DNA of 64,000 bases from Zasmidium citrigriseum (lineage: Eukaryota; Ascomycota; Dothideomycetes; Mycosphaerellales; Mycosphaerellaceae), in NCBI GenBank assembly GCA_002786025.1, contig NHNW01000003.1, positions 124,001 to 188,000 of the forward strand. The letters run 5' to 3'. Shown in pieces: positions 1 to 64,000 of this stretch (position 1 is its first letter; every line of letters starts with the position of its first letter). The translations under genes were made by a program, and so were the position numbers. The notes below the pieces were generated by a model. The model was not told where the DNA came from. It did not search any database and saw only the letters and a list, made by a program, of their open reading frames with translations.

Positions 1-828
1 GGACACCGGCCACGCGGTTAGAAGCCTGCGAAGGACTGAAGCCTTGCGATACGCTGTTCGAAAGATAGCAGGTACCGGCGCCGTCTCCGTCAGTCGCACC
101 TTCGTAAGAAAAGCCTGTGCAGTACTTGGCTCCTCCATCCGTGCTGGATCGATCACATTGTAGGAAGCAGTCGTTGAATGAGTTCACCGCGGGGACTGAG
201 GAGTATACGGCCCCAGTGGCGGTCGCACCACAGTCGATAGCGTATGGAAGACCATTCTGAATGATGACTCGGCCATCTGCCTCCGGACAGCTGTATGACA
301 CTGGTGTCCCGGACGGCAGTGGAATTGTGGGAAGGAGCGCTGAGACTGGGAGAGATATCGTTGGCACGTTGAGCGTCGCTGAAGGATTCAACGAAGGTAG
401 GGGCAAGCTGGAGAGTCCGGTGATCGGTGGAATTGTGATGCTGAGATCCGGAACGGAGATCGAAGGGACAGACAGACTCAGAGGTAGGCTGAAGGTCGGC
501 AAAGACGGCCACAAGCTCGGCGGTAGAGACAGCAGACTACCGCTGTAGTCTGGGGGCAGAACCGTCAAGGTAAGGACAGAAGGGCATCCACCTGGTCGCT
601 GTCAGTTATGCGCTGTGTTTGGCTGAACACAATGTACTCACTCGGCAGATCTCCTCCAAGATTCACGCCGGCGGTGACTCCAGCGTTTGCCGAACCCGAG
701 ATGGCGACTGCATTGCCGTTGTTCGTAGTGCTGCTAGCTGCGATCGGGTTCGGGATCGGTACGTTCGGCACGCCCACCTGAGCAGCAGCAAGGCCCAGGT
801 GGAGCAGGAAAGGGACAAGAGCCGTCAT
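1..828 (-). CDS. Secreted PAN/Apple-like domain protein (C-terminus beyond window)
   Basis: Two exons are visible, 828-642 and 549-1, joined across a GTGAGT...CAG intron of 92 nt (641-550). The gene runs off the left edge. Exon 1 encodes a signal peptide (MTALVPFLLHLGLAAAQ) and a Gly/Asn/Ala-rich stretch. Exon 2 begins with a Ser/Leu/Pro-rich linker of about 85 residues. A cysteine-spaced module follows, reading SCPEADGRVI...IDCGA...FNDCFLQCD...YCTGFSYE...CYLS. That spacing is typical of the PAN/Apple-like domains found in many fungal secreted proteins. These domains bind protein or carbohydrate, but the ligand here is unknown. The frame is maintained across the splice. Its role is probably extracellular or cell-wall associated (inference). 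Confidence 0.75.
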
Positions 829-2401
829 GGCCAGCGAGTGGCCGGGTGTCGGGTGCCGGCTTGGGAGTCCCAGAGGAGTGGTGTCGAAGAGACAGTCGAG
901 GGGACAACGACACGGCAGCAGGAACGGACACTAAAGACCGTCCGCAGGGAGTTGCGATGGTGATGCGAGCCTGGCGTTGCTGGCTTGCGTTTCCATCGCG
1001 ACGCTGGCATTAAGAACGCGCTCATGATTGAGTTGTTTGTGATGATAGTCTGCTATGGTATGAAGAGAAGGAGATAAACAAATAGGGGGGATGCCGTGCG
1101 GGCCGGGTTCGCGGCAGTATCATTGGATGGCGATGCTATTCCAAGAGCCTGAGTACGACCTATGCAATCTTCCTACCACATAATAGGAAGAAAGGGGGCT
1201 ACCAGCTGCTGGTCCAGGACGTATTTGGAGATCCAGTGGACTGGACATTACGTCCTCATCTTTCTCGTACATGTCGACAATCAAACAAGAGCGGCATTAT
1301 CCTCCGCAAGGTCAGACACGGCAGGGGAGAGATTGGGCCAAGGGCTGACTGCACCGCTGATGGAACTCGATATGCACCAGCATGTTGGACATTGCGTTCT
1401 CCATGGGCTTGCTTCTCTTTCACTAACAACACACCGCCGTGGTATGGCCGCGGCCAATGCTCATACGAGACGAGATCGGACGTGAGCCGGGACTGTCTTC
1501 CGGCCGTGCCAGACTCCGGCTACCCTCACACAGCTTGAACTCGCTCCGATCAGGACTTGGAATGTGCTGCATGTCTCTGCCAATGCCGAAGCTCGGGTCG
1601 TTGTCGAATTGCAGATACTCTGCAGCTCGGTCTCCACGCTCCGATAAGAGTTCATTGGGACTGCATTTCGTCTCAGCACAGCCAGGTATTTCGATGTTCC
1701 CTTCTCCAGTATGTTCACGCGCATGTCTCGCATTATTCGTGCGTCCCACGCCTCCGACACGCTGACGCGACTTGAGATGAAGTCTGAATTGGTCGGCATG
1801 CCGCAAATCGGACCGGCGAACCCCGGTTCCACATGCAGTGCCACATTCCAGTCGACCTCCTAACCGTATTCGGTGCTCTCATGTGCCGGCTTGAGGCAGG
1901 GCCCAGCCACGCCAGCATTCCGGCCCTCTGCGCTCGCGGTCCGCTTCGATGATATGTCGGACCGTCTGGGCTGGACTCTGTGCGAAGCCGGTCCGAGCTT
2001 GGCCTCCTGTATCGGCATTCCGATGGCGTTCTCTCGAAAAGTTGCATTACGACTGGTGTTGCACCAATCTCGAAAGGCATGCATGGGTTTCACGCGGACC
2101 TTTGTTGTTGGTGTTGTTGTTGAGAAAGCGATGTTGTCACGAACGGCCGCGGTGTGGGCTTTGAGTAGAATCGTTTTTCGATGCCAAAGTCGAACCCAGC
2201 ACTTCCATCAGCCACGCAAAAAGAAATCCAGAGTCTTGCGCTTGCGGAGTCGTTCTAGCGTCGAGACAGCTTCGGACTTGCTTCCAGGTGTGGTGCTTCT
2301 TGAGCTGGCGTCGTCCGAGAAGAGCTGCGACTTGGCAGCCAGGCTTTGTGCTTCTTTAACTGGCACTTCTTGTCCGCTTGCAAAAAGATGGTATAAACTC
2401 G
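829..2401. other. Intergenic region
   Basis: No convincing gene is seen. Open frames here (for example 1873-2580 on plus) have no recognisable domain, biased composition or matching splice signals. The stretch lies between the promoter of the PAN protein and the split tRNA-like gene. A TTTTT run near 2383-2387 could terminate that RNA on the minus strand. Confidence 0.6.
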
Positions 2402-2599
2402 CGCTCCGTGAAGGACTCGAACCAACATCTCCGGCGAGCCTGCAGATTGCAGAAGACGGGCCGGACTGTCACGTGTTAGCGGCGGCTTGCTCGGAAGCTT
2501 CGGGATTTGTGATGCTCACATCATATCCAGTTAGACCAACACTGCAACATGTTAGCAATCGCGTCGCGCACTACCACTAAGCCATTTGTACGTACGAGC
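2402..2599 (-). tRNA. Split, degenerate tRNA-Asp(GTC)-like gene with two intron-like inserts
   Basis: On the minus strand the 3' part has a perfect B box (GGTTCGAGTCC), a 4-nt variable loop AGAT, acceptor strand ACGGAGC and G73. The 5' part is in three pieces: GCTC (2599-2596), 2541-2520 (TGT then the D arm), and 2465 onward. Insert 1 (2595-2542, 54 nt) starts GTACGT and ends CTAACATGTTGCAG. Insert 2 (2519-2466, 54 nt) starts GTGAGC and ends CTAACACGTGACAG. Removing both rebuilds acceptor GCTCTGT/ACGGAGC (one G-U pair), a D arm with G10-U25, and anticodon stem CCGGC/GCCGG. A 17-nt extra sits at the usual 37/38 tRNA intron site. Anticodon GTC, G73 and G10-U25 suggest Asp. Oddities: C instead of U33, T instead of a purine at 37, and two T-T mispairs in the T stem. 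It may therefore be a pseudogene, and the isotype is tentative. Confidence 0.5.
2574..2584 (-). promoter_or_regulatory. A-box consensus inside insert 1 of the split tRNA-like gene
   Basis: The minus strand reads TGGCTTAGTGG, matching the Pol III A box TRGCNNAGYNGG. It lies 12-26 nt downstream of the tRNA 5' end but inside the intron-like insert. From there it would set the transcription start just ahead of the 4-nt first exon. The normal D-arm A box (TGGTCTAACTGG, 2538-2527) is also intact, but used alone it would start transcription too late to include exon 1. Function is inferred. Confidence 0.4.
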
Positions 2600-2769
2600 T
2601 TCTCTATTGGAAAATGCATGGATTCTAGCGCTTATATGGCTTTTCATCTGGTCGAGGCTATCATGGCCGGCGGCAGCGACATTCGCCCGAAAGTGGCCGC
2701 AATGGGCTGGCACGATGCGATTGACGTGGCTCCGGCTTGCTTCCGGATCGTTATCACGACGTGTGGCGC

Positions 2770-3909
2770 TCAGCGGTCGCTTAAGTCTCTTCCTCTTGCT
2801 TCGCCATTTGCCTGGGCTGAGGTCTGCTCCGCGCTTTCGACAGGCTGGTTTCCTCTGTACAGCCAAAATTGAACGAACACTGCGAAGTCCAGGAAGAGTG
2901 TTCCCAGACTACCGATAAGCCAACTGAGATTGACGAGAATGTAGAGACCATAGATTCTGCCAGCCTCACCAGGCTTGCAACTGCTTTCTCGCCAGTGCCC
3001 GTGAGTATGACGACTGCAAATCGGCTCGAACGCAAAGATAGACAGCACATATGTCAGGTTCCCGATGCATGCGAAGAGGAAGAAGAGCGCATTGAGTCCC
3101 TCGGTCGACTTCCTTCGGTAGTTCAGGAGCAGTTGAGGAACTCGGCTTCCCAGATACAACACTGCGCAAATGTAGCCGAAGATCTGGCCCCAAGTGCTGA
3201 ACTTGAGGGAGTCCGCCTGTTCGTCCGCTGGAGATTTCCCATTCTTGCCCTCTGGAGCCGATGGACTCAGATAGTAACCACCCACACCGGCAAGCACGAC
3301 GAGCAAGATCGCGGTGCTGTTGAACAATATGGCTTGCGTCCAGCTGCGAGGCTGCTTTGGCTTCAAAGCCTCGGTGTCGTCGGCTTCTCTTGGCTGTGGA
3401 TGAATGGGCAACGCCGGCGAGAGATGTGTGTGGTCGAGACTGGCCAGACGTTCGCGGAAAGACGAAGGGGACCGATGCCTGGACGAGGGCTCGACATCCG
3501 CGGCACTTGGATGGTGAGAATTCGCATGGCCATTCGCGATCAAAGGAGAGCGTTCTGTTGGTGCGTTATTGCCATTGTTTGCGGGCTTGTCGGGCCTGGG
3601 ATCGCGCAGTCGGAATCCGGTATAGTAGAAGTATTGTCCCAACAGAACGACATCAGCTGCTGTGTAATAGATGGCCAGAATGATCATCGTGGCCAACACG
3701 CCTTGCAAAACGGCACCGAGGATGTTGAACACGTCTCCCAGAAGCCATATTATGATGAATTCGACACTCAGTCCTTCAGCAGAGCTCCGGCGGAAGTTTT
3801 CGATGATTTGCGGCGAGAATACCACTACCCAGCATGCGATTGATATGGATCCGCAGATTCCTGATATGGCTTCGATGTCCAGGCTGTAGCCTCCAGATGG
3901 TGGGAACAT
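2770..3909 (-). CDS. PQ-loop vacuolar amino-acid transporter (Ypq/Stm1-like)
   Basis: A single exon of 379 aa. I start at the ATG at 3909, which gives MFPPSGGYSLDIEA; an in-frame upstream ATG at 3999 would add 30 residues unlike the family. Two PQ-loop repeats are clear. The first is FSPQIIENFRRSSAEGLS near residue 33, and the second is SRVPQLLLNYRRKSTEGLN around residue 265. Hydrophobic segments fit a seven-helix protein, with a long hydrophilic Ser/Pro/His-rich loop (roughly residues 115-210) between the repeats. Family members (yeast Ypq1-3, fission yeast Stm1, animal PQLC2) export cationic amino acids from the vacuole or lysosome. Substrate specificity cannot be read here. The family call is firm. 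Confidence 0.9.
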   Translation of the reverse strand: MFPPSGGYSLDIEAISGICGSISIACWVVVFSPQIIENFRRSSAEGLSVEFIIIWLLGDVFNILGAVLQGVLATMIILAIYYTAADVVLLGQYFYYTGFRLRDPRPDKPANNGNNAPTERSPLIANGHANSHHPSAADVEPSSRHRSPSSFRERLASLDHTHLSPALPIHPQPREADDTEALKPKQPRSWTQAILFNSTAILLVVLAGVGGYYLSPSAPEGKNGKSPADEQADSLKFSTWGQIFGYICAVLYLGSRVPQLLLNYRRKSTEGLNALFFLFACIGNLTYVLSIFAFEPICSRHTHGHWRESSCKPGEAGRIYGLYILVNLSWLIGSLGTLFLDFAVFVQFWLYRGNQPVESAEQTSAQANGEARGRDLSDR

Positions 3910-5163
3910 CGTGTTGGAAGTCGCGTTCCTACGCGAGATGGCCTCCAGAAGTCGCGCGTCCGAGTGGCAAGTCGTCCAATATATCGACTCCGGGATCAAA
4001 AGACTTTAATCGAATTGAGCTGATGCGTGGGTGAAGTTCCCTCAAGTTCGTCTTGCTCGTGATGTTGTTGGAGTCATCATGACAGCGGTGGACTTGGATT
4101 TTCTTCCCATTGGCATTACCTAACAAACTTCACGCTTAGCGCGGAGTATAAAAACCTTAATTGAGCCGCATTCTCTGCCCAGCCTCCTGACTGTGCTGCA
4201 TCACCATCCTTCTTGTGTAACATCATCGAGACACAGACGAGCTCACCAGACATACAGGACAAGCATGTGGGCAAGGCAGTTGCGAAACTACACTGTCGAT
4301 ATAGCCTCGATCTGTGCATCATTCACACAGCGCAAGCCTTCAGACGTTCCTTCTCAGACGAACTTCCTCATCAAGAAGCCAAAGAACATCTGGGATTGTA
4401 GAACACCTGCGATTGTCCGGCTTTCATGAATGGCTCATCCGGCGACTGGATCCTTACACGTTGTGATTCAAGCGCTTCCAACGCGCACATATCACATCCG
4501 CTGGCTGACGGGCGAGGTGGCAACTTGCTTCACACGTATGGCGTTCTTCCACCATGGCACGATCAACTCTGGTCCAAAACTCGAGAGCAAGTGCATATGG
4601 ATCAAAGTGCAACCGTGGAAGCTCCGCTCTTGTCTCCCAATATGACCAGTGAGTCAAAAGTTTTGGCAGGGACTTGCTCAAAAGACGTCAGGTATGTTGC
4701 CAAATCATGGGACATTCGGTAAATATCGTGCACTGTCAGAGATACCGGGCAGGTAAGGGACGCCATGGAGACTGCCTGCCCGTCAGGATGTGCGCGACAC
4801 AACTCGTGTATATGTTCTGACCTGATCGACGATCTCGAAAATGATGTCTTCGTCATGCCATAAAACTGATGCATCGCGTCGACATGCTGTACATTGATGA
4901 TGGACCGGGATGTGTAAAAAGAAGAGTGCGAAATGTTGAACAATAAGCTGATCTAATTTGGTAGATCTGCCACTATCGTAATGACAATATGCCCTGACAT
5001 ATCAAGGGTATCTGCTGTCCAATCTCATGCCCAGGTTTGCCAACCTGGTACCGTTCCCACCCAAGCGCCGTCCAATGCAACGCTTCATTCATAAGGAACG
5101 CTCAATCGTACAAGATGTTGAAACAAATGTTGAAAGCAAAGTTCTACGACCGATCGACCGAGA
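3910..5163. other. Intergenic region
   Basis: Open frames of at most about 115 codons overlap in all frames and show no domain or splice-supported continuation. Nothing is assigned. It separates the promoter of the PQ-loop gene from the 3' end of the next minus-strand gene. Confidence 0.55.
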
Positions 5164-5473
5164 CTACGATGAAGTCGAGTTCATCGAGCCGTTGCTGGTT
5201 TCGGACGAGAGCGAGGCCATGCGGCTATCGCCTGATGATCGTCTTCGCTCGGAGGCGGTGGCCATCTCGAATTGTTGCTTGGTATGTTGGTGCATAATTC
5301 TAGAGGATAAATCAGTATTGAGGTTCGACGAGGTTGCTGAAGGATGAGACTGACCTCTGATACGAGTTTCTCGCAGCCTCTGGGTTCGCCAAGTCGAATT
5401 GTTGAGCGAAGTGGTCTTGAGCCTCGTGCTCGCTGAAGCCGTTGGTGGCATAGACTTGAGTTTGGGCAGACAT
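5164..5473 (-). CDS. Small conserved-looking hydrophilic protein, 84 aa
   Basis: Two exons, 5473-5355 and 5299-5164, are joined across a 55-nt intron that starts GTCAGT and ends with branch ACTGAT and CTAG. The frame is maintained. The product begins MSAQTQVYATNGFSEHEA, passes through a charged helical stretch (NPEAARNSYQRIMHQHTKQQ) and ends in a Ser/Thr/Asn-rich tail (SSGDSRMASLSSETSN...). It has no signal peptide or membrane segment. The pattern resembles short uncharacterised proteins found across filamentous ascomycetes, but I do not recognise a named family. The Ser-rich tail could be a phosphorylation region (inference). Confidence 0.65.
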
Positions 5474-8107
5474 GTTGATGATAGTGTGATGGTTGTTGCG
5501 TTGATGAGCTGAAGCGTCGAGCAAGGTTGTGGTATGACAATGGTATCAAGGCTTGACAGTTGATTGTGGTTGATGTTAACTGGCTTGAACAGGTAGGATG
5601 AAAGTAAGCCTATATCAACTCCAGCAAAGAGAACTGAAGTCACTGCATAGCGGAGACCCTGCGTCAGACTCTCAGATGGATCTTCTCGTTATGATGTTTG
5701 ACACGGCTCGAGGGGACCAAGCGAACTTCTAGCGCGACGCAGCGGAGCCGCAATAGGTGGGCACCGTTCACCCGCCTCAACCACCCAACGCGCAGAGCTG
5801 CACGAGAAAGACGGGGCAATAAAGCATCGACCGCACCTCCTCTGCTGCAAGCAGTACAATTGGCTCGATAGCGGAAAATGTGGACTGGCAGTCGGCATCG
5901 AGCTGGGGAACTGCAGTCGAGGGGCAAGGGTCGGCTGCCTTCAGATGCAGATCTGTGTGCTGAGGCTCAAGGCTAACCGCACTGGCGTTGCAAGTGACGA
6001 TGCTGACGCAACTTTGCCGGACCCCTTTGTGTGAGCGCGGAGGCCACCGTTGGACCCTGCATCCACATCACAAGGGCCGCCCTCCTTTCTGTTTTCGCGA
6101 ACTTGTGGCAAAGAAGGGGCCACGGGACTGCAGAATTACAACATTCGGATGGCCCTTGCGTTCATCTCGTCGAGAGCGGACCCGTGAATCTTTTGGCCTT
6201 GACAGCGACTGCTGCATCGCTTACACTGAGCTCGAAAATGGGTGATGTGCTCGCATCTCCATCCAGTTGCTTTGCTTCCTTTCACGATGATCGTTCGCGT
6301 CGAGGAGTTCTCAGTGGTCGTGCATCATTTAGAGTATGTTCTTGGCAATGAGTTAATGGGCCCACTTTTCTCGAGCTCCACTGACGTTGGAGAGCCAGCC
6401 AGCCGGATTAGCGCCCTTTGTGGTTCCAACGACAGACATCACTCACGAGACTGAATTCCGTGGTTGGCAAAGGGTTCGGATGGTAGAAGTCTGTGTTGAC
6501 TTCATCGCGGGTCACCGAGGAGCGACCTGTCGACTACTCCATCCTTCCAAACCCATCATTCTTCACTACTGCTTGCAGACGCCGACCAAGCCGACTTCAT
6601 TGGCCTGCTTGTGATCAGCGACCAACCATGGACGCAGACATCATGATGCGTTTGTGCTCCTCACAAGCATCCTTGTGACACGGGGAACCTGCATGTGTGC
6701 AAACAAGCACTCTATGCACACCACTGCTGGCCGTTGTCGCGACGACTTCGAAGCGACCCAAAGACCCTGACAAGCTGGATTCGCGTCATTGTCTCCGCTT
6801 GAGTCAAGCGAGCATGTTCGCCACGAGCCTCAGTAACGGTACTGCAGTGCGGCTCAACCTTGTAGGGACCCGTGGACGTCTCACTGGGAATGCAACTTGA
6901 GCTCGTGGATCGATAGGATGATATCAGATCCGTGATTGCAATTCTCTGCTGATGGCTGAAGATGCACTCTGTCTCGTTGGTTCGGGCGTCCTTCTGCTGT
7001 ACTGCCCGATCGCGCCAGGATGTGGCTTATTGTCAGCCAGCACAACGAGGTGGTCGTCGCAACACTCGATCGGTGGTAATGTTAGGCTGGCTACCAAGGC
7101 AGACGATCCGGGGTACCGCAGGTCGCACATGTCGTTTGACGTTTGGCCAGGGGGGACACTGCGCCCGCCGCTGCGTCGACGACCGCTGTTCGATGACATC
7201 GATTGATAGCACACCCACCTCAACGAACCACCACTCTCGGACTGCGCCCGAGCTGAAGTCGTTGGGGCGGCTCTTACATCTCGAGATTGCTCTGGTACAG
7301 CTCGATGTCCTCATCATGCTCCCATCCTCGTCGTCGACAGGCCGTCTAATGATCGTGATGCGATATCGTCATAGCTGACTGCGCAGCGACATGATATCAT
7401 GGCGTGAGAGAACGCGGCCTCGTAGCGCGATATTGACGTTGTGACATCGAGATGTTCGTGGCACCTCACGCTCGCTCGTGTCTTCCCGTCGTTGTCATGA
7501 TGGCGTATGGTGAGCTCGTCCTGGTGCATAGAGATCCTGGGTCGGCGGGCCTCCCCTCATCTTGCTATGGGAGCATTGAGTTTCGTACCTGCGTGGTTCT
7601 TCTGAGGTCTTCATTGACTGTAGAGTGAAGTTTGACCAGTTATGGCTCGAGACTCGAATGCTTCTCCAGTCGTGCAGTTTCGATGCCCGAATTTCTGCAC
7701 GGAATTCAGAGAAGCGTCAGCACTGAGCAGTCAGTTCCGGTCTGTCCCTCACATTCGGAGCCCCTTGAATCTAGAAATCTCTCCACGATATTTCCATAGA
7801 TGTATTGAATTGTTGGTCAAGTCATTGAAGACATTTCACCATAGTTGATGATTGTGCTGTGCGGATGGATATGTTTCCTCTGCTGGGAGATGTTTTCCAC
7901 ATCCTAACCCCAAGCAACCCTAACCCTAACGAAGGCAGGAGAAACACTCGGACCGAACCTTCCGTGGCGGGCGATGTGGGGGCCCTGGCAATTCATTGTT
8001 CTTGCTAGTCCATGCCTCACCACTCTATCGCGACCTCACTCGAATGATGCTCCCACCACCACCCACCGACTCCGCCAGCAGTCGTCCAGCGCTGGCTCAC
8101 AAGGACC
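5474..8107. other. Long intergenic region with a short telomere-like repeat
   Basis: No supported gene in 2.6 kb; the open frames are short and mutually overlapping. At 7918-7930 the plus strand reads CCCTAACCCTAAC, two telomere-type units, about 180 bp upstream of the reductase start codon. In fungi such motifs may be Telobox-like promoter elements or interstitial telomere scars; nothing decides between these here. Confidence 0.5.
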
Positions 8108-10096
8108 ATGGATAAGCTCACCGACAAGATCGCGGCACTGCCGCCAGATGCAAACTACTTCTCGCTGGAATTTTTCCCGCCGAAGACGCAGCAGGGTTTC
8201 TCCAACCTCAATGCCCGTCTCTCGCGTATGGCGCAGGCTTTGCGCCCGCTCTTCGTCAATGTCACCTGGGGCGCTGGAGGAAGCACTTCGCAGAAATCGC
8301 TGGCTTTGGCTGAGATCACGCAACGAGAATTGGGCCTGACGACATGCTTGCACCTCACGTGCACGAACATGTCAAGGAAGCTGATCGATGAGGCGTTGGA
8401 GCAGGCCAAAGTTCTGGGTATTCGGAATATCTTGGCTCTGAGAGGAGATCCTCCGCGAAGTGAAGAGTACATGGACGACAATGACCCGAACGCGCAAGAG
8501 GATGATAGCAACAGAGACTTCAACTGGGCGGTCGATTTGGTGCGGTACATCAAGAAGCAGTATGGGGACTACTTCTGTATTGGCGTGGCAGGATATCCAG
8601 AAGGGCATTCGGATCAGTCACATCCGGAGAATCAATCCGTGGAGCATGACCTTCCTTATCTGGTTGAGAAGACTGCCGCAGGAGCGGACTTCATCATGAC
8701 TCAGCTGTTCTTCGATGTCGACGCATACCATAAGTATGAGGAGCGACTAAGAGAGCACGAATCTGGCGTGTTCAAGACGATCCCGATCATTCCTGGGCTC
8801 ATGCCGATTCAGAGCTACCAAATCCTCCGACGCACGACCAAGCTGAGCCACGCGAACCTCCCGACTGACATTCTCAAGAGGCTAGAAGCTGTGAAGGGAG
8901 ATGACGAGGCAGTCAAGAGAGTGGGCGTGGACATACTCGCGGAGATTGTGGAGAACATGAAGGGTTCAGAGAGTGTGGGTCCACGAGGCTTCCACTTCTA
9001 CACCCTGAACCTGGAGAAGGTTGTTGCCCAGATTCTCGAGCGATGCGATCTCATCCCACCGGAACCTTTGGTTCAGGAAGGAAATGGAGATGCAGTAGCG
9101 ATCGAGGAGACAGATGACTTCGTTATTGTGGATGATTTGAAGAAGAAGGCGAATAGGAGGAAGTCGTCGATGGCCAATTCGCAGGCTCGAAACAGAGTTA
9201 TCATATCCCACACTCGCGCGTCGAGTGCGAGTAGCAATCGCACTTCGGCGTACGAAGCCTTCGACAACGAGGCGGGCGTACCAAAGGAGAAGATCAACAG
9301 CCGAGCCAACACTCTGGCCATCTCTGAAGGCGAGGGTGCCCTAGGAAGGGAAGCTACGTGGGACGACTTCCCGAACGGACGCTGGGGTGACGCTCGATCG
9401 CCAGCGTATGGTGAGATAGACGGCTACGGTGTCAGCCTGCACGTCAGCGTTCAAGATGCGAAGAGACTCTGGGGTGAGCCGAAGTCGGCAGAAGACATCT
9501 CTGCAAGCTTCAGGAGACATCTCGAAGGCGAGATTGATTCCGTGCCCTGGTCAGAGGAGGCTCTCCAGCCAGAGACTCTGACCATCAAGAAGCAGCTGCT
9601 GGCTCTGATCAACAAAGGCTGGTGGACGGTCGCTTCCCAGCCAGCAATCAACGGGGTACGGTCAACAGATCCAATCTACGGCTGGGGTCCCAAGAACGGC
9701 TTCGTCTTCCAGAAGCCTTTTGTTGAGTTCTTCATTCCAACGGCAGACTGGAAGAAGCTCCAAGGCAAACTGGACCAACATCCACAAATCACCTACTTCG
9801 CCGGCAACGGGAAAGGAGACTTCGTCAGCTCCGATGAGGAGTCTGTGAATCCCGTGACGTGGGGCACATTCACCGGCAAGGAAATCATCACACCAACCAT
9901 CATCGAAGCTGTGTCTTTCAAAGCGTGGCTGGAGGAGGCGTTCGGCATCTGGGCAGAGTGGCAGAGGATCTACCGGCCAGGCTCGGAGAGCAGCAAGCTT
10001 CTTGAGCGGATCCGAAAGGATTACTGGCTGGTCAGTGTGATTCACCATGGATTCCTAGAGGAAGGTGCACTGTGGGACGACTTGCTCAAGGAGTAG
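8108..10096 (+). CDS. MET12: Methylenetetrahydrofolate reductase (Met12-type)
   Basis: An uninterrupted 662-residue frame. The N-terminal catalytic barrel starts SLEFFPPKTQQGFSNL and includes VNVTWGAGGSTSQKSL, HLTCTNMSRKLIDEAL, NILALRGDPPRSEEY, FCIGVAGYPEGH, DFIMTQLFFDVD and PIIPGLMPI. These are hallmarks of the FAD-dependent enzyme that reduces 5,10-methylene-THF to 5-methyl-THF for methionine synthesis. A charged linker (about residues 335-410) leads to the C-terminal half (DDFPNGRWGDARSPAYGEID...), which is the eukaryotic regulatory domain. The start SLEFFPPKT and the length near 657 aa resemble yeast Met12 more than Met13. The gene is probably cytosolic and intronless. Confidence 0.95.
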   Translation: MDKLTDKIAALPPDANYFSLEFFPPKTQQGFSNLNARLSRMAQALRPLFVNVTWGAGGSTSQKSLALAEITQRELGLTTCLHLTCTNMSRKLIDEALEQAKVLGIRNILALRGDPPRSEEYMDDNDPNAQEDDSNRDFNWAVDLVRYIKKQYGDYFCIGVAGYPEGHSDQSHPENQSVEHDLPYLVEKTAAGADFIMTQLFFDVDAYHKYEERLREHESGVFKTIPIIPGLMPIQSYQILRRTTKLSHANLPTDILKRLEAVKGDDEAVKRVGVDILAEIVENMKGSESVGPRGFHFYTLNLEKVVAQILERCDLIPPEPLVQEGNGDAVAIEETDDFVIVDDLKKKANRRKSSMANSQARNRVIISHTRASSASSNRTSAYEAFDNEAGVPKEKINSRANTLAISEGEGALGREATWDDFPNGRWGDARSPAYGEIDGYGVSLHVSVQDAKRLWGEPKSAEDISASFRRHLEGEIDSVPWSEEALQPETLTIKKQLLALINKGWWTVASQPAINGVRSTDPIYGWGPKNGFVFQKPFVEFFIPTADWKKLQGKLDQHPQITYFAGNGKGDFVSSDEESVNPVTWGTFTGKEIITPTIIEAVSFKAWLEEAFGIWAEWQRIYRPGSESSKLLERIRKDYWLVSVIHHGFLEEGALWDDLLKE

Positions 10097-10199
10097 AGAG
10101 ATGACGAACGACGTTTCACGAGGGGATGATGCATGAGCAACGGAGCACGGACGGGAGGCATGGTATCATAGAAATTTCGGAAAACAACAAGCCTATGTT

Positions 10200-11768
10200 C
10201 TAAAACACATTATCACAATCCCTCGTCTTCCGCACATTCAACGGCTTCAAACTGAACCTACTCAGTCCACTCTGCCTATCCACATACCCCTCTTGCTCCG
10301 ACAACTTGACCAGACCCTCTCGACTATCGACCCTCCGAATCCTTTCCTGCAACGCCGCTTCATCATCCCCATCAAACTCCTCACTCTCATCCGAATACCT
10401 CGACCTCGCCATGACAACATTCTCCGGATCCTCCGCGAGTCTCATCGCTCCCAAGGGACTCTTCTTAACGGTACCCGTGCTACTCGAACTCGCCGTCCTG
10501 CCCGTCTCACTCAGCATCCGTGGCCGGGAAGGTACTTCGCCGGAGATACTGCGACTGTAGACGCTCGATAAAGAGGACTGGGATTCGTTGCTCCTATTCA
10601 GCGTCGCGAGGTTGTCTTTCGAGAGAACGGGAGTCGGTGGGACTATCTTGATGCTGTTGAGACTGGAACTGGGGTGGAGACCGTAGAGTTTTCGGGGTGG
10701 GTAGATTGCTTTTTGGATTGTGCTTGGTTGGCGGTGTTTCGAGGGGATGTAAGCCGGTAAGGGTGGGAGAGGGTCCGTTGGCGGTGGTGGGAGGTGGTGG
10801 ATCGATGAATGGGAGCGGATCGAGGAGAGGGAAGGTCGGGGGTGGAGGAGGGAGGGCGCGGAGCGGTGGCCTGTGTAGATTCCTAGACCGAGGGGTTGTT
10901 TTGGCTCCGAGGCCAGGAGGTGGGTTTGTGACTGGTTCCAGGCTGTTGCGGTTTGGGAGGTGAAGGAGTTTGTTGACCCGCATTTGAAGGACATGTCGGA
11001 GAACATTGGGCGGTCTGGTTGGGATTTGCGGTAGGGGAGGAAGAGGGGGAGGAGGTCTTGGGTTGAGATGTAGCCGAAGAGGTGGCAGCGGGAGGGTTCG
11101 TGGACGATGTGGGTGAGGACGAAGAGGGAGGCGCTGGCGAGGCTGGGAGGGGTCAGAACGGTTCTTCAGAGTGTGGTGGACGGTACTTACGCTGCTATTA
11201 TGCTGGCAAGGATCTCGGCTCGGTTGACTATGCATGTCGTTCCAATGTCCAGCGGCATTACGTCCGAGTCTTTGGTTTCCGATTCAGAACGGCATGGCCA
11301 TAGCACTCCGCGTGATGCTGTGAGAACGATGGCCAGAACGCTGGTGACTACCCAGGTCAAGACGAGGAATCGACGGAGGACAAAGGTAGCAAGGGATTGA
11401 TATGTATCGACTCTTTCACTTTGCCATCGATCTCGAGCGTTCTTTCGGAGATGTGCTGTGACGTTCTGCAGAGTCAGGTAGAAGAGGGAAAGACAACTCT
11501 GCCAAATTTGTTAGCGTGATGCTCATTCGGATGAGGATTGATCGTATCCTCTTACTCCAACTAAGAACATCACTATCGAAGGGATGTTATTCGTGACGAC
11601 CGCATCAACTGCGAGGGCGTAGATAGCGCTCGCAGCGACGTAGAGTGAGCTCCATAGTAAAATGTGTTGGCAGATGATGATAGCCACACAGCCAGGCGTC
11701 CGTGACAAGATGCTCGACTTCGACAGCACCGATGACCTTTTCTTCTCCGTAAGATTTTTGTAGCGCAT
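10200..11768 (-). CDS. Four-helix membrane protein with long disordered C-terminal tail
   Basis: Exons 11768-11556, 11498-11191 and 11142-10200 join in frame to give 487 aa. Introns are 57 nt (GTAAGA...CTAAC...GGCAG) and 48 nt (GTAAGT...CCCAG). Hydrophobic segments lie near residues 27-47 (VAIIICQHILLWSSLYVAAS), 56-78, 105-130 (FLVLTWVVTSVLAIVLTAS) and 168-190 (ILASIIAALASASLFVLTHI). The cytosolic remainder (about 280 aa) is rich in Ser, Pro and Arg, with low-complexity runs such as HHLPPPPTDPLPPLPAYIP, suggesting regulated disorder. I do not recognise the family. The first ATG is the one closest to the first helix; an upstream exon is possible but not visible. Confidence 0.65.
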
Positions 11769-13564
11769 TGTGGCCTGGATGGCAGCGTCCGGTCTGCTTG
11801 TGATAGAATTTCCTCGTGCCCCGAGTTCGTGGTCTTGGCTGGTATATGTCTTGCGTAGAACATGTTGAAGAGAAAGTCAGGAGCTTCACCAAAGGTGATC
11901 TCCAAGGGAGGCTGGCAGTCCATCAGGAGAGGTTGCACTCTTCATGCGAGGAGTAGCACGTTGGTGAAAGCCACGTCCAACCGTCGCGTCACGCTCATAT
12001 CGATAAGTCGTGAAGTGCGTGCATGGATTGCATTCCAGTGGCGCGATGGTGGGCGAGGCTGAGCCGTGGAATGTAGCTTCGCGCGACTGGTCGATCTTCG
12101 AATGAAAGGAAGATGAAGAACATGAAAGCTGCCTTTAACATGAGAGGAAGAGAATTCATGGCCATGGGAACTGTAGTTCTCCTCTATGTACTTACTGAGT
12201 AAATTGGGATTGACATGGGTTTGTGCCAACCGTCAAGGAAAAGCGCGACCATTCGACACGGCCAGCGGCCAAGAAGAGAACCTCCTGCACACACTTGCAC
12301 GAGGTTGACGAAGCATGTCTCAACAGAGGCCCCAAAGATCCAGGATGTACGCACATGTGCAACATCTTGGGCTTGTAGGCACGGCGGCCCTTCATTTCGT
12401 CGGGCAAATCCGAGCATTGCGGCAGATAGCGACATCTGTTCGATCGTATGAACAAAGATTCAACACTTCCCTCCGTATCGTCTAGAGCATTGACAAGCCC
12501 GCAATTGCAAATTGATTGATTAATTCTTGAAGGCCGGGATGGTTTGATGGACGGTGCCTTTGCTGCGTTCCACTGCAATCGATCACATTGTAACCCAAGA
12601 GTCAGAACTTGTTCCTGTTGTCCAGGAAAAACGTTGATATTGGTTTGCAGAGCTTCGATGAAGGCGCTGTTGGAACATTTAGACTTTGGCTCGCCGCGGT
12701 TGGTGGTCGATCTTGAAGTCGTGTTTGGCAATTCTGCAAAGCTGAGGGGCCAATGAGCTGCCTCGCAATTCTGCTGACATAGTCAAGAAGAGATATTTCT
12801 CACACCTCACCTGTCTCCGTTCCTAGCGGAAAGGCCTTCCAGCAGTCTGGCAGCAGATTTCTTTTCTGGCAGTATCGAGCTGCTCATGTCTCACCAACAC
12901 GCCCAGATCACGTTCTCGCACACCATCCTCCATCGTGAGGAGAAAGCTCCCATCCCGCGTGGGAGAGCGCGGCTCGCTCGCTGGAATGCTTTGCTGTGCC
13001 ACTTTTCGCAGGATCCAGGTATGCAAGTATCGCTGCTGACCATTCAGCGAGCTCTTTCACGGGGAAAGTGGGCTCAAATCAGCGGTTGAAGATTGTTCCA
13101 CGGTTGCGCCATATCGTCACGCAGGGCACCACTTTCCGGCGGAGTGTCGGGGGATTGAGTCGTGAGGTGAGTCGTGAGGCTCGAGATCGAAATTCGAGTC
13201 GTGGAAGGGCACATGTGTTGAGGATAAACATTCGTTCGTGGCGATGTTGTTGTTCGTTTGTTGGAGAATTCATTCACATCAAACGGTGAAGAAGAAGAAG
13301 CTTTCCATCCCACGCGTCAGCCACTCGAACCTTCCTTGTGACTAGGACCCTGACTCTGCTGACTCTGCGACGCTTACGATTACATTCGCGCTGATTGGCT
13401 GCTTTGATCGCAGGAGTGATTGCCTAACTGCCTATAAGTCGTTTCGCTGCCCACTCCGCTCCTGATACTACCTATCTCACTCGGAAGCGCTTGGGCAGGT
13501 CATCGAACAACATCAAATCCAGTCAGACGAACAGAACATCGACCAAAGCCTCGAAATCGACAAT
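11769..13564. other. Intergenic region with TATA element near its end
   Basis: About 1.8 kb without a supported gene. TATAAG at 13433-13438 lies about 130 bp before the start codon of the small mitochondrial-type protein at 13565 and is a plausible core promoter. Other open frames are short and show no domain. Confidence 0.5.
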
Positions 13565-13891
13565 ATGGCTATCAGAACACTACCAGTCCTATCACAAGCC
13601 TTCCGCTACTACTCGACACGCGCCAGATCACTCAATCAAGACCGGCTGGGCGCTGCTACGGCTACGGCGTACTGGTGTGCAGTTGTCAGTGCTCCTTTTG
13701 CTGGTGCATATGCTATCAGCCAAGCTGCTGCCAAAGACAAGCGTTCGACCACATGGTGAGCTCTTAGAGCATCCCTCAGCCATGTACTTGTGCTGACTTG
13801 TATTACTAGGCGACAACTCAGCTTCCGCGACTGCCTCCCTAGCTCTTCCCTCGATGACTATGCTGGAGCATACATGAGATTACGGAGGTGA
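13565..13891 (+). CDS. Small membrane protein, probably mitochondrial, 90 aa
   Basis: Exons 13565-13755 and 13810-13891 are separated by a 54-nt intron (GTGAGC...GCTGAC...ACTAG) and the frame is maintained. The N-terminus (MAIRTLPVLSQAFRYYSTRA) is basic, hydroxylated and without acids, like a mitochondrial targeting sequence. One hydrophobic segment follows (ATAYWCAVVSAPFAGAYAIS), then a short tail ending YAGAYMRLRR. The size and layout resemble small accessory subunits of inner-membrane complexes, but no specific family is recognised. Confidence 0.7.
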
Positions 13892-14214
13892 AGATTGGGT
13901 CCGATTGAGAAGAGATGTGATTTGTGATTTGAGATATCCCTACGGCGAGGCGTTGGTTTGGCGTTGATGGGAATTGTCTACTTGGATGGCATGGTGAAGG
14001 TAGTGAAGCACAAGCTTGGTGCTGGAAGATTGTCCGTGTTCGAATGCTGTGGTCCGGCGTGATCCTGATATCCTTGAAATCTCTTGTGTTGTACAATTAG
14101 TGGGAGAGTTCCGACCCTGTTCAATGAGACAACTAAGGCTCACTTTCATTACCATTCTTCCCCTCGTGGTCACCCATCTGTGTCCGCGGCTTGGGGATAG
14201 CTGCTAGGTGAACT
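13892..14214. other. Short intergenic region
   Basis: About 320 bases between the small plus-strand gene and the transporter relic. No promoter motif or RNA gene was recognised. Confidence 0.5.
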
Positions 14215-14420
14215 TCACTCATCCTCCATTCTAAGTGCCAATCCAGCGGCCACGAGCGCTGCATCGACTCTCGACACTTATGCCACCGTCTCGGGTGAAG
14301 GCCCTCCGTCCTCCCTGCGCTCCAGCGCGCCAAAGACCACGCTGCTCAGGATAATGGCGATCACCTGGGGGAGCGCGATTGTCATGTTGTGAATGCCCAG
14401 GATAGCGCCGTTCTCCTACT
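14215..14420 (-). pseudogene. Remnant of a GPH/sucrose-type sugar transporter
   Basis: Reading the minus strand gives NGAILGIHNMTIALPQVIAI followed by ILSSVVFGALE. This matches the penultimate-helix region of fungal and plant sucrose/GPH transporters (LGxHNxxIxxPQ). A TAA then interrupts the frame. Immediately after it the same frame continues VSRVDAALVAAGLALRMEDE, which looks like the family's last helix, and then stops at 14215. Nothing upstream encodes the rest of the roughly 500-residue protein. This is therefore a truncated relic with an in-frame stop, lying against the 3' end of the DUF4748-like gene. Confidence 0.65.
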
Positions 14421-14485
14421 CTCGCGCTTGTGGCTTGAGTGACATTCGCTGGAGCTGTCGTTGGCTCACTTCATATCCATTCACA

Positions 14486-14901
14486 TCAACTAAACCTGTC
14501 TCCTTTCTTCGACCTAAACGGCTCTGACGATTCATATCTCGATCTCGGTACAGTCTCTTCTGCATGTGTCACTGGTGCAGGATCGTTGGCGGTCTCTCGA
14601 CTGGGCGAAGGGCGGTCTGATACAGGAGGCAGAATGCCATCTGAGGTCTTTGAGTCGGCCTTGGTCATAGCCATGTCTCGTGATATCGCTTCTTGGACTC
14701 GCATTCGTTCGCGTTGTTGCCGTCGTCGCTCTTCGTCGAGTGCTCTCTGTTCGCGGTCGGCGTTGATGCTTCGTTTCGCAAAGTAGTAGGAGCCGCCGCC
14801 TGCGACGATAAGGACAGCCCAGCCGTAGCCGACTGAGCGGATCTACTCTCACATCAGTACAGTGTCTGATATAATAGCTAGTGATGGCATACAGTGTTCA
14901 T
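14486..14901 (-). CDS. DUF4748-like small membrane protein, 121 aa
   Basis: Exon 1 is only 9 nt (14901-14893, encoding MNT). A 50-nt intron (GTATGC...TACTGATG...GTAG) follows, then exon 2 at 14842-14486. The product reads MNTIRSVGYGWAVLIVAGGG, then SYYFAKRSINADREQRALDE: one N-terminal membrane helix ending in the conserved SYYFAKRSINADR motif. A basic helix and a Ser/Pro/Thr-rich tail follow. That motif is characteristic of a small fungal family (DUF4748, as I recall it), probably in the mitochondrial inner membrane. The ATG is supported by exact splice signals on the other side of a micro-exon. It is divergently arranged with SSL2, about 380 bp apart. Confidence 0.75.
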
Positions 14902-15278
14902 CTTGTTAGGATTAACAAGGTTGTTGAAGGCTCAGATGAAAGACTGGGTGGACTCAATGGTTGTGAAGCACGATGCCAGTACTTCAAATGTTGATGAAGC
15001 CATCGAATGTGCGGCGAGAAGAGCGAGATGGCACATGCAAAAGCACCGCGAGTCGCCGATGCTCTCGTGCCGATCCCGGGGGTCCGCTTTACACTTTCGG
15101 CTGCTGCCGAGCGCCAGCGACGACTCAGCCCGCGTCCAGCTACATCAGTCACCAACTTCGCCCCTCGACGACTTCCAATCCACCGCCGTACTCACTCTGT
15201 CCATCAGCGACATCATACCCCGTCGACAACCTGCGTCTACGGCATTTCGCGCGGATAGAGACGCTGAGTACGGCCAGG

Positions 15279-17885
15279 ATGGCGCCCAAGCGCAAGGGCA
15301 CGGCGCCATCAAATGGCCGCCCGTCGAAGAGAGTCGCCTCGGGCATGAACACTCCCAAGAGCATGGACAGCGATGAGGACTACTCAGAAGGCGGCGGTGA
15401 CGACTCGTCGGAGATGATGAGCGAGCGGGAAGCGCCGTCAAAGTACGACGGTGAGTCGGACCACGGCAGATTGTCTGCTGCGAGCCGTGCGCTGATGGTG
15501 GGAAATGTAGCCGTAGTCAAGAGATACCAGCCGTCTGCCTACAAGAAACCAAAAGGTGCCAGTGGCGATGCCGCGAGCCACCTCTTCAAGCCCACGCGTG
15601 ATTTCTTCAACGAGCAACTGAAGCCCGACCACCACCTGCGACCTCTTTGGATCTCGCCTGATAAAGGCAAGGTCGTGCTGGAGACTTTCTCCCAGGGCTT
15701 TAAGCAGGCCCAGAACTTCTTGATCAACATCGCAGAGCCGCAAAGTCGAACGACGAACATGCACGAGTATACCATCAGCCCTAACAGTCTGTTCGCTGCC
15801 ATCTCCGTCGGCTTGACCGAACACGACATCATTCGAGATCTCGAGCTCTTCTCAAAAACAAAGATCCCGCAGACCATCATAGACTACGTTCGCGCGGTGT
15901 CATCATCCTACGGCAAGGTAAGGTTGATCCTGAAGCACAACAGATACTTCATCGAATGCAACGATCCTTCGGTGCTGCAGAGGCTGCTGAGAGATCCGGT
16001 AATCGCCGCTGCTCGACTAGAGGATTCCGAAGAGGTGCGGACTGAGAAGGCTGCTCAAAAGGGAGGCCTGATCATCCCTGGGACTAAGGATGCAGCCGGC
16101 GTCCGAGAGGCCCTGGCTCAAGCAGAACAGCAGCAGAAGAAAAGAGACGAGGAAAACGAAGACTCCGACGATGAGTACGGCGGGAGGGAAGCCGAGAAAG
16201 ACATGACAGAATTCCTGAGGGAAGAAGAGGATGACGACGAGGTCGATCAAGTGCATTCTTTCGAGATCGATGGTGAGCAGATTCAGGTTATTCAAGAACG
16301 GTGCGCCGGCCCTGCGCTAGGACTGCCACTGACCCAGGAGTACGACTTCCGTGCGGACGAGATCAATGCAAACCTCGATATCGATCTACGGCCGAATGTG
16401 CAGATTCGATACTACCAGGAACTTGCGCTGAGCAAGATGTTCGGAAACGGACGTGCTCGGAGTGGTATTATTGTGCTGCCATGTGGTGCCGGAAAGACCT
16501 TGGTCGGCATCACAGCAGCTTGCACGGTTAAGAAAAGCGCCATTGTGCTTTGCACGAGCGCCATGAGTGCTGTGCAGTGGAAGGAAGAATTCAAGAAGTG
16601 GTCAAACATCAATCCTGAAGATATTGCCATCTTCACGTCTGGCGAGAAGGAAAAGCTGAATCAGAAAGCTGGCGTGATCATCTGCACCTACAGCATGGTC
16701 ACACAGACCACTCGACGTGCGCACGACAGCGAACAAGTCATGAACTTCATTACTGGCCGAGAATGGGGCCTGATGGTACTGGATGAGGTGCACGTTGTCC
16801 CAGCTGAAATGTTCAGACGGGTCACCAAACGAATCAGATCTCATGCAAAACTGGGTTTGACCGCTACCCTTCTACGAGAAGACGACAAGATCAAGGATCT
16901 GAACTTCCTCATTGGTCCAAAGCTATACGAAGCTAACTGGCTTCAATTGAGCGAGGAAGGGCACATTGCTCGTGTGCAGTGCGCTGAGGTCTGGTGTCCC
17001 ATGACCACGGAGTTCTACAGCGAGTATCTCCAGGCCAAGACTACCAACAAGAGGAGTCTGCTGTCGACAATGAACCCACGCAAGTATCAGGCCTGTCAAT
17101 TTTTGATCGACTACCATGAGAGGCGAGGCGACAAGGTCATTGTGTTCTCAGACAATGTCTATGCGCTGGAGAAGTACGCGAGAGGCATGACCAAGCCATT
17201 CATCTACGGAGACACGAGTCAGCGAGAGCGCGAAATCGTGTTGCAGAACTTCCAGCAAAACGATGCAGTCTCCACCATCTTCCTCTCAAAGATTGGCGAC
17301 ACCTCGCTCGATCTGCCCGAAGCCACTTGCTTGATCCAGATCTCGTCGCACTACGGTTCACGACGTCAGGAAGCACAGCGTCTGGGCCGTATTCTCCGAG
17401 CGAAACGCCGTAACGACGAAGGCTTCAATGCATTCTTCTACAGTCTCGTGAGCAAGGACACCAACGAGATGTACTACTCATCGAAGAGACAAGCTTTCCT
17501 AGTCGACCAAGGCTACGCCTTCAAAGTCATCACGCACTTGAAAGGCATGGAAAATATGAAGAATCTGGCTTACAGTACCCAACAAGACCGCATGGATCTT
17601 CTCCAAGACGTCCTGCTACAATCGGAGACAGCGGGAGACGTCGAAGACATCAAGGACGACCTCTTCAGCGACCGAAACGTCGCCAGGACGAAGAAGAAGG
17701 GAGGCGTGCGGCGACAAGCTGGTACTCTGTCCTCGCTGGCTGGTGGTGAGGATATGGCGTACATGGAGTATGCGAGGGGCAGTAATGCGAATAAGGCATT
17801 GTCGAAGCCTAGGGATGCATTTTTCAAGAAGGAAGCGCGGCTTAAGGAGAGAAAGAAGAAGGCGGCGCAGGATATGTTGAATTGA
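15279..17885 (+). CDS. SSL2: TFIIH DNA helicase/translocase XPB (Ssl2/Rad25)
   Basis: An 868-residue single-exon protein. I start at the ATG at 15279 (MAPKRKGTAPSNGRP); the open frame extends 102 codons upstream but that part has no family resemblance. It has an acidic N-terminal region, the XPB N-terminal domain, then an SF2 helicase core. Walker A is GAGKT near residues 403-407, the DEVH box is near 502-505, the RED motif is in TATLLREDD, and motif VI is QRLGRILRAKRR. The enzyme opens promoters in RNA polymerase II initiation and damaged DNA in nucleotide excision repair, in the nucleus. Length is close to yeast Ssl2 (843 aa). Essential in fungi. Confidence 0.97.
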   Translation: MAPKRKGTAPSNGRPSKRVASGMNTPKSMDSDEDYSEGGGDDSSEMMSEREAPSKYDGESDHGRLSAASRALMVGNVAVVKRYQPSAYKKPKGASGDAASHLFKPTRDFFNEQLKPDHHLRPLWISPDKGKVVLETFSQGFKQAQNFLINIAEPQSRTTNMHEYTISPNSLFAAISVGLTEHDIIRDLELFSKTKIPQTIIDYVRAVSSSYGKVRLILKHNRYFIECNDPSVLQRLLRDPVIAAARLEDSEEVRTEKAAQKGGLIIPGTKDAAGVREALAQAEQQQKKRDEENEDSDDEYGGREAEKDMTEFLREEEDDDEVDQVHSFEIDGEQIQVIQERCAGPALGLPLTQEYDFRADEINANLDIDLRPNVQIRYYQELALSKMFGNGRARSGIIVLPCGAGKTLVGITAACTVKKSAIVLCTSAMSAVQWKEEFKKWSNINPEDIAIFTSGEKEKLNQKAGVIICTYSMVTQTTRRAHDSEQVMNFITGREWGLMVLDEVHVVPAEMFRRVTKRIRSHAKLGLTATLLREDDKIKDLNFLIGPKLYEANWLQLSEEGHIARVQCAEVWCPMTTEFYSEYLQAKTTNKRSLLSTMNPRKYQACQFLIDYHERRGDKVIVFSDNVYALEKYARGMTKPFIYGDTSQREREIVLQNFQQNDAVSTIFLSKIGDTSLDLPEATCLIQISSHYGSRRQEAQRLGRILRAKRRNDEGFNAFFYSLVSKDTNEMYYSSKRQAFLVDQGYAFKVITHLKGMENMKNLAYSTQQDRMDLLQDVLLQSETAGDVEDIKDDLFSDRNVARTKKKGGVRRQAGTLSSLAGGEDMAYMEYARGSNANKALSKPRDAFFKKEARLKERKKKAAQDMLN

Positions 17886-18617
17886 TAGAGGTACTATTGG
17901 GCGGTGGGTTTGATTCTTTACAGACTGGGTGAGCGAATGGAACCAGACTGTGAATTGGATGTGTAAGATATGAGAGTAATGTGAACATGTCCACATAGCC
18001 GCCTTACGGCGTTTCTTTACCTTCAGTATTGCGATTCGACTGGCAGACATTATCAGCGATCTCAACGTTCGGATCAACGACCATGCCCGCGATAAGCCTC
18101 CTCAGAACTCGAATTCGTGGAACAGTCGAGGAGAGCTAATCTGCCAGTTCATATCGGTGGAAGATTCCAAGCAAGGGATAATCGCCAGAGCAGCACAGCC
18201 AGCACAGGATCCATTTCGATTGTCAATTCGCAGCCTGGCAATCCCTAATGTTGTCTCAAAATTCTGCTCTCTCAACAAGGTCTTGGTCTGCTTGGGGCAA
18301 TCAAGTCCGCTGGAGAGATGCGATTCTCCAGTTTGAGCGGATGAAGGAAGTCATTCGATCATCGGCGGTCCCCAATTTTGTCTCAAGGTTCTGATCTCTC
18401 AACAAGGTCTTGAACTCCTGGAGCAATCGAGTCTGCCAGAGAAATGCGATCTTGCAGTTTAAGCGCACGAAGAATGAAGCCAGTCAGGCATCTTTGTTCT
18501 CGGCATCTGTCGGAAGTGGAGGCGCTGACGGATCACGCCAAGTTTTTCTTTCTCCGCATCCGACGCTCGTCCTCTCTTTGACACACACCCGACGTCAGCC
18601 TCCTGGCCTTATCACGA
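17886..18617. other. Intergenic region upstream of the Zn2Cys6 gene, with a direct repeat
   Basis: Contains the tandem imperfect repeat annotated separately at 18237-18480. The rest shows no gene. It is presumably the 3' region of SSL2 and the promoter of the transcription factor. Confidence 0.5.
18237..18480. repeat. Two diverged direct repeats of about 115 bp, 127 bp apart
   Basis: Copy A starts near 18237 and copy B near 18364. Both share TCTCTCAACAAGGTCTTG and, in the same order, versions of GTCCGCTGGAGAGATGCG versus GTCTGCCAGAGAAATGCG and CAGTTTGAGCG versus CAGTTTAAGCG. Neither copy codes for anything obvious. They lie 140-380 bp upstream of the Zn2Cys6 gene, so they may be a duplicated regulatory element or an untranslated leader; that is inference. 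Confidence 0.7.
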
Positions 18618-20735
18618 ATGGCTCCGGACGACTCAGCTCCGGCCGAGAAACGACGACGAATCGATCGCGTGTTGGCCGCGTGTGACCTCTGCAAGGCGCG
18701 GAAGGTCAAGTGTGATGGTGCCCAGCCTTGTGGATACTGCCAACGGAAGGGCAGGAGCGAGACGTGTGTATTCTCTGGACCGAAGCCTCGACAGGCACAG
18801 TCGACTGCCAACACCCCTGCCAATGGACAAGAGGCTCCTCAAGGACGTGAACGACAGCGAAGTGATCCAACGACGCTCAGGCAGCGATTGCAGGGTGATG
18901 AGGAGGTCGGCCGGATTGGACCTTCGCTATCGCCTACTGTCAGCCGGGATGACCATCCCGAAGACACGGATGTGCCTTTAGAGGCTCGATTGCTGCGAGA
19001 TGCGCAGGGAAAAGTCATTTTTATTGGGGATTGTGCGCCGTTGTCCTTTTTGCAGACTGTGAGGCATCTTATCGCTTCGGAGGTTGATCCAGATGGGTTC
19101 CCGATCCAGGCTTCGAGGGATTCGATTATTGAGGCTACACAGCCTCCTGGAAGTGTGCGAGCACATGTTTCATTGCCTCCTCTGACCCCTGACCAGATCA
19201 CATCGATCACCGGCGAATATCTTGTTGCCACTAGTGGACTGGTCGACCTATTCGATCGAGGACAGTTGGTCAAAGACATCTCAAGCTGGGCAAGCGGTAC
19301 TGGGCCAACGACATCTGACACGCAAGCCGCTGTCTATCAACTTGTTGCGGGGATTGGACTGCAAGAGACCGACGAAGTTAAAGCAGAGGCCTACTTCTCC
19401 AAAGCACGAGATGCTCTCCTGGCGAACCTATGCGCAAGCATGAACGTAGCCGCTGTTCAAGGCTTCGCTCTCCTGTCGGTCTACATGTTACGAGCCTTTC
19501 AACCAAACGGTGCCTATCTGTATTTCTCGCTGGCTGCACGTACATCCTACGCCATCGGTCTGCATCGTACCGAAGTCAATGCATCCACTGGAACTGCCAA
19601 CCACACCATGAGGGACCGAATCTGGAAGAGCCTACGAGTCGTCGATATGCTTATCAGCAACGTCCTAGGTCGTCCGCCTTCGACGTCAGATGTCGATTGC
19701 ACGGTCAAATACAGACTGCCAGATGCAAACGGCGCGCATCCCTTCCACATCCTCGATGCCAGCGTTCAAATGTTCATGATCATTGAGCGAATCGTCGTCG
19801 AAGTCTACTCACGAAAGCGAATCTCCATCCGTATTGCCAACTTCGTCTCACACCAGCTCAAAGGCTGGGCTTCGAACTGGATACGGCCATTCACGGACAT
19901 CGTGAAGAAGTCTAGTTCTGCGGCGGCGCCTCGAGAGACTGTGATCGGGGCGTGCCAGACGTTGTGCACGTACTACTACGGCATTATGCTCCTGACGAGA
20001 CCGTTCTTGATCTATGAGTTGTACGAGTATCTTGGAGCTTCCCTACGAGGTCACAGTACGCGAGCCGAGAATCTCGAGAAACGCAAGTTCGCAGATGCGG
20101 CTTTGGATTCTTCGGTTGCCTTTGTCGACACGCTGCAGACCGTCATTGCGTCTGGTAAGATGCCGTTGAGGATGCCTTTGATTGTATCATGGCTTTTTAC
20201 AACGTCGCTGGTCCTGGCTGTCGGAACTCTTGGACGATCAGGTCTGTCTTTCGAAGACAACTGTCGAAGCTCCATCCAATGCTTGGACTACTTTGGCAAG
20301 GTCGACCCGCACGCAAGACAATACTCCGTGATTGTTCAGTCGCTTCTCAAGACCACCACAGATCATGTCAAGAAGCGAGAGCTACACTTGAGATCTCAAC
20401 GGAAGCAGGCTTCGTCGCAACTCTTCGGCCTCTTGCCCATAGAGTCCGATCAAGATCAGCCAGAGCCAAGCGCCACGCAAACACAACGAGTGACATCTGG
20501 AACGGGCATGGCAGCTGAAGGTGAAGCGTTACTGGCGGACGCACCATCAGATTGGACGTTCTATGATGCTGACTTCTTCGCTCTACCCTGGACCAACGAG
20601 AACGATCAAGGCCTTCAGGACTTCCTTCAGCCTGGTCGACAAACGCTCGATGGTTCTTTGGCGGACATACCGCTTTTCCCGCTCTATGATCAGACTGCTG
20701 GCTCTTTCGGCCTCTATCCTCCACATCAAGGGTGA
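18618..20735 (+). CDS. Zn2Cys6 transcription factor with fungal-specific middle domain
   Basis: A 705-residue single-exon protein. The binuclear zinc cluster is canonical: C22, C25, C32, C38, C41 and C50 within AACDLCKARKVKCDG...CGYCQRKGRSETC. A basic stretch (KRRRIDR) precedes it. The central region (about residues 195-480) has the fungal_trans signature: LLSVYMLRAFQPNGAYLYFS, ARTSYAIGLHRTEVN, RIWKSLRVVDMLISNVLGRP. The C-terminus is acidic and hydrophobic (DWTFYDADFFALPW), like an activation domain. It ends 136 bp from the convergent IDO gene, so a role in kynurenine-pathway control is possible but only positional. Confidence 0.93.
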   Translation: MAPDDSAPAEKRRRIDRVLAACDLCKARKVKCDGAQPCGYCQRKGRSETCVFSGPKPRQAQSTANTPANGQEAPQGRERQRSDPTTLRQRLQGDEEVGRIGPSLSPTVSRDDHPEDTDVPLEARLLRDAQGKVIFIGDCAPLSFLQTVRHLIASEVDPDGFPIQASRDSIIEATQPPGSVRAHVSLPPLTPDQITSITGEYLVATSGLVDLFDRGQLVKDISSWASGTGPTTSDTQAAVYQLVAGIGLQETDEVKAEAYFSKARDALLANLCASMNVAAVQGFALLSVYMLRAFQPNGAYLYFSLAARTSYAIGLHRTEVNASTGTANHTMRDRIWKSLRVVDMLISNVLGRPPSTSDVDCTVKYRLPDANGAHPFHILDASVQMFMIIERIVVEVYSRKRISIRIANFVSHQLKGWASNWIRPFTDIVKKSSSAAAPRETVIGACQTLCTYYYGIMLLTRPFLIYELYEYLGASLRGHSTRAENLEKRKFADAALDSSVAFVDTLQTVIASGKMPLRMPLIVSWLFTTSLVLAVGTLGRSGLSFEDNCRSSIQCLDYFGKVDPHARQYSVIVQSLLKTTTDHVKKRELHLRSQRKQASSQLFGLLPIESDQDQPEPSATQTQRVTSGTGMAAEGEALLADAPSDWTFYDADFFALPWTNENDQGLQDFLQPGRQTLDGSLADIPLFPLYDQTAGSFGLYPPHQG

Positions 20736-20870
20736 GGTCCATGCCTCCAACCCGGCTCTATCATGGTCTATCGTCCTCGCGGCCTGGTTTCCGCTCTCAT
20801 CTGCTCCTTCGCAGCTTGCTCGGCATCATGGTCGCCGGATCTATCTCTATGACATTCATTCCCGCGTGCT

Positions 20871-22179
20871 TCATCTTGCAACTGCAGCCTCGCTAGTCTC
20901 GTCCCTCGAGGTTCTCAAGAACGGGATCAGCTTTGTACCGCCCGTTCCAACGAGCTCTTGCGAAGCAGGCGCATCCGACGCCTTTTGCGTTGTGGAAGTG
21001 GCCAAGTTCTTCCGACCATTGTCCTCCTCTCGCTTGCCCATTCGACTCGGCAGAATGATATACCGCGTGACGAGCTGGATATGCTTGTCTCGGAATCCGC
21101 TCAGGCTGGCTACTGCATCGTTGTACGCCTTCAGCAAGGCTGCATTCTCTTGATGGCTATCAACATAGCCTCGAATGTTGGCAATAGCCTCAATGTCATC
21201 CAGGAATCTGGCGTGTGGGCCGGGCATATATCTCCGCATCTCAGCATGGAAGCCATTGCATCTTTCGTGCTTCACACCAAGAACTGCGTCAAAGCATTGC
21301 AGCAGTGAGCTTTGACCATTGCTGCCTCCTCGGTATTTCCGCCATGAGCCCTTGCCGTCACCTTCATCGTAGAAGACGCCATTCGGCAGACCAGCAGCTT
21401 CCATGTTCATGCTTCCGGCGAGATACGGTCGTATGTGGTGGTAAAACACTTGAGGTCGACATCGCTCGTCCATTCGCTCGAGAAGTCGGCCGATATCCTC
21501 GATACTCTCCTTGAAGTATTCGAGTGCTTCAATGATCGTAGGGACGTCGTCTTGCTCGACTGCTTCCATGGCCAGCAACATCCGCTTGATGATTGGTCCA
21601 GCTCTTGCCTCCATGGCGTTGGATATGATGAAGAACCAGGACTCGTCTTCGGTACCTGTTTGTGTGTGGAGAGCGACAAGATCGTCAGGCTGGCAAATGT
21701 CTGCATCCTCGCGGAGTGCTCGGTAGTTCCAGAGGTTCAGGGCTGCGTATGTCGCTACTGGATGCACCTCAAGATGTTCTGCCGTTGCCAGGAATGAGAC
21801 GGAAATTTGAGGTGGTAATCGCTGTCGACTGTCAGCAAGTGAGATTCTCAGGATCTGGCGCTCCACTTACATCTGAGGGTTCTGGACCTTGCCAGATGTA
21901 TGCCTGTGCTATCACAGCGAGCATCGAATATGCTCGTTGCCATTCTCGTTCGTTCTCGAGATGTGAGGTGTCGAGTACGGGAAGTTGGTCGACTCGTTGT
22001 CGTAGCTCACCGGCCTTGAGAAGTTGTGGCAGCTCTTCTATGATCTCTTCCCACGACTGGTAATATGAGTGCGGTAACCGCAGCAAAGGCCTCTCTGCTG
22101 GCAAAAAGCCATTCTCTGAGATGCCATACGACGGTAGTGCCGCTGGAGAAGGGAGCTGGTTGATTTTAATCGGACTCAT
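20871..22179 (-). CDS. BNA2: Indoleamine 2,3-dioxygenase (first step of kynurenine pathway)
   Basis: Exons 22179-21871 and 21821-20871 are joined across a 49-nt intron (GTAAGT...GCTGAC...GACAG) to give 419 aa. I use the ATG at 22179 (MSPIKINQLPSPAALP); an upstream ATG would add a 15-residue hydrophobic extension. The IDO fold is evident from FLATAEHLEVHPVATYAALNLWN, FHAEMRRYMPGPHARFLDDI (family signature) and GFRDKHIQLVTRYIILPS, whose His is the expected proximal haem ligand. The enzyme cleaves L-tryptophan to N-formylkynurenine, feeding NAD synthesis. It is transcribed away from kynureninase across a 508-bp shared upstream region. Confidence 0.93.
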
Positions 22180-22687
22180 GGTGAAGAGAACAATGAAAAC
22201 GAATACGTTGCAGAACGATGGCAAGGTTCACGGCTTTGGTCGAATTGATGATACTTTCACCATTGTCCGGCTTCTATGCGGTTATATGTCGTAGTATTAC
22301 AGGATCCACTCAGCCGTCGTATGGCAGCACCCACTATCAGTGCAAGGCTTGCTGAGAATGGCGATTGTTTGTCGGAAGGCTGTCCGACGGCTTCCGTCGA
22401 CGGAAGGAGCGATCGAGCTGCAAGGGAAGGTCCGATGGACGGTCTTTGTCGAGCTTCTATTTCATCCAATCAGATTTCAGGTCTTTGCATTTGGGGGCTG
22501 ATAACACGCATCCGTAGTATCAGGCCTTCCGACGAGAAGGTTCGGAGGAAAGAACGACGTCGAATGGAACCTTCTTGCCATCCACGCAACGTAACATATA
22601 TTTTTCAAGCATCTCACGCCACATCTCACAATTTTCCCTTTTGATCACCTTACCCGTCTGCATCCCTCTACACACCCTCAAGCTACA
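22180..22687. promoter_or_regulatory. Shared divergent promoter region of IDO and kynureninase
   Basis: 508 bp between two opposed start codons of the same pathway. Inverted short motifs occur, for example GTCGGAAGGC near 22371 and GCCTTCCGAC near 22523, which are exact reverse complements. Such a pair could be a regulator site; this is inferred from position only. Confidence 0.5.
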
Positions 22688-24255
22688 ATGGACGTGCAAC
22701 AAGCCATCAGCCTCCTACGAAGTGGCGAGAAGCCCAACTGGCCGGAAAACGCAGCATCTCTCGATTTCGCCCAACAACTCGACAAAAGCACCAAGACTTT
22801 CCGAGATGAATTCATAATCCCAACAAAAGCACAGCTCAAACGCACCAGCATCGTCGATACAGCCGAAACCCGCGCCCTCGCATCCTCACCCTCAGACAGC
22901 AGCATCTACTTCTGTGGCAACTCGCTCGGTCTGCAGCCCAAAGCCGTGGCGGAGTATCTCGGTGCCTATCTGCAGACATGGGGATCTATTGCTGTGGGTG
23001 GTCACTTTACGCAGCTGGAGGACTCGCCGCTCGTGCCGTATCAGGATATGGCGGCGGACTGTGCGAGGAAGTCGGCGGGGATTGTAGGGGCTAAGGCTGA
23101 GGAGATTGTGGTTATGAATACGTTGACGGTGAATTTGCATTTGATGATGGCGGCTTTTTATCGCCCGGAGGGGAAGAAGAGGAAGATTATGTTGGAGTGG
23201 AGGCCGTTTCCTAGTGACTATGTAAGTGGCTTTTGTCTATGATTGCTTAATTGGGGAATGAGGCTGATCGACGGTCTAGTATGCAATCGAATCGCAGATC
23301 GAGTGGCATGGCTTGAACCCAGAGGAGTGCATGCTCAAGGTCGAGCCGGACGATGGCTATCTTATCTCAACACAGAAGATCCTTTCGCTGATCGATCAGC
23401 ACGCCGATGAATTGGCCTTGATCTTGCTTCCCGGCATTCAATACTACAGCGGTCAGCTCCTGGATATTCCAACGATCACGAAGCATGCTCATTCCAAGGG
23501 TCTCACGATCGGATGGGATCTTGCTCATGCAGCAGGCAACGTCGAGTTGAAGCTGCATGAGTGGGATGTCGATTTTGCTTGCTGGTGTACTTACAAGTAC
23601 ATGAACTCCGGTGCCGGTGCGATTGCTGGTGCTTTCGTGCACGAGAAGCATGGCGACAGTGCGAAGAACAAGGCTTTGAAGGGCTGGTATGGCCATGACA
23701 AGTCGAGTCGATTCCTCATGGACAACAGTAAGTCACTCAACTATCATAGAGTCCTGGGACATGTACTGACCATTCGCTCCAGAATTTCGACCTACCCCTG
23801 GTGCCCAAGGCTTCCAACTCTCGAATCCATCGGTAGTTGATCTGACCTGCCATTCCGCATCCCTCTCCGTCTTCAACCAAACCTCCATGGCGGAGCTCAG
23901 ATCAAAATCCCTGCTCCTAACCGCATACGCCGAGCATCTCCTCAACAAGATCTCGGAACGAACATTCGACGGCAGCCACCTCTTCGAGATCATCACGCCA
24001 AAGGAGCCCTTACGTCGTGGTGCGCAGCTCAGTGTCCTGCTTCGCGAGGAGCTCATGGAGGAGGTCAGCAAATCTCTCGAGGCCAACGGTATCATCTGCG
24101 ATAAGCGGAAACCTGGATGTATTCGAGTTGCTCCTGCGCCGCTGTACAACACTTTCAGTGATGTGTGTCGGTTTATGCAGGTGTTTGAGAACGCTGTCAG
24201 GCCGAAGCAGGCGGCAGCTCAGGGGCAGAATGTCGAGACAGAGGCCAGGTTATGA
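22688..24255 (+). CDS. BNA5: Kynureninase
   Basis: Exons 22688-23221, 23280-23727 and 23783-24255 give 484 aa. Introns are 58 nt (GTAAGT...TCTAG) and 55 nt (GTAAGT...CTCCAG), and the frame closes at each. Motifs include [18 protein letters not shown] near the N-terminus, [34 protein letters not shown], the PLP-lysine motif [17 protein letters not shown], and the C-terminal [21 protein letters not shown]. The PLP enzyme splits kynurenine and 3-hydroxykynurenine to anthranilate or 3-hydroxyanthranilate plus alanine, in the cytosol. It is paired head-to-head with IDO, implying co-regulation. Confidence 0.95.
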
Positions 24256-24644
24256 GGTGAAGTAGTGGAGAGGGGCTCTCAGTCTGATGTCTCGGGGCCG
24301 TCCACGCCAGTGGAATGAGCAGAAAGAATTTTATGAGATACATTCTCTGCGAATGCTCCATTGTGCATGGGCAATGGCGGCGAGAATGCTCGTCAAAGAC
24401 GTTCACTGGGTCGATAAGCGCGAGCTTCTTCCGATGACAATTGCAAAAAGTGACAGGGGTCAAGGTGATCAGAAAGATAGATCGATGGCATGAATGAGTC
24501 TCAGAATCAGAGCCAGATGCTGTAAAGATCGAAGAACGCAGACAAATGAAACACTCAAAAGACAGTAAAGAAACAGTGAAAACTTCCCACCTAGGCGACA
24601 CAGCTTCCAAATTCCAACTCGGACACCCGCCCAAGATCATGGCT
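24256..24644. other. Intergenic region between convergent genes
   Basis: About 390 bp between the stop of kynureninase and the stop of the secreted protein on the opposite strand. Expected to hold both 3' untranslated regions; no other signal seen. Confidence 0.5.
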
Positions 24645-25445
24645 CTAGGCATACCAATCAATCGAGCGCCTCTTCCTCGGTGGAGTGTAGTCCTGCTTCA
24701 TCTCATCCCAATTCTCCACCGTGACGCCGAGTTCCGGGATCCCACAGGTGTACGCCTTCCACCTATTGTTTTCCGGATCGTAAGCACTATAAGTGCAGAT
24801 GGGCGTAGGATCGCGGCACTCCGGCGCATCCTCTGGCTTCCAGCCACAGAATTCGCCAACGTGTAGGCGGCCCATTTCCTGAAGGCGACTGATCCCACAA
24901 AGGTGCTGTACGTCAATGGGAAGTGCGTCAAGGAAGCCATAGACGGTGAGAATCGGGTTTGTGAGACCTTCGCCAAGGCCGTCCTTTTCGGTGAACTCGA
25001 CGCTGAACTTGCCGATTTTCTCGTCGTCGAAGAATTGCCTGCCGTTGAGATAGCAGACGTTCCTGGCAAGTGTGTCAGTGGGTTGTTTTGGCGAATGGGG
25101 TTTCGAAGGACTCACCAGTCTTCGTAACGTTTACTGTAGCCATCGCGGCAGCTTACAGCTGCATAGCAGTTGCCGCCGTCCGTGGTTGTCATATCGACTT
25201 TGCACATCCCGGGAATAGCTTCGAAGTCCTATGATGGGATGTTAGAGGATGAATTGAAGTCCTCTGGCGGACTTGGTACATACGTAGGCTGGAGTCTCGC
25301 CAGGAACGAAGGCATCGGCCTTGCCGCCGACTGATTTGATGATCTCTCGTAGGATGCTGCCAATAGAGACCCTTCCCTCCACAGGAGATGTAAGCAGCAG
25401 CAGGCTGCAAGCCAGAGGGCCGAACAGGTTTTTAGTGCCGACCAT
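24645..25445 (-). CDS. Secreted cysteine-containing protein, 230 aa
   Basis: Exons 25445-25284, 25228-25116 and 25062-24645 join in frame. The introns are 55 nt (GTATGT...CTAAC...CATAG) and 53 nt (GTGAGT...GCCAG). The product begins with a signal peptide (MVGTKNLFGPLACSLLLLTS, cleavage probably near EG-RV). The mature part carries spaced cysteines in MCKVDM, GNCYAAVSCRDG, NVCYLNG, HLCG, FCGWK, PECRD, ICTY and YTCG, implying disulphides. It ends in a basic SIDWYA tail. I do not recognise the family; the layout is that of a fungal small secreted protein. TATAAG on the same strand sits about 120 bp upstream. Confidence 0.75.
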
Positions 25446-26700
25446 GTTGGAAGTTGGAATGCTGTGATGTAATGATCCTGAAAGAAGGGTGAGTTCTGTG
25501 ATGCTTCCGAGGTTGTCTGAGATCATTTGGATGATGTTCGATCGACAGCGTCGATACCGCACACTTATATCCGTCTGCTCTCTTTCCCTGTGCCAGAAAC
25601 ATGAGATACGCGAGGAGGCAATGCTGGCATAGATGCCGTCGAAATTTTCGAGAAGCTATTGCCGTGATCCGAAAATACACATATCGTGGCAGAGAGTCCA
25701 TCGGGCTCCTGTATCTCTGTAGAGAGGCCTTTGTCGTTCGTTTCAGCTGCTGGGGGCTCATCTGCTCGTGCACAACAGTGGCTCCAGGGATCGAGACACA
25801 AGCTCTTGGCGAGGTGATACCGCGTGAAAAGATACAGGCGTGTTAGTTATGATGTGCTATATCCACTCACCGGTGCCTTTATTTGCGGACTGGAAACACA
25901 AATGGGGCTGCGAGAAGGAGAAGACAGCACCGGGAAAAGAGGCAGCGAGAAAGCCGTTAGAAGGCTTCCAGTCCCTTCCGGTCTCGTCGTAAAGGCAAGC
26001 ATTGGACACAGCATGGTGTCTTTGATCCATTTCCGGCTGACGTTGATGACTCTTTTTGAAATGTTGATGAAAGAGAAAGGAAGACTGTTGACGTAAAGTC
26101 AAGTGAATGTTTGGGGAAGGCTCGATCCCTGCGTACATTTGGTCACGACATGGAGGACATTCGCGTCGACGACACGTCCTCTCCGTGACAACGACATCCA
26201 TCAGCAGCAAGACACTATGCCCACTCTCGACCTGTCCTTCTCTCATAGTGGTCATATCACCACCAAGAATGCCTCCACCATATCAAAAACACAGCGACCG
26301 CGACTGCCGACCACTCGAGCGTGAAGGAAGACGACGCAAGTCGCACGCCAGATCACATCATCCGCTAAGTCCGTCGAAGTGCTTGACAATCGAAGCTGCC
26401 CGCCGGTCCAGGGCCAATGACGAATTGGCATTGCTTGAGTGGTCTTTGCAGTCTTGCTGACGATGGACCCTCGCTGAGGCTGCTCGTCGCCAAAGGTGGG
26501 TATTCAGGCTCGGTATCAGAGTCTCGTAGGCGACGATCCGAGCGAGCGGGCGTCAACGTTTCATGGAAGAGGTGCATTTTTGCATGAATCCCACGTGGTG
26601 GTCGGAGTGGCATCCGCCGTCTTAACTTTCTTCGACTTCCCCTCATGTTGTGAGACTTATTGCCTTCTTGTCTTGTTCCTTACTAGCCGCTCTTTAAGCC
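25446..26700. other. Divergent intergenic region
   Basis: 1.25 kb between divergently transcribed genes. TATAAG on the minus strand at 25569-25564 fits the core promoter of the secreted protein. The remainder, upstream of the transporter start at 26701, shows no gene. Confidence 0.5.
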
Positions 26701-28422
26701 ATGGCTGCCGCCGAGACGTTTGGCAAAACTATCGATGAGAAGGAGGGGAGCATTCGACATATCTCTCCCGATTCTCCTCAGCTGTCCTCATCGCCTGCGT
26801 CTGATATTGACGAAACGTACGACGTCTACAAGCAGCATGCCGGCGAGGACATTGACCCTAGCGAAGCCAAGAAGGTGCTCAGAAAGATCGATGTCAGGAT
26901 AATACCGGTGCTCTTTGTGCTGTACTTGCTGCAATATCTGGACAAGAATGGCATCAATTACGCCTCAGTCTACGGTCTGGAGGAAGGCACCAATCTCCAT
27001 GGACAGGATTACTCCTGGCTGAGCAGTAAGGGAGATTACAACCCGTGTCTGCAAGAGAGATACTTACAATACGTGCAGGTATCTTCTACTTTGGATATAT
27101 GGCAGGACAGGTGAGATTGTCCCATCGTCAGATACTGGATATCTCGAAAGGCTGACCTTGGCTCCCAGTTTCCCGCATCATACCTCATGCAGAAGCTCCC
27201 CATCGGCAAATTCCTCTCCTGCGCAACATTGACATGGGGCGTAATCCTCATGACAACACCCGCCTGCGTCAACTTCGCAGGTATCGGAGCCAACAGATTC
27301 CTCTTAGGATTCGTCGAAGCAAGCGTCAACCCCGGTTTCGTATTGATCATGTCGATGTGGTACACCGTCCGCGAGCAGCCCGTCCGTCTCGAATCGTACT
27401 ACTGCACGAACGGCATCGCAACGATGTTCGGCGGCTTGATCGGATACGCTGTCGGCCACATCAATTCTGGACTGCCACGTTGGATGTACGTGTTCTTGAT
27501 CTTTGGCTCTTTCAGCATCGCTGGCGGCATCTACGCTCTCATCATTCTGCCCGATACGCCATCGAAAGCCAAGTTCCTGACTGAGCGAGAACGTTACATT
27601 GCTGTGGAAAGAGTTGCGAAGAATCGACAAGGCATCAAGAACAGTCATTTCTCCAAACACCAGGCTTTGCAGACCGTCACGGACCCCAAGACTTGGATCC
27701 TGTTCATCATGGCTGTGGGAGCCCAAGTCCCCAACTCGGCGTTGACGAGCTTCACATCTCTGATTATCAAATCCTTCGGGTTTGGTACGCTTGGAACGCA
27801 ATACCTACAAATCCCCGGCGGAGCGGTGCAATTCCTCTCACTGCTAGGTGGAGGCATCATCTGTTCGAAATTTCCCAATGTGCGATGCATAGCTATGATA
27901 GTGGCCAATTGTATTTGCATTATCGGCTCTGGACTGCTGGTCGGACTGCCTGATAGCAACAAGTGGGGCCGTCTGGTTGCCATCTGGCTGTGCTACTTCC
28001 AAGGGTTGGGGTTCTCGATGTCTTTGACGATGGTCAGCTCCAACGTCGCCGGATATACAAAGAAGCAACTCACTGGAGCCATTCTTTTCACTGGATATTG
28101 CGTGGGAAATATCATTGGGCCGCAGACGTTCAAGAGCAGTGAGAAGCCTGGCTATCATTCAGCATACATTGCGTAAGTGTACACAGTTCCTACACGAGTA
28201 TACTCCTCGCTAACGTTTCTCAACAGCATGCTCGTCGGCTACTCCATCAAGCTCGCCATGGTCATAGTCCTCTACATCTACATGTACACCGTGAACAAAA
28301 AGCGGGACCGCGAAGCCGCCGCACAAGGCGCCCTGAGCGACGAAGAAGAGCGAGCCGCCATCGAGCGCGGCATGCACGACATGACGGAGATCGACAACAA
28401 AGGTTTTAGATATGCTCTATAG
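26701..28422 (+). CDS. MFS transporter of the Dal5 (anion:cation symporter) family
   Basis: Four exons: 26701-27025, 27079-27110 (only 32 nt), 27169-28172 and 28227-28422. The introns are 53, 58 and 54 nt with GTAAGG/GTGAGA/GTAAGT donors. The frame closes throughout to give 518 aa. A hydrophilic N-terminus is followed by RIIPVLFVLYLLQYLDKNGI, then IFYFGYMAGQFPASYLMQKL and TWGVILMTTPACVNFAGIGA, with about 12 helices in all. The LGFVEASVNPGFVLIMSMWY segment is typical of the allantoate/nicotinate/pantothenate permease family. The protein probably sits in the plasma membrane, importing an organic anion; the exact substrate is unknown. The C-terminal tail is charged (KKRDREAAAQ...). Confidence 0.92.
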
Positions 28423-28733
28423 AACTCATATCTAGTTGAATGGACTTTTCAATGGCCGAATTCGATGGTCTTTCTTTACCCGATCTACCGAAAGCGCGAG
28501 CTGCTCGGCCTCCACTTTCGATGATGTAGTGGGCTTTGAGTTTGCGCTAGGCTGATTAGGGAAGGAAGGGAGGTGGTGAGCCAATTGTTTTGTTGCGTTG
28601 GAGATTCAGTATCCGGAGGTTTGGCATGTGTCGAAGGAAGAGAACGTCACTCGAGCAAGGCTGGTGGACTTTATAAGGCGAGACGCTTCCCATGAATCCT
28701 TGCCCATCTGCACATCGCCCATACCGCAACACC
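28423..28733. promoter_or_regulatory. Promoter of the SDR gene
   Basis: About 310 bp. TATAAG at 28672-28677 lies 57 bp before the SDR start codon, whose context ACACCATGG is favourable. The rest is presumably the 3' region of the transporter gene. Confidence 0.5.
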
Positions 28734-29696
28734 ATGGCCTCAGCCAGAAGAACCGTCCTCATCACAGGCTGCTCCGAAGGCGGCATCGGCGCCGCCCTGG
28801 CTATCGAATATCAACGACGAGGCTACCACGTTTTCGCAACAACCCGGAATACCAACAAGATACCCAGCTTCGTCACCTCTCTGCCGAACGTAACATCCCT
28901 CGCCTTGGACGTCACATCTCCGCAATCGATCGAAGCCGCCGTAAAGCAAGTCTCCAAAATCACAGATGGCCGACTGGACGTCCTAGTCAACAACAGCGGC
29001 GCCGCATTGACTGCTCCTTTCCTTGACACGGGTGTTGATCAAGCGCGGAATCTCTTCGAGGTCAATGTTCTCGGAGTTCTGGCAGTGACGAAGGCTTTCA
29101 CGCCTCTTCTTATGCGGAGTAAGGATGCCTGTATCGTGAACAACAGCTCCATCAATGGCGAGACGAATCTCCCGTTCTCCTGTACGTCCCCTCATGTCTC
29201 TGCCTTTCCAGACGCTGACCGCGATCCTGCAGCTCTCTACGGCGCCTCCAAAGCCGCCACAACAGCCATGTCTGAAACGCTTCGTCTCGAAGTCGCTCCC
29301 CTGGGCATCCGGGTGGTTACTGTCATCACCGGGATCATTGAGACGAATCTCCATAACAACGAGCCTGAGCACCCGCTACCTTCGACGTCCTACTACAAAG
29401 TCGTGGACGGCTGGATCCAAGATCGTGTGACCGGCAAGAATCGTCCTCCTGGAATGCCGGTCGAGGACTATGCGAGGCAGCTAGTGTCTAAGTGCGAGAG
29501 TGGTGCGAAGGGGCAGGTGTATGTTGGACCTTTGACGTGGTTGTTTGTGTATTTGCAGTGGTGGATGCCGAGTTTCGTTTGGGTGAGTCGCATATATTCA
29601 GTCTTTGAAATGGCTTGCTGATTTGCCTAGGACTTCTTCATGCTGCAGAGTGAACCGAAGAATTTTGGTGATATCGCGAAGGCGGCTGGAAAGTAG
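28734..29696 (+). CDS. Short-chain dehydrogenase/reductase (Ayr1-like)
   Basis: Exons 28734-29181, 29233-29582 and 29631-29696 give 287 aa. Introns are 51 nt (GTACGT...TGCAG) and 48 nt (GTGAGT...CCTAG). I start at 28734 because MASARRTVLITG matches the family; an in-frame ATG lies 42 nt upstream. Motifs are TGCSEGGIG (cofactor), NNSGAA, and the SSIN...YGASKAA active site, where the intron falls just before the catalytic Tyr. The layout, with a C-terminal hydrophobic patch (LTWLFVYLQWWMPSFVW), resembles 1-acyl-DHAP reductase Ayr1 of lipid droplets and ER. The first intron has a length divisible by three and no stop, so its retention would insert 17 residues. Confidence 0.88.
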
Positions 29697-30034
29697 GGTC
29701 CTGTACGAGTATTGGTCTTGCGTTCTGAGGTGGCCTTCAGGCTGGGAGAGGTGCTTGTTGTTTCCTGTCGTGTAGAAGTACTTGAAATTTCTCATTTGCT
29801 GAATAGGATGTTGAGGAGACCATATTCGTACCGATGCTGCTTGGACACTCATAGCCATCGCAATGCTCTTTATGCCAGCCGTATCCCTGTCCTCATCTTG
29901 AGCCCATGCTCATGCTCATGCCTCGTGAAGTATGCACATATGCCCCCAGCGCCTCGCTGAAATTCTCACAGTCCCATAGTGCATGCTCCTTGTATCGCAA
30001 AGTATCCAAATCCCTCCTTCTCCCCTCCTTCTTA
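29697..30034. other. Intergenic region between convergent genes
   Basis: About 340 bp with no gene; 3' regions of the SDR and of UBC7. Confidence 0.5.
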
Positions 30035-30598
30035 TCATAACCCCAAACTCCTCCTTACATCCGCCTTAACCCTCGCCTCATACTGCGGCCTCTGCTCTCT
30101 CCACATCCTCGCCGCATCTACATTCGCCGGACTCTCATCATTCGGCTCCGCAATCATACTCATAACCGAAATCAAAATCTTCTCGACGCTCTGGATCGGA
30201 CTCCACCGTTCGGAGGCACTTTCGTAGTGGTTTGGGTCGTCGCCGGGTGGGTGGAGGATTGAGATGCAGACGACGCCGTTGGGGTATACTGTTATCATTC
30301 TCTATCAGCCTTATTTCCTCCATGCTTGCGATTATGTGGCTGTGGTGGACTCACCATTCGGATGCCACATGTCACAGGTAAACTTCATCGTCGGCGGCAT
30401 GAGGGGGTAATCGCGGGGGAATTTCAGCTCGGCGGGGAAGACGCCTCCTTCAAAAGGTGTGCCCTCGGGACCTTGGATTAATGCCTCCCATAGGAACAAG
30501 TCGTCCTCGTTGACTGGGCCGGCGGTGATGCCATCGGGAGGATCGACGGAGAGGGCTTTGTATTCGGAAAACAGGCGTTTCGCCGCGACCGAGTTCAT
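30035..30598 (-). CDS. UBC7: Ubiquitin-conjugating enzyme E2, Ubc7/UBE2G2 type
   Basis: Exons 30598-30355 and 30288-30035 are joined across a 66-nt intron (GTGAGT...AACAG) to give 165 aa. The fold starts [20 protein letters not shown] and includes [20 protein letters not shown] and the HPN motif (MWHPN). The catalytic Cys89 lies in [17 protein letters not shown], and the acidic loop after it ([16 protein letters not shown]) distinguishes Ubc7/UBE2G2 from other E2s. The enzyme builds Lys48-linked chains in ER-associated degradation with Hrd1 and Doa10 ligases. An in-frame ATG 41 codons upstream exists, but its extension is unlike the family. Confidence 0.95.
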
Positions 30599-31411
30599 TC
30601 TGGCGGGGGTCGTAGAGAATCTGCAAGGCTGAGGTTGGCGACTGGCAGAAAGTGGTTGACAATGTGGTGGTGGGGGAAGTGGTGATGTTTGGTTTGCGAC
30701 CGAGTCCGAATCCGAAGTCACTCACTTGGACAGTGCGCTTTCCATGCTTGGTAAGAACGGTGCTAGCGTGCACGTGAGCGACAACTTTATTTGGTCATTC
30801 GGCGACTGGGTCGGGGTCTTCCGGGGTCTTTTTGTAGAGGAATCACGATGTACGAGAGAAATATCAGGGTTGAGGAGGATACTCATTGTTCGAGACTTCC
30901 GTGTTGCTTATATACAAGATCTCAGTTCCCTGTCTTGACTGGGTCTTGCAAGCTTCAGACTAGTCGGCGACTGTGATACTACCTTCTGAGAGGTTGAGAT
31001 GAGCGCGATGATATGCCGGCTATGAGCGCAGCATGGTTGAGCCAGCGTCATCCCTCATATCGTCGACTTGGTAGTCTGCTTGATCCATAGTTCGGTTGAT
31101 AGAAGTTTTGCTTGACCGCCCATCTCAGACGTCGGTCCCCCGGTCGCCTATCGCAATGATTGCTTTTTTGGCTTAGTGATTGAATCGACGTGTGAGAGAC
31201 AGGCGCGAAGCATAGCCTGAGCTGAGAAGACCTCCTCCCTGTCAGTTGACTGAACACATGCGATTCCAAGCATGCCCCTGGCACGACCCAGACTCTGCCT
31301 GTCCCCGATCATCAGAGCAAGCCTGTGGTCCGTGGGACCCATGAAGCTGCCACTGATACGTTGAGTCGTTCAAGCAGGCCTGAAGGGCGGTGACCGCATT
31401 ATTCCGCAGTC
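30599..31411. other. Intergenic region
   Basis: About 800 bp upstream of UBC7 and downstream of SEN2. Only short overlapping open frames; no RNA gene recognised. Confidence 0.5.
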
Positions 31412-32746
31412 TCAGTCTCGGCTGCGGTTTGCTATCCATCTCCTGATCACCAACTCTCTCACCTTGTAACTGCGGAGAAGACGGCCAATGTCACCGTCCC
31501 ATTCGTCCTCGGGAGGCGGCACGTCGACATAAACCAGAATCAGAGTCTTGAGCACTTGACTCTGTACTCGGTTCACGCAATGCAGCCACCACCAGTCCTT
31601 CTGATCGTCCTCCTTCACCCTCCTCCGTCGCTTCCCGTCGTCGGTCTTCCAGTAAGGACTTGTGTACGATGGTATGATCATCACTGCAAACTCTGCATGC
31701 GAGAAGACGGGGCCTCGAAAGTAGAGGAGGTAGTCGACGGAGAACTTCACACCCGGTCGCACCACCCACCCAAGCGACCGGAAGTGATGATAGACGACGT
31801 AATTCAGAAGGAATTCGTCGTCTGGTTGTAGCTTTGAGGACAGCTCGCGGTGCGGGAAGTGGCCGTGGGCGATGAAAGCTTTCAGTAGAAGAGGCAGGTC
31901 ATGCATAATAGGGGCACCCGGTCCCTCCCAACGGATATCCAATACACCGAGACCGTAAGAGAGGAAGAATGCCTCCTCCATCGTCAGTTGCAGGTGTTCT
32001 TGATTCTCCAGAGCCTCTAGCTCGAGCTCCTCCTCGTCATGTGTCGAACTGGTCTCGGATTTGTCGACCTCCTGAAGCTGATTCGCAATGGGTCGAATCG
32101 TTTGCTCCTCAATTACTGAGGGCGCAGGTGTCGCATCCATTGCTGGCAGTTCGAATTCTGAAGGATCCAGCTTGCCTTCCTCCACCAAGCGCTGGCGCTC
32201 AATCTTCTCTGCCTCTGCTCTCGCACGCTCGAGCTTGAAGAGCCTTCGCCGCTCACGGCGAGCATTCGTGGCTTGTTCAGCAGTACCACCTCCATACCTC
32301 AACCTCACTCTGGCCTTCTCACGCTCGAGCCAACTAGGCTCACTTCTGCTGAGAGTACCCTTGCCGAAGAATCCCATCTCCCATAATGCGCGCACATGCC
32401 GAGGATCGGTGACATGGATCGACCTTGTCTCCGGGGAATAATATCCGATGTAGAGCTCGGTCGGAAGTGAAGATGGCGGCAGCAGTATCTGCGAAACGTA
32501 GGTGTATGCCAGACGAAGTAAAGAGATCGGGTTGGTTGGATGAAAGGCCGGTAGTGGATGAGTTGTCAACGGCAGAGGGTACTTGTGGATCTCGCCGTAG
32601 TTGGGTCCTTTCTTCTTGGTTCGCTTCTTGGATGTCCCTCCGGTGGTCGGCTTCATTGGGGTTCCATTTGCGCTGGTAGTCGTTGATTCGGCCTTGGCGA
32701 CCTCAGGAAGGTGGCCATTCGCTGATGCCCCCTCCGCCATGGCCAT
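31412..32746 (-). CDS. SEN2: tRNA-splicing endonuclease catalytic subunit Sen2
   Basis: A 444-residue single exon. The N-terminal region is basic and low-complexity (TSKKRTKKKGPNYGEIHKYP) and the middle is charged (RRERRRLFKLERARAEAEKI). The C-terminal nuclease domain contains YHHFRSLGWVVRPGVKFSVD and LLYFRGPVFSHAEFAVMI. The catalytic triad is inferred as Tyr342, His350 and Lys400 (QVLKTLILVYV). With Sen34, Sen54 and Sen15 it cuts the 5' splice site of canonical tRNA introns. In yeasts it acts on the outer mitochondrial membrane. It is relevant to the split tRNA genes elsewhere in the window, whose inserts do not sit where this enzyme normally cuts. Confidence 0.93.
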   Translation of the reverse strand: MAMAEGASANGHLPEVAKAESTTTSANGTPMKPTTGGTSKKRTKKKGPNYGEIHKYPLPLTTHPLPAFHPTNPISLLRLAYTYVSQILLPPSSLPTELYIGYYSPETRSIHVTDPRHVRALWEMGFFGKGTLSRSEPSWLEREKARVRLRYGGGTAEQATNARRERRRLFKLERARAEAEKIERQRLVEEGKLDPSEFELPAMDATPAPSVIEEQTIRPIANQLQEVDKSETSSTHDEEELELEALENQEHLQLTMEEAFFLSYGLGVLDIRWEGPGAPIMHDLPLLLKAFIAHGHFPHRELSSKLQPDDEFLLNYVVYHHFRSLGWVVRPGVKFSVDYLLYFRGPVFSHAEFAVMIIPSYTSPYWKTDDGKRRRRVKEDDQKDWWWLHCVNRVQSQVLKTLILVYVDVPPPEDEWDGDIGRLLRSYKVRELVIRRWIANRSRD

Positions 32747-33209
32747 GGCAACTCCCGGGTGGATTGGCTTTTATGAGAGGTAGACTGAGCTCGTAGCAGC
32801 CTCGCATTCGCGATCGGATTTTCAGAGTAGGCGCGCTCCAGGGAGTTCGGGTGTTCGAATTCTTGCAATCTTTGAGCTTGAGGCGTGCCCTATTTCGCCT
32901 TTGAATTTCACTTTCCCAATCTGGTGACCGGAAGATCGCGATTAGGGCTTCGGAAAGTGAGGAGATAGAAGTGCAGGATCCCTAGTGCTGTCGTCAGATG
33001 TGCGGCGATTTGGTCTTCGAGAGCTGGTGGTGATTCAGATGTTTGACGGAAGTAAGGTGCAAGCGAAGTGAAGCTTGTGAGTCGGACCTGCTATTTTGAG
33101 TTTGGAAATAAGGTGCGGGCCGCTCGGAAGCCAAACGTTAGTGGCCCATGTCGTCAACCTTCGATCTTCGAGATGTCGCCTCGTCTACTTCCATACCATC
33201 TCATCCACC
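32747..33209. promoter_or_regulatory. Divergent promoter between SEN2 and the scramblase gene
   Basis: About 460 bp between opposed start codons. No TATA motif stands out. Open frames extend 5' of the scramblase start but show no family resemblance. Confidence 0.45.
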
Positions 33210-34961
33210 ATGACGACGGCGAGGTGGTCTCTTCGCCTTCCAAGAGCTGCGAATATAGCTCAATACTCGAGCATAATCGAACGAAGAGCGCCGCAACGAA
33301 TCCAACGGATCGACCAGAGAAGATGGCTCCGCAAGCCACCACCACGAAGCAGACCTTGGGCGAGCATCCCGAAGAAAGACGGCCCAGAGAACGACGGTCA
33401 TCAAAATATGATCAACGAAGGCGAGAGACAACGCCAAGAAGCACAAGAGCAACAGCCGGGACGAAACACGCAGCTTGCCACAACGCTCGCAGAATCCGAT
33501 TCCTCCGATCTTGTCACCGAAGTCCATATCCCAGACGATCCAAATGGCATATTACCTCGTGATCATCCAGCGCTTGCAATACTTGGAAACAGTAGTCTGG
33601 TCATTCAACGACAGATCGAGATGATGAACATCATCGCGGGCTTCGAGCAAGCGAACAAATACATAATCATGGATGGTCAAGGGAACACGCTGGGGTATAT
33701 TGCGGAGCAAGATCATGGAATCGGCCGCGCGATGGTGAGGCAGCTTGTCAGGACTCATCGGAGTTTCACAACGCATATCTTCGACCGGGATGAGAGGGAG
33801 GTACTACGGATACATAGACCGTTCGCATACATCAACAGCAGGATCCGGATCTATGACCCGGTACCGGCTGGAGGATATGAGGACGTAGAGACATCGACAG
33901 CACTGCAGGGGACGTCTACGAGCTCGGTCATCAACCCAGGTGCTATGGCACAGATCTCGCCGTTGAAGCTGGATGAGATGCGAATCATTGGCGAAGCACA
34001 GCAGCAATGGGCTCCGCTGAGACGGAAGTACAACTTGTTCAGCTACAGATCGATCGAACCTCCCAGAAACGATTCACTCAAGATAGAATCAGGAGAGCAG
34101 GCTACGTCAGACGCCAAAGCCCTCACAGAGTCGAAAGCCCCGGATGCCGCGATCGAAGCAGGCATGGTTCAGTTCGCGCATGTCAATGAGCCATTCCTTT
34201 CCTGGGACTTCACGCTTCGAGACGAAGAAGGTCAAACGATCGGAAGCGTAAATCGAAATTTTGGAGGCTTTGCAAGAGAGATATTTACGGACACAGGAGT
34301 ATACGCCCTTCGGATGGATAGCGCGGCGCAAAGCTCCGCACTGGAGACAGCAGCCGGACAAGAAGTCGCACGATATGAGAGAGATGCTACGGCTATGACT
34401 CTGGACCAACGTGCTGTGATGCTCGCAACTGCAGTGTCTATCGACTTCGACTACTTCTCTCGACATTCACACGCAGGCGGCGGCGGTTTCTTCCCAATCT
34501 TCTGGCCCATGGGAGGCGGAGCTGCTGAAGGCGGCGCTGCTGGAGCTGGCGCAGGAGCTGCAGGAGGTGCGGTTGGCGCTGCTGAAGGTGCTGGCGCAAT
34601 GGAGGGAGCTGCTGGGGCAGCAGGTGCTGCAACTCGCGGTGTCGGTGGTGCGGTCGGTGCTGGAGAAGGAGCAATAGCCGGTGCCGGAACGATGGCCGGA
34701 TACGAGGCCATGCAGAGGGGAGTCTATGGCCCTAGAGGTGGCGACGATGCAAGTCCGACGAGCAACGAGCCGTTCCCTGGAGCAGGTGGACAGTACACAG
34801 AGCAGAGTGAGAACCGTCCAGGATCCGACGACGTTTGGGGCGAAAGCCAAGATCCTTGGGGTCGTGGAGGTCCTGGAGACGGCCCACCACCAAGCGCTGG
34901 TGGTGAAGGAGGCGGAGGCGGAGGCTTCCTGGACAGCATTTCCGACTTCTTTGGCGATTAG
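33210..34961 (+). CDS. Phospholipid scramblase-family protein (Aim25-like), mitochondrial
   Basis: 583 aa from the ATG at 33210 (context ATCCACCATGA); longer in-frame starts lack support. The N-terminus is Arg/Ser-rich without acids (TTARWSLRLPRAANIAQYSS), consistent with mitochondrial targeting. The scramblase core spans about residues 110-440: LVIQRQIEMMNIIAGFEQAN, FTTHIFDRDEREVLRIHRPF, WDFTLRDEEGQTIGSVNRNF and the late membrane-type segment. Yeast Aim25 is the closest named relative I know. The C-terminal 150 residues are unusual: an Ala/Gly-rich run of about 70 residues, then a Gly/Pro/Asp tail ending FLDSISDFFGD. The lipid-moving activity is a family assignment, not shown. Confidence 0.88.
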   Translation: MTTARWSLRLPRAANIAQYSSIIERRAPQRIQRIDQRRWLRKPPPRSRPWASIPKKDGPENDGHQNMINEGERQRQEAQEQQPGRNTQLATTLAESDSSDLVTEVHIPDDPNGILPRDHPALAILGNSSLVIQRQIEMMNIIAGFEQANKYIIMDGQGNTLGYIAEQDHGIGRAMVRQLVRTHRSFTTHIFDRDEREVLRIHRPFAYINSRIRIYDPVPAGGYEDVETSTALQGTSTSSVINPGAMAQISPLKLDEMRIIGEAQQQWAPLRRKYNLFSYRSIEPPRNDSLKIESGEQATSDAKALTESKAPDAAIEAGMVQFAHVNEPFLSWDFTLRDEEGQTIGSVNRNFGGFAREIFTDTGVYALRMDSAAQSSALETAAGQEVARYERDATAMTLDQRAVMLATAVSIDFDYFSRHSHAGGGGFFPIFWPMGGGAAEGGAAGAGAGAAGGAVGAAEGAGAMEGAAGAAGAATRGVGGAVGAGEGAIAGAGTMAGYEAMQRGVYGPRGGDDASPTSNEPFPGAGGQYTEQSENRPGSDDVWGESQDPWGRGGPGDGPPPSAGGEGGGGGGFLDSISDFFGD

Positions 34962-35378
34962 CCCCTATCGCGACTTCTTTTCGGTGCTTTATCGCATAGC
35001 GTGGCGTTCTTGTCATGCTGAACGGCAGCATCATGTACAGATACGACGAATGAGATCTAGACTCAATGTACCAATAGCTGTGGATGTGAATGATTTGACT
35101 ACAAGTTTTGGGCTTTGCTAATGAGTGTCCAGTGAGCTTCACTCGAGTCAGCAGTATCTCTATCACCTGGGCTTCACGACAGTCCAATCTCTCTGCGTCG
35201 ATGGGTCAGCTACCAATGCAAAGGGACCACTTACAAGAGCTGTAAATCACCGCACAGAGAAGAAGATATGGAGCACGAGAATAAATTGCAAGCTCACGCA
35301 CGACTATAAATTGCCTTCACACCACTCTGTTCTGATTGACATTCGATCATTCTGAACACGCTCAACGACATCGCAGCT
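34962..35378. promoter_or_regulatory. Promoter of the small secreted protein, with TATA box
   Basis: About 420 bp; TATAAA at 35305-35310 lies 74 bp upstream of the start codon at 35379. The rest is the 3' region of the scramblase gene. Confidence 0.55.
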
Positions 35379-35916
35379 ATGCAGGTCCCATCCCTCCTCA
35401 TCACTCTCCTCCCGCTGCTCGCCACAGCTGGCACTCCATCGGCACTCGAGAGAGCACTCGAAGACTGCAAAACTTCCACGAACTCCTCCGGTAATAAAAA
35501 TCCACCCTCACCCTCCTCCAAGCATAGCCAACCTAACACTAATCCCCACACCAGACATCCCCTTCTGCGAAATGACAAAAGCGATGCAGAAGCACATCTA
35601 CAGCGGTATCATGGAGGCCGACATCCCGAAGGGAGTCTCTCTGCAGCTCCAGTTCGGCTTCCACGCCAAGGCAAAAATGCCGAAGTGGGATCAGACGGAC
35701 GCCGAGCAACTTCAGATTGCGTTCAAGAGCCTTGGGATGGATTCTGAGATTCCACCTGCGAGAGAAGCGCAGTCTGGTGGCAAGATCGAGCTCGCGCAGA
35801 TCGGGGACTTTATCCAGAGTATCGAGGCGGATTTTGAGCTTCGCGAGCGCAAGGGAGAGCCGTTCACCAAGGGCGCTCGATTGGAGTATCGAAAGATCGA
35901 AGAAAGCTCTGAGTAA
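35379..35916 (+). CDS. Small secreted protein, 157 aa
   Basis: Exons 35379-35490 and 35555-35916 are joined across a 64-nt intron (GTAATA...CTAAC...CCAG), frame maintained. There is a signal peptide (MQVPSLLITLLPLLATAGTP), then ALERALEDCKTSTNSSDIPF and the Cys of FCEMTKAMQKH: just two cysteines in the mature protein. The remainder is charged and amphipathic (LQLQFGFHAKAKMPKWDQTD...LEYRKIEESSE). No family recognised. Confidence 0.75.
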
Positions 35917-36246
35917 GTTATGCGTAGAGAATTCTTGGACTCTCGTGCTGCAATTGGAGTGCAAGTCTAGAGCGAAGACCGACTAGCGAGAAATGTTGGG
36001 TATTGGCTTGGATTCAGCAGCGGTCAAGGCCTCTCAATCCATGTAGAGGCCAGTCAATCGGGTACAGACACGAGAATTGAGATAGGACATAACGTACCAA
36101 ATACTTCCAATTTTTTGGCCGAGACGTATGCTAGTGCACATCGCTTGAAGAGTTTTTGAACGTAGCAATCCTTTGAACTCCTCATGCCTCAATGAATTCG
36201 TTTTCCGCTTGAACGCTGATCATCGCACTTTAGCATACGAACCAGC
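35917..36246. other. Intergenic region between convergent genes
   Basis: About 330 bp, 3' regions of the secreted protein gene and SGT1; nothing else seen. Confidence 0.5.
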
Positions 36247-37449
36247 CTACTTCTCCCAATCCTTTGCCTCCATACCCGTTGGTGGCACCGTCTCCACCTT
36301 GCCCTTGCTCACCTCCTCCCAGTTCGTCGAAAGCGCCGTGCCGTTCGACTCGGTGTACGACTTCATCATCGCGCGTTGCGTCTCTGGCGAGGCGTGCTTG
36401 AACAACTTCTTGAAGAACTTGTTCGAATCGTCTCCGTACTCGTCATCATCGTCGTCGTCATCGTTCGTAGCTCCACCCTTCTCACCGCTGTCTGAGGTGC
36501 GCAGGTCTTTCGAGATCTTGTCCCAGTCTTTCGGTCCGGATTTGGAGGATGTTGGGTAGGCCGGGGCTCTGTCTTTGGAGTCGGAGAAGACAGCCTTCTT
36601 AACGGCTTCCTTCTCGGCGCCCACGACGGAGTCGGCTTTGGAGTCGGATTTTGATTCGATAGGCTCGTTGCTCTCGAGAGCGGACCACTTCTGACCAGGA
36701 GTGGCTTTGATCAAGATGATCTCGACCTTGCTTGGTAACACCCTGGTAATGCACTTCTCGGGAATGACCGGTGCGAACAGTGGCTCGAGATGCAGGTCGT
36801 AAGACGATCCGCTCTGCAGTGGGAACGAGATGCTCATAGACCGCTCAGTGATTTCGACTTGCGCTTCGTCCTTTGGCACACCCTTGGCCAGTAGAGTGAA
36901 GTATATGTTCTCGGTGCTTTGGTACCACTCGTGACGGATCTTGTCGGCTGGCGTTTGCTGTGGTGCAGCAGCTGGAGCGGCTGGCTTTGGTGCAGAAGTA
37001 GTGACAACAGCAGGAGCTGATGGCTGGGCAGGCGTCTCAGAGATGGTGCATTTACGGTGTTCGTCGTCCTCGGGCAACTTCTTGAGGTCCATCTCAGTCT
37101 TGTTGATCCACAAGTCTGACTGCTTGTGGTCGGGCTTCATCTCCTTGACACGCTTCAGAATGAATTGGGCATCTCCAAGTCTACCCAACTTGTAGAGAGC
37201 GACGCCGCGGCGGAACTGCGCCTCGACAATGGCTTCCTTTTTGCCGCGAGCCTCGCCATTAAGAACTGCTTGGTCTGCATCGGCCAAGGCCGCCTCGTAG
37301 TTGTCGCTTCGCTGATATGCAGTGGACCGTTGGATGTAGAAGTCGGGTGACGTTGGGGACTCTTTGATAGCTGCAGTGAAGTCGGCGATGGCTTGTGCGT
37401 AGTTCTTCTCCTCCAGCGCCTTCTTTCCACGAGCGGCTTGTGAAGCCAT
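36247..37449 (-). CDS. SGT1: Sgt1, Hsp90 co-chaperone
   Basis: 400 aa from the ATG at 37449 (MASQAARGKKALEEKNYAQA); the open frame extends 85 codons upstream without family resemblance. Domain order is three TPR-like repeats (residues 1-120, DFTAAIKESPTSPDFYIQRS...), a Pro/Ala linker, and a CS domain (about 170-260: HEWYQSTENIYFTLLAKGV, VEITERSMSISFPLQSG). The SGS region (KDWDKISKDLRTSDSGEKGG ... SYTESNGTALSTNWEEVSKG) follows. Sgt1 links Hsp90 to SCF ubiquitin ligases and kinetochore assembly. A 15-residue Asp/Glu/Tyr run lies inside SGS. It is divergent from PPX1 across 284 bp. Confidence 0.96.
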   Translation of the reverse strand: MASQAARGKKALEEKNYAQAIADFTAAIKESPTSPDFYIQRSTAYQRSDNYEAALADADQAVLNGEARGKKEAIVEAQFRRGVALYKLGRLGDAQFILKRVKEMKPDHKQSDLWINKTEMDLKKLPEDDEHRKCTISETPAQPSAPAVVTTSAPKPAAPAAAPQQTPADKIRHEWYQSTENIYFTLLAKGVPKDEAQVEITERSMSISFPLQSGSSYDLHLEPLFAPVIPEKCITRVLPSKVEIILIKATPGQKWSALESNEPIESKSDSKADSVVGAEKEAVKKAVFSDSKDRAPAYPTSSKSGPKDWDKISKDLRTSDSGEKGGATNDDDDDDDEYGDDSNKFFKKLFKHASPETQRAMMKSYTESNGTALSTNWEEVSKGKVETVPPTGMEAKDWEK

Positions 37450-37733
37450 AGTGGCGGGTGATGTGTCAGATTTGTGCTGTCGGCGGTTGGAAAGCAAGTC
37501 GCTTTGAGGAGCGTTGAAATGTGATGCGACTCGATCTACCAGTCGGAGGTGTATTGTCAGAAGGTCGAGATGTCGTGGAAGCGGAGAGAAGAGTGATTGT
37601 TGGAGGCAGCCAGGCAGTGAAGTAGCACCAAAGCACAGACCCGCGCTAAATTCGGCACTGGCAGCCGAAGTGGAGCCCTTTCCTTGTGACTTGACGGATC
37701 GCAAGCACGATCAACAAAACATCAACCAGGAAA

Positions 37734-38984
37734 ATGTCAAGACTATCAATACGAGCATATTTGGCAGCAGCGAAAAGGCATCTGCAGAAGACCATCAAAG
37801 AGAAAAGCCACACTGCTTTCGTCATTGGCAACGAATCCGCAGATCTTGACTCCATCACTTGTGCCCTGGTCTACAGCTACATCCTTTCTGAGAAACTGGA
37901 AGCGAAGAAGTCTGGGAAATATGTAATACCGGTCACCAATATACCAGCCTCGGAGTTAAAGCTGCGTCCCGAATTGAAGGCCCTCCTGAAGCATGCCGAC
38001 ATCAAGCCCGACGAACTCATCACTCTGGACGACCTTGGAGAAGAGCCTTTGCCAAAGGAGAAGACTGATTGGACTCTTGTCGACCACAATGCTTTGCAAG
38101 GAAGGCTTGGTGAGCTGTACCACTCACGCGTTATTGGAGCCATCGATCATCACGTCGACGAGGAGACCGTGCCCAAGGATGCCGAGCCGAGGGTCATTAC
38201 GAAAAGTGGCAGCTGCAACAGTCTGATGGTCAACTACATTCGGGACACGTGGCAAAAGATCTCCGACTCGGCCATGACAGTCGGAGCAGCCCATCCTCAA
38301 AACAACGAGACTCTCATTGACGACTTTGCGTACACATCTACATGGGATGCACAAGCAGCGAAGCTAGCCCTGGGAGCTATACTCATCGACACATTCGACA
38401 TGAAGGCAGAGCACAAAGTGACAGAGCACGACAAAAAAGCCGTTCGATTTCTGGAAGCCAAGATCAACATTTCGAAGTTGGGTAAAGACTACGACCGCGA
38501 CAAGTTCTTCACCGAGATCAACGAAGCGAAGAAGGATCTGGATGATCTGACGTTGGAGGAGATTCTTCGCAAAGACTACAAGCAATGGACGGAAGGTGAC
38601 TTGACTCTTGGTATCAGCAGCAGCGTCAAGTCGATCGAGTACCTGGCAAAGAAGGAGAAGGATTTCGAAGGGGCTTTGAAGAAGTATGCCAAGTCGAGAA
38701 ACCTTCAGCTGTTTGCAGTAGGGCCGTCTTTCAGCCATGGTGACAGCTTCAAACGTGAGCTGTTGTTAATGGCATTTAATGAGAAGGCGAAGGAAGCAGC
38801 CGAGAAGTTTGTGAACATTGGAAAGGAGGAGTTGCAGCTGGTGGATGCGAAGGACTCGCCGCTGAAAGATGACAAGGAGGTCAAATTCCAGCATTTCTGG
38901 GATCAGAAGAATCTCAATGCGAGTCGCAAGCAGATTGCGCCACTGCTGCGGGAGGCTATGGGGGCGGACAAGGAGAAGTTGTAG
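37734..38984 (+). CDS. PPX1: Exopolyphosphatase (DHH/DHHA2 family)
   Basis: 416 aa, single exon. Family motifs in order are the metal-binding FVIGNESADLDSITCALVYS, TDWTLVDHN, and VIGAIDHHVDEE, whose DHH names the family. Further along come ITKSGSCNSLMVNYI and LALGAILIDTFDM. The DHHA2 domain occupies the C-terminal third (DYDRDKFFTEINEAKKDLDD ... LQLFAVGPSFS). The yeast homolog removes terminal phosphate from inorganic polyphosphate in the cytosol and mitochondrial matrix. The N-terminus (MSRLSIRAYLAAAKRHLQKT) could form a weak mitochondrial presequence. Length is near yeast Ppx1 (397 aa). Confidence 0.95.
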   Translation: MSRLSIRAYLAAAKRHLQKTIKEKSHTAFVIGNESADLDSITCALVYSYILSEKLEAKKSGKYVIPVTNIPASELKLRPELKALLKHADIKPDELITLDDLGEEPLPKEKTDWTLVDHNALQGRLGELYHSRVIGAIDHHVDEETVPKDAEPRVITKSGSCNSLMVNYIRDTWQKISDSAMTVGAAHPQNNETLIDDFAYTSTWDAQAAKLALGAILIDTFDMKAEHKVTEHDKKAVRFLEAKINISKLGKDYDRDKFFTEINEAKKDLDDLTLEEILRKDYKQWTEGDLTLGISSSVKSIEYLAKKEKDFEGALKKYAKSRNLQLFAVGPSFSHGDSFKRELLLMAFNEKAKEAAEKFVNIGKEELQLVDAKDSPLKDDKEVKFQHFWDQKNLNASRKQIAPLLREAMGADKEKL

Positions 38985-39052
38985 GTAGTCGATCGTCTTG
39001 GATCTCACAAAATGCATGGATCGTGATTGAAGCTGAGGACCTGCCTCAAGTG

Positions 39053-39092
39053 GAGAAGATTAGCATGGCCGTAAGTCACGACTGAATCGATT
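39053..39092 (+). repeat. Fragment of the U6 snRNA gene spanning its exon-intron junction
   Basis: 38 of 40 positions match the reverse complement of 40959-40998: the last 18 nt of U6 exon 1 (GAGAAGATTAGCATGGCC) followed by the first 22 nt of its intron (GTAAGTCACGACT..ATCGATT). The first 31 positions are identical. Flanks do not continue the match clearly, so it is a fragment, lying 1.9 kb from and inverted relative to the intact gene. Because it contains intron sequence, it came from DNA or from unspliced RNA, not from mature U6. Confidence 0.85.
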
Positions 39093-39377
39093 TGAATGTG
39101 ATCGCAGCTTCCTGTCGTCCTCAATACTCCATATTATTGCCTCCCATCACCACCGCGACTGTTCACACGCGACCCAACACCTGTTCATCCGCCGCAGATT
39201 CCACGGCATCTCGAAGATGTTCAAACTCTCATCCGGCGACTCATCGACATAGATTTTGCGACCGCCCCACTGCTATGTTTCCAACACCAACCTGCAACCT
39301 AGCTGGCCGACGCTCCTGCTCCACCGTGAACGTCAAATGGTCACTACATGTGCGATTCGCAGACGTGGTCTTTGAAG

Positions 39378-39777
39378 ATGAATGCTTCAGTTGAGCTTGA
39401 GCAACGGTGTTGCTCTAAATGCGCCAAGAGCAAACCATTGAACTGTTTTCTGAACGCTCATGGCAACGCCTTCCTCATGCAATGCCAGACATGTCCGTAA
39501 GATTGCACGATAATGTTGGGCTCAGTGCACAGGAGCTGACATTTTCAAGGCCCAACGCCGAGCTCGAGAGCAGCAGGAGCGCCAACGTCTCAAGGCGGTA
39601 TCCAGTATTGCTGACAATCCAAATGCCTCCCCGTATGTCGCGACCCAATCTTTCACCGGAGAGAAACATGACGTGGATGCCGCCGCGGACTCCCTACTGG
39701 CGGCCATTGATCAGCCGAGTTCAGCGGAGCCGGTGCTGGACGATTCCAAGTGCAAGGACAGCAGTGATGCTTCGTGA
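39378..39777 (+). CDS. Zinc-ribbon protein, gene model unresolved (possible pseudogene)
   Basis: An ATG at 39378 begins MNASVELEQRCCSKCAKSKP, then LNCFLNAHGNAFLMQCQTCP: a CxxC...CxxC zinc-ribbon of a type seen in short Dothideomycete proteins. A donor GTAAGA at 39497 and branch CTGAC with acceptor CAAG at 39549 define a 53-nt intron. The frame beyond that looks protein-like (AQRRAREQQERQRLKAVSSI, then ADNPNASPYVATQSF, stop at 39777). It is, however, one base out of register with exon 1. The in-register alternative (stop at 39925) is Arg/Trp/Cys-rich and unlikely. Either a frameshift has killed the gene, or another splice pattern is used. Start, exon 1 and zinc residues are clear; the rest is not. 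Confidence 0.45.
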
Positions 39778-40874
39778 GAGTTGCTGCACTGGTGGCTTTC
39801 GGGTGGTGCATTGTCTGGGCGGGCAGAGACGTTCAGGCGACACTGGAATGAACTGGGTTCTCTGTGTTCGAGGGTTGCGTGGAGAGGTTCCAGAGAGTTG
39901 CGACTGGCTTGGTTGGTGGTTGTAGCTGGTATCGGTAGTTGACCGATAGTCGCTGCCAACAAAGCCCGACTTCTCAAGCCTGTCCGTTTGCACCTTCTCT
40001 GAAGCTTCATCAATGCTCCTCCCTGTCATACTGCGAGCACTGATGTCTCCTATTCATACTCCCGGCATGGGCAGTGACGGGTGTCTGCGCTTCCGTGAAC
40101 CCAGCATAAGGATCTGTGCGTCGATCCTCGATGGGGTTGGAATGGAAAGGTTCGCGATCTCTGAATGTAGTCTTTTGGCCGAGCGACTGAAAGCAAGAGT
40201 GGCATGCTTGAAAGGTCTGTGCGATGGAGAGAGCTCTGCGTCAAGACTTCTCACGACCGTGCAGTGTGCTGTCTGTCGTGACTCGAGATGCTGAAGGCGG
40301 AGACCAAAAGGTAGAGGAGCAGGAGCGCAGATACGATCTACCGACCATCGAAATCGCGACGGTCGGTCTGGAGTCTGGAGTCACGAGCTCTCAGCGAGAC
40401 ACAGTCGACCTGATGGCGTGGTGGTCGAGAAGGATCGTGAAGAGGACGGTGGTGATGTCCATTTCAGCAAAGCACTGCAGAGACCAAGCCACCAGATATC
40501 GAGTAAGACTTGTAGCTTAGCCGATGTTCGAATGAGAAAGGAAAGAGGCACTCGCAGCGTGTTGTGGCGGTGATGGTGAGGTTTGTGATGAGGATGAGGA
40601 GCGATGTCGAAAGCCAGGGTGCCTCGCTTTCGGGTTGGCGCTGCCGCTCCCGTTCGAGTCTCAGCATCGTCGCTCAGCCAAAATTATTCCAACGAGCTAC
40701 ACAACAGCTCAGCAGCTCTCACGTTTCCCGGGGATCAAATAGAATAGACGCAGAAGCAGATCAAGAATAATTGAACCAATTCATACTTATTATAGCGATC
40801 CAAAAATCGTTCAAGTACACCACAACGACCAAAAAAGAACGAATCGATACCAAAACAAAGGAAAAACGATCTCC
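39778..40874. other. Intergenic region downstream of U6
   Basis: About 1.1 kb with no supported protein gene; AT-rich between 40730 and 40870. On the minus strand GGTATCGATTC near 40841-40851 weakly resembles a Pol III B box, which in budding yeast lies downstream of U6. This is only suggestive. Confidence 0.4.
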
Positions 40875-41035
40875 AAAAAAATTTTGAAGCTCACTTTGTT
40901 TGCATGTGTCATCCTTAGTGCAGGCTAATGAAACTGTTAGCGATTGATCAAATAACCGAATCGATGAAGTCGTGACTTACGGCCATGCTAATCTTCTCTG
41001 TATTGTTTCAAATTTGACCAAATGCCCGAAGGCAA
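40875..41035 (-). ncRNA. U6 spliceosomal snRNA with a 56-nt mRNA-type intron
   Basis: On the minus strand the 5' hairpin (TGCC-TTCG-GGCA) is followed by TTTGGTCAAATTTGAAACAA, then the ACAGAGA box and AGC triad (ATACAGAGAAGATTAGC, ending ATGGCC at 40981). The intron (40980-40925) starts GTAAGT, has branch CGCTAAC and ends TTAG. Exon 2 continues CCTGCACTAAGGATGACAC, as in fission yeast U6, and ends at a T7 run (40881-40875). The mature RNA is about 100 nt. An mRNA-type U6 intron at a catalytic site is known in Schizosaccharomyces and some other fungi. Here it interrupts the conserved helix between ATGGCC and CCTGCA. This RNA is the spliceosome's catalytic core, so its own splicing is self-dependent. 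Confidence 0.95.
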
Positions 41036-41057
41036 TTGGCCAGAAAACTTTTTAGAA

Positions 41058-41064
41058 ATATATA
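41058..41064 (-). promoter_or_regulatory. TATA box of the U6 gene
   Basis: The minus strand reads CCTATATATTTC with ATATATA at 41064-41058, about 23-30 nt upstream of the U6 5' end. This is the spacing expected for a U6-type Pol III promoter. Confidence 0.75.
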
Positions 41065-41600
41065 GGTCAACTTCTGCGCCGAGCTAGGTCCGAACTTGGG
41101 CAAAAAGCCGAACCCAGACCTTTTTTCGAGCTTTGAGCGGCGACGACGATGCTCTTGACACTCCATGTACTATGGTATCGCTGCTCTTTCATGGGGATTA
41201 ATATTGATGTCGTCGCCGTTCGTATTTGTTGGATGTTGTTCGAATCCGTTGAGATCTTGTGCTGGCTTCACGTCGCAATGTGCCTTAGGCACTGAACAAT
41301 GCTTCGACGCTCAGACACATCGCATTGATGAACAACAAGCCTACTATTGAAAGATACAATAGTCAAACAGAGAGAGTAGAATAGGAGAAACAAGGTTGAA
41401 ATTCGAAGTGCGACCAGCAAAGACCCGATATCGTTCTACCCCGCACTACCGTACTGAACCCCAGCAGCTGTTCCCGTTCGAACTCCCCCAGAATCATTGC
41501 ACAGGTCAGAACTCATCAAGGCGACATCCAGACAGCCATTCCCATCCCGTCCAGCAAACGCCTTTTCCTGCAAGCAAACAAACGCCACATCAATCGTACA
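41065..41600. other. Intergenic region upstream of U6
   Basis: About 540 bp. A partly self-complementary stretch at 41087-41120 (GGTC ... GACC) ends in a T6 run at 41121-41126 on the plus strand. It could be a terminator or part of the U6 upstream region; no RNA gene ending there was identified. Confidence 0.4.
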
Positions 41601-42722
41601 TTAGACATCAGCATCTTCCCACACGATGATCTCGCCTTTCACATCGCCCTTTCCATCGACGACCACCTTCGACGACTTCTTCTCGCCGGCAGTGAACTCT
41701 ACAGCCGCCGGTGCTGCGAAGAGCTCCTTGACGTCCGGCTTCTGCACCTCATCGACGACGACATGAGAGTCCTTGTCGAGTCCTTCGGGGATGAATGTCT
41801 CCGTCTCAAGATCCGACAGCGGCGAGCGTTCACCATCGTCCATCTCGTCCGTAACTACCTTCCTCCTCACGATCTCGGTCTTCTTGATCTGCTTGGGTGC
41901 GGGTTGTGAGGCGGTAGGCGCATCGTATCCCTCCGGCGGCTCGTTCTCCTTGCCGCGATTGCTCTTCTCCTTCTTGACATCCTCATCATCCGAGCTCAGG
42001 TCCAGTGTAAGTGTGCTATGCTCCATAAGGTTGGCAGCTTCTTCCTCGGGCGTGTCTTCGTAGATGTCGAAGAACCAGCTCTTGGGCATGCTCTCCTGGA
42101 TCGTGGCGCCGGCAGCGACCTTGGGCTCGGAGTTCAGAGTACCGCTCAGTGCAGCGTCGAGACTGAATGGCAGAGTCGATGCAACTCGGCCGCCAGGCGG
42201 GTCGATGCGTGAGAAAGGTGCAGAAACGCGTCGATTCTTGCCGATACCTGCAATCTTCCGCTTGGGTGACCGGCCAGCTGGTGCAGTCGACGGAGCCCGT
42301 GGCGACGAGGTGTTGGCTCTGATCGGCGTCAAAAGACGTGAGGGGATGGTTGCAGGTGGCGGCATGGATTTTTGAGGTGTCAAGGTGAAGGTGAAAGGCT
42401 TCACCGGCTTATCAAACGATTCACTCTTCGTCTTCTTGGACGGCGAGTCGAACATGGCGGGGTCGACATTCTCGCTGTCGAAGTCGTCTTCAAACGACCT
42501 CTTGACAGGCGAAGCGACGCTCTTGGTAATGATGCTGGGCTTGCCGCTCAGAACTGACGACTTCTGTGCAATGAGGCCTGATAAGGTAAGCTACGTGACC
42601 CGTCAACAGCATTGTGGCCATGCCATACCATTCTGGCGATTCTTAGCATTGGCAAGATGCTGTAGGCGAGGATTGTCGAGCGGTGCGAACGGCACTCTCG
42701 CCACTGGGGCGTGAGCGGTCAT
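41601..42722 (-). CDS. Nuclear-type disordered protein with KEN box and CDK-like sites
   Basis: Exons 42722-42629 and 42577-41601 are joined across a 51-nt intron (GTATGG...TATCAG) to give 356 aa. It starts MTAHAPVARVPFAPLDNPRL. The protein is basic and Ser/Pro-rich in the first half (SPVKRSFEDD, FDSPSKKTKSESFD, GRSPKRKIAGIGKNRR), with several S/T-P-x-K/R sites. A compact motif, PKSWFFDIYEDTPEEEAANL, lies near the middle. RGKENEPPEGYD carries a KEN degron, and the C-terminus is acidic. The combination suggests a cell-cycle-regulated nuclear substrate of CDK and APC/C. A securin-like role is conceivable but not demonstrated; I do not recognise the family. Confidence 0.72.
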
Positions 42723-43604
42723 GGTGGAATAATGTCGGGATGCGATGGATGCTCGAGCGTGATCTCAAACGCGTCCAAGGGCGTGTCGTCGATCCTGGTC
42801 TAGGTGCTCGAGCCGGCTGTTCGTCGTGTAAACAACGAAGATCTCTTCAGATCTGGCCGTGATGTAGATGCTGTATCTGCTGCTTTCTCTGCGTGGTGAA
42901 GCTGAAGTCGAGTCGAACACGTCCAGGTAAGATACTGAGGCACGGCTCAACGTCCTCGTCGCTCCAATGTCGCACAGACCGCGAGAGTGAAGGGAGGGGC
43001 AAAGGCTAATGCACGACGCGAGGGCGTGTCTTCTTCGTGAAGGGAGTGAGCTGCTCCAATCGCACGCGCCAATTGTGGGGCCAGGGTCGGCACGACAACG
43101 ATCTAACTACCGCCGACCAGCATCCAGGCGTACAACCACCGCGAAATGACGTTGAAACACAGCCACAACATGCATTGCGTGCCTCAGAACGGTTGGGGAT
43201 GGACAGGCGTGCGCGGCGTCGTCTGCGAGGGACTGGATAAGTGGCAGGCGCGAGCGAGTTTCAACACGTGAAGGAAGACGCCTCGTCCCAAGATAGGCGA
43301 GACTCTATCGATTGCATGGACACAGCCTCGGGAGCGACGTGAGACAGGCGAGAGTACTTGCAGCTGCAACGACTCGCATGGATGATGCGTTTGCCCAATA
43401 CAACATGAAGAATCGAGAGCGTGATGCAAGAAGCTCTGCCGAAGATCAAAGCGAAACAGGCGTTGGATGTGGAAGTAAAGGACTGAGCAGCATGCTTGAT
43501 TGATCGCTGATAGGTGTCCCAATATCGTTGCAATCTGAGCTACTGCATCCATGCCATCGAAGTGCTCTTTGTCATTGTGTAGACGTCTGAAAATGCCTTC
43601 GTCT
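42723..43604. other. Intergenic region
   Basis: About 880 bp upstream of the KEN-box gene and downstream of the ceramidase-like gene. No domain-bearing frame or RNA gene seen. Confidence 0.5.
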
Positions 43605-45032
43605 TCACATATATTTACTCCTATGAAACCCCTGATGCTCTCGAATCCACTTTCGACCTACTGGCTTGACCCAGCGTCGCTGGATCGCGTCTCCTCGAAT
43701 GGGATCCATGATACAGGCAAAGTGCGTCATCTCATTCGTCGTCGGATAGCGCTGGAGCAGCCATAGAATATCCTCTTCCCTCACGGGCTGCTTCATCTCG
43801 CGCCCGGAGCCACGTTTGTCCATATGATCTGCCATCCGGTGCCTGAGTGCTTGGTAGTTACTTTCCATGCATTCTCTTCGGTCCTCGGATTCCCTAATGA
43901 TCTCCGCTAGCGAGATTTGCGTTTCCGCCGTTCCCTCTGCCTCTTCTTCCACTGAGATGTCTGTTGCGTTCATTCCGTTGTCGTGGTTGGTTACTGCGAT
44001 GAATTCGTCACTTGAGCGTATCGCTGCCGTGTCTCGATCCTTCTCGATAACTGTGGTCTCGATGCCATTGCTGAAGCACAGGTAGCAAGCTGTAGTGGTG
44101 AGAGGTTTGCCCGCAAGGCCTGCAACGTTCGATATGACGTCCGAATATTTCCAAAATTTCCAACCATCTAGATCCTCTGCCGGGCTGCTCCCATCCTTTG
44201 AAGGTAACAGAAAACAGCGCAACTGACTCGATATGCTTCGTCTCTGTCCCAGTAGCACCATCGCCAAGTGGAAGTAGTACTTGGTGTCTGCCCATATCTT
44301 TCCCTTGTCACGTCGATTGCCCTTAAAGTTCAGACTCATGGACAATCCTCGTCTGACTCCGGTCAGCACACCAACGTAGCCAGCGTATGTGATGCTCGAC
44401 GCTATGATCGGCCCCTCTTGATGTGTCCTGAAGTCCAACCTTACAATTATCTTCCTGAGCGAAGGCATGCCCCAATCCAGCGTCCGAAAGTGGACCATTT
44501 TGGTCCCGAGATGTTCGTCATATACGAGAGCTCCACCGCTGGAGCAACCCATCAAAAGGTCGAGGAGCACGTTGAAACAGACAAGCAGGTACATATCGAT
44601 CCCAGTTGCGTGGCCGATACCCTTGAGCTCCCTGTTCTCTTCCTGGTCGTACACACCTCGTACGAACAAGTTTGCCAATTGATGTACTCGCTTGACGGAC
44701 AGAAAGTGCACTACATCGCCTACGAGTTCGTCGAATAGAGGCGTAAGGCCCTTCATGGGCTTCTTGAGAGCTGCGCACACTTCCAGGTATCGTTGCTCAG
44801 GGGGTAGCGATAGGTCGATGATGAATCGAGGAACTTCGCATTCGCGATCATCGTGCTCAAAATCGGCGGACTTCGATGATGTTGTGCTGTCGGAGCGTAC
44901 TTCGGCGTAGCGACTGGCATTACTTCGAAGTCGATACTTGGGTCCGCCGTCCTCCGCCAGCATTTGCGGTGCTGGCGCAGCTCCAGATGCTACGGCCTCT
45001 CGCACGGCCGCCGCACGCGTGGTGGGTGCCAT
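43605..45032 (-). CDS. Acid ceramidase / N-acylethanolamine amidase-like hydrolase
   Basis: 475 aa, single exon. An N-terminal disordered region (about 65 aa) precedes the NAAA-beta-type segment VPRFIIDLSLPPEQRYLEVC. The choloylglycine-hydrolase-like core follows. The expected nucleophile Cys is in LMGCSSGGALVYDEHLGTKM, then VHFRTLDWGMPSLRKIIVRL and SSITYAGYVGVLTGVRRGLS. These match the amidase superfamily that self-cleaves at Cys and hydrolyses N-acyl amides. No signal peptide is visible, so unlike lysosomal acid ceramidase it may act in the cytosol (inference). The C-terminal 130 residues (EEEAEGTAETQISLAEIIRE...) are charged and less conserved. Confidence 0.85.
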   Translation of the reverse strand: MAPTTRAAAVREAVASGAAPAPQMLAEDGGPKYRLRSNASRYAEVRSDSTTSSKSADFEHDDRECEVPRFIIDLSLPPEQRYLEVCAALKKPMKGLTPLFDELVGDVVHFLSVKRVHQLANLFVRGVYDQEENRELKGIGHATGIDMYLLVCFNVLLDLLMGCSSGGALVYDEHLGTKMVHFRTLDWGMPSLRKIIVRLDFRTHQEGPIIASSITYAGYVGVLTGVRRGLSMSLNFKGNRRDKGKIWADTKYYFHLAMVLLGQRRSISSQLRCFLLPSKDGSSPAEDLDGWKFWKYSDVISNVAGLAGKPLTTTACYLCFSNGIETTVIEKDRDTAAIRSSDEFIAVTNHDNGMNATDISVEEEAEGTAETQISLAEIIRESEDRRECMESNYQALRHRMADHMDKRGSGREMKQPVREEDILWLLQRYPTTNEMTHFACIMDPIRGDAIQRRWVKPVGRKWIREHQGFHRSKYM

Positions 45033-46370
45033 TATGAATCAGTTTGAAACGGGATGAAAGGTCAAAGGAGCTGGAAAAGTCGGATACTACCTGTTGCTGC
45101 CTTGAGACCGGTGTGAGGGCGTGCAAGGAAGCATCGCCTCGCTGAAAGTGCTAGGCATACCGTTCGTCGATGTCCCGTTCGTTTGCCAGATCGTGCTACA
45201 GAGATATCGGAGCAGACGATGAATCGTAATGTTGTTGGCCAAGGACGCGAAGCCCATCGCCTTGAAGACCTACCCCGACTTGACGCTGACCCCTGCCAGA
45301 TTTAAGCTTTCGGTTTCGTATTTGCCCCGACCGCACCTCCTCCACCGCTCGCACTCCTCTTCCATCAAATTGCATCTTTCCACCCGGCCACTCCCAAACA
45401 CCATTCACTTTCTCTCTGTTTGAAGACAAGAAAGTATGCGCGCATCTTTTGCCAATCTTGGCTCATTTTACGGCCAGCTCGAGCGACTTCAGCCGCTTGT
45501 GTACCTGCACACTCAAACGAGGATTGAGTTCGACGAAGAACAGCAGCGCGGATGACTCTCCCGAGATGCCCGAGTTCTGAGGCTGATGAGGCCCACGTGC
45601 GTTGTCCGACCATCGCCAATGTCACTCGAATGCCGCAGAGTAAACTACTGAAGTACACCAGAGGCACAGTGGGCAAGCTTCAACCCGACAAGGCAGCGGA
45701 CTTTCAGAGGTCTGCGCTGGTTCAAGTCTCTCCAGGCTTTCAGCTCGGTAGATCAGTACGGGCACATCATGCGACTTCCTTGCCGTCTATGAGAAATCAA
45801 ATCTTCACGGCAACCTGGAGTTAGGATGAGACCGACGTTGCTTCGTGGATCGACGAGACTTCTCGTAGAGAGGCGGCACTTTCAATGCATTCGAAAGCTA
45901 TGTTGATGACCACGTCTAACGACTTCGGCACCGAACGTCCATCAGTCATGCAGCACCTGTCGACCAACCAATATCGCTGCAACCAGCTGAAGGCATCAAG
46001 CGCTTGGAGTGCACCATCTCGGCCACGGTGTGTCATTGATGTTCATAATTGGCAGGTCGATCATGAACATAACATTCGACTTGCGAGTATCCTGCTGTGC
46101 ACTACTACACTTACGTCTGGCCTAACGAGGATCCCTGCTGGACGAGGATCAGTCCCCGACGGATTGTCGCAGTGACAATACGCCTTGATGTCAGGCACGT
46201 CTCCTATATTCAAGCCCTACGTTTGACGGGACAATCAGGGCGGAGTACTACGCCGCACGTCTGCAGACTCAGCTGAGCGAACTTCTGAAGCCAGTTCGGT
46301 ATAGAAGCCGGACTCATTTCCTGCACCTGAGGCTGTGATTCAACTGAAGTCTTTTCATATTCCTACTGTG
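45033..46370. other. Intergenic region
   Basis: About 1.3 kb. A 39-codon frame at 45436-45555 (MRASFANLGSFYGQLERLQP...) is the only tidy small frame, without other support. Nothing else is assigned. Confidence 0.45.
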
Positions 46371-47092
46371 ATGATGAGGTCTTTTGTCGTGGGAATCCTC
46401 TTGGTTACCGGGCTTGTAAATGCCCTTGTGAGGCGACAGCAGGCTGCTGTTTCCTTCACTGACACTGTATGGCTACTCCACCCCGCCAACCCGCAACAGC
46501 AAATGCTAACGCGCGGACAGTACGACGCCCTGGAAACTGGCAGCGAGGTCGGTCTTCTCCATGGTCTTCAGTACGGCGGTGCCGTCGTCAGAGTGTGTGC
46601 TCTTCTCTACTTGCCAGCTACCCGCGACCATATCTGATCAAAAACCAGACCCATCAACTAGCCAACGGCTCTCAGCCCATCGTCCCACACAGCAAGCCAA
46701 AATTCGCCCAAGGTAGTTTCAGACGTGCCGTTTATCGATACAACGGGGTCTCTGGAGAGACTTACATCGATGTGTTTGGTGCACAGAACGTCAGCTCCTT
46801 CGACCTCTACGGCCTTTGGTTCGCCTGTGCTCACGTCGATGGAACCAATTTTGGTCCCGCTCGTCCCTGCACTCTTGCTGTGTATGGAGAGTCGAATGAT
46901 GGCCGCCAGTACATCTCCACGGCTGATTACGCTCCTTCTTTGGACGACGAGGCCCCAATGATCAGTGTGCGGTTCAATTACCCAACTTTCAGGCAAATAA
47001 ACAACGTGTCTATCGGCATTGTCACCGGTTCGGCGCCGTACGGCAAGACGGCTATTGTCATTGACAGCCTGGAACACATCAACTACGCTTGA
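46371..47092 (+). CDS. Secreted glycoprotein-like protein, 224 aa
   Basis: Exons 46371-46570 and 46618-47092 give a continuous frame. The 47-nt intron (GTACGG...TTGCCAG) was chosen because it joins the signal-peptide exon to the conserved-looking body. The signal peptide is RSFVVGILLVTGLVNALVRR, with a possible Kex2-type RR site. The body has N-glycosylation sequons (NQT, NGS, NVS) and a repeating motif: GETYIDVFGAQNVSSFDLYG, LWFACAHVDGTNFGPARPCT. It ends SAPYGKTAIVIDSLEHINYA. The pattern is that of a beta-sandwich, lectin-like fungal secreted domain (inference). The donor is weaker than usual, so the junction is less certain. Confidence 0.7.
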
Positions 47093-47377
47093 GTGCGGTT
47101 GAGAAGAGAAGGAAATTTCGACCTTGGTGAATGTCACTCACTCTTCTTGGATTGGGAAGTATGCAAGTAGATTCTAATGCGAACATGTGTTGAAATCTCT
47201 CTGACGATATCGCTTCGGCTGTGCCGCAATCTCCATAATTTATTTCATCATCAGCTCCGCGGAGCCTTGGACACCTGGCAAAGTAGTACGCCCTGCTCAC
47301 AAACAGAATTTTAGATCGATGAGCTGATCTCACGCTGGTTCCAATCGCAGAAAGTAGTACCAAAAGGACAAGCAGCC

Positions 47378-48343
47378 ATGCCTGGAAGTCTATTAAAACA
47401 TGCTAGCGGCCTCATTAGCATCCTTGCCGAAACTGGAATTATCCTCAATTACTGGATTGTTTCAAACACAACTGTTCCGAATGACTGGCCTCGCCGATAC
47501 TCGGTCTCTGCAACCATTACCGCCATCGTCTACGCATTCGCGGAGCCTGTCCTCACAGTCTTCACGAGATGGATCCCCATTCCACAGAAGTTCCTCCTCA
47601 CCGTGGTTGGGACGGTGCAATTGTCGGTCACCAGCTCTGTCATCCATGTGCTTTCGGACTCTGTCCGGCTTGAGCCCATTGCATGGCATAAGAAAACGGA
47701 TGTCCAGACCGCCGGTACAAAGCAGCAAGAAGAACACGAACCTCGACAGCCCAATGACCTTGAGCCAGTACAGATTTTCTCCTTGACCCGATCTCAGGTT
47801 CTGCTCGCCAACCTACTTCCAGTCCTCACGGCCGCCTGGAGTAACGCAGCCCTGTTTCTGTTCACGCACAGCATGCGTGCTTCGGATACCAGGACGACGC
47901 CGTATCGGGTGACAGACGAATGCTTCGAGTGGCTTGCGATTATCACCTACGTCTTCTCGGTCTTGGTTTGCAACTACGCTTTGCTTACAGGGGCGTTCAA
48001 GCGAGATTCCATTTACGACCGAGCTTCAACGATATCGGTATTTGGCAACACGCTTCTCCTCTGGATCTTAAGAGCATGTGCAAGAATGCTCTTTGGCATG
48101 AGCCCCATCTTGGCTCTCACGACAATCTACGACACCGAACTCGCCGATGAGCTGTTCAATCCGGCTCGTTACGAGGGCATCACGAATTTCGCTAGGAACT
48201 ACCCGATAGTGTTCATTTTGGTGGTGCCACTGGTACTCTCTCAGTCATCGTTCTTGTTTGCCTACTTCTTTTCATATCGGCCGGCACATGAGAGGCTTGA
48301 AAGGCTTGAGAGAACGATCGAGATGGAACAGAGAGGAGGATGA
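47378..48343 (+). CDS. Multi-pass membrane protein of unknown function, 321 aa
   Basis: Single exon. Hydrophobic stretches lie near residues 10-30, 45-65, 72-92, 140-165 (LLANLLPVLTAAWSNAALFL), 185-210 (WLAIITYVFSVLVCNYALLT), 222-245 and 280-300 (IVFILVVPLVLSQSSFLFAY). This gives about seven helices, with a charged loop (HKKTDVQTAGTKQQEEHEPR) between the third and fourth. The C-terminus is helical and charged (RLERLERTIEMEQRGG). I do not recognise the family. It is 285 bp downstream of the secreted protein on the same strand. Confidence 0.7.
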   Translation: MPGSLLKHASGLISILAETGIILNYWIVSNTTVPNDWPRRYSVSATITAIVYAFAEPVLTVFTRWIPIPQKFLLTVVGTVQLSVTSSVIHVLSDSVRLEPIAWHKKTDVQTAGTKQQEEHEPRQPNDLEPVQIFSLTRSQVLLANLLPVLTAAWSNAALFLFTHSMRASDTRTTPYRVTDECFEWLAIITYVFSVLVCNYALLTGAFKRDSIYDRASTISVFGNTLLLWILRACARMLFGMSPILALTTIYDTELADELFNPARYEGITNFARNYPIVFILVVPLVLSQSSFLFAYFFSYRPAHERLERLERTIEMEQRGG

Positions 48344-48430
48344 AAGTATCGTACAGAGTGCAGACATTCAACGAGCAGATTCACGTGTATCCGAGCATCA
48401 CAATAAAAACCACCACGGCCGCAGTCAAGC

Positions 48431-49297
48431 TCACTGTACCAATGGCCTCAACGCATCAATCAACTCCATCGTCCCATATCGAACCTCACCAACATTCTCC
48501 TCGACATCGATCAGGCCACCCTCATTCTGAGCATCGTTCGACTTGATTATAAGCGTAGCGAGGTCCGGGTGCAAGCCTTGCTCCAGCACACCTCTCCACT
48601 GCTCGCGAGGCACCGACTGCGCAGTAACCGGCTTGCCCAAAAGCTCACTCAACGCCTTCGCCACATCGATAGCACTGTATCGTCGTGGACCTTCAGCATG
48701 GATAATCTCCAGATCCTTCGTACTAGCAGGTCGTAGTAATATTTCAGCTGCGATCACCCCAAGATCCGGGGCCGAGATATGGGGATATCGTTTATCGACA
48801 TCCTCATGAAAGGTTGGGAATGCGCTGGATCCTATGGCTGCTGGTATCACTCGTGCGAAGTTTTGGAAATATTCTGCTGTGCGCAGGAAGATCTTTTGGC
48901 TAGAGAGCGGTCTCAGGTGTTCTTCGAATTCATGGTAGATCGATGGCATGCCAATGTCGTGAGCAACGTGTGCACCGTAGTCTGATATGGCCAGAAAACG
49001 CTTCGGCTTGGTCTCCTTCAGCGCGGTCACCAGACTCTTCATCGTCTTCCGGATGTCCTCGATGTCCGCTTGAAACGCTGGCGGGAGTATGACCTGAACA
49101 GACTCTGCGTCGCCGATTGCCTTGGACAGAGCAGTGGTGTCTTGGAGATCTGCGACAGCAATTGCGCATCCGATCTCCCTCAACTTCTCTGCCTTTGAGG
49201 CATCTCGCACAATGGCCCTGACTGACGCATTTGCTTGGCGAAGGGCCTTTGATGTTGCAAACCCGACGTTCCCTGTTGCTCCGATGATGGCGTACAT
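48431..49297 (-). CDS. NmrA-like NAD(P)-binding protein
   Basis: 288 aa from the ATG at 49297 (MYAIIGATGNVGFATSKALR); the frame extends 92 codons upstream without family resemblance. The Rossmann motif GATGNVG at the very N-terminus, followed by VRAIVRDASKAEKLREIG and VADLQDTTALSKAI, fits the NmrA/HSCARG family of atypical short-chain dehydrogenases. FLAISDYGAHVAHDIG replaces the catalytic YxxxK. Members act as redox sensors or NAD(P)H-dependent reductases; which applies here is unknown. Confidence 0.88.
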   Translation of the reverse strand: MYAIIGATGNVGFATSKALRQANASVRAIVRDASKAEKLREIGCAIAVADLQDTTALSKAIGDAESVQVILPPAFQADIEDIRKTMKSLVTALKETKPKRFLAISDYGAHVAHDIGMPSIYHEFEEHLRPLSSQKIFLRTAEYFQNFARVIPAAIGSSAFPTFHEDVDKRYPHISAPDLGVIAAEILLRPASTKDLEIIHAEGPRRYSAIDVAKALSELLGKPVTAQSVPREQWRGVLEQGLHPDLATLIIKSNDAQNEGGLIDVEENVGEVRYGTMELIDALRPLVQ

Positions 49298-49747
49298 GTT
49301 CGAAATATCGTTGGTAGTCAGATTTGGTTGGATTCGATCGTTTTGGGCGTAGTATGCGACTGATCTCGAAGGAAAGCAGAACCTGAGTAGGAAGCTTGTT
49401 ATTGCGGTAGTCGGTTGTTGACGAAGCCTTCTTTTATGGATTTCTTTGTTCTGTGGAATGACGCCGCAACACCGCACGAGACGGGACGCATCTATCTCCG
49501 CTGTGACGACCGCCCGCTGGCTATCGGCAGGGCGCAGTGCCCATGTAGTACATGTTCGATGCTTCGGATACATAAATTCAAACCAACTTCCAAATCGGGA
49601 GTGCAGTCAAAGCTATTAGCTATAACCCGAAAACCCGTAGTGCGGCTGAACAAGGCGGCCTTCTCAGTGAACCACACATCTTGCAGTAGGCACTTTGGAA
49701 TCTCCGGTCGCCTTGAATGGCGAGATAGGGCTGGCTCTTCAATCTCC
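49298..49747. other. Intergenic region
   Basis: 450 bp between two minus-strand genes; promoter of the NmrA-like gene, no other signal. Confidence 0.5.
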
Positions 49748-50791
49748 TTAGAGATTCGTTCTGAAGAACTCCGTCAACCTGGCGAACGGGATCAAATCGA
49801 CCCGGTCATAAAGATCAACATGTCCTGCTCCAGGGACCCAGTACAACTCCTTTGGTTCAGCCGCGCGCTCGTAAGCGTCCTCGCTGAACTCTCTTGAATG
49901 TGCCTGATCACCCGAGATAAATAGCAACGGACGTGGCGAAATTGTCTCGATGTCGTTGAAGGGATAGAAGTTCATGTACTTCCCATTGGCAGAAAGGAGT
50001 GGCATGGTGGTGATGTTTGGCAAGGACCCTGGAGGCGTATACTCTCCTCGAGACGTACGGTAAAAGTCGTAGAACTCGCGGCTAACGGCGTTGGTCTGAT
50101 TGTTGATTTCTAGCGGAGTGCCCCCGACATAAACTGGTTCGCCTCCAGCTGCCTCGACCCAGCGCTGTTCAGCGGCCTGTGCAAGCAACTCCTGGCGTTG
50201 TTCAAGACTCTGAGAGTGACGTAAGCCATTTCGAGCTGCTGAGCCTATGTCGTACATGCTTGCAGTAGCCACGGCCCGGATTCGAGGGTCGATCTTTGCT
50301 GCACTGACGACATAGGAGCCGCTACCACAGACTCCCACGCCTCCGATACGTGTGCGATCGATCGTGACATAGCCTTGAATGCCCAGGAAGTCTACCGCCG
50401 CACTGAAAGCCTCCGCGAACTGCTCAGGAGAGACACCATTGCGGGGCTCGCCGCTGCTGAGGCCCCAAGTCGGAAGGTCGAGTGCGATTGTAACGAAGCC
50501 TTGTTCGGCCAGCTTTGTAGCGTAGAGATTCGCGCTCTGCTCTTTCACCGCGCCTGCGGGATGGCTCACGACGAGAGCAGAGTTGTTGGCGCTGCGATCG
50601 AGGCTGTCGACGATGAACAGGTTTGCTGCAACAGTCGTTTGGAATTGAGTCGGGAATGTAATTGGGTAGGTGGTGACATTGTCGCTGCGATAGAAGTTTG
50701 CTGCCCCGTAAGAAAGATTCTGCGCTGAGCCTGAGATTGAGCAGAGCACCGTCATGCTCAGGGCGGTGATGGCTGTTTTGGAAGTCCTCAT
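49748..50791 (-). CDS. Secreted alpha/beta hydrolase
   Basis: 347 aa, single exon with a signal peptide (TAITALSMTVLCSISGSAQN). The alpha/beta-hydrolase fold is indicated by SALVVSHPAGAVKEQSANLY (oxyanion region), ALDLPTWGLSSGEPRNGVSP, and RIGGVGVCGSGSYVVSAAKI. There the elbow reads GVCGSG, with Cys or Ser as possible nucleophile. PLLFISGDQAHS...YWVPGAGHVDLYD gives the acid and the His. It resembles the dienelactone-hydrolase-like proteins of bacteria and fungi. The substrate is unknown. Confidence 0.85.
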   Translation of the reverse strand: MRTSKTAITALSMTVLCSISGSAQNLSYGAANFYRSDNVTTYPITFPTQFQTTVAANLFIVDSLDRSANNSALVVSHPAGAVKEQSANLYATKLAEQGFVTIALDLPTWGLSSGEPRNGVSPEQFAEAFSAAVDFLGIQGYVTIDRTRIGGVGVCGSGSYVVSAAKIDPRIRAVATASMYDIGSAARNGLRHSQSLEQRQELLAQAAEQRWVEAAGGEPVYVGGTPLEINNQTNAVSREFYDFYRTSRGEYTPPGSLPNITTMPLLSANGKYMNFYPFNDIETISPRPLLFISGDQAHSREFSEDAYERAAEPKELYWVPGAGHVDLYDRVDLIPFARLTEFFRTNL

Positions 50792-52366
50792 GTTCGGGTT
50801 CGCGATGCTGAGGGAGTGATGGGTGAAGCGATGGGGAAAGTCGTCGGCTGGGCGCCTTTCAGCAGAAGATGAAGTCCCGATCTTAAATACGGAATGAACC
50901 CTTCGATGCTAGTATCGAATGCATCGTTGACGGCGAAATATCAGACCGATTTTGAGGCCAAAGCTCGACGAACGCGCGTTTGTGATGCTCATCGATGGCT
51001 TGGATAGTCAGTGTTACACTTGGTGTGGACCACGCCGGTCTACTGGGCACGCTTCTGGCCATAGAGACTTCACCAGACCCCACGATCCCGGAGATATGCC
51101 AATGCTTGCAGAAGGCTTGCCATCACGACAACAGCAAAACGACACCAGCCAAGAGATATGCTTGGCATCGCCTCTGCCGAGCAATGTTGGGTGTCCGCGC
51201 GCGGCCGCGTTTCACACCGCGTGCGGAGGAAGCAACGGGGCAATGAAGGGCCGCCAAAGTGTGAGGGCGCACTGCAGCGACTCTTCGGCTATAGTCTGTA
51301 TTGGGTGCTTCCAACACTCCAAACCGGCTAGGTTCTTGAAAGGATCTGTACAGTTCTGCGTGCCTGTAAGGATTGTGACGTGACCTTGAGCCACCATGCT
51401 ATCTTTCGTGCTGGCAATCGAGCAATGCCTCGTCATACCAGAAATCGCGGCGTCGCAGGCCCCTGGAGGTGGTCTCGACCGGATTTGGACATTTCTTTCC
51501 GTGGGAGCACGATAGGTCGCGTTTGCGCAAGGCGGCCGCACTTCCTTTCTCAAAGCATTGAGATGATATTTGCCTTCCTCATGAATCTTAAAGGCCAATG
51601 TAGCAACTCTTTATGACACGCCACGCCCTCAACGTGAAGGCTGTTGCCGGCTTTGGCTCAAACGATGGTCTTCTGCATCTCTGGCAACCCAATGATGGTG
51701 CCAACGTCTTTCACGGAGGAAGCTTCACATATCGATAGCGCGAGATCTTCCTCGATATCGTAGCCATCGTTGGCTATCCGCTTGTGTCGACTGATATCAT
51801 TTCTGGGCTCGAGGTCTCGGGGTATCTTTCGCGAAGATGGATATGTATGAGGCGTGGGAGAGACGACGACGAGGGTCGGAATTTGAGCTCGGGTGGTATG
51901 AGTGTATGCAGCTCCCATATGCTATACGGTGCCGACGATGAAAGCAGATTCTGTAGGGCGAGGGAGAACATGTGCGAGTCTGAGGTGAAGTGAATGTGAA
52001 GCTCTCGGTCTCGGATGAAAGTGGTCCGTGGTCCCGGTGCTCCTCCTTCTCTCCTCCATCTCTTTGACGATGGGCTTCCTGTTCTACATCACATCGTCAA
52101 AAAACATTCTTGCGATATCATATCCCCACCGTGAAAGGCAGACATTGCAGAAGTCAGCAATCTTGCCAATGGAGGATCCAAGCCGGGCTCAAATTCACGG
52201 CTCCCTCAATGCCATCCATGTCCGGCATTGCAAGTCTAGCTCTTCAGCATGAAATTGCTCTCATTCGATCAAGACTACTCTGTTGACTACACTGAAAAAG
52301 TCACATACCTACTTGCATCTCAATAACCGCCGTGCCAACATGCCCACAGCCACGAAGTTGTATGCT
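50792..52366. other. Intergenic region
   Basis: About 1.6 kb with no supported gene; frames up to 143 codons lack domains and overlap in several phases. It contains the promoter of the secreted hydrolase. Confidence 0.45.
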
Positions 52367-53209
52367 CTAAGCACGGTCATCAGCGGCAGCCTCGACCACA
52401 CATTCGTCCCCATCCTTGCCATCGAGGCCGTTGTCCGGTTGAGCTGAAGCCGTCGTACGACTACTCTCGCTCGACGAAGATGAACTTGAGGAGGCCGATC
52501 TCGAGAACGAAGACACAGATGAAGGCCCGCCGGATCTGGATCCCTCCGAACTGCTTGAACCATTTGCCCGAGCCCGGGAGGAATATCTTGTATTGGATCC
52601 TATCACCACGTTACGGTCAACGTTTGGATTCTCTCTAGTCGCCCAGCCTGTCTTGTAGGCGTGTCCTTGCGATCGCTTCCAGGACTCATCCCTCCTCCCG
52701 TTGAAAGAGAAGACAACGATTGGCTCTGCGGCGTTGGACGGAATAGGTTCAATCAGAATGGCCTTCGCACCGAGAAGACTTTCAGCCCTGAGATTGTACA
52801 CAGCGTCGTCCTGAGAGGCTATGAATCTGTTTTCCGATGACGGCCGGAACTTGTCGTGGATCCACTGTGGCAAGGCGGTGGTCTCGGTGTCGAATTTCTC
52901 TTCGGATTGAGTCACTTCGTTTACAGGCCGTCTAATATGCCGGTCATAGTCGACAAGGGCTGAGTGCTTGACAATCGGGATCTCAAGCACCTGCTCGCGG
53001 CGAACATCTCGCAAGGCCTTCTTCAACCGTTGGATCTCCCTGTCTTCATTGACTCCGGCGCCTTTGGCTCTGGGCTGGACGAGATAGTACAGGCCGAAAA
53101 CAATCAGTGCTGGAACAACTATCCGGAGACTGCAGAGGTCGAAGCAGGTTTGTACAACCTTTTCCAAGTAAACGATCAAGAGCGCGCTGATGAGTTCTTT
53201 GAGATCCAT
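52367..53209 (-). CDS. Orphan membrane-anchored protein with Ser-rich tail (paralog A)
   Basis: 280 aa, single exon. One hydrophobic segment lies near residues 28-45 (RIVVPALIVFGLYYLVQ). A basic coiled-coil-like stretch (EDREIQRLKKALRDVRREQV) and a folded-looking middle (KAILIEPIPSNAAEPIVVFS) follow. Then comes the motif NPNVDRNVVIGSNTRYSSRA, a Ser/Gly run and an acidic end. The IGSN(S/T)xY motif and the Ser-rich tail with DGKDGD/EGKGND ends are shared with the next minus-strand gene, so the two are probably diverged tandem paralogs. No named family recognised. Confidence 0.65.
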   Translation of the reverse strand: MDLKELISALLIVYLEKVVQTCFDLCSLRIVVPALIVFGLYYLVQPRAKGAGVNEDREIQRLKKALRDVRREQVLEIPIVKHSALVDYDRHIRRPVNEVTQSEEKFDTETTALPQWIHDKFRPSSENRFIASQDDAVYNLRAESLLGAKAILIEPIPSNAAEPIVVFSFNGRRDESWKRSQGHAYKTGWATRENPNVDRNVVIGSNTRYSSRARANGSSSSEGSRSGGPSSVSSFSRSASSSSSSSSESSRTTASAQPDNGLDGKDGDECVVEAAADDRA

Positions 53210-53681
53210 GAGCTAAGGCAAAGTCGATTGATCGAATTTGTGTGAGGATACACAGTGACGAGCCTCCACATAGAGTTCTTTTAATGTACCACCAGCGGAT
53301 CTCGTTGCCCTATATCTCGTTCATCTCATCGGCTGCTCCGTTGGATCTCGAATCGAAGGCACCATGGTGATCAAGTCCGATCTCAGTCTGATCAATCTCT
53401 GAAGCTGACGTTGTGAACAAAGACATACGCATACACAACTCAAAGTTCACTACAGCACATCGCCCTTTCCGCAAATCCGGCTGGGTTGATACGACGGAAA
53501 CCTGACAGTACTCCACGTTGCCTTACCACGGATGCAAAACACGCGACATGGAAGAGTGGCCTTACGATCGAATGAGTGACTATTGCGCTTTTCTTGGATC
53601 TAGAGCATTAGTGCTATTCAGAACGGGTCACACTACGAAGAGCCAGAAGCTAAATACATTTTCAGGCCAATTTGTCTGTGT
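53210..53681. other. Intergenic region
   Basis: About 470 bp between the two paralogs; no additional signal seen. Confidence 0.45.
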
Positions 53682-54419
53682 TCAGGTTCCATTGCCGGCT
53701 CCCTGGTCCTTGTTTGCCTTGCTATCATTGCCCTTGCCCTCATCCGATTCGGCAGCCTTAGACTTCTCTTTCTTGCTGCTGCTGCTACAGCTACTCGTGT
53801 CCGAGCGGGAGCTGGAGCTAGCGGACGACGGACTGGGTGGCGATGAACCACCACCCTCGCCATCGTCAGAACCAGAGTCACTTCCATTACCTTGGCCCTG
53901 ACGCCCATACACGCTATTGGAGCCGATGGTCACGTCGATATCGTGATACGGATTTTCTGCACTTCCAAAGCCCGTGTCTTCTGCTCTCTTCTGCTCTTCT
54001 TTGTATTGCCTCTCCCTATTGTGATTTGACTTGTTGCCAAAGGACACGAGGGGAAGGCCATCGAGAATGTACGACATGGCCTTTTCGGAGCTCAGATAAT
54101 CGATGAACAAGTTCCAGTCCTCATCATGTTCGATATCACCGCCGGACGCAATCAACCCGCAGAGCAGAAGCTTGCCAATGACCGGACCCAGAAGGGTAGG
54201 CAAGAGTCTCGTGCCTGCGGCAAGAAGCTCATCCAGGAGCTCATCCTTCCCGTGGGCCTCCTTCGTACCAGGCAGTGGCTCGAACATCACGTGTTTCTGG
54301 TACGCCTCGTTGAACGAAGCATCTTGAGCAGCTTGTCTCAGACGGCGGATCTCACGTTGCTGTTTTCCAATCGTGATCTCCATCTCTGCGGTTGCCACGA
54401 TGAGTTCTGACAAAGACAT
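53682..54419 (-). CDS. Orphan acidic protein with Ser-rich tail (paralog B)
   Basis: 245 aa from the ATG at 54419 (MSLSELIVATAEMEITIGKQ); an ATG 48 nt upstream is possible. There is an N-terminal coiled coil (GKQQREIRRLRQAAQDASFN) and a hydrophobic patch (RLLPTLLGPVIGKLLLCGLI). The motif NPYHDIDVTIGSNSVYGRQG matches the partner gene, followed by a Gly/Ser/Asp run, a poly-Ser block and a Lys/Glu/Asp tail. Relative to paralog A the membrane segment and coiled coil are in swapped order, so the relationship rests on the C-terminal half. Function unknown. Confidence 0.65.
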   Translation of the reverse strand: MSLSELIVATAEMEITIGKQQREIRRLRQAAQDASFNEAYQKHVMFEPLPGTKEAHGKDELLDELLAAGTRLLPTLLGPVIGKLLLCGLIASGGDIEHDEDWNLFIDYLSSEKAMSYILDGLPLVSFGNKSNHNRERQYKEEQKRAEDTGFGSAENPYHDIDVTIGSNSVYGRQGQGNGSDSGSDDGEGGGSSPPSPSSASSSSRSDTSSCSSSSKKEKSKAAESDEGKGNDSKANKDQGAGNGT

Positions 54420-54681
54420 TATGTTGCTTGGTGTGGTTGGTAAGATCGATTCTGTGTGAGGGTACATCCAAAAGCTACTTCCATTGGTCTTCTTTATGTG
54501 ACGAACGTACGAGATACGATACTGCTACACCTTTTCCGATCTCATTGATCGATCGATCAGAGATCCCCAGATTGATGTGTGAACTCTCATTGCCTGCAAA
54601 TCTCAGCCTTTGATCGATCACTCCTGATCTGCTTCAGTCCATCTCTCCACTGACAAATGCCCTCACAAACATCACCTCTCT

Positions 54682-54882
54682 CTAACACTCCTCTGTCCCA
54701 TAGTCCTGCCTATGATACCTCCTCGGTGCCCTCTCTAGCGCCGCAATTAGCGCATCCGTCTCCCTATCGCTCGGCCGATTGGAACAGCAGAACGCATTGA
54801 CGACAAAGCCAAAGGCAAGAACACCTCCAACCATGCCTGCACCGATGAAAAAGCCGAGGGTGATGTATTCGGTGTACTTCAT
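54682..54882 (-). CDS. Small single-helix membrane protein, 66 aa
   Basis: A short open frame: MKYTEYITLGFFIGAGMVGG, then VLAFGFVVNAFCCSNRPSDR. One glycine-rich membrane helix with a di-cysteine at its cytosolic edge (possible palmitoylation) is followed by a charged tail ending DYGTEEC. It is intronless. Composition and location in a run of small membrane-protein genes on the same strand support it; there is no family match. Confidence 0.55.
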   Translation of the reverse strand: MKYTEYITLGFFIGAGMVGGVLAFGFVVNAFCCSNRPSDRETDALIAALERAPRRYHRQDYGTEEC

Positions 54883-55102
54883 GATCGGGAAAACTGGATG
54901 TAGGGAGAGGTCGTGAATAGAGCTGAAAAGGGTACTCAGGGGCTTGGTTTATACGACAAGGGGTTTCGTTTGCCTCATCTTGCTATTGCTCTTTGCCGTA
55001 TCGACCAAACATCTAGAAGCCACTCCACATTATACGATTGAACAATCCATCTCATCTCAAAGTCCTCACTATGCTGTCAACCACTAACTGTCATGGCCCC
55101 GT

Positions 55103-55366
55103 CTAGTACGCAAAAACATACGACGCCTCCTCATCCTCCTTCCTCGGAATCTTCGAAATCATCTTATCCTCTGGCAACCTCACAATCCGACTCTCAGGTT
55201 CCAAATATCGATGATTCAGAATCCACCTCTGCATTCGTTTGACTTCATCGTCGAGGAGTTTGGTGCGGGTTTCGTGGTCATCGAGCTTGCGGCCGATAGT
55301 CCAGAACCCAGTGAACAAGAGAGCGGTCAACACGAGGAGAGCCAACAGTGTGACGAAGGCGAGCAT
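55103..55366 (-). CDS. Small single-helix membrane protein with coiled coil, 87 aa
   Basis: I start at the ATG at 55366: MLAFVTLLALLVLTALLFTG, then FWTIGRKLDDHETRTKLLDD. The upstream in-frame ATG at 55465 gives an implausible extension. The N-terminal helix is followed by an acidic/basic coiled-coil segment (KLLDDEVKRMQRWI) and a basic tail ending EASYVFAY. It resembles the layout of the neighbouring small protein. Function unknown. Confidence 0.55.
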   Translation of the reverse strand: MLAFVTLLALLVLTALLFTGFWTIGRKLDDHETRTKLLDDEVKRMQRWILNHRYLEPESRIVRLPEDKMISKIPRKEDEEASYVFAY

Positions 55367-55479
55367 TTCTAACTGAGAATGGTGCTGGCGAGGCGGATGA
55401 CCCCAAAAGTGGGTCTGATGATTTGAAACAACAAGTATGCAGCTAGATCGTAGTACGCACTCCATCTCATCTCATCTCA

Positions 55480-58116
55480 TCAGCCCAGAGCGATCTTCCC
55501 CATCTTGATATTCCCACCGCTCATCTCGATAGCCGCCCCCTTCGCGTTCGAATCAAAGCTCAAAGCCAAAGTCATCGTCTCCTTCGGAAACAGAGTCACA
55601 TAGTTGTCCTCCCACATCACAGGCGTGATATCCTGTCCCTTGCCATCCACAAGATTCAATCGGATGAAGAAAGCCGGGATGTCGGATTGGTTCTCCAACG
55701 TCACGGTGTAGCCTGCCCCTGATCGTTTGGTTGTGGTTTTGACGGACGCTGGCTTCATATGTTGGAGCGCGGAGTAGTCGACGAAGTCGGTCACGGGTGT
55801 GTAGTACCATGTTGAATCGTCCCAGGCCATCTTGTCGTTGTCGGGGGTGAGCCAGTAGACGTTTCGACTCAGTGTCGTGCCTTTGGTGTCCTTGAGCATC
55901 AGGCGCAGGAAGGCGACGTCTTTGATCTTCTGGATGCCAGGAACTTGAGCCACCTCTTTGCTGACATTCGGTTCAGCATTCGTCTTGACCTGCTTCTTCG
56001 CAATGGTCTTCCCATCCATACCAACCAGCTCCATCTCGATCGTCCTCGCCCCAGTGCCATCCAGAGAACGATTGATCAAATAGATCGTTCGGTTCTGATA
56101 ATTATAAGCCACATGCTCCTTTCGACATCCAACTTTCGTCCCAAAATACGATCCAGCAGGGTGCAGATAGTAATCAAACTGATTCCAGTGCAGACTCGGC
56201 CAAGCATTGTTCAGCATCCAATAGATTGCCCCCGTGGCAGGTCGTTCGGCGTTCCACTTCGCAGCATAGCCTTCATACTCAGCCCTCGTCGCCTCGTAGT
56301 CCATCATCTGTGCTTTCAGGAGATAGTCTTCCAGACTTCTCGGATCGCCGTATCTTGCGTAGAGAGCTTTGTTGTAGATTGTCCGGTTGTTGAATGAAGA
56401 CTCTCCGCGACTCATATGGTAGAGCTGTTTATTCGGGCTCTGCCACAGATCATCAATATCCGCCGCGCTCAGGAACTTCTGGAGACTTCCCTTCTCTGGT
56501 GTTCCTACCCCAGCTCCCAACTCACTCCCAAATCCGAAGGCGGCGCCGAGCTGGTCTCCGTACCAGTAATTCGGGGGCACCCAATCGTAAGGTCCATCCA
56601 TCTTAAATCCACTCGGCGGGAGAATGCCCTCAGGATACCCTCTCTTCGCGGCACTGGCAATGATCGGTACGTCCCAGTCTCCGGCTCTCAAGGTATCGAC
56701 GTACATCTTCGCGGCTCGTTGGTTGGGCCAGTAGTCACTGCCGACGAGATATGCCAGCATGCTGGCATGGCCTTGCAGGGCGCCGACTTCGTATTTCATG
56801 CTCTGCCCTGCAGTCATGTAGTCGTTTTCATTCCATAGCGGCGCGTCCGTGACATCGTCGTTGTACTTCCACGCTTCCCATTTGTCGCAGCACTCCCAGC
56901 CGGGCATGACCATCAGACCGATGCGGTCGCAGATATCGTAGAGTTCGGGATGCTCGAGCTTGCCTTCGAGACGGATGGTGTTCATGCCCATGTCTAGAAC
57001 ATACTGTGCTTGCTGTGCGAACTTGGCGGGATCCCAGCGGAGGAAGATGTCAGAGGAGTAGCCTCCGCCGAGGACTTGGAAGGGTCTTCCGTTGAGTGTG
57101 AACATTGTGTCGTTGTGAGAGTTGACCTGCGAGGTAACACTACGAATGCCAAATGTGCGTGGTGCTGATTGATCGGAGACGGTATTGGCAACGTGGGCCG
57201 TAAGTTGGACTGTATAGAGCGGTTGCGAACCCCATTGCTTCGGCCACCAAGTCTTCGGACTCTGAATCGTGGCCGGCATAGAGATAGTCTTCTTCGCCGC
57301 AGGACCCAAGGAGAACTTCTGGGACATTGTAGCCACAGTCTTGCCATCATCATCTTTGACCACGGCTGACAGGACACCTTCCACAGTCTTCTCCTCCAGA
57401 TTCCACAACTCATTCTTGACCGTGGCCTTCACAGAACTCACACCCGGCGCCTTGAAATCCGTAATAGCCCTCGTAGGACCCAGCGCCACAGATCCTGTCT
57501 GCCTCACGCTAACCTCTCTCCAGACACCAGTACCATTATCCGGCGGGTAAGGATTCCAGTCGACAAATCCCAGAGCAAAGTCCAAATTGTAATCCGTCCG
57601 ATAGGCTTTGATTGCAAGAGCATTCTGCTTTGCAATCATATTTGTAACGTCGTAGTTCCGGCCTCCATAAGCTCCGGCTTGGACGGTTTTGTTCACCACC
57701 ATGCGACCATTGAGCCATATGTCTGCTTTTGAAGTGATGCCGTTCGTTTGGAGGATGTAGTGCTTTCCCTTCCCAGGCTGAAGAGCAAATTCCTGTCGAT
57801 AGAGCCATGGTACCGCGAAGTCCGATGAGTCGACCTTCTTTTCCAAGTTAGTGGAGTAGAACAACTCGTCTGCATTGTACACGCCCGCGTCGACTAGTCC
57901 GCCCATGACAGTTCCTTTCGAGCCGATATGGTGCCATGATGAAGAGTCGAAATCCGGCTTCGACACTGCGCTCAAATCTTTAGACGCTTTGGCCGTAGAT
58001 TGAAGGTCCCAACCCGGAATCGCTGCATTCTGTCCAGGCGAAGAAACGAGTGCTGGCGTGCCATAAGCAGCTGTGCTTGTTACGAAGCTTAGTACTGCGA
58101 ACTTGAGTAGTTCCAT
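55480..58116 (-). CDS. Exo-beta-D-glucosaminidase, glycoside hydrolase family 2
   Basis: 878 aa, single exon, with a signal peptide (MELLKFAVLSFVTSTAAYGT). The GH2 order is visible: an N-terminal sugar-binding sandwich (WLYRQEFALQPGKGKHYILQ...DIWLNGRMVVNKTVQAGAYG), an immunoglobulin-like domain, and the catalytic barrel. The general acid is expected in MLAYLVGSDYWPNQ and the nucleophile Glu in FGFGSELGAGVGTPE. C-terminal sandwich domains follow. The sequence is typical of fungal CsxA/GlsA enzymes that release glucosamine from chitosan ends. Length is close to the family's roughly 850-900 aa. Secreted; likely role in chitosan turnover. Confidence 0.94.
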   Translation of the reverse strand: MELLKFAVLSFVTSTAAYGTPALVSSPGQNAAIPGWDLQSTAKASKDLSAVSKPDFDSSSWHHIGSKGTVMGGLVDAGVYNADELFYSTNLEKKVDSSDFAVPWLYRQEFALQPGKGKHYILQTNGITSKADIWLNGRMVVNKTVQAGAYGGRNYDVTNMIAKQNALAIKAYRTDYNLDFALGFVDWNPYPPDNGTGVWREVSVRQTGSVALGPTRAITDFKAPGVSSVKATVKNELWNLEEKTVEGVLSAVVKDDDGKTVATMSQKFSLGPAAKKTISMPATIQSPKTWWPKQWGSQPLYTVQLTAHVANTVSDQSAPRTFGIRSVTSQVNSHNDTMFTLNGRPFQVLGGGYSSDIFLRWDPAKFAQQAQYVLDMGMNTIRLEGKLEHPELYDICDRIGLMVMPGWECCDKWEAWKYNDDVTDAPLWNENDYMTAGQSMKYEVGALQGHASMLAYLVGSDYWPNQRAAKMYVDTLRAGDWDVPIIASAAKRGYPEGILPPSGFKMDGPYDWVPPNYWYGDQLGAAFGFGSELGAGVGTPEKGSLQKFLSAADIDDLWQSPNKQLYHMSRGESSFNNRTIYNKALYARYGDPRSLEDYLLKAQMMDYEATRAEYEGYAAKWNAERPATGAIYWMLNNAWPSLHWNQFDYYLHPAGSYFGTKVGCRKEHVAYNYQNRTIYLINRSLDGTGARTIEMELVGMDGKTIAKKQVKTNAEPNVSKEVAQVPGIQKIKDVAFLRLMLKDTKGTTLSRNVYWLTPDNDKMAWDDSTWYYTPVTDFVDYSALQHMKPASVKTTTKRSGAGYTVTLENQSDIPAFFIRLNLVDGKGQDITPVMWEDNYVTLFPKETMTLALSFDSNAKGAAIEMSGGNIKMGKIALG

Positions 58117-59286
58117 CTTGGCTGGCCAGCGTCAGTGCAAATGAAAAACTTCAGGTGTACTGACCGCAGTATGTTGTCCAATTATGCCCTCTCTTCCAAT
58201 GGCTGGTCGCGGCCACCGGCCAGGCGTCCAATGTTACGGTTGCATCTACTCCGCGTTTGGAAGTTGACAAAGTTACGGGTTCCTGGAAGTGGCTTTAGTT
58301 CCTCACGCGACTTGGTTCCTTCGATATCGCGGCGCATGGCTATCATAACGTAGTATTTGTTCCATCCTGCTCAAAGTGCAGGAATCGCTCAAGAATCGAC
58401 TTCGCAGGATCGCGCGCAAAACGAAATACTCATAATCGTATAGTGCTTCGATGGCATCTTATGCTGGCCCTCTGGATTATTGAAGCGATTCGTAGTCGTG
58501 CTTCACTGGCGAGACTGCGAGACTGGCAGCAACTGTAATATGCTCATTATCTCCCGATCAAGACGATCTTCCGAACCACTGATCCAGCCTTGCGCATGCC
58601 ACGATTTGCCATTGCTGTCGCTTCTAAAGAAGTCAGGTTTTAGGCAAAGCTGACGTGAAGTTCGCAAACCCATGCCAGGGCTCCAGACGAAGTCCGTGCG
58701 TTGATCACGATATGAGTCGGTCTTCCATCCGATGAAGCCAGCTTCCGCCGTAAAGCCGCATTTCGAAGTCCCCATCTGTGTTCAAGTTGAATACGAGCGT
58801 GCGGCTGAGAACGCCGGAAAACAAGGTTTTCCTCCAGATACATGCTGATATTAGAGTCGTTCGTGGTGGTGAAAACGGGTTTCGCAAGTCTTGTGTCGGG
58901 CGAAGGGTAATCGAAATCGAGGCCGTCACTATAGCAAGTCAGTAGCATTAGCAATTCCACATGCCGCGAACAATGTCCTCCCTTTCCTCTTCGTGATTTA
59001 TCCCATCATCACATCAATCTTCACACCACCCACCAATGCTTCCAGACCCCAGCCATTATCCGCCCAATGAGAGATCGAGAGAGTGTCAGGCGTGTGGGAT
59101 AGGAAAACTGTACAAGATCTGCTGAGTCGAGGCTATTGTAGCATGACAGAGCACACGCGCGCTCCCTCTATCGCGTGTCTCTGCAGTATACTTCTCTCGT
59201 TGCTTTTCTCTCTCCCCAGCCACTCCTCGCCGCGCCTCGGCTCTTCTAGCACTAACACCGTGTCCGTGCAACTGAATCGTCTCTTC
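58117..59286. other. Intergenic region
   Basis: About 1.2 kb. A minus-strand frame at 58960-58640 (106 codons) reads somewhat protein-like (TRLAKPVFTTTNDSNISMYL), but has no recognisable domain or splice partners. Not assigned. Confidence 0.4.
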
Positions 59287-59947
59287 TTACGAGGCTTCTG
59301 GGTACATGTGCTCCTTGAGGTTGATGCCAAGCTCTTCCCGTACCGGTTGCAGCTCGCTGAGGTATTCGTCGTATTGGCCCTTGTTCTCCACCTTTGCCTT
59401 GATGCCTGTATTTCATCAGTCACAATTCCGTCTCACCTGCAGTATGATTTGTGCATACCCTCGAATATTCTCACGGCAGTTGGATAGTCATTGACTCTCC
59501 GGGCGGCCCGCAGAGCAGCGGTGATGACGGATGGGGAGGGCACGAGATCGTAGGCGAAGGCGTTGTTGAGGTTACGCTGGAGCTCGAAGACGTCCTGGAC
59601 TTGCTCAAACCCCTTCTCGTATCTGCACACATATATGCGTTAGACATTGATTTGTTCTGAGCTCAAATGGGTCTATCGGCGAGTGATCGGCGGGTTGAGG
59701 CAGTTTGAGCTGATATAGCTGCCGGGGCGCCATTGAGCCGCCGGGGTGGCCTGTCGTACCTTGCAGTAAACTCCTCGAAGCTCTCCTCGTGGTGGTCGTC
59801 TGAGAGTCTCCGGCTGGCGGAGGAGAAGTTGGCAGCGGTGGCCGGGCGGAAGGTCTGGGCCTGGAGGACGCGCACTGGGCGCAGACGGGCGGAGGGCGCG
59901 GAGAAGAAGCTCGCGCGGGCGACGCGAGCCAAAGCGGCGGACGACAT
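59287..59947 (-). CDS. COX6: Cytochrome c oxidase subunit Cox6 (mammalian Va)
   Basis: Exons 59947-59760, 59622-59459 and 59405-59287 give 156 aa. Introns are 137 nt (GTACGA...TCTAACGC...GTGCAG) and 53 nt (GTATGC...ACTGATG...TACAG). An Arg/Ala/Ser-rich presequence (MSSAALARVARASFFSAPSA) is followed by the mature region: EESFEEFTARYEKGFEQVQD, NLNNAFAYDLVPSPSVITAA, LRAARRVNDYPTAVRIFEGI and LGINLKEHMYPEAS. This is a textbook Cox6/Va core. It is a nuclear-encoded subunit on the matrix side of complex IV. The first intron is longer than others in the window. Confidence 0.95.
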
Positions 59948-60758
59948 TGGGAGTGCGGAGCGGAGAAGGGGTGGTGGCGGAGTCGGGTGGTGTGTTGCTT
60001 GCAGAGGCTTCAATGCTCTTCAGTGAGGTCAAGGAGAACCTTGGAAGTCAAGTTCACGCTCTCGGCTTCGGCCGCGCGGAAATTCCCGGCAACCACGAGA
60101 TGAATTTGAAGACGTCGGCGGCTTTCACTTTCGTCGTCCACAACTATTCTACAACATCGATATCGATGACCTACAGGGGCAACATTACTCTGCTCACGTG
60201 TGCGATCATTGTGGTGATGAAATGTTTGAAGGACGCAGAGCTCAAAGAGCTTTGAGCCAATGAAAATTTCCAGAGCTTGAGCTCTCAGCCCAGCATCGAT
60301 ATTGAACGGCAGATCAGGGTGTACGTCGAGCAGATTTATGTGGCTCGCTTCGATGGTTCGCATAAATGTGTGTCACCATATACCGAAGCTTTCTTGTCGT
60401 GTGAGAGAAGCTAGCAGCTCGACAGCAGACTAATAGCTTCAGCACATTTTGTAAGGCTGCAGCTTCGAGGATTGTCGACCTCCCTTGCGTTTTCCTACTC
60501 TCTATGCTATCGATGCTATGCTCGTTGTAATCAAGACACCGTCTCTTGTTGAGATCAGGTTTCGTTACGAGTTGGTGGTGTGAAAGTTAATGCAGCCTTG
60601 TGAAAGCAGGCTGTGGTAATCGTCGAGGAAACGGACCAAGACAACTCAAGAAGCAAAGGCCAACAAGACACTCTTACCGTCATCACATTCCGCCAAGAAA
60701 GGAGGAATGCAAACCAATATAAAAGAAATAGAACCGCCAAGCCTCCAACAAATCAGAA
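59948..60758. other. Intergenic region
   Basis: About 810 bp between the COX6 promoter and the RNA-gene unit starting near 60759. No further gene recognised. Confidence 0.45.
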
Positions 60759-60848
60759 AGGTGTCGGGTTAGCTGAGTGGTTAAGCACCAGCAACTATGA
60801 GTCAACAGAAATCTCTTCATGTGACTCATTCACTTACACAAACGCACG
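60759..60848 (+). other. tRNA-like leader with intact A box, directly 5' of the initiator tRNA
   Basis: The segment starts like the 5' half of a Ser/Leu-type tRNA: GGTGTCGGGTTAGCTGAGTGG, with A box TAGCTGAGTGG at 60770-60780. It lacks a T arm and B box. It also holds a perfect 8-bp hairpin (ATGAGTCA ... TGACTCAT, 60807-60838). It ends exactly at the tRNA-iMet 5' end. In fission yeast tRNA-Ser and tRNA-iMet form a dimeric gene in which the upstream tRNA drives transcription. This could be a decayed version of that arrangement (inference). Confidence 0.45.
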
Positions 60849-61024
60849 AGCTTTGTGGCGCAGGCGAGTAGCCAATGCTCCATTATATCGAGTATAATTC
60901 TAACATCCATCCAGCGGAAGCGCGCCGGGTAAGTTCAGCCTTCTCAGAAGTGTCCTCGAGCATCAATAATAACCATATCAGGCTCATAACCCGGAGGGCA
61001 ACGGATCGAAACCGTTCAAAGCTA
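60849..61024 (+). tRNA. Initiator tRNA-Met(CAT) interrupted by two spliceosomal-type introns
   Basis: The exons are 60849-60863, 60915-60928 (14 nt) and 60982-61024. Joined, they give 72 nt with acceptor AGCTTTG/CAAAGCT (7 of 7), D arm GCGC/GCGC, anticodon arm CCGGG-CTCATAA-CCCGG, and T arm AACGG-ATCGAAA-CCGTT (5 of 5), then A73. Initiator hallmarks are the A1-U72 pair, A54 in ATCGAAA and three G-C pairs beside the anticodon loop. Intron 1 (60864-60914, 51 nt) is CAG/GCGAGT ... TTCTAACATCCATCCAG. Intron 2 (60929-60981, 53 nt) is CGG/GTAAGT ... AATAACCATATCAG. They sit after tRNA positions 15 and 30, not at the canonical 37/38 site. Intron 1 splits the A box; the B box (GGATCGAAACC) is intact. 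A T7 terminator follows. The structure is direct observation; splicing by the spliceosome is inference. Confidence 0.92.
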
Positions 61025-61026
61025 TC

Positions 61027-61033
61027 TTTTTTT
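61027..61033 (+). terminator. Pol III terminator, seven T residues
   Basis: A T7 run starts 2 nt after the last base of the initiator tRNA. This supports transcription of the whole interrupted gene by RNA polymerase III. Confidence 0.8.
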
Positions 61034-61378
61034 GCTCCTTTTGGATCCTTTTGTGACATGGTCGATTGACTCGGCCTCGAGTCCAGATCATTTTTGATCA
61101 CTGAACGCTCTTCGACATGACGGACATTGAGGAGCGATCGTTCGTTTTTGCAAGCCCGTAACATTGTTGATGACAAAATTTGGGAGAATGCAGACCCGAA
61201 GCCAAATCGATCCATTCGATTTTTCGTCAGGTGTTAGGGCCAGGGATCGAAGAAAGATAGAGGCATGGACGACGACCCCAATTTATATATGAGCCAGCAA
61301 GAGCTGACCGGGTGCTGATCCAGACACCGCAAGACTGCTGCAGGACCTCGAAAGTCGGTGTCCAGAATCGATGATTTC
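61034..61378. other. Intergenic region
   Basis: About 345 bp between the tRNA terminator and the stop codon of the Prp3-C-type gene on the opposite strand. Nothing recognised. Confidence 0.5.
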
Positions 61379-61865
61379 TCACAGCCGGTCCTCGCTCCCA
61401 GTGTAGCCCATGGCCTTCCTCCACCAGGCATAGACGCGTCGTTTCTCCATCTCGGCAGCAAAGTCCTTGACAGCGTTGACCTCGAATACACCGCTTCGGC
61501 CAAGGCTACCACATTGGTCCAGAGAATTCGAATCCGAGTCCCGCTCAAGAACAGCCGGTCTAGAAGCAAGCTGATAGTCCTTGTATCTCAGCTTCTACAA
61601 AACACGCAAAGACACAGTCAGCAATCGCTCCACTTAGGTCAATGACAGACACAAGAACACAAATCTGACGCTGACGCACCTGAACACTCGCTACCCAACC
61701 CTCAACACCACCTTTCGCCCCCTCGACATACATAATCCCTGGAGGTCTCCCGCTGTGCAGTAACACAAAGACATTCTCTGCAGCGGCCGCCTGTCGCAGC
61801 TTGGCGACCTTCTTACGAGAGGTGATGTGGTGGGTGCGGATCAGGGCGTTCCAGCGGCCGCACAT
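61379..61865 (-). CDS. Prp3-C/DUF1115-type domain protein, 133 aa
   Basis: Exons 61865-61680 and 61594-61379 are joined across an 85-nt intron (GTGCGT...TTGTAG), frame maintained. The sequence SHHI-like start (RTHHITSRKKVAKLRQAAAA), LLHSGRPPGIMYVEGAKGGV and KLRYKDYQLASRP is characteristic of the C-terminal domain shared by splicing factor Prp3 and RWDD2 proteins (DUF1115, as I recall it). Homologs often have an N-terminal RWD domain, absent here. Either this is a short stand-alone form or an upstream exon was missed. The C-terminus is FAAEMEKRRVYAWWRKAMGY. Confidence 0.7.
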
Positions 61866-62642
61866 ACGTACACGCGGAACAATGGAACAATGGCTAGCGG
61901 AGATAGGGCGCTGAGGTCGATGCGGGCCCTAGATTGAGCGGCATTTGAATGGAGTAAGTGCTGATGGAGAGCAGGATGGTACGTGAGTGCGGCTGGAGAC
62001 GATGTCGTCGTTGATGGAGACTTGGGGAGAGAAGTCGCGGTATGGAACGAGAAAGAATTGATCTCAACGGAGAATGAAACGCAAATGTTCCCTATTGCAC
62101 CTATTGCTGATGCAGTACATTGCAGAAATCCTTACATATCTTCAAGACCGCCACTGGAGTTCCCGCCCTTGTGAAAGAGCAACGAAATCCTTCCTCGGCC
62201 AACACTTCTGACCCCGGCATTTCCTCCCCAAGAAGTCCAACACCACCCGCTCGCAATGCTGACTACCCACCTCACCTCACTTCTCATCGGCCGCTCCATC
62301 AATTGGCGCTGGAACCCACGGCGCCTATGCACATCCAAAGCATACGAGCCAAATCATCCCTGCAGACGCCCACGAGCGGCTAGCATCGCAAGTCTGAGCC
62401 TCGATGTAGCGTGTTGATCCTCCACCACGCATGCCACTACGGAACTTAGACCGTGTTCTGCGACAGCTGCAATGGGTCGTCAGCGTGAGCTTGGACGCCT
62501 TGATGGCGAATTGTTTTTGAGTAAGACTTCCGCTCGAATACTTATAGGTGAGGCATAGATATTCCCTCTTACTTCCTGACAACCCTCAAACTTTCTACTA
62601 TACTGCTCTCCTTGCAACACCATCTCTTTAAATACAATCAAA
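61866..62642. other. Divergent intergenic region
   Basis: About 780 bp between divergently transcribed genes. No TATA motif or RNA gene stands out. Confidence 0.45.
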
Positions 62643-64000
62643 ATGGGCTTCCCCTTCGCAGCCGACAAGATCGAACGCCGCCACTACATCAACGGCGAGT
62701 TCTGCGAATCGTCTGACAAGGGCACTTTCGAGCTCAAGTCGCCCTACAACCATGAGAAGATTGCCGATATCTGCGAAGCGACGGTAGATGACACCAACCG
62801 CGCTGTTGCAGCTGCCAAGGCTGCTTTCCCGGCATGGTCTGCGAAATCCCCAGCTGAGCGTGGAGCGTTGATGAAGCAGCTTGCGGCGAAAATTAAGGAG
62901 TTGCATGGTGAGCTGGCGCAGTTGAATGCTATGGATATGGGTCGTCCGGTGAGGATTGAACAATACAATATATGAGCGTCGGGCTTACAGTGTCTCTAGG
63001 TCTCGACGTACTTTGATGGATACTTCGCTGCTACCCTCATGGAACATTACGCAGAGGCAGGATATGAGGCAAAGGGAACGACCAGCTTGAACACTCCCGG
63101 CTTCGTGAACATGACTTTCCGTCAGCCTATCGGTCCAGTGGCTGCTATCATCCCATGGAACATCCCAACCCTCTCCTTCGCCATGAAGATAGGTCCAGCT
63201 CTGGCTGCAGGCTGCACAATCGTCCTCAAGACATCAGAGAAAGGTGAGCACCACAGCTCAGAACGTCAATTGCCCCCATCGATACTGACTTGTTCCTAGC
63301 ACCCCTAACACCCGCCCGCCTCGCCCACGCCGTCCACTCCATCGGCTTCCCCCCCGGCGTAATCAACATCCTCTCCGGCCACGGCACGCCCAGCGGTGCA
63401 ACCCTCGCCTCGCACATGGACATCCGAATGGTAAACTTCACCGGCTCCACCTTCACAGGCCGCAAAATCCAAGCCGCAGCCGCCTCGTCCAACCTCAAAA
63501 AAGTCGTCCTCGAACTCGGAGGCAAATCCCCCGCCATCGTCTTCGAAGACGCAGACATTGCCAAGGCTGCGGCCGAGACGTCTGCGAGCATGCATACGAT
63601 TATGGGACAGGCTTGTGTGGCGAATAGTCGGATTTATGTGCAGGAGAGTGTGGCGGAGAGGTTTAAGGGGGAGTTTATTAAGGCTTTTTCGGCGCCGAAG
63701 AGGGGGGATCCGTTGGATCCGGCGACGCAGCAGGGACCGCAGGCGGATGGGATTCAGCATGAGAGGATTAAATCCTATCTCCAAGCCGCGTCCGAAGGCA
63801 AAGGAAAGCTGGAGATGGGCGGCAAAGCGATGCAGATCGATGGCAAGGGATTCTTCATCGAACCGACGATGTACTCCGGCGTGGACGAGAACGAGAAGAC
63901 ACAGAAGGAAGAGGTCTTTGGACCTTTCTGTAACATCAACACGTTCAAGACCGAGGAGGAAGCTATGGCAAAGGCGAACGATACCGAGTATGGTCTTTAC
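62643..64000 (+). CDS. Aldehyde dehydrogenase (C-terminus beyond window)
   Basis: Exons 62643-62948, 63000-63243 and 63300 to the right edge. Introns are 51 nt (GTGAGG...CTCTAG) and 56 nt (GTGAGC...ACTGAC...CCTAG). The frame closes at both. Motifs are YINGEFCESSDKGTFELKSP, GPVAAIIPWNIPTLSFAMKI (cofactor-binding loop), NFTGSTFTGRKIQ, the general base in LELGGKSPAIVF, the nucleophile Cys in GQACVANSRIYV, and EEVFGPFCNI. This is an NAD(P)-dependent ALDH oxidising aldehydes to acids, cytosolic by its lack of a presequence. Closest types are the fungal Ald/betaine-aldehyde-like enzymes; the substrate is not determinable. Only the last few dozen residues are missing. Confidence 0.95.

Follow-up and report, generated by a model that had tools for sequence, protein, structure and literature searches.

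The stretch of DNA analyzed here (the window, 64 kb) contains, at nucleotides 60849–61024 of the + strand, a sequence that becomes a complete 72-nt initiator tRNA-Met once inserts of 51 and 53 nt are excised (Table 1). The gene, which we call iMet1, reads AGCTTTGTGGCGCAG, 51 nt, CGGAAGCGCGCCGG, 53 nt and GCTCATAACCCGGAGGGCAACGGATCGAAACCGTTCAAAGCTA. When the three exons were joined, ARAGORN called tRNA-Met(cat). It made no call on the unspliced gene or on the gene lacking intron 2 alone, and when intron 1 alone was removed it made a call only if a long intron was permitted, the 53-nt insert then being taken as that intron. From the genomic sequence of this locus, neither ARAGORN nor Rfam predicted a tRNA, and an Rfam search of 60600–61200 gave no match at E ≤ 1. 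The original prediction, made from the sequence of the window, was that the initiator tRNA emerges only after removal of both inserts, and the calls on joined and unspliced sequence bear this out.

Eukaryotic initiator tRNA-Met is marked by A1:T72, A54, A60, three G:C pairs adjoining the anticodon loop and a CAT anticodon. Spliced iMet1 bears all of these, and our own cloverleaf scorer counts 7, 4, 5 and 5 stem pairs, matching the perfect stems that had been described. The A54 form of initiator tRNA has been noted previously (PMC3978253, in part). By plain count the introns follow nt 15 and nt 29, and neither site is position 37/38; the sites had been given as 15/16 and 30/31, of which the latter holds in conventional numbering, as position 17 is absent. 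The GCGAGT and GTAAGT donors, the CTAAC and ATAAC words upstream of CAG, the 14-nt middle exon and the T7 run after the gene are all present as predicted, except that the 14-nt spacing given for CTAAC was loose, with 10 nt following the motif.

Table 1. Coordinates of features in the window
Feature	Coordinates	Strand	Details
iMet1 exon 1	60849..60863	+	Acceptor 5′ strand, nt 8–9, D-stem 5′ strand, start of D loop
iMet1 intron 1	60864..60914	+	51 nt, GC-AG type, in D loop after nt 15, GCGAGT..CTAACATCCATCCAG
CTAAC branch-like motif, intron 1	60900..60904	+	
iMet1 exon 2	60915..60928	+	14 nt; remaining D arm and most of anticodon-stem 5′ strand
iMet1 intron 2	60929..60981	+	53 nt, GT-AG type, in anticodon stem after nt 29, GTAAGT..AATAATAACCATATCAG (3′ end also given as ATAACCATATCAG)
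ATAAC branch-like motif, intron 2	60969..60973	+	
iMet1 exon 3	60982..61024	+	End of anticodon-stem 5′ strand to discriminator base A
iMet1 B box	61003..61013	+	GGATCGAAACC, A54 initiator form, uninterrupted
T7 run	61027..61033	+	Pol III-type terminator
TATAAA upstream of iMet1	60718..60723	+	
A-box-like word, iMet1 5′ leader	60770..60781	+	TAGCTGAGTGGT, 8/9 fixed positions
U6 5′ exon	40981..41035	-	Rfam U6 positions 1–59, 40.4 bits (below gathering score of 44)
U6 intron	40925..40980	-	56 nt, GTAAGT..CTAACAGTTTCATTAG, by eye
Protein with tRNA-intron endonuclease catalytic domain (PF01974)	31412..32746	-	

The best A-box-like word of iMet1 lies in the 5′ leader, 52 nt past TATAAA, and the internal A box is split by intron 1. 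Equally good words occur 27 times per 64 kb of + strand, and the assignment of the leader word as the A box is suggestive only. The overlapping stretch 60761–60790 (+) resembles, by eye, a tRNA 5′ half (GGTGTCGGGTTAGCTGAGTGGTTAAGCACC).

The window also contains a U6 snRNA gene (~40886–41035, - strand) that is split by a spliceosomal-type intron. The two other U6 matches found in the genome, on contigs C117 and C59, are interrupted by an intron at the identical site as judged by eye; all three matches fall below the Rfam gathering score (47 of 2195 candidates scored). By contrast, 25 of 26 Rfam 5S rRNA matches are uninterrupted, spanning 119–121 nt at 78 bits or more, in a search that scored 47 of 2288 candidates and that an interrupted copy could escape. 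The gene for the PF01974 protein, a member of the enzyme family that acts on ordinary tRNA introns, lies ~28 kb from iMet1, and this domain is also found on C46. A window-encoded XPB/Ssl2 helicase is 87% identical to a Zasmidium cellare protein and 81% identical to one of Zymoseptoria tritici, and on this basis we assign the fungus to the Mycosphaerella group within the Dothideomycetes.

A second initiator gene and other split tRNA genes

A comparison of spliced iMet1 with all 148 contigs of the genome (44.4 Mb) matched only its own locus and C67:467072–467127 (-). The second gene, iMet2, consists of AGCTGA, a 52-nt intron (GTAAGT..CTAACAATCGCTTAG), GTGGCGCAGCG, a 69-nt intron (GTCAGT..CTAACAACCTTTCAG) and a third exon beginning GAAGCGCGCC. 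One intron interrupts the acceptor stem after nt 6 and the other follows nt 17, leaving a middle exon of 11 nt; the acceptor strand of iMet2 is whole only in the spliced form. All four initiator introns are of GT/GC-AG type with CTAAC or ATAAC near the 3′ end. The A box of iMet2 is intact in genomic sequence and a T5 run begins 4 nt past the gene. No uninterrupted initiator gene was found by this BLAST-type search with one query and by a search with one exact 11-base word, GGCTCATAACC, which occurs 13 times in the genome: two occurrences are iMet1 and iMet2, and the initiator T arm is absent from the stretch examined at each of the other 11. Outside this genome, the initiator word retrieved 60 stretches from viral_contigs and 17 from genome_contigs; the T loop ATCGAAA, typical of eukaryotes, is absent from all 77, which were taken as bacterial and set aside.

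Spliced iMet1 and iMet2 share 68 of 72 nt. The four positions at which they differ form acceptor pairs 5:67 and 6:66 (plain count), both of which are still paired, a pattern that suggests selection on the spliced RNA and argues against dead copies. The presence of a second gene with the same architecture at other positions, together with the gain of the true motif rule over permuted rules described below, indicates that the iMet1 inserts are more than chance.

Are other tRNA genes similarly split? We gathered tRNA-like loci with the Rfam tRNA model (RF00005; 63 of 1309 candidates scored) and with B-box words. Rfam yielded 35 matches among the scored candidates, of which 17 were on C51 and C41 and were taken as mitochondrial; the surveyed genes are taken as nuclear on the basis of contig, G+C and type. 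All places of B-box words 1 and 2 were examined (27/27 and 19/19). For word 3 (70 places), we omitted pairs ~207 bases apart, one C51 place and loci already collected, and examined 20 of the remainder; for words 4 (32 places) and 5 (15), the loci already collected were examined. Pairs of GGTTCGATTCC ~207 bases apart occur on several contigs (C3, C11, C39, C55, C85, C94 and C138), as in a repeat family. The resulting set comprises 83 oriented regions in which one gene appears twice (L016 and L094), such that 24 genes correspond to 25 rows of the survey. Regions were partly picked by recognizable T arms, a point against the preferred explanation given below.

Twelve of the 24 resolved nuclear-type tRNA genes need excision of a spliceosomal-type intron (16 introns; nine genes are firm and three softer), a proportion that describes a partial sample and is not a genome-wide fraction, since loci were only partly sampled. 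Two introns each are present in iMet1, iMet2, Pro-CGG and Arg-CCT (its second is uncertain). Ser-CGA, Ser-TGA, Leu-CAA, Leu-CAG, Val-CAC, Val-AAC, Gln-CTG and Lys-CTT have a single intron. The isotypes are our own anticodon calls rather than covariance-model assignments. Eight of the 12 (Ser-CGA, Ser-TGA, Leu-CAA, Leu-CAG, Val-AAC, Gln-CTG, Lys-CTT and Pro-CGG) also have an insert of 12–42 nt at position 37/38. Avoidance of the A and B boxes by the introns was considered and rejected, as 4 of 16 lie inside a box by our own count, close to an even spread.

These genes were recovered by two excision rules. The first excised as many as three stretches of 40–110 nt with a donor, a branch word and AG, permitted an ordinary 37/38 intron and rated the resulting cloverleaf; L073 and L069 come from this rule, and the other 10 loci come from a rule with wider donors. 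The softer cases are L085, L093 and L073, whose scores before any excision are already 40, 38 and 39. In L045, only the T-arm intron is firm; 6 of 7 acceptor pairs form and its second intron is uncertain. Three of the 83 regions (L011, L023 and L030) fall below the score cut-off of 38, yet ARAGORN calls a tRNA at each. Loci with T arms that were left out as unassignable, some of which have tRNA-like flanks, are L060, L062, L064, L066, L074, L079, L083, L105 and L115.

Among the loci outside the count, L060 (C69:270091), L074 (C101:211846) and L062 (C75:223521) are tRNA-like and have anticodon-loop inserts that lack GT-AG ends, for which a cut at 37/38 leaves no T33. A hairpin common to L060 and L074 shows paired changes by eye. 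These inserts are possibly odd endonuclease-type introns. L030 (C49:1634–1796), a tRNA-like copy that contains a 92-nt insert, is AT-rich, and repeat-induced point mutation may have altered it.

Splice motifs and intron class

The 16 tRNA introns are 50–78 nt long, with a GT or GC donor in an extended consensus and an AG end, donor and end being required by the search rule. It also required a branch-like word, which is CTAAC in 12 introns, CTGAC in two, ATAAC in one and CTAAT in one. For comparison, four mRNA introns in the window lie inside Pfam domains (two in kynureninase, one each in a ubiquitin-conjugating enzyme and an aldehyde dehydrogenase). In that order, they measure 58, 55, 66 and 56 nt, with donors GTAAGT, GTAAGT, GTGAGT and GTGAGC and branch words CTGAT, CTGAC, CTGAT and CTGAC. 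Thus, the tRNA introns and these four mRNA introns share donors and size but differ in the branch word, which is mostly CTAAC in the former and CTGAY in the latter. The comparison was restricted to introns that span Pfam domains because a count of window introns that join ORFs was uninformative: the true rule joined 13.0% of candidates, no better than the 9–18% of permuted rules. An intron candidate at 28173 in an MFS gene lies outside its domain and was not counted.

The rule with wider donors, which permitted one or two introns, was run at the 83 loci under all 24 letter permutations of the motifs. The true rule produced a gain at 10 loci. Among the 23 permuted rules, 18 gained none, four gained one and one (ATGC) gained five; as ATGC retains the G[TC]..AG ends, it is not an independent control, and its gain implies that the branch word contributes little alone. 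Under the first excision rule, a decoy with complemented motifs gained no loci.

We also dispensed with motifs and tried every 40–110-nt excision in each of the 67 regions that lacked a complete tRNA. A score of 40 was reached in 11 regions, and GT-AG introns were among the best excisions in five of these: L053 (two options), L067 (one), L117 (three), and L033 and L044 (19). In the other six (L060, L062, L063, L069, L074 and L030), no GT/GC-AG intron was among the best. Of these, L069 needs two introns, L063 is probably not a tRNA, and the anticodon-loop inserts of L060, L062, L074 and L030 may be endonuclease-type introns. An intron within a stem is fixed by pairing alone. With the partner intron held, the number of equal or better excisions is four for iMet1 intron 2, four for iMet2 intron 1 and two for L045 intron 1. 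Introns in loops or variable arms are unpinned, with 13 to 186 equal excisions (39 for iMet1 intron 1, 55 for iMet2 intron 2 and 186 for L073).

The catalytic core of group I and group II introns spans a few hundred nucleotides; the iMet1 introns, at 51 and 53 nt and with no Rfam match, were rejected as members of either group. A scan for bulge-helix-bulge folds scored spliceosomal-type inserts at 4–7 and 37/38 inserts at 4–8, and shuffled sequences often did equally well; because the scores of the two kinds overlap, the scan neither excludes nor supports the endonuclease. A start of GT or GC combined with an AG end was found in none of the 11 listed 37/38 inserts. From their sequences, the iMet1 inserts appear to be U2-type spliceosomal introns, which the spliceosome would remove.

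Expression, alternative explanations and implications

If iMet1 is functional, how is it expressed? In 22 of the 25 survey rows, loose TATA-like words occur in the 130 nt preceding the gene, an uncontrolled count; none is present for L022 and L112, and TATAAA of iMet1 lies just past this range. Downstream, a T5 run is present within 70 nt in 24 of 25 rows and within 17 nt in 14 of 25. The upstream TATA-like words and downstream T runs make Pol III the likely polymerase. Most likely, Pol III would transcribe iMet1 from the upstream TATA box, with the A and B boxes, to the T7 run. The spliceosome would then excise both introns from the uncapped precursor, as for fission yeast U6, the cloverleaf would fold, and RNase P and RNase Z would trim the ends. 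For iMet2, whose acceptor stem is itself split, RNase P cleavage would be possible only after splicing. Several other precursors would need the spliceosome for their ectopic introns and the tRNA endonuclease for the 37/38 intron.

Our preferred explanation, to which we assign a probability of about 0.86, is that iMet1 is a functional nuclear initiator tRNA-Met gene with two U2-type spliceosomal introns, transcribed by Pol III and spliced by the spliceosome, and that many tRNA genes of this fungus are similar. The gene architecture, iMet2, the compensated changes and the motif statistics are read directly from sequence; from them we infer Pol III transcription, spliceosomal removal and the order of steps. 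That the initiator gene would be functional despite its two introns had been proposed from the window, and the second initiator gene, the compensated pairs, the other tRNA genes and U6 support this proposal from beyond it.

It is conceivable, although very improbable, that the inserts are ectopic tRNA introns of the Cyanidioschyzon or archaeal kind, cut by the tRNA splicing endonuclease and sealed by a ligase, with GT-AG ends that are incidental. Fungal tRNA endonucleases are not known to cut in acceptor, T or variable regions, where inserts are found here. Moreover, all 16 inserts fit the donor, branch and AG rules (by which they were found), most with exact CTAAC, whereas the listed 37/38 inserts lack such ends and permuted rules with altered ends gained no more than one locus each. 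To be weighed against this are the tRNA-intron endonuclease domains encoded in the genome, one of them in the window, the failure of the bulge-helix-bulge scan to tell the two kinds of insert apart, and the ectopic, multiple tRNA introns of some algae (PMC3978253, in part). An even smaller chance attaches to iMet1 being a dead, intron-bearing copy of an intact gene that lies in unassembled or unsearched sequence. Although the absence of an intact gene comes from a single-query search and a single exact word in an assembly of unstated completeness, both initiator genes are complete once spliced, differ by two compensated pairs and each have a T run and a TATA word, and the occurrence of the same state in half of the resolved tRNA genes is hard to square with decay.

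The choice of polymerase is a separate matter. Because spliceosomal introns usually reside in Pol II transcripts, and because intron 1 splits the internal A box of iMet1, one could envision a capped Pol II transcript that is spliced co-transcriptionally and from which the tRNA is cut out later. We consider this unlikely, if less so than the two alternatives above: a T7 run lies right after iMet1 and a T5 run just past iMet2, short T runs close behind the gene recur in the survey, TATA words lie upstream, the B box is intact and U6 offers a precedent. A Pol II transcript would change only the polymerase and is compatible with spliceosomal introns in a functional iMet1.

Introns of nuclear tRNA genes have been described as substrates of the tRNA endonuclease. 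The titles and abstract openings that we searched, a body from which subscription papers and bioRxiv preprints are mostly missing, contained no precedent for spliceosomal introns in such genes, and the string "spliceosom" does not occur in the available part of a tRNA-intron review (PMC4090602). The comparisons that follow draw on part of each cited article. The fission yeast U6 gene holds an mRNA-type intron (PMC10484740) and, like the genes described here, including the U6 gene of this fungus itself, is a Pol III-type small RNA gene with a short GT-AG spliceosomal intron; it differs in that our hosts are tRNAs, with two introns per initiator gene at unshared sites, tRNA exons of 6–15 nt and many genes affected. 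Fungal U3 snoRNA likewise has mRNA-type introns in a structured non-coding RNA, commonly in Pezizomycotina, but these rarely occur in pairs and are almost confined to the first stem-loop (PMC5832005), whereas the tRNA stems here are split at many sites. Canonical endonuclease-type introns (PMC4090602) also lie within nuclear tRNA genes, and most of the split genes have one in addition, yet the introns described here differ from them in site, length and ends, and the listed 37/38 inserts have no splice-site consensus. Cyanidioschyzon and nucleomorphs have permuted tRNAs as well as ectopic, multiple tRNA introns. These introns resemble ours in that a genome contains several, in D, anticodon and T regions, but they are described with bulge-helix-bulge or no defined motifs (PMC3978253) in place of GT-AG ends with a branch site. 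Finally, introner-like elements attest to recent gain of spliceosomal introns in related Dothideomycetes (PMC4457414). An introner origin was nevertheless rejected for the tRNA introns: those of iMet1 match only themselves in the genome (E ≤ 10), and the 16 share just 11–15 nt near the splice motifs.

Small RNAs are thus already known to host spliceosomal introns; a tRNA host, with several introns per gene and split stems, appears to be new. If the preferred explanation is correct, tRNA genes would contain a further class of intron, Pol III transcripts with tRNA exons of 6–15 nt would be spliceosome substrates, and essential genes would escape standard tRNA finders, as iMet1 is invisible to both ARAGORN and Rfam. 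The system would also provide a test case for the splicing of uncapped RNAs with very short exons and for the spread of introns. For the fungus, the sequences make it probable that its nuclear tRNA genes, among them the two initiator genes found, have been colonized by spliceosomal introns. The spliceosome would then be needed to initiate translation and for part of elongation, Leu, Ser, Pro, Val, Gln and Lys precursors would pass through two splicing machines, and iMet2 would become an RNase P substrate only when spliced. With introns in the three U6 matches as well as in tRNA genes, the spliceosome, its own U6 RNA and the tRNA pool would each depend on the others.
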